12,347 nucleotides of DNA, taken from positions 1-12,347 of the forward strand of contig QKDV01000279.1 of the NCBI GenBank assembly GCA_003251955.1, written 5' to 3'. Of this stretch, positions 1-12,347 are shown one piece after another (within the stretch, counting starts at the first letter, position 1; each line of letters begins with the position of its first letter). The notes beneath the pieces are model-generated. The model was given only the letters and a program-made list of their open reading frames with translations, searched no databases and was not told the DNA's origin. The translations under genes and the position numbers were made by a program. Source of the stretch: Methanospirillum hungatei (GTDB taxonomy: Archaea; Halobacteriota; Methanomicrobia; Methanomicrobiales; Methanospirillaceae).

Positions 1-963
1 CTCAAAGACAAGAAACCCGGCTATGGTGATGAAAAGAGAGGAAAAAAGAATCTGAGAGGGGAAGAGGGAGAAGAACGCAAGGTCGCTGATGTTGATCAGA
101 AGTATCAGGATGTGGACAACCCGTTTGGCTTTCCGCCAGGTTTGAAAGACCGGTATGAGCCTCTCGGGGTGGCAGGGGATGACCCCTATGCACGGGTATT
201 TAAGGTACTGAAAAAGGATAACGGGAGTATCCGTGCCCTGAAGATCTCTCACATAAAGCAAGCCGGCAGTGAGATCCTGCGTAAGGAGGCATCAGTATGG
301 AGAAACATCAGGCATCCAAATATTGTCAGGTTGTATACAGCCGAGTTTGACGATGATCTGACCTTTCTGGATCTTGAATTCTTAGATGGTATCAGGTACA
401 GGGGAGGCTCTCTTACCTCTCTCTCCGCACTCCCCAAACCAATACGTGAGAAGTATGCTGTCTCATTGATCCGGGACGTTGCAAACGGCCTTAAGTACAC
501 ACACAGCCTTGGAATCAGGCATTACCACCTGCAGACCGGTGATATTCTTCTTACCCCGAAGATGCAGGCAAAGATTTCAGGGTATGCCAGGGGTAAGAAT
601 GAGCTTGGTTTCTCGGTTCCGGAATCTGATACCAGTAAGGCAACAGCAGCATATCTGGCACCTGAACAGAAGGATGAGGCTTTCTATGGAAACCCGGGAA
701 GAAAGACTGACATCTATCAACTTGGTGTGATTTTTTATGAACTCCTCACCGGTGCTCTCCCGTATTCCCGGCAGGCTGCTGACCGTGCTTCGGTCAAGTG
801 GGATGAATCCGGTGAGAACCCTCTGATTCTTCCCTCTAAATTCAGAAGTGAATTTTCCCGCTATGACAATATCCTCTCCCGAATGCTGGCAATGGATAAA
901 AAAAAGAGATATGCACTGGTTGATGAGTTCCTTGCAGATCTTGATGCTATAACTGCCTCCTGA
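1..963 (+). CDS. C-terminal part of a pseudokinase-domain protein (5' truncated by window edge)
   Basis: The frame is open from base 1, so the gene starts upstream; the GTG at 112 is internal. It gives 320 residues here (residue 1 = bases 1-3): a very charged linker (1-37), then a protein-kinase fold (about 50-315). Kept: VAIK Lys81, helix-C Glu96, HPN after helix C, APE (220-222), subdomain IX Asp237 and Arg303. Lost: the glycine loop reads G59-x-D61-x-x-A64-x-V, HRD is HYH (174-176), the catalytic-loop Asn is Asp181 and DFG is GYA (194-196). Without the catalytic base and the metal-binding Asp and Asn, it is unlikely to transfer phosphate in the usual way. By analogy with the two downstream paralogues, the missing N-terminal part should carry a signal peptide, ectodomain, membrane segment and TPRs; that is inference. 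The next gene follows after 69 bases, probably in the same operon. Automatic annotation would probably call it a Ser/Thr protein kinase. Confidence 0.85.
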   Translation, partial: LKDKKPGYGDEKRGKKNLRGEEGEERKVADVDQKYQDVDNPFGFPPGLKDRYEPLGVAGDDPYARVFKVLKKDNGSIRALKISHIKQAGSEILRKEASVWRNIRHPNIVRLYTAEFDDDLTFLDLEFLDGIRYRGGSLTSLSALPKPIREKYAVSLIRDVANGLKYTHSLGIRHYHLQTGDILLTPKMQAKISGYARGKNELGFSVPESDTSKATAAYLAPEQKDEAFYGNPGRKTDIYQLGVIFYELLTGALPYSRQAADRASVKWDESGENPLILPSKFRSEFSRYDNILSRMLAMDKKKRYALVDEFLADLDAITAS

Positions 964-1024
964 ATATGCCTTCTGCTTAGATAAACCGATATGTAGATAT
1001 CTTTTCATGTGGATCTGATTCATT

Positions 1025-1028
1025 AGGA
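1025..1028 (+). promoter_or_regulatory. Weak Shine-Dalgarno (AGGA) of the second pseudokinase gene
   Basis: AGGA lies four bases before the ATG at 1033 and supports that start, which also gives a proper signal peptide. The 69-base gap from 964 shows no convincing BRE/TATA pair, so readthrough from the upstream gene is the simpler reading. Confidence 0.45.
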
Positions 1029-1032
1029 TAAT

Positions 1033-3528
1033 ATGTCCCGGATCCCGACCTTTGTCTTGTTGGTACTGGTCTGTCTCCTGATTCTGGTCCCGTCTGTTTT
1101 TGGTCAGGAGGAAGATTCAGGTGCATATAATGTCGGATTTGGGCTTTCATATGTCAAGGATACGATTCCTGACCGGTTGATACCAGGTCGTTCATATCCT
1201 GTTCTCATCACATTCAGAAATACCGGGCTTGTGACTTGGGAGAGGAAGAATCACCGTGTTGGGATGGTGTACGGTGGAAACCTGACAGAGGTGGTTGCAA
1301 TGCCATCCTATGTTGATCTTCCTGATGGCTCATCCGTGTCCCCTGGTAAAGAGGTCACATTTGCCGTATCAGTCCTCCCGGTGGGAGTTGCGGGAGAGTA
1401 TTTTCTTTCTTTTTATGTTGTTTTCCGTACTGCCCAGGGAGACCAACGGGTAACAGAAGTATGGACCAAAAAAATTACCATTGTCCCGACAGATGGTGTC
1501 TCTTCCCCCTTGAATGGTTCAATATTTGTAGATAGTGCCAGGCAGGAGTTCTCTGTGCTTCTTGGAGATCAGCCGATGGGATCTACTCCCTGTATCATCC
1601 CTGATCTGAGACCCGGTTCATATGTTGTGACAATCCGTAGTGAGGGTTATGACAAAACGATCAGTGTCTCGGTAGAAAAAAGCACGATATCCCGTGTTTT
1701 CATAGAAAATATTACTCAGGAACCGACTGTTAACTTCAAGAAGATAGACGTGGTCTCCAACGGGACACTGTTTGAGTATTTTGAGGCCAATATTCCATTG
1801 GTTGTCATTGTATTAGCCTTCGTGCTAGGCTGTATCGTGTTGATGATTCATAGTGTCAGGCTTCGAAGAGAGAAAGAGTCTGAAGCTAAAGAGAATCTTG
1901 AGAAAAAGGGAACGAAGAGATCTCTCGACGGTGCCTCTACTATGGAGGAGAAGGATCTGCTTGATGAATATCACCATAAGCATCACCTCTTCCAACAGGT
2001 CACATCAGATCAAGGCTCTGGATCTGATGCTGGTCCGAAGATCGTTGATGTTGGTGTAGGCAAGATGAAGAATGTCAGGAAATTTTCCCGTGACATGCTT
2101 GATAAGAACCGGCCTGAAGATGCTGAAGGTGGGCCTGGTGGAGGCCTAATTTCTGCAGTGGAGGAAGAATCGCAAACATCACTTGGAGTAAAACTGGATC
2201 ATCTTGATATAAAAACGGGATCAGCAGTAGCCCATATCTCTGCCATGAATCATTCAACTGATCCGTTATCAGTTGAAGGACTCCTGATAGGGCCGGGAAC
2301 CTCAATGCCACTCTCTGTCGATTTAACAGAGCCCTTTACCAACGAGTACGAGATGACTCTCTCACTTAAAGTCATCTCCCAGAAAGGACAGGAGTTCTAC
2401 CGATATATGCAGATACCCTACAACAAGGGTATTGCTCTTCTTGCCAGGGGCGTCGCTGAAAAGGCATATGAATACTTTAACCTTTTCAGGAAAATGCAGC
2501 CGGGCTCTGCCGATCCGTTAATAAAACAGGCAGAAATTCTCCTTCGCTGGGGCCTTGAGGAAGAGGCTGAAGCGATGTTAAAGGAGGCAGTAGTAATAGA
2601 TCCTGATAATCAGGAGGCACTTGAGCTCCTAAAGCAAATATCTACCAAAAAGGAGAAACGTGAAGCAGAAAAGAAAAAATATGCTGAAAAACCCAAGATC
2701 CCTGGATTTCCCGATCTCCTGAATGATCGGTACACCCCGATCCGTCTGCTCGGAAAGGATGCATTTGCCTCCATCATCCTGGTAATCAGAAATGATACCG
2801 GAGATCTTCGTGTATTAAAGATTGCTCATGAGGGTGTAGTTGTGGGCTCCTCTCTCTTCACTGAAATATCTGTATTGTACCAGTTGAAACATCCAAATGT
2901 TCTTAGAATGTATCGGGCAGAATACAACCCGACTCTCTTTCTCGAGTTAGAGTATGCATCAGGGATACCCTGTTCTTCAGGTCTGTGTAGAACCCTTGCT
3001 GATCTTGAACACCCGATACCTGAAGACACGATGATTTTGTTTGCTACCCAGATTGCCCAAGGTCTTGCATATCTCCATCAGAAAGGGGTCCGGCATTACC
3101 ACATCTCTCCACGGCATATACTTCTGGATGAGCCGATGACTCCTAAGATTTCAGGGATAATCCGGGAGTCTGTATCACGACTGGGAATGGATACAGTCTC
3201 ACCTGCCCTGTGCCCTGCCCCTGAGCAGATCAGCCGTGAAAAGTTTGGAAAAATGGGAAAAAGGACTGATATCTTCCAGTTCGGTGCAATATTGTACTGG
3301 CTGATGACCGGAAGATCTCCATATCCGGATGGCTCGGTCATTTCTGCCGGTGAGAATGGTTTTGTTTCTGGTGTGTATGTCTCTCCATCGATCTATCATC
3401 CGGAATATGCAAAGTATGAGCCTTTACTGAAAAAACTCCTGGCTTTAGATAAAAAAGAGAGATATAGTTCTGTTGAAGAATTTATCCTTGAATTAGAGCC
3501 CCTTATCCGGCATGGAGAATCCGAGTAA
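1033..3528 (+). CDS. Membrane-spanning receptor: Ig-like + PEGA ectodomain, TM, TPR, pseudokinase
   Basis: 831 residues. The ATG has a weak AGGA ribosome site seven bases upstream and is followed by a clear signal peptide (1-24). Ectodomain: an NBR1/CARDB-type Ig-like fold (about 35-152, with the typical RNTG...TW and PG...G-x-Y features), then a PEGA domain (about 158-226). One membrane helix at 254-273, followed by Arg-Leu-Arg-Arg, places the rest in the cytoplasm: a charged linker with an HHKHH cluster (314-318), a beta-rich domain (about 385-462), TPR-like helices (about 463-536), a Lys/Glu coiled linker, and a kinase fold (563-825). Kept: Lys596, Glu611, APE (729-731), Asp746, Arg810. 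Lost: glycine loop G574-x-D576-x-x-A579, HRD is HYH (688-690), Asn is His695, DFG is GII (708-710). The design suggests signalling from the cell envelope through a non-catalytic kinase fold. The ligand and output are unknown. It is a paralogue of both neighbours. Confidence 0.88.
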   Translation: MSRIPTFVLLVLVCLLILVPSVFGQEEDSGAYNVGFGLSYVKDTIPDRLIPGRSYPVLITFRNTGLVTWERKNHRVGMVYGGNLTEVVAMPSYVDLPDGSSVSPGKEVTFAVSVLPVGVAGEYFLSFYVVFRTAQGDQRVTEVWTKKITIVPTDGVSSPLNGSIFVDSARQEFSVLLGDQPMGSTPCIIPDLRPGSYVVTIRSEGYDKTISVSVEKSTISRVFIENITQEPTVNFKKIDVVSNGTLFEYFEANIPLVVIVLAFVLGCIVLMIHSVRLRREKESEAKENLEKKGTKRSLDGASTMEEKDLLDEYHHKHHLFQQVTSDQGSGSDAGPKIVDVGVGKMKNVRKFSRDMLDKNRPEDAEGGPGGGLISAVEEESQTSLGVKLDHLDIKTGSAVAHISAMNHSTDPLSVEGLLIGPGTSMPLSVDLTEPFTNEYEMTLSLKVISQKGQEFYRYMQIPYNKGIALLARGVAEKAYEYFNLFRKMQPGSADPLIKQAEILLRWGLEEEAEAMLKEAVVIDPDNQEALELLKQISTKKEKREAEKKKYAEKPKIPGFPDLLNDRYTPIRLLGKDAFASIILVIRNDTGDLRVLKIAHEGVVVGSSLFTEISVLYQLKHPNVLRMYRAEYNPTLFLELEYASGIPCSSGLCRTLADLEHPIPEDTMILFATQIAQGLAYLHQKGVRHYHISPRHILLDEPMTPKISGIIRESVSRLGMDTVSPALCPAPEQISREKFGKMGKRTDIFQFGAILYWLMTGRSPYPDGSVISAGENGFVSGVYVSPSIYHPEYAKYEPLLKKLLALDKKERYSSVEEFILELEPLIRHGESE

Positions 3529-3548
3529 TAAATGCCGATCTGTGTAAT

Positions 3549-5762
3549 ATGAAACTAAATCCATGTTTTGCTTTGTTGAGTAAACTGAAATGGTTTATAC
3601 TACTCATAATTATCATAACCGCTCTCCCGGCCTCTGGGGATACATCAGGTAACGCACACGATCAGACTCCTGATAATGGATCTCTTCAGGTACTGACCGG
3701 GTCACTTGCAATACAAGTCTCAATCGACGGGGATAACCAAGGGACGGCCCCTGTAAATATCAGTAATCTTCCTCCCGGCTATCATAATGTTCGTCTGGCT
3801 GGTGATGGTTTTGACCAAAATCTTGGAGCCATAATCCATCCTCATGAAGAGACTGTTCTTTCAATTGATCCAGATAGCCGGCAGTTCTGTATTACACAGA
3901 TCCATTCTGGTGACATCCCTGAAGATGAACCAATACCCCCGCTTGGTTTAGTTGATTATGCTATAATATTGGGTGTTTTTCTTGGCATTACTCTGATTGG
4001 TGCACATGCAACCCGCCGTGTTGCCTGGAAAATTAAAGACTCGGAAAAATCTCCTGATGAAAACCTGACCGTCATTTCAACTTCTGATACATCCTGTTCA
4101 GATACCTGGGAGATTGTCAGGAAAAGAGGCGTTGCAAAAACAGATCTTGTTCTCGATCCTCAAATGATGATCTGTGATGAGGGAGCAGCAGGGGAAGTTG
4201 TAGTAAGGGCAATAAACTGCAGTAGCCGGCCCATCCTTATCGAAGGGCAGTCCATCCCTAAAGGTGAATGTCGTAGTATTCTCATCCGGGTTCCAACCGA
4301 TGTTCCCGGAGACCAGTATTTTGTTAAGAATATCCCGTATATTGATAAAGCAGGTCGTGAGTTCATCAGAGATGTGATGCTTCGCTATCGTGTCCGTCCA
4401 TTAAATCCGGCCCTTGACTGGTCGTTTGTCGGATTTACATATGATGAAAGCAGTACTGTTGCTGTTGTCAGGATGACTAACTCTTCATCCTACCCTATTT
4501 TTGCAGGTAATATTGAGATCCCGCCTGACACCGATGGTGAACTGGAGTTTAAACTGGGTGATCCGGATGCTGACAGACCTGAGGTAAGCAGGATTATTTC
4601 TGTAAAGCCTGGGATAGAGGCAGTGCCAGACATGAAACTCAGAATCGTGATTCCGTTTAATAGCGGGGTTCTGCTGCAGTCTCAAAAGATGTTTGATGAA
4701 GCCCTCATGTACTATGAATCCCTTTTTACCAGGGATCCGGGCTCTGCTGATCTCTGGGTTCAGAAAGGAATGATTCTGGAAAAACTGGACAAAGCAGAGG
4801 AGGCAGGTTTCTCGTATCGCCAGGCACTCGATATCGACCCTGTCAATCCCAATGCTTTGAGATTTGTGAAAAAGTCCGGAAATGGGAAGAATGGAGATAT
4901 AACTCCTGAATGTTTAAAAGATCCGGATTTCCCGACTGACCTTGTGGATCAGTATACTCTGGTCTGTTCAATAGGTTCTGATCAGAGCGGTGATATTTTT
5001 CTTGTAAAACGGACGAGTGATTCGTCTGTTAAGATGATAAAGGTCATCGACTCTGCTCTTGCCAGGATTCCTTCATTTAAGGATATAGTTCAGGTATGGC
5101 GGTCTCTTCATCACCCTCATATTCTTCATCTTGTCGCCTACGAGACAGAACCTATTCCGTTCCTTGTTGCAATTCCTCCTGAAGGGGTGCTTCAGAAGGG
5201 CAGAAGACGTTATTCAATATCTGATCTTTCTCTCCCAGTTCCTAAACGAGCCGCAGTTAAGATGATACTTGGGCTATGTAGGGGTCTTTCATATATGCAC
5301 CACCAACAGGCAGATCACTTCCTTCTTGACCCTGCACAAATATTTCTGGATAAGAATCTCCATGTCAGGATTGGTGGGTTTGATGGTGCAGTTATCCTGT
5401 CAGATAAGGAATGTGGTTCTGCCTGCTGGATGCTGGCTCCTGAACAGGTGCAACCCGAGCAGTACGGCAGTCCCGGGGAAAAGGCTGATATCTTCCAGGC
5501 AGGGGCGATATTGTACCTCCTTCTCACCGGTTCACGCCCATTTGGTAAGAATGATCGGTTGAGTTCGGCTGCAGAAATTTGGGATCTTTCTTCCTCAGAG
5601 CTTGTTTTGCCTTCACAGATAAGACCAGACCTTGGGTTATTTGATGAACTGATCACCCGGAGTCTGTCTATTGATCAGAATGAGAGATACGACTCATTTG
5701 ATGAAATGCTGGTTGAGATTGAGTCAATCCAATCTATTATTGAAGGTAAGAACCACAAGTAA
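3549..5762 (+). CDS. Membrane-spanning receptor: PEGA ectodomain, TM, duplicated beta domain, TPR, pseudokinase
   Basis: 737 residues, starting 20 bases after the previous stop codon with no strong ribosome site, so probably cotranscribed. Signal peptide 1-30; a short ectodomain that is essentially one PEGA domain (about 45-106; SIDG, APVNISNLPPG and a GF are visible); membrane helix about 134-153 followed by Arg-Arg. In the cytoplasm, two successive beta-rich units (about 197-283 and 290-370) resemble the single one in the upstream paralogue, then TPRs (about 371-437) and a kinase fold (466-726). This is the most degenerate of the three copies: Lys498 is kept but helix-C Glu is Asp512; HRD is HFL (590-592), the catalytic Lys is Asp594, Asn is Gln597 and DFG is GFD (610-612). 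The glycine loop is G476-x-D478-x-x-G481. APE (630-632), Asp647 and Arg713 remain, so the fold should be intact. Phosphotransfer is unlikely; a ligand-binding or scaffold role is inferred. Confidence 0.87.
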   Translation: MKLNPCFALLSKLKWFILLIIIITALPASGDTSGNAHDQTPDNGSLQVLTGSLAIQVSIDGDNQGTAPVNISNLPPGYHNVRLAGDGFDQNLGAIIHPHEETVLSIDPDSRQFCITQIHSGDIPEDEPIPPLGLVDYAIILGVFLGITLIGAHATRRVAWKIKDSEKSPDENLTVISTSDTSCSDTWEIVRKRGVAKTDLVLDPQMMICDEGAAGEVVVRAINCSSRPILIEGQSIPKGECRSILIRVPTDVPGDQYFVKNIPYIDKAGREFIRDVMLRYRVRPLNPALDWSFVGFTYDESSTVAVVRMTNSSSYPIFAGNIEIPPDTDGELEFKLGDPDADRPEVSRIISVKPGIEAVPDMKLRIVIPFNSGVLLQSQKMFDEALMYYESLFTRDPGSADLWVQKGMILEKLDKAEEAGFSYRQALDIDPVNPNALRFVKKSGNGKNGDITPECLKDPDFPTDLVDQYTLVCSIGSDQSGDIFLVKRTSDSSVKMIKVIDSALARIPSFKDIVQVWRSLHHPHILHLVAYETEPIPFLVAIPPEGVLQKGRRRYSISDLSLPVPKRAAVKMILGLCRGLSYMHHQQADHFLLDPAQIFLDKNLHVRIGGFDGAVILSDKECGSACWMLAPEQVQPEQYGSPGEKADIFQAGAILYLLLTGSRPFGKNDRLSSAAEIWDLSSSELVLPSQIRPDLGLFDELITRSLSIDQNERYDSFDEMLVEIESIQSIIEGKNHK

Positions 5763-5826
5763 TAAGATCAAGGCAATTATTGTGAGTATGGGGAAATGGT
5801 GATTCTGGTAAAAATGGGGTATTCTA

Positions 5827-5834
5827 TTTTTTTT
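5827..5834 (+). terminator. Oligo-T terminator of the pseudokinase cluster
   Basis: Eight consecutive T on the plus strand, 64 bases after the stop codon at 5760-5762 and without an obvious hairpin, match the U-run termination signal of archaeal RNA polymerase. The run overlaps the stop codon of the convergent minus-strand gene (TAA complement at 5833-5835). The 70-base gap 5763-5832 holds no gene. On the minus strand only a T5 run (5810-5814) is available as a possible terminator for the opposite transcript. Confidence 0.6.
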
Positions 5835-6363
5835 ACGCACAGTTGCATGAGCGGACTTTCGCTTTGGATGTTATCTGCTTAACATTCAATTGATCCGGTG
5901 CTGATGCCTTGTTATTCTCTGTGTCCTCTCCTCCCTCTTCCTTACCCCGGTTTATCGAAACAGTTAATGTGTATTCACCGGTCGGAACTCCATTTGGTAC
6001 AAGATAGTCTGGAGTGACTGTTCGTTCTTCCCCTGCTTTGAATACAGAGAAAGTGTTGTTCTTTGAGATCAACTGATACTTTCCGAGAAATGCCTGAAGT
6101 TGGACCAGTTGTGATGAGGTGTCATCTGAACCTGCATTTATTATCGTGATATTAGGGCTGATATATGTCCCTGGCTCAATCCACGCGGTCTGAACCGGCA
6201 TTGAAACCTTTGTAATCTCGTAATTAGGAACTTTCACATTGTTTTCATCATCCGTCTGGTTCAGGCTGGCATTGGAGACAGCCGAACTGGCCGGGATGCT
6301 TATCAGAAGAGTCAGGGTGAGCAAGACTAAAGAGACAGGTAAGATTTTTGATAAGATCATCAC
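5833..6363 (-). CDS. Secreted CARDB-like (Ig-fold) protein with a C-terminal CxC
   Basis: 176 residues if it starts at the GTG ending at 6363; the ATG one codon later (6358-6360) is equally possible and sits at the right distance from the TATA box for a leaderless start. A hydrophobic signal peptide (about 1-28, ending Ala-Ser-Ser-Ala) is followed by an Asn/Asp-rich stretch with several N-glycosylation sequons and a single Ig-like domain (about 45-163). It resembles CARDB adhesion-type modules: a pre-strand Pro-Gly, NITIINAG, a Pro-x-Gly-x-Tyr strand, and E-x-x-x-NN near the end. The last residues contain a CxC pair (Cys173, Cys175), unusual at a protein end and a possible metal or disulfide site. 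No membrane anchor is visible, so it is probably released or bound to the surface layer. Function unknown. It converges on the pseudokinase receptors, but a partnership with their ectodomains is only a guess. Confidence 0.7.
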   Translation of the reverse strand: MMILSKILPVSLVLLTLTLLISIPASSAVSNASLNQTDDENNVKVPNYEITKVSMPVQTAWIEPGTYISPNITIINAGSDDTSSQLVQLQAFLGKYQLISKNNTFSVFKAGEERTVTPDYLVPNGVPTGEYTLTVSINRGKEEGGEDTENNKASAPDQLNVKQITSKAKVRSCNCA

Positions 6364-6380
6364 GGAAATATTATGCTCTG

Positions 6381-6391
6381 ATATATAAAAT
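6381..6391 (-). promoter_or_regulatory. TATA box of the CARDB-like gene, leaderless-type promoter
   Basis: The minus strand reads ATTTTATATAT, centred about 25 bases upstream of the ATG at 6358-6360. Archaeal transcription starts roughly 25 bases downstream of the TATA centre, so the transcript should begin at or next to the start codon. No Shine-Dalgarno sequence is present, which fits a leaderless message. Confidence 0.6.
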
Positions 6392-6409
6392 AATCATTAT
6401 ATCACGATC

Positions 6410-7247
6410 TTATTTTGCGTATGAACTATCACTGGATGGATGATCGTGAATCAATGAAGGCATGAGCACCTGGTTGAGACTTCCTATGACTAAATCCGCT
6501 GGATAGTACCTGGTAAATCTGCCGTCCCTCTCTATCCGGATCAGTCCGTCATCGGTGAGGTGCTGAACGCTTCGTGTAACAGTTGGGCCTGCAACTTGGA
6601 GAAGTTCTGCCAGTTCACCACGGGTGAGACCGGGCTTTTTGAGTATGATCCTGAGAATCTTTGAACTTGCTGCGGTCAGCATCCTTGATCTCAGGATCTG
6701 CTCTTCTGATGAGTATTTGCCATGATTCTCAAAGTAATGGCAATACACCCCCGATCGTTGTTGTCTGTATTTTCCCCCCGTCATAGAGCCGATCAAGATG
6801 ATACCTAAGTGTGCTCTCATTCATCCCGGTAATCTCTGTCAGTTTTTTGAGATCCACCCCGGGAACAGCAACAATCTCTTCGTATATCTGCTTCCTGCTC
6901 TCATGTTCAAGCAGATTCCGGTTTGTTATCCTTCGATATCCGTATGCAGCATATCTCCTGATTCGGTCGAGAAGCGATGTAGGCTGCGTAATGGATGCCA
7001 TTATTGGAATACATGCTCCGTTACAGGAACCTGCAGGCATTGTTCCAGGTGATGCAGCAGTGTTTGTCTTACAACTGCAGGAGTGGACCGACCCCTGACC
7101 TGCTATTGTCATGTGACAGGTGAGGCGGCCTGTTGAACTGTCAGATGCACAGCAGGAACTTTTTCGCTCCATAGGAGAAGCAGGGAAACCTGACAAGATC
7201 GCGAGCATGAGAAAACCAGCAACAATCACGCCCGCCAGCAGTTTCAT
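6410..7247 (-). pseudogene. Membrane-anchored, Cys-rich, two-winged-helix regulator interrupted by a one-base frameshift
   Basis: Two overlapping frames together spell one protein. The first (ATG at 7245-7247, stop at 6729) has a hydrophobic N-terminal segment (1-22), a Cys-rich stretch with Cys32, 33, 44, 57, 59, 75 and 79, a basic segment and a first winged helix (about 113-168) that stops inside its wing. The second frame, ending at 6410, continues with the expected end of that wing (VYCHYFEN), then a complete second winged helix (recognition helix around GPTVTRSVQHL, wing ending RYYPAD). The 838-base span is one base too long for an open frame; removing one G from the run at 6748-6752, or the run at 6774-6779, restores about 278 residues. 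Tandem winged-helix proteins behind a membrane segment are common in Methanomicrobia and are thought to be one-component regulators. The break may be a true mutation, phase variation or a sequencing error. The targets are unknown. Confidence 0.7.
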
Positions 7248-7268
7248 ATGTACCCGTTATATGCGAGA

Positions 7269-7278
7269 GTATATTATG
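7269..7278 (-). promoter_or_regulatory. TATA box of the winged-helix gene, leaderless-type promoter
   Basis: The minus strand reads CATAATATACTC around these bases, centred about 26 bases upstream of the ATG at 7245-7247. There is no GGAGG-like site before that ATG, so a leaderless transcript is likely. The promoter lies in the 77-base gap downstream of the DUF3006-like gene, which separates this gene from the sulfur cluster. Confidence 0.5.
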
Positions 7279-7281
7279 GTT

Positions 7282-7291
7282 CACAATTGTG
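7282..7291. promoter_or_regulatory. Perfect 10-bp palindrome next to the TATA box (possible operator)
   Basis: CACAATTGTG is a perfect palindrome just upstream of the TATA box of the winged-helix gene, where the TFB recognition element would lie. A regulator bound here would block or assist TFB/TBP, so autoregulation by the adjacent winged-helix protein is possible. A 10-bp palindrome can occur by chance; its position is the main argument. Confidence 0.3.
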
Positions 7292-7324
7292 CAATGCCGT
7301 GTTGATGCTGCGCATTCATCTGGA

Positions 7325-7555
7325 TCAGCGGTTTACTAAACGCTCCCTCAACATGCTTATCCGGTTTCGTGCTTCCCGTGTCGCTGACTCGTCTTTCCTG
7401 ATTGAAAACTCCAGAATATCCCCTTCATCGAACTCTGGAAGGCATTTTCGTGGCATCTGAATCTTCTCTTCAGGATGGTCCCTGGGAATCAGGATGAGAT
7501 ATCCGTCTTCTATCCTGTCTACGGCCATCATCACTGTTTTGTATGTTTCAGTCAT
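7325..7555 (-). CDS. DUF3006-like small protein
   Basis: 76 residues. The ATG (7553-7555) follows a strong GGAGG site. The N-terminal half has the pattern of DUF3006 proteins: AVDRIEDGYLILIP, a short acidic turn and a Pro-rich strand, then EFDEGDILEF. The C-terminal half is a charged helix (about 54-76) beginning DESATREARNRI, also typical of the family. It is predicted to be a small cytoplasmic beta-barrel plus helix; no catalytic residues are apparent. Proteins of this family are, from memory, often encoded beside ComEC-like metallo-beta-lactamase hydrolases, and here one lies 96 bases upstream on the same strand. The pair probably acts together, but the biochemical role is unknown. The family assignment is by pattern recognition. 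Confidence 0.75.
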   Translation of the reverse strand: MTETYKTVMMAVDRIEDGYLILIPRDHPEEKIQMPRKCLPEFDEGDILEFSIRKDESATREARNRISMLRERLVNR

Positions 7556-7560
7556 GATAT

Positions 7561-7565
7561 CCTCC
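7561..7565 (-). promoter_or_regulatory. Strong Shine-Dalgarno (GGAGG) of the DUF3006-like gene
   Basis: GGAGG on the minus strand lies five bases before the ATG at 7553-7555 and fixes the start. It contrasts with the weak or absent sites before the other minus-strand genes here. Confidence 0.75.
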
Positions 7566-7651
7566 GGGTGAGGAACAGCAGGGATTTGAACTGATCAGTG
7601 ACTTCCTCCCTTTCATCTATGAACAGTCCTCTTTCATGCCGTTCGTGGCTT

Positions 7652-8497
7652 TTACTCTGTACTGACTGTCAGATTCTTCTGATCTGCCGTCACGGTGATA
7701 GTCCCTACCTGATCAGTCCGGTAAATCCGGGAGCCTGCTTCGGTGAGGTACCGTATCGGATCTTTCTGTGGGTATCCGTAATCGTTATCGGCAGCAAGCG
7801 ATATGATCGCAATCTCTGGTGATACTGCCTCAATAAACCTTCGCCCTGATGAATGCCTGCTTCCATGATGGCCGACTTTGAGCAGGTCAGCCTTGAGATC
7901 TATTCCCTCTTGTATGAGCCGCTCCTCGACTGAAATCCCTGCATCACCCATAAGGAGGAATCTCCTGTTGCCTGAAGTTATCTCAAGGACGATAGAGTTA
8001 TCATTGAGATCATCTGAATCCAGGTTCTCGGGATTGAGTACATCGATTCTGACCGAAGGATCGAGGTCAATCGTATCGCCTTCGTGTACGACACGGTATG
8101 GAATCTGATACCTTTCAATGGTTTTCAGGAGTTGTTCATATGACGGGGTTGTATGGGTATCTCCGGAATCAATGAAGACCCCTGTCTTTTCCTGCCTGAG
8201 CACAGCCGGCATTCCGCCGATATGATCACTATGGGGGTGGGTTGCTACTACCACGTCAAGATATGAGATATTTCTCTCGTTCAGCCATGTAGTAATCTCT
8301 GGCCCGGCTTCGTATGGGCCTGCATCCACGAGCATGGTCTTGCCGTCAACCTGTAGGAGGCAGGCATCTCCCTGTCCCACATCAAAAAATGTGAAGTTGA
8401 GCTGTGTGTTCTCATCATGAGCAACACAGCCAGAGGAGAGAAGCAGGGTGAAAATAATCCCTGATATAATGAGGTAGTGAGTTCTGGTCACTGTCAA
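7652..8497 (-). CDS. ComEC-like metallo-beta-lactamase-fold hydrolase, predicted lipoprotein
   Basis: 281 residues if it starts at the TTG (8495-8497); a GTG two codons later (8489-8491) is the alternative, and an in-frame stop a few codons upstream prevents extension. A hydrophobic leader ends in a lipobox-like LLSSGC, so the mature protein probably begins at Cys24 and is tethered outside the membrane. The hydrolase domain shows FDVGQGDACLL, the metal-binding HPHSDH (87-92), Asp185 in LLMGDAG and the VGHHGS motif (208-213), as in the C-terminal domain of DNA-uptake protein ComEC and free-standing relatives. Where ComEC relatives usually have Gly-His-Pro near the end, this protein has Gly-Tyr-Pro (241-243). 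No ComEC channel is present. A nuclease or phosphodiesterase activity is inferred from the fold; the substrate is unknown. It lies 51 bases after metX and may be cotranscribed with it. Confidence 0.82.
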   Translation of the reverse strand: MTVTRTHYLIISGIIFTLLLSSGCVAHDENTQLNFTFFDVGQGDACLLQVDGKTMLVDAGPYEAGPEITTWLNERNISYLDVVVATHPHSDHIGGMPAVLRQEKTGVFIDSGDTHTTPSYEQLLKTIERYQIPYRVVHEGDTIDLDPSVRIDVLNPENLDSDDLNDNSIVLEITSGNRRFLLMGDAGISVEERLIQEGIDLKADLLKVGHHGSRHSSGRRFIEAVSPEIAIISLAADNDYGYPQKDPIRYLTEAGSRIYRTDQVGTITVTADQKNLTVSTE

Positions 8498-8548
8498 GGT
8501 ACCAGATCTTCACATCGTTCAGATTTGGGTATTTCGAAAAGTGGGTGA

Positions 8549-10021
8549 TTACCGGCAACGGCCGATAAGGCGTGACAGACGCTCTGCAGTTATCAGGCCG
8601 ATAACCTGTCGTTTCTCATCTACTACCGGTAATGCGGATATGTGGTTTAGATCCATTCGTTTCACTGCACTGTCTACCGGTTCTTCAGGTGATGCAAAGA
8701 AGACATCACGGGTCATGATCTCATCAAGTGATGTGAACTCCCGTGCAACTGACCGCGATATATCCCATGATGTTACAATGCCAGTGAGTGCTCCCTCCGA
8801 GTCAATTACCGGCAGGTGGTTCACAGAATGGGTTATCATCAGTTCTGCTGCCTCCTTGATCGTCACATCCCCTGTCAGGGTCGGAGCCTGAACCTTCATC
8901 ACATCTGCTATTGTAAGCGAAGATAGGAACCGTCCAAGAATGTAGTTCATCTGTCCTTCTTCGAGCAAGAACGCATCATGTCCGAAGTTAGACCTGATCT
9001 CGCAGTACTCAACATCAACATTGGCTGATGAGAGTGCGGTTACTATCTCCTGTGAGAGGTATGGTGGGTAGAGCCAGTCTGATGATATCGATACAATCAG
9101 GAATTTCGCTTTTACACTGCGGAATGCTTCTGATAGTGAACCATTTACAGATAGATCATGGTAGTCTATCGCCTTTGTGATATAGAGGTATGAGTTTGCA
9201 TCAAACCGGTGGGTAAACTTGTCTCCCTGGTAATGCAGATAACTCTCAACCTGGAAATCAGTGGTGAAATCATAACCGAGTTCATCCTTTCCCTGCAATC
9301 CCCTGCCAAATTTCTGATGCATTGATTCATCAGAGAGATAGGTGATATGGGCTATCATCCTGGCAAGAGAGAGCCCCCGGTTGGGCTGGAGGTTCTCATA
9401 ATAATTGCCATGATTCCAGTCAGGATCAGACCTGATTGCACTTCGTGCGACCTCGTTAAAGGCAATCTGCTGCGGGGTCGAGTATGCAGTACTTGCTATC
9501 ACGACAACCCTACTAACAAGGTCCGGAAATAATGCCGACCACGTAAGGGCCTGCATCCCTCCCATAGATCCTCCGATAACAGCAAAGAGACGCTGAATAT
9601 TGAAATGCTCCAGAAGACGCCTCTGGGCATTAACCATGTCACCGATGGTGATTACCGGGAATGAAAGCCCGTATGGTTTGTTTGTCTTTGGATTGATTGA
9701 AGTCGGGCCGGTTGTGCCTTTACAACCGCCCAGAACATTTGAACAGATGATGAAGTATTGATCTGTATCAAGTGCTTTTCCTGGCCCGATTACAATATCC
9801 CACCAGCCGGGTTTCTCGTCTCCTGCATGATATCCGGCTGCATGGGAGTCACCTGACAAGGCATGACAGATGAGAATGGCGTTTGATCTGTCTCTATCAA
9901 GCGTGCCGTATGCCTCGTATGCAATAGTGAGTTCAGGGAGAATTTCTCCGCTTTCCAGTGTAAGAGACTCTTTGAATGTCACCTGTTCGGTTTTAACCGT
10001 ACCAACTGATCCACGAATCAT
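8549..10021 (-). CDS. metXA: Homoserine O-acetyltransferase fused to a CBS domain pair
   Basis: Transfers an acetyl group from acetyl-CoA to homoserine, making the acceptor for sulfhydrylation by the neighbouring MetY. 490 residues against about 370-380 for the plain enzyme; the extra length is two CBS domains (about 372-428 and 430-488). The alpha/beta-hydrolase part (1-368) has GGSMGGMQ with nucleophile Ser152, Asp315 in SSDWLYPP and His348 in NFGHD, a complete catalytic triad. The ATG lies five bases after the metY stop, without a strong ribosome site, so translational coupling is likely. CBS pairs commonly bind adenosine compounds such as SAM, AMP or ATP, so allosteric control by pathway end product or energy state is a reasonable inference. 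CBS-fused MetX proteins are known from other methanogens, as I recall. Succinyl rather than acetyl donor use cannot be excluded from sequence alone. Confidence 0.92.
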   Translation of the reverse strand: MIRGSVGTVKTEQVTFKESLTLESGEILPELTIAYEAYGTLDRDRSNAILICHALSGDSHAAGYHAGDEKPGWWDIVIGPGKALDTDQYFIICSNVLGGCKGTTGPTSINPKTNKPYGLSFPVITIGDMVNAQRRLLEHFNIQRLFAVIGGSMGGMQALTWSALFPDLVSRVVVIASTAYSTPQQIAFNEVARSAIRSDPDWNHGNYYENLQPNRGLSLARMIAHITYLSDESMHQKFGRGLQGKDELGYDFTTDFQVESYLHYQGDKFTHRFDANSYLYITKAIDYHDLSVNGSLSEAFRSVKAKFLIVSISSDWLYPPYLSQEIVTALSSANVDVEYCEIRSNFGHDAFLLEEGQMNYILGRFLSSLTIADVMKVQAPTLTGDVTIKEAAELMITHSVNHLPVIDSEGALTGIVTSWDISRSVAREFTSLDEIMTRDVFFASPEEPVDSAVKRMDLNHISALPVVDEKRQVIGLITAERLSRLIGRCR

Positions 10022-10026
10022 ATAGG

Positions 10027-11322
10027 TCAGATTTGAGCTAAGGCTTGATCCAGATCCTCAATAATGTCTTCGATATTTTCGATTCCTATTGAGAGTCTTA
10101 TGTAATCAGGGGTTACTCCGGATGCAGCAAGTTCTTCAGGGTTGAGCTGCTGGTGAGTTGTTGATGCCGGGTGGATCACAAGACTTTTTGAATCTCCAAT
10201 GTTGGCAACATGGGAGAAGAGTTTGAGTGCATTGATGACCTTTTTTCCCTCCTCGACTCCTCCCTTAATCCCGACTCCAAGCAGACCTCCATACCCCTTC
10301 TTCAGGTATCTGGATGCCATGTTATGGGTGGGGTTGTCTGAAAGTCCCGGGTAATTAACCCAGGCAACCTTCGGGTGTGCCTTCAGATGTTTTGCAACGG
10401 CAAGAGCGTTCTCTGAATGTTGTTTTACCCTGAGTGGGAGTGTCTCAAATCCCTGTAGTAGCAGGAATGCGTTAAATGGTGAGAGTGCTGCCCCGAGATC
10501 ACGCAGGAGGGAGAGTCGGATCTTAAAGACAAATGCCACGTTTCCAAATCCGGCATAATCTTTGAAAACATCCCAGTAGACAAGCCCGTGGTAACTTGGG
10601 TCAGGTTCAGAGAACTCCGGGTACTTTCCATTTCCCCAGTTGAACTTTCCTGAATCGACGATGAGCCCTCCGATGGAGTTGCCGTGTCCTCCAACAAACT
10701 TGGTTGCAGAGTGAACTACGACGTCAGCCCCATACTCGATGGGCTTTACGAGCCCGACGGCAGAGGTATTGTCCACGACAAATGCAATCCCTGCCTCGTG
10801 GGCAATATCAGCAATGGTGCGGAAATCAGGCACATCCAGTTTTGGGTTTCCAATTGTCTCTGCATATATTGCACGGGTCTTCGGAGTTATTGCCTTCCTG
10901 AACGCCTCTGTGTCCTGGGAGTCAACAAAGATGACTTTGCGGCCGAGTTTTGCAAAGGTGTAGTGCAGGAGAGTGTAGGTTCCGCCGTAGAGATTGTTTG
11001 CAGCAACTATCTCGTCTCCAATCCTGGTGATATTGAGGAGAGCATATGTAATGGCTGCCATCCCTGATGCAACGGCAAGTCCCCCGGATCCACCCTCAAG
11101 TGCAGCGATTCTCTTCTCGAGCACGTCAGTGGTCGGGTTCATTAAACGGGTGTAAATGTTTCCTGGTTCTGATAACTCGAAAAGTGCTGCAGCATGGTCA
11201 GCATCCCGGAACTGGTAACTTGTGGTCTGATAAATCGGTACTACCAGTGCACCGGTTGTAGGGTCCGGGACCTGGCCTGCATGCAGAGATATTGTTGCAT
11301 CTCTGTCTTTCTTGTCAGTCAT
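10027..11322 (-). CDS. metY: O-acetylhomoserine sulfhydrylase (PLP-dependent)
   Basis: Replaces the acetyl group of O-acetylhomoserine with sulfide to give homocysteine; some members also act on O-acetylserine. 431 residues, the usual length for this enzyme and longer than cystathionine gamma-synthases or lyases (about 380-400). Visible features of the Cys/Met-metabolism PLP family: YTR (57-59) and ASGM (85-88) for phosphate binding, Asp184 in VVDNT for the pyridine nitrogen, Schiff-base Lys208 in [10 protein letters not shown], and Arg409 in YIRLSIGIE for the substrate carboxylate. The gene lies 12 bases after the SepCysS stop and five bases before metX, so the three probably form one transcript. 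In this organism the product probably feeds methionine and SAM synthesis, while cysteine may be made on tRNA by the upstream enzyme. Confidence 0.93.
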
Positions 11323-11334
11323 GGTAATCAGTGG

Positions 11335-12347
11335 TTAATTTTTTGATACTGGTAGTTCGTATCGCTCTGCTATTTCAGTGAATGTGTCGGCAAGGTATCT
11401 TACCTTCTCCCATGAGAGCCCGTAGGTTGATAACTTCCAGGTGCGGGTTGCTCCTGCAAACTCACCGACTATCCCCTTTGCAGAGAGTTCATCTGAAAGG
11501 AAAAAGCCACGTCTCTTGTGGGTCTCTGCAATCCTGTCAAAGCTTCCGGTTGTGTCCACTTTGGTCAGTGCATGCTTTCTCGGGTACTCGGAGAGGACAT
11601 GGCTTCCGTCAATTGTAAGCAGACGCTCAACAAAGAAATTGGTCTTCTTCAGCTCGTCATCCCAGTGAAGTGTCCGCTCTTTTACTTCAGGGAATGAAGC
11701 CATCATTGCGATAAGATTCGATCCCATCAGTGTGCACCCGACCATCTCAACCTCCTTTATCCCGAACTTGCGGCTCGTTACATCTCCTACCATCTGGGTG
11801 GTGCGAAAGACCTTGTCTGCCCATTCACTCGTCGTTGCGAGTACTCCTGATGGTGCCGGTGAAGCCATACTTTTATGGCCGGATCCTACAACAAAGTCTG
11901 CTCCAACTGCCTTTCCGTCTACAGGCATTACTCCGACGGTATAAGCCCCGTTATAGAGGAAGGGTATGTCATAACTGTGTGCAACCTTTGCGATCCCTTT
12001 GACATCGTGCTCGTTTGCTAGCTGGTAGTCATAGTGATCCATCATAACCAGTGCCGGGAGTTTTCCTGTCTCTTCTTTTACCAGTTCGATCTTATCTGCA
12101 GTAGCATCTGTGGTTATGATATTATCCTTGTTTAATGGGACCTCTCTTACAATTCCTCCGGCTCCTTCCACTGCGAGAAATTCGGTGTAATGCGCAAATG
12201 CGGATACGATCACCGAATCACCCTTCTCAAGAACCGTCTGGGCGACTGCCTGAAATCCTCTCCTGGCCCCGGGCACAACCCGTGCCTGATCCATATTGAC
12301 GAACCTGGCAAGCTGAGTGTGAAAGTCTGCGATTGGGGGCTTTGAGA
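11335..12347 (-). CDS. pscS: O-phosphoseryl-tRNA:Cys-tRNA synthase, SepCysS (5' truncated by window edge)
   Basis: PLP enzyme that converts phosphoseryl-tRNA(Cys), made by SepRS, into Cys-tRNA(Cys); this is the tRNA-dependent cysteine route of methanogens. The frame stays open past the ATG at 12292-12294 to the window edge, adding 17 residues that fit the family, so that ATG is internal; 336 residues are present of an expected 380-390. Recognised features: the VPGARRGFQAV stretch after ARFVNMDQAR, DHYDYQ, Schiff-base Lys in GSGHKSMASPAP (codon 11872-11874), and a Cys in EMVGCTLMGS that is probably the conserved C-terminal cysteine needed for sulfur transfer. The N-terminal CxxC expected in the family would lie beyond the edge. 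It heads, within this window, the metY-metX series, so tRNA-bound cysteine synthesis and homocysteine synthesis probably share control. Confidence 0.95.
   Translation of the reverse strand, partial: SKPPIADFHTQLARFVNMDQARVVPGARRGFQAVAQTVLEKGDSVIVSAFAHYTEFLAVEGAGGIVREVPLNKDNIITTDATADKIELVKEETGKLPALVMMDHYDYQLANEHDVKGIAKVAHSYDIPFLYNGAYTVGVMPVDGKAVGADFVVGSGHKSMASPAPSGVLATTSEWADKVFRTTQMVGDVTSRKFGIKEVEMVGCTLMGSNLIAMMASFPEVKERTLHWDDELKKTNFFVERLLTIDGSHVLSEYPRKHALTKVDTTGSFDRIAETHKRRGFFLSDELSAKGIVGEFAGATRTWKLSTYGLSWEKVRYLADTFTEIAERYELPVSKN

Follow-up and report, generated by a model that had tools for sequence, protein, structure and literature searches.

Can a whole set of receptor-like proteins built on the kinase fold be maintained by a cell without phosphotransfer, and what would it then do? 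This question is raised by an archaeal locus. The window, i.e. the whole stretch of DNA analysed here (12,347 nucleotides), is one entire contig of a Methanospirillum MAG and carries three kinase-fold genes on one strand, g1 (5′-truncated), g2 and g3. Their features, and that of the gene facing them, are as follows:

1..963, + strand: g1, last 320 aa of a pseudokinase receptor whose gene is cut on its 5′ side by the contig end (PF00069, 99.6 bits)
520-552, +: g1 degenerate catalytic loop HYHLQTGDILL (alignment)
574-594, +: g1 DFG site ISGYARG, Gly in place of Asp (alignment with intact kinases)
1033..3528, +: g2, full-length pseudokinase receptor, 831 aa (PF00069 81 bits, PEGA 33.8 bits)
about 1120-1500, +: g2 Ig-like beta region, N-terminal to PEGA (beta strands of the model, aa 40-150)
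1516..1677, +: g2 PEGA domain, ectodomain (Pfam, aa 162-215)
1765..1866, +: g2 transmembrane helix, then a positively charged stretch, C-terminus inside (hydropathy, model)
2182..2682, +: g2 cytoplasmic beta domain (aa 384-461) and TPR helices (aa 463-550) (model, homologues)
2701..3471, +: g2 pseudokinase domain (Pfam, alignment)
3094-3126, +: g2 catalytic loop HYHISPRHILL (alignment)
3148-3168, +: g2 DFG site ISGIIRE, Gly in place of Asp (alignment)
3549..5762, +: g3, full-length pseudokinase receptor, 737 aa (PF00069 61.3 bits, PEGA 29.5, TPR_8 34 bits)
3714..3821, +: g3 PEGA domain, ectodomain (Pfam, aa 56-91; model strands 44-119)
3930..4016, +: g3 transmembrane helix (hydropathy 2.28 at aa 128-156; model helix 135-165)
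4146..4880, +: g3 cytoplasmic beta region (aa 200-368) and TPR helices (aa 372-444) (model; TPR profile)
4923..5744, +: g3 pseudokinase domain (Pfam, alignment)
5316-5348, +: g3 catalytic loop HFLLDPAQIFL (alignment)
5370-5390, +: g3 DFG site IGGFDGA, Gly in place of Asp, Asp in place of Gly (alignment)
5833..6363, - strand: small secreted protein with a conserved C-terminal CxC, array neighbour, convergent to the array

The array and its distribution

The packing of the array is operon-like, with intergenic gaps of 69 bp and 20 bp in the window and a g2/g3 overlap of 4 bp in two other loci (L027 and L028). A sequence-only reading had seen here three same-strand paralogues, all devoid of catalytic residues. 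This observation is confirmed, the HRD and DFG aspartates being absent from g1, g2 and g3, and the interpretation attached to it, receptors working together or with an active kinase elsewhere, is partly supported.

The array locus was found in all 11 further Methanospirillum genomes searched; array-bearing cultured species are, by database names, M. hungatei, M. stamsii and M. lacunae. Outside the genus, full-length g1 occurs in one of 190 sampled genomes, among the matches listed and with at most five candidates scored per genome; G017, from another genus, carries g1 alone at the equivalent position. The same neighbourhood, which the sequence-only reading proposed to look for in other Methanomicrobiales, was seen in Methanospirillum and in a single genome of another genus, and not generally across the order. 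Neither did its suspicion of further members upstream of base 1 hold, none being seen upstream in the relatives. At the other end, g3 is absent from the locus in two of the 11 Methanospirillum loci that could be judged: it is an accessory member, and a three-member complex is therefore not obligatory.

About 8,000 candidates were scored in each of the g2 and g3 homologue searches. That for g3 missed the hungatei-type g3 (28% identity), so that its drop after six proteins understates the spread of g3, and a search by exact peptide pattern recovered six loci, below the number of array genomes known from the other search. As foreseen, the usual label is that of a kinase: nine g2 relatives carry a product name, which is 'protein kinase' in six and 'TPR repeat protein' in three, the former being misleading for many array proteins.

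Domain organization of the three proteins

A signal-peptide-like segment and one TM were found in all five proteins tested (window g2, window g3 and three g1). In the window, g1 is composed of a charged linker (1-123), whose first 42 aa align to the linker of orthologues, and of the pseudokinase domain from about 124. Its orthologues in the genus reach 676-702 aa and comprise the signal-peptide-like segment, an Ig-like region, PEGA and the TM. In the g1 alignment A1, which holds 10 of the 12 g1 (the incomplete L035 and L037 were left out), PEGA is detected in 9/10 (E <= 0.05), N_BRCA1_IG in 8/10 (best E 5e-4) and TPR in 0/10.

For g2, N_BRCA1_IG does not appear among the matches listed. Both PEGA and TPR_19 are found in 32 of the 34 g2 homologues (E <= 0.05), TPR in the window g2 itself scoring under the cut-off; the corresponding alignment A2 contains 34 of the 35 database g2, without the fragment P0022. 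The g2 hydropathy peak of 3.22 at aa 245-278 coincides with a model helix at 254-292. The block formed by its beta domain and TPR is apparently replaced in M. hungatei M59. Full-length models of g2 and g3 have a low pTM (0.32 and 0.42, respectively). As far as TPR is concerned, the description of the three as TPR-pseudokinase receptors applies to g2 and g3 and has to be given up for g1.

A clade without catalytic aspartates, maintained by selection

PF00069 scores above the curated cut-off together with the kinase fold place the array proteins in the protein kinase superfamily. Nevertheless, the HRD Asp and the DFG Asp are missing in 31/31 array domains while both are kept in 40/40 related non-array domains, the latter being best-scoring and chosen loci and not a census. 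The loss noted for the cluster thus extends genus-wide to every member examined, and no paralogue with intact HRD and DFG motifs, which would have spoken against it, was found at the array locus. The residue table behind these counts leaves out L037_g2frag (truncated ahead of the catalytic loop), L036_g3frag (whose contig lacks the kinase part), five identical duplicates and the MAG kinases on C249 and C62. Gly occupies the DFG Asp place in 31/31 domains, the window triplets being GYA (g1), GII (g2) and GFD (g3) when aligned with intact kinases. Similarly, the 34 aligned database g2 have Asp at neither site, with R-H-Y and this Gly invariant, and RHYHL is invariant in 10/10 g1. A pseudokinase is defined by the loss of at least one of Lys, HRD Asp and DFG Asp; two or three of them are missing in each of the 31 domains.

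Other positions are kept. The beta3 Lys is retained in all three window genes and, together with the alphaC Glu, in 23/23 g1/g2, which leaves room for nucleotide binding or unorthodox chemistry. The glycine loop of g1/g2 retains just its first glycine. In g3 the alphaC Glu is lost in 8/8 and the beta3 Lys in 5/8 (Arg instead). An invariant Asp stands at the DFG-glycine place of g3, two residues past the lost Asp (13/13 rows of alignment A3, including the near-duplicates P0067 and L027, and L028 and L031), and could be a migrated metal ligand. Moreover, the kinase fold is kept, since neither the P-E-Q that closes the activation segment nor the D...G of helix F varies in the alignments of g1, g2 and g3. 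The best reading of these residue patterns is that Mg-ATP phosphotransfer would be absent in array proteins.

The array domains form a single clade (support 100/99), in which g1, g2 and g3 are each monophyletic. For 15 of the 16 calculable pairs dN/dS lies between 0.03 and 0.16. In the pseudokinase part it is 0.029-0.086 for g1 (7 pairs), 0.069-0.129 for g2 (5 pairs), with one mosaic pair at 0.281, and 0.113-0.164 for g3 (3 pairs, while 2 more gave no value). These values are rough, NG86 dS being saturated (>1) in most pairs, and four g3 comparisons yielded no dS. Such low dN/dS indicates maintained pseudokinases rather than decaying genes.

Relation to known systems

Archaeal Ser/Thr signalling is described as little studied in the part of PMC5682000 consulted, and archaeal pseudokinases are already known from a tree-of-life survey (Kwon et al. 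2019, as cited in PMC10211241, consulted in part), which reports them in only about 2% of archaeal proteomes. These surveyed proteins are, like ours, archaeal and deprived of kinase catalytic residues; the excerpt of PMC10211241 names no receptor array, PEGA/TPR architecture or Methanospirillum locus, and our literature searches found no description of such an archaeal array.

With the Hanks-type receptor Ser/Thr kinases (PknB/PASTA) the array shares the kinase fold and the single-pass receptor layout, and PknB chains come first in the lists of solved structures. However, the array lacks the catalytic Asp, and its ectodomain is Ig-like plus PEGA instead of PASTA. The kinase domain of PknB lies at the opposite end from the C-terminal kinase of the array. 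The cut-off of the PASTA kinase family NF033483 is 450 bits, and the array proteins score 94.3, 53.1 and 49 (with L028 standing for g1).

The sections of PMC12599244 consulted present EssB/YukC and MviN as membrane pseudokinases that serve as scaffolds without catalysis, and also describe pseudokinases with other activities. EssB/YukC resembles the array by its single TM, cytoplasmic pseudokinase and degraded catalytic motifs, and functions as a scaffold. Its kinase fold is N-terminal (EssB residues 9-211, Table 1 of the same partial source), whereas the array order is signal-peptide-like segment, ectodomain, TM and C-terminal pseudokinase, and no type VII secretion gene was found among the neighbours scanned with Pfam. 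MviN of Mycobacterium tuberculosis (ActPs3), also a membrane pseudokinase, recruits a partner and regulates cell-envelope synthesis (PMC12599244, same sections). There, ActPs3 has lost Lys (VALT), carries activation-loop deletions and is fused to a MurJ-like flippase, while the window genes keep Lys and P-E-Q, have one TM besides the signal-like segment and no flippase part.

Proposed function and alternatives

Since the array is a single clade under purifying selection, a non-catalytic role is the best reading, and this suggests that its proteins may work by holding partners together and not by phosphorylating. We are inclined, with modest confidence, to consider g1-g3 as non-catalytic single-pass pseudokinase receptors or scaffolds docking cytoplasmic partners, probably in one complex. 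Outside the membrane, the Ig-like region and PEGA would touch, anchor or monitor the cell envelope, the ectodomain presumably reading its S-layer/sheath side. Inside, the kinase fold, presumably unable to transfer phosphate, would dock cytoplasmic partners or act on them allosterically, together with the linker in g1 and with the beta region and TPR in g2/g3. The paralogues are probably expressed together, and g1 and g2, plus g3 where present, would assemble in one complex; what is shown of them is co-location and shared origin. A ligand of the TPR, or an intact kinase present in the same cell, may be the partner. As a tentative extension, one kinase could have lost catalysis once and been duplicated into an operon of co-acting Methanospirillaceae receptors, a hub signalling envelope state by conformation or docking alone, where the g2 beta/TPR block would be a partner-specificity cassette exchanged between lineages and sensor and pseudokinase would stay fixed. 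In cultured species, the locus offers an entire receptor-like set that is under selection and, judged by its sequence, non-catalytic. Whether a kinase fold can serve purely as a receptor scaffold, and whether an active kinase or TPR partners read it, thereby becomes testable in archaea.

Decay of duplicated kinases drifting toward loss would fit the fast evolution of g3 (48-57% identity in the kinase part among the window, L026 and L027) and its absence from two loci, but we strongly disfavour it, given low dN/dS, invariant non-catalytic motifs and the open frames of complete copies elsewhere in the genus. Another kind of catalysis, AMPylation as in SelO or glutamylation as in SidJ, would use the Lys-Glu pair retained in g1/g2, and a new active site could be formed by the invariant RHY loop and the Gly that replaces the DFG Asp. 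Pseudokinases with other activities are known; yet SelO retains a D-x-G metal site (DYG/DFG) and SidJ a DxG motif (DLG), both lacking in the array (PMC12599244, Table 1, consulted in part). The reduced glycine loop of g1/g2 and the losses of Glu and Lys in g3 also make this quite improbable. An allosteric role, in which g1/g2 would pair with an HRD/DWG kinase elsewhere and switch it on or off, is conceivable though rather doubtful. HER3-type and RAF/KSR-type partners offer an analogy. Each of the 8 Methanospirillum genomes examined at the relevant locus carries an intact kinase (HRDIKPGN, DWG), which makes an active kinase elsewhere possible as partner, and a second one (HCDIKP, DWG) occurs in 5/5 genomes examined for it; whole frames, two of each kind, show several hydrophobic segments. 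In the window MAG, an intact kinase on C249 (HLDLKPAN, IDFG) adjoins a PP2C phosphatase, and another kinase match, on C62, has GDLRENN and IDTD. However, none of these intact kinases is linked to the array, and neither DWG kinase is among the five kinase matches of this MAG (67% complete). The DWG kinases of Methanomicrobiales are the closest outside kinase domains (about 25-34% identity to the g3 domain) but, unlike the array, have HxD, Lys, Asn and D[WF]G intact in 40/40 domains examined.

An EssB/YukC-type envelope or secretion scaffold tied to Sec/EMC3 or to S-layer and sheath, through which the array would organise export, draws on gene order and co-occurrence. The array comes after secY, an EMC3-like gene (PF01956, 168.8 bits) and a cytidylate-kinase-like gene, in six genomes (G001, G003, G007, G009, G010 and G017) g1 is preceded on the same strand, at about 27-28 kb, by a DUF3821 S-layer gene, and sheath-protein homologues occur in 10/10 array-bearing genomes of the sample. 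Against it, in 7/9 loci a gene on the opposite strand lies between the array and the cytidylate kinase gene, making co-transcription with secY unlikely there. Moreover, 13 of 26 other genomes compared, none of which showed a full-length g1 among the matches listed, have the DUF3821 gene on the same strand as the cytidylate kinase gene and 25-41 kb upstream (a count made by eye, five matches being weak, <45 bits), and sheath homologues are found in 28/189 other genomes. We therefore judge this scaffold unlikely, and retain docking of cytoplasmic partners by pseudokinase receptors as the preferred reading.

Other neighbouring genes

Nearness of the S-layer gene was rejected as an array-specific link, the arrangement being old order-wide synteny. 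A link between array and sheath was likewise rejected, sheath homologues (38/199 genomes) not being coextensive with the array (10 of 38); the query was a 377-aa protein taken for the sheath protein, identified not by name but by gene counting from the S-layer gene, guided by Mhun tags given in the part of PMC11641113 consulted. As to anti-phage defence, the best PADLOC matches (PD-T4-6, mad6, PglW), in or close around the kinase part, reach up to 116 bits with no curated cut-off and look like generic kinase matches, MADS6 (NCBIfam) gives 58.7-98.3 bits against a cut-off of 460, and no defence gene was found among the neighbours scanned with Pfam. On the other side, the secreted-protein gene adjoins the array in 9 of the 10 loci with that side visible, and its CxC is conserved in 9/9.

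Results

Layout of the array genes

Three kinase-fold genes, g1, g2 and g3 (the array), follow one another with operon-like spacing in the window, which is the entire contig C234 of a 1.64-Mb MAG assembly (316 contigs, 67% complete):

1-963, same strand as g2 and g3: g1, open 5′ end, protein kinase profile 99.6 bits
1033-3528, same strand as g1 and g3: g2, protein kinase profile 81 bits, PEGA
3549-5762, same strand as g1 and g2: g3, protein kinase profile 61.3 bits, PEGA, TPR above cut-off

A single hydrophobic segment at the N-terminus and a single TM further in were seen in all five proteins tested, namely g2 and g3 of the window and three g1 orthologues. In models of moderate confidence (mean pLDDT 69.9 and pTM 0.32 for g2, 71.0 and 0.42 for g3), the outside consists of Ig-like beta strands and PEGA in g2 and of PEGA in g3, while the inside of both comprises a beta region, TPR helices and, last, the kinase fold. 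PEGA is found in nine of ten g1, the tenth being the truncated window copy, and N_BRCA1_IG matches eight of ten g1 orthologues (best E 5e-4), the scores seen being below the cut-off of 28. TPR falls below cut-off in window g2, and profile search gives TPR_19 at E ≤ 0.05 in 32 of 34 g2 homologues; Pfam profile search finds no TPR family in any of the ten g1. The sequence-only reading had titled the array one of three TPR-pseudokinase receptors; the TPR label consequently suits only g2 and g3.

Catalytic residues

We aligned 71 kinase domains, 31 from the array and its orthologues (12 g1, 11 g2, 8 g3) and 40 related kinases from elsewhere, the latter being best matches and followed-up loci rather than a census. 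Neither the HRD Asp nor the DFG Asp is present in any of the 31 array domains, in line with the earlier observation that every member is catalytically altered, and a search for paralogues at this locus with intact HRD/DFG motifs recovered none among them. Their catalytic loop starts HYH, HYL, HFL or HNL, and a Gly invariably replaces the DFG Asp. The 40 non-array domains, which come from Methanospirillum and from elsewhere in the order, all retain HxD, Lys, Asn and D[WF]G. In all 23 g1 and g2 domains both beta3 Lys and alphaC Glu persist, and of the glycine loop the first glycine alone; in g3, the alphaC Glu is lost in 8/8 and the beta3 Lys replaced by Arg in 5/8.

A larger g2 alignment contains no Asp at the HRD or DFG site in 34 sequences, all of which share R-H-Y and a Gly in place of the DFG Asp; RHYHL and ARGxNExGF are invariant in 10/10 g1. 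In g3, the DFG glycine place is an invariant Asp (13/13 rows, some near-duplicates). This Asp might be a migrated ligand, which counts against a non-catalytic reading of g3.

Origin and selection

In a maximum-likelihood tree of the 71 domains, all array domains lie on one side of a branch (support 100/99), apart from the intact kinases of Methanospirillum, with subgroup support of 95/90 (g1), 100/99 (g2) and 100/100 (g3). Tree details are less sure because the root is a midpoint root and the tool warns of meeting long branches, including g3. The most parsimonious scenario has catalysis lost once at this locus in Methanospirillaceae, with tandem duplication following in Methanospirillum. By a rough method, with dS saturated in many pairs, dN/dS of the pseudokinase part is 0.029-0.086 for g1 (7 pairs), 0.069-0.129 for g2 (5 pairs, plus one at 0.281) and 0.113-0.164 for g3 (3 pairs; 2 not calculable). 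These low values argue against the array genes being relics.

Two hungatei-type loci, L028 (genome G003) and L031 (M. hungatei M59), share 83-100% identity per 200-bp step over 11.5 kb, except for a block of about 800 bp (L031 7900-8699) at 56-66%. It takes in the linker, the beta domain and the TPR of g2, which lie between TM and pseudokinase; protein identity is 94% in the ectodomain, 93% in the kinase, 32% in the linker, 46% in the beta domain and 53% in the TPR. The nearest parts elsewhere reach 72% for the TPR (P0031) and 58% for the beta domain. A milder dip in the g2 beta part is seen between proteins P0010 and P0011. The clear replacement may reflect cassette exchange or, being one event in one MAG, chimeric assembly. 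If real, the block would be a swappable cassette, perhaps partner-specific.

Distribution and neighbourhood

Close homologues named Methanospirillum sp., M. stamsii, M. hungatei and M. lacunae, together with named records that share the locus, assign the window to Methanospirillum. The array is present, whole or contig-cut, in all 11 other genus genomes searched. Gene order does not vary among the contigs long enough to reveal it: ribosomal genes, secY, a nucleotide-kinase-like gene (AAA_17 in Pfam, presumably adenylate kinase), an EMC3-like gene, a cytidylate-kinase-like gene, usually one opposite-strand gene, then g1, g2 and g3. These relatives speak against further members upstream of base 1, which had been suggested. 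The opposite-strand gene encodes an AI-2E-type transporter in L026 and an AMP-binding enzyme in L028; L034 has none and L029 no listed ORF there. g3 is missing in two of 11 judgeable loci, window included (L032 and L035), where the small convergent gene described below follows g2.

In a 199-genome sample of the order, with no more than five candidates scored in each genome, every one of the 8 other Methanospirillum genomes had a full-length g1. Outside the genus it was found in one of 190 (G017), where a solitary g1 occupies the same genomic place. Scanning 84,980 species genomes for sequence patterns gave six loci: three named Methanospirillum, two 'Methanomicrobiales archaeon' and one 'Methanospirillaceae archaeon'. 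Counting the query, 35 proteins come before the fall in g2 homologue scores from 389 to 59 bits; six of the 34 others are organism-named, five as Methanospirillum and one as 'Methanomicrobiales archaeon'.

Five of ten loci carry a TPR-type protein after g3, with a signal-like segment and, clearly in L027, a C-terminal TM; families were scanned in L027 and L028, the other three loci being assigned by resemblance. It may be a further component:

L027, 4794-6110: TPR-type protein
L028, 5276-6400: TPR-type protein
L029, 16191-17357: TPR-type protein
L031, 11939-13063: TPR-type protein
L033, 4603-5799: TPR-type protein

Two minus-strand window genes lie beyond g3:

5833-6363 (-): small secreted beta-type protein, convergent to the array
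6410-7247 (-): winged-helix-type gene, two overlapping frames

The former adjoins the array in 9/10 loci, and has a C-terminal CxC conserved in 9/9; neither of the two copies scanned matched a Pfam family above cut-off. The latter is one 278-aa frame in L026 (73% identity); as lengths differ by one base, the split appears to be a frameshift or assembly error.

Discussion

We suppose that the kinase fold would serve as a docking or allosteric module, that the g1, g2 and g3 products may associate with each other, and that their ectodomains would face the space beneath the S-layer and sheath. Precedents are described in PMC12599244: EssB/YukC acts as scaffold for a secretion machine, and MviN brings in a regulator of cell-wall synthesis. 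The array differs from both in domain order and residues, with no family match. An intact kinase exists elsewhere in each of the eight Methanospirillum genomes examined and is a candidate partner; two such kinases, viewed over the whole frame, have several hydrophobic segments.

Neighbourhood support for function was sought at the S-layer gene and at sheath-protein homologues, and none was found there. The S-layer gene lies 27-28 kb from the array, yet this synteny predates the array and extends more widely. Counted by eye, 13/26 non-genus genomes have a DUF3821 (S-layer-type) gene on the strand of the cytidylate kinase gene, 25-41 kb upstream of it; such a gene is also upstream in Methanospirillum (G001, G003, G007, G009, G010), where it sits beyond the ribosomal gene cluster, and in G017. 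This linkage between S-layer and ribosomal genes is an old synteny. A sheath link was likewise rejected, sheath-protein homologues being commoner across genomes than the array.

The literature searched, which had few subscription papers, yielded no account of this locus or of any receptor array of archaeal pseudokinases.

Two other contigs of the same MAG carry kinase loci. On C249 (L039, 478-4685), a PP2C phosphatase gene overlaps the 5′ end of a gene encoding an intact kinase with numerous TPRs and the motifs HLDLKPAN and DFG, a conventional-looking kinase/phosphatase pair. On C62 (L040, 3-3014), a contig-cut protein of 1004 aa, outside the array alignment set, has a weak kinase match (32.9 bits) with the motifs GDLRENN and IDTD, preceded, as judged by eye, by repeated beta-type regions.
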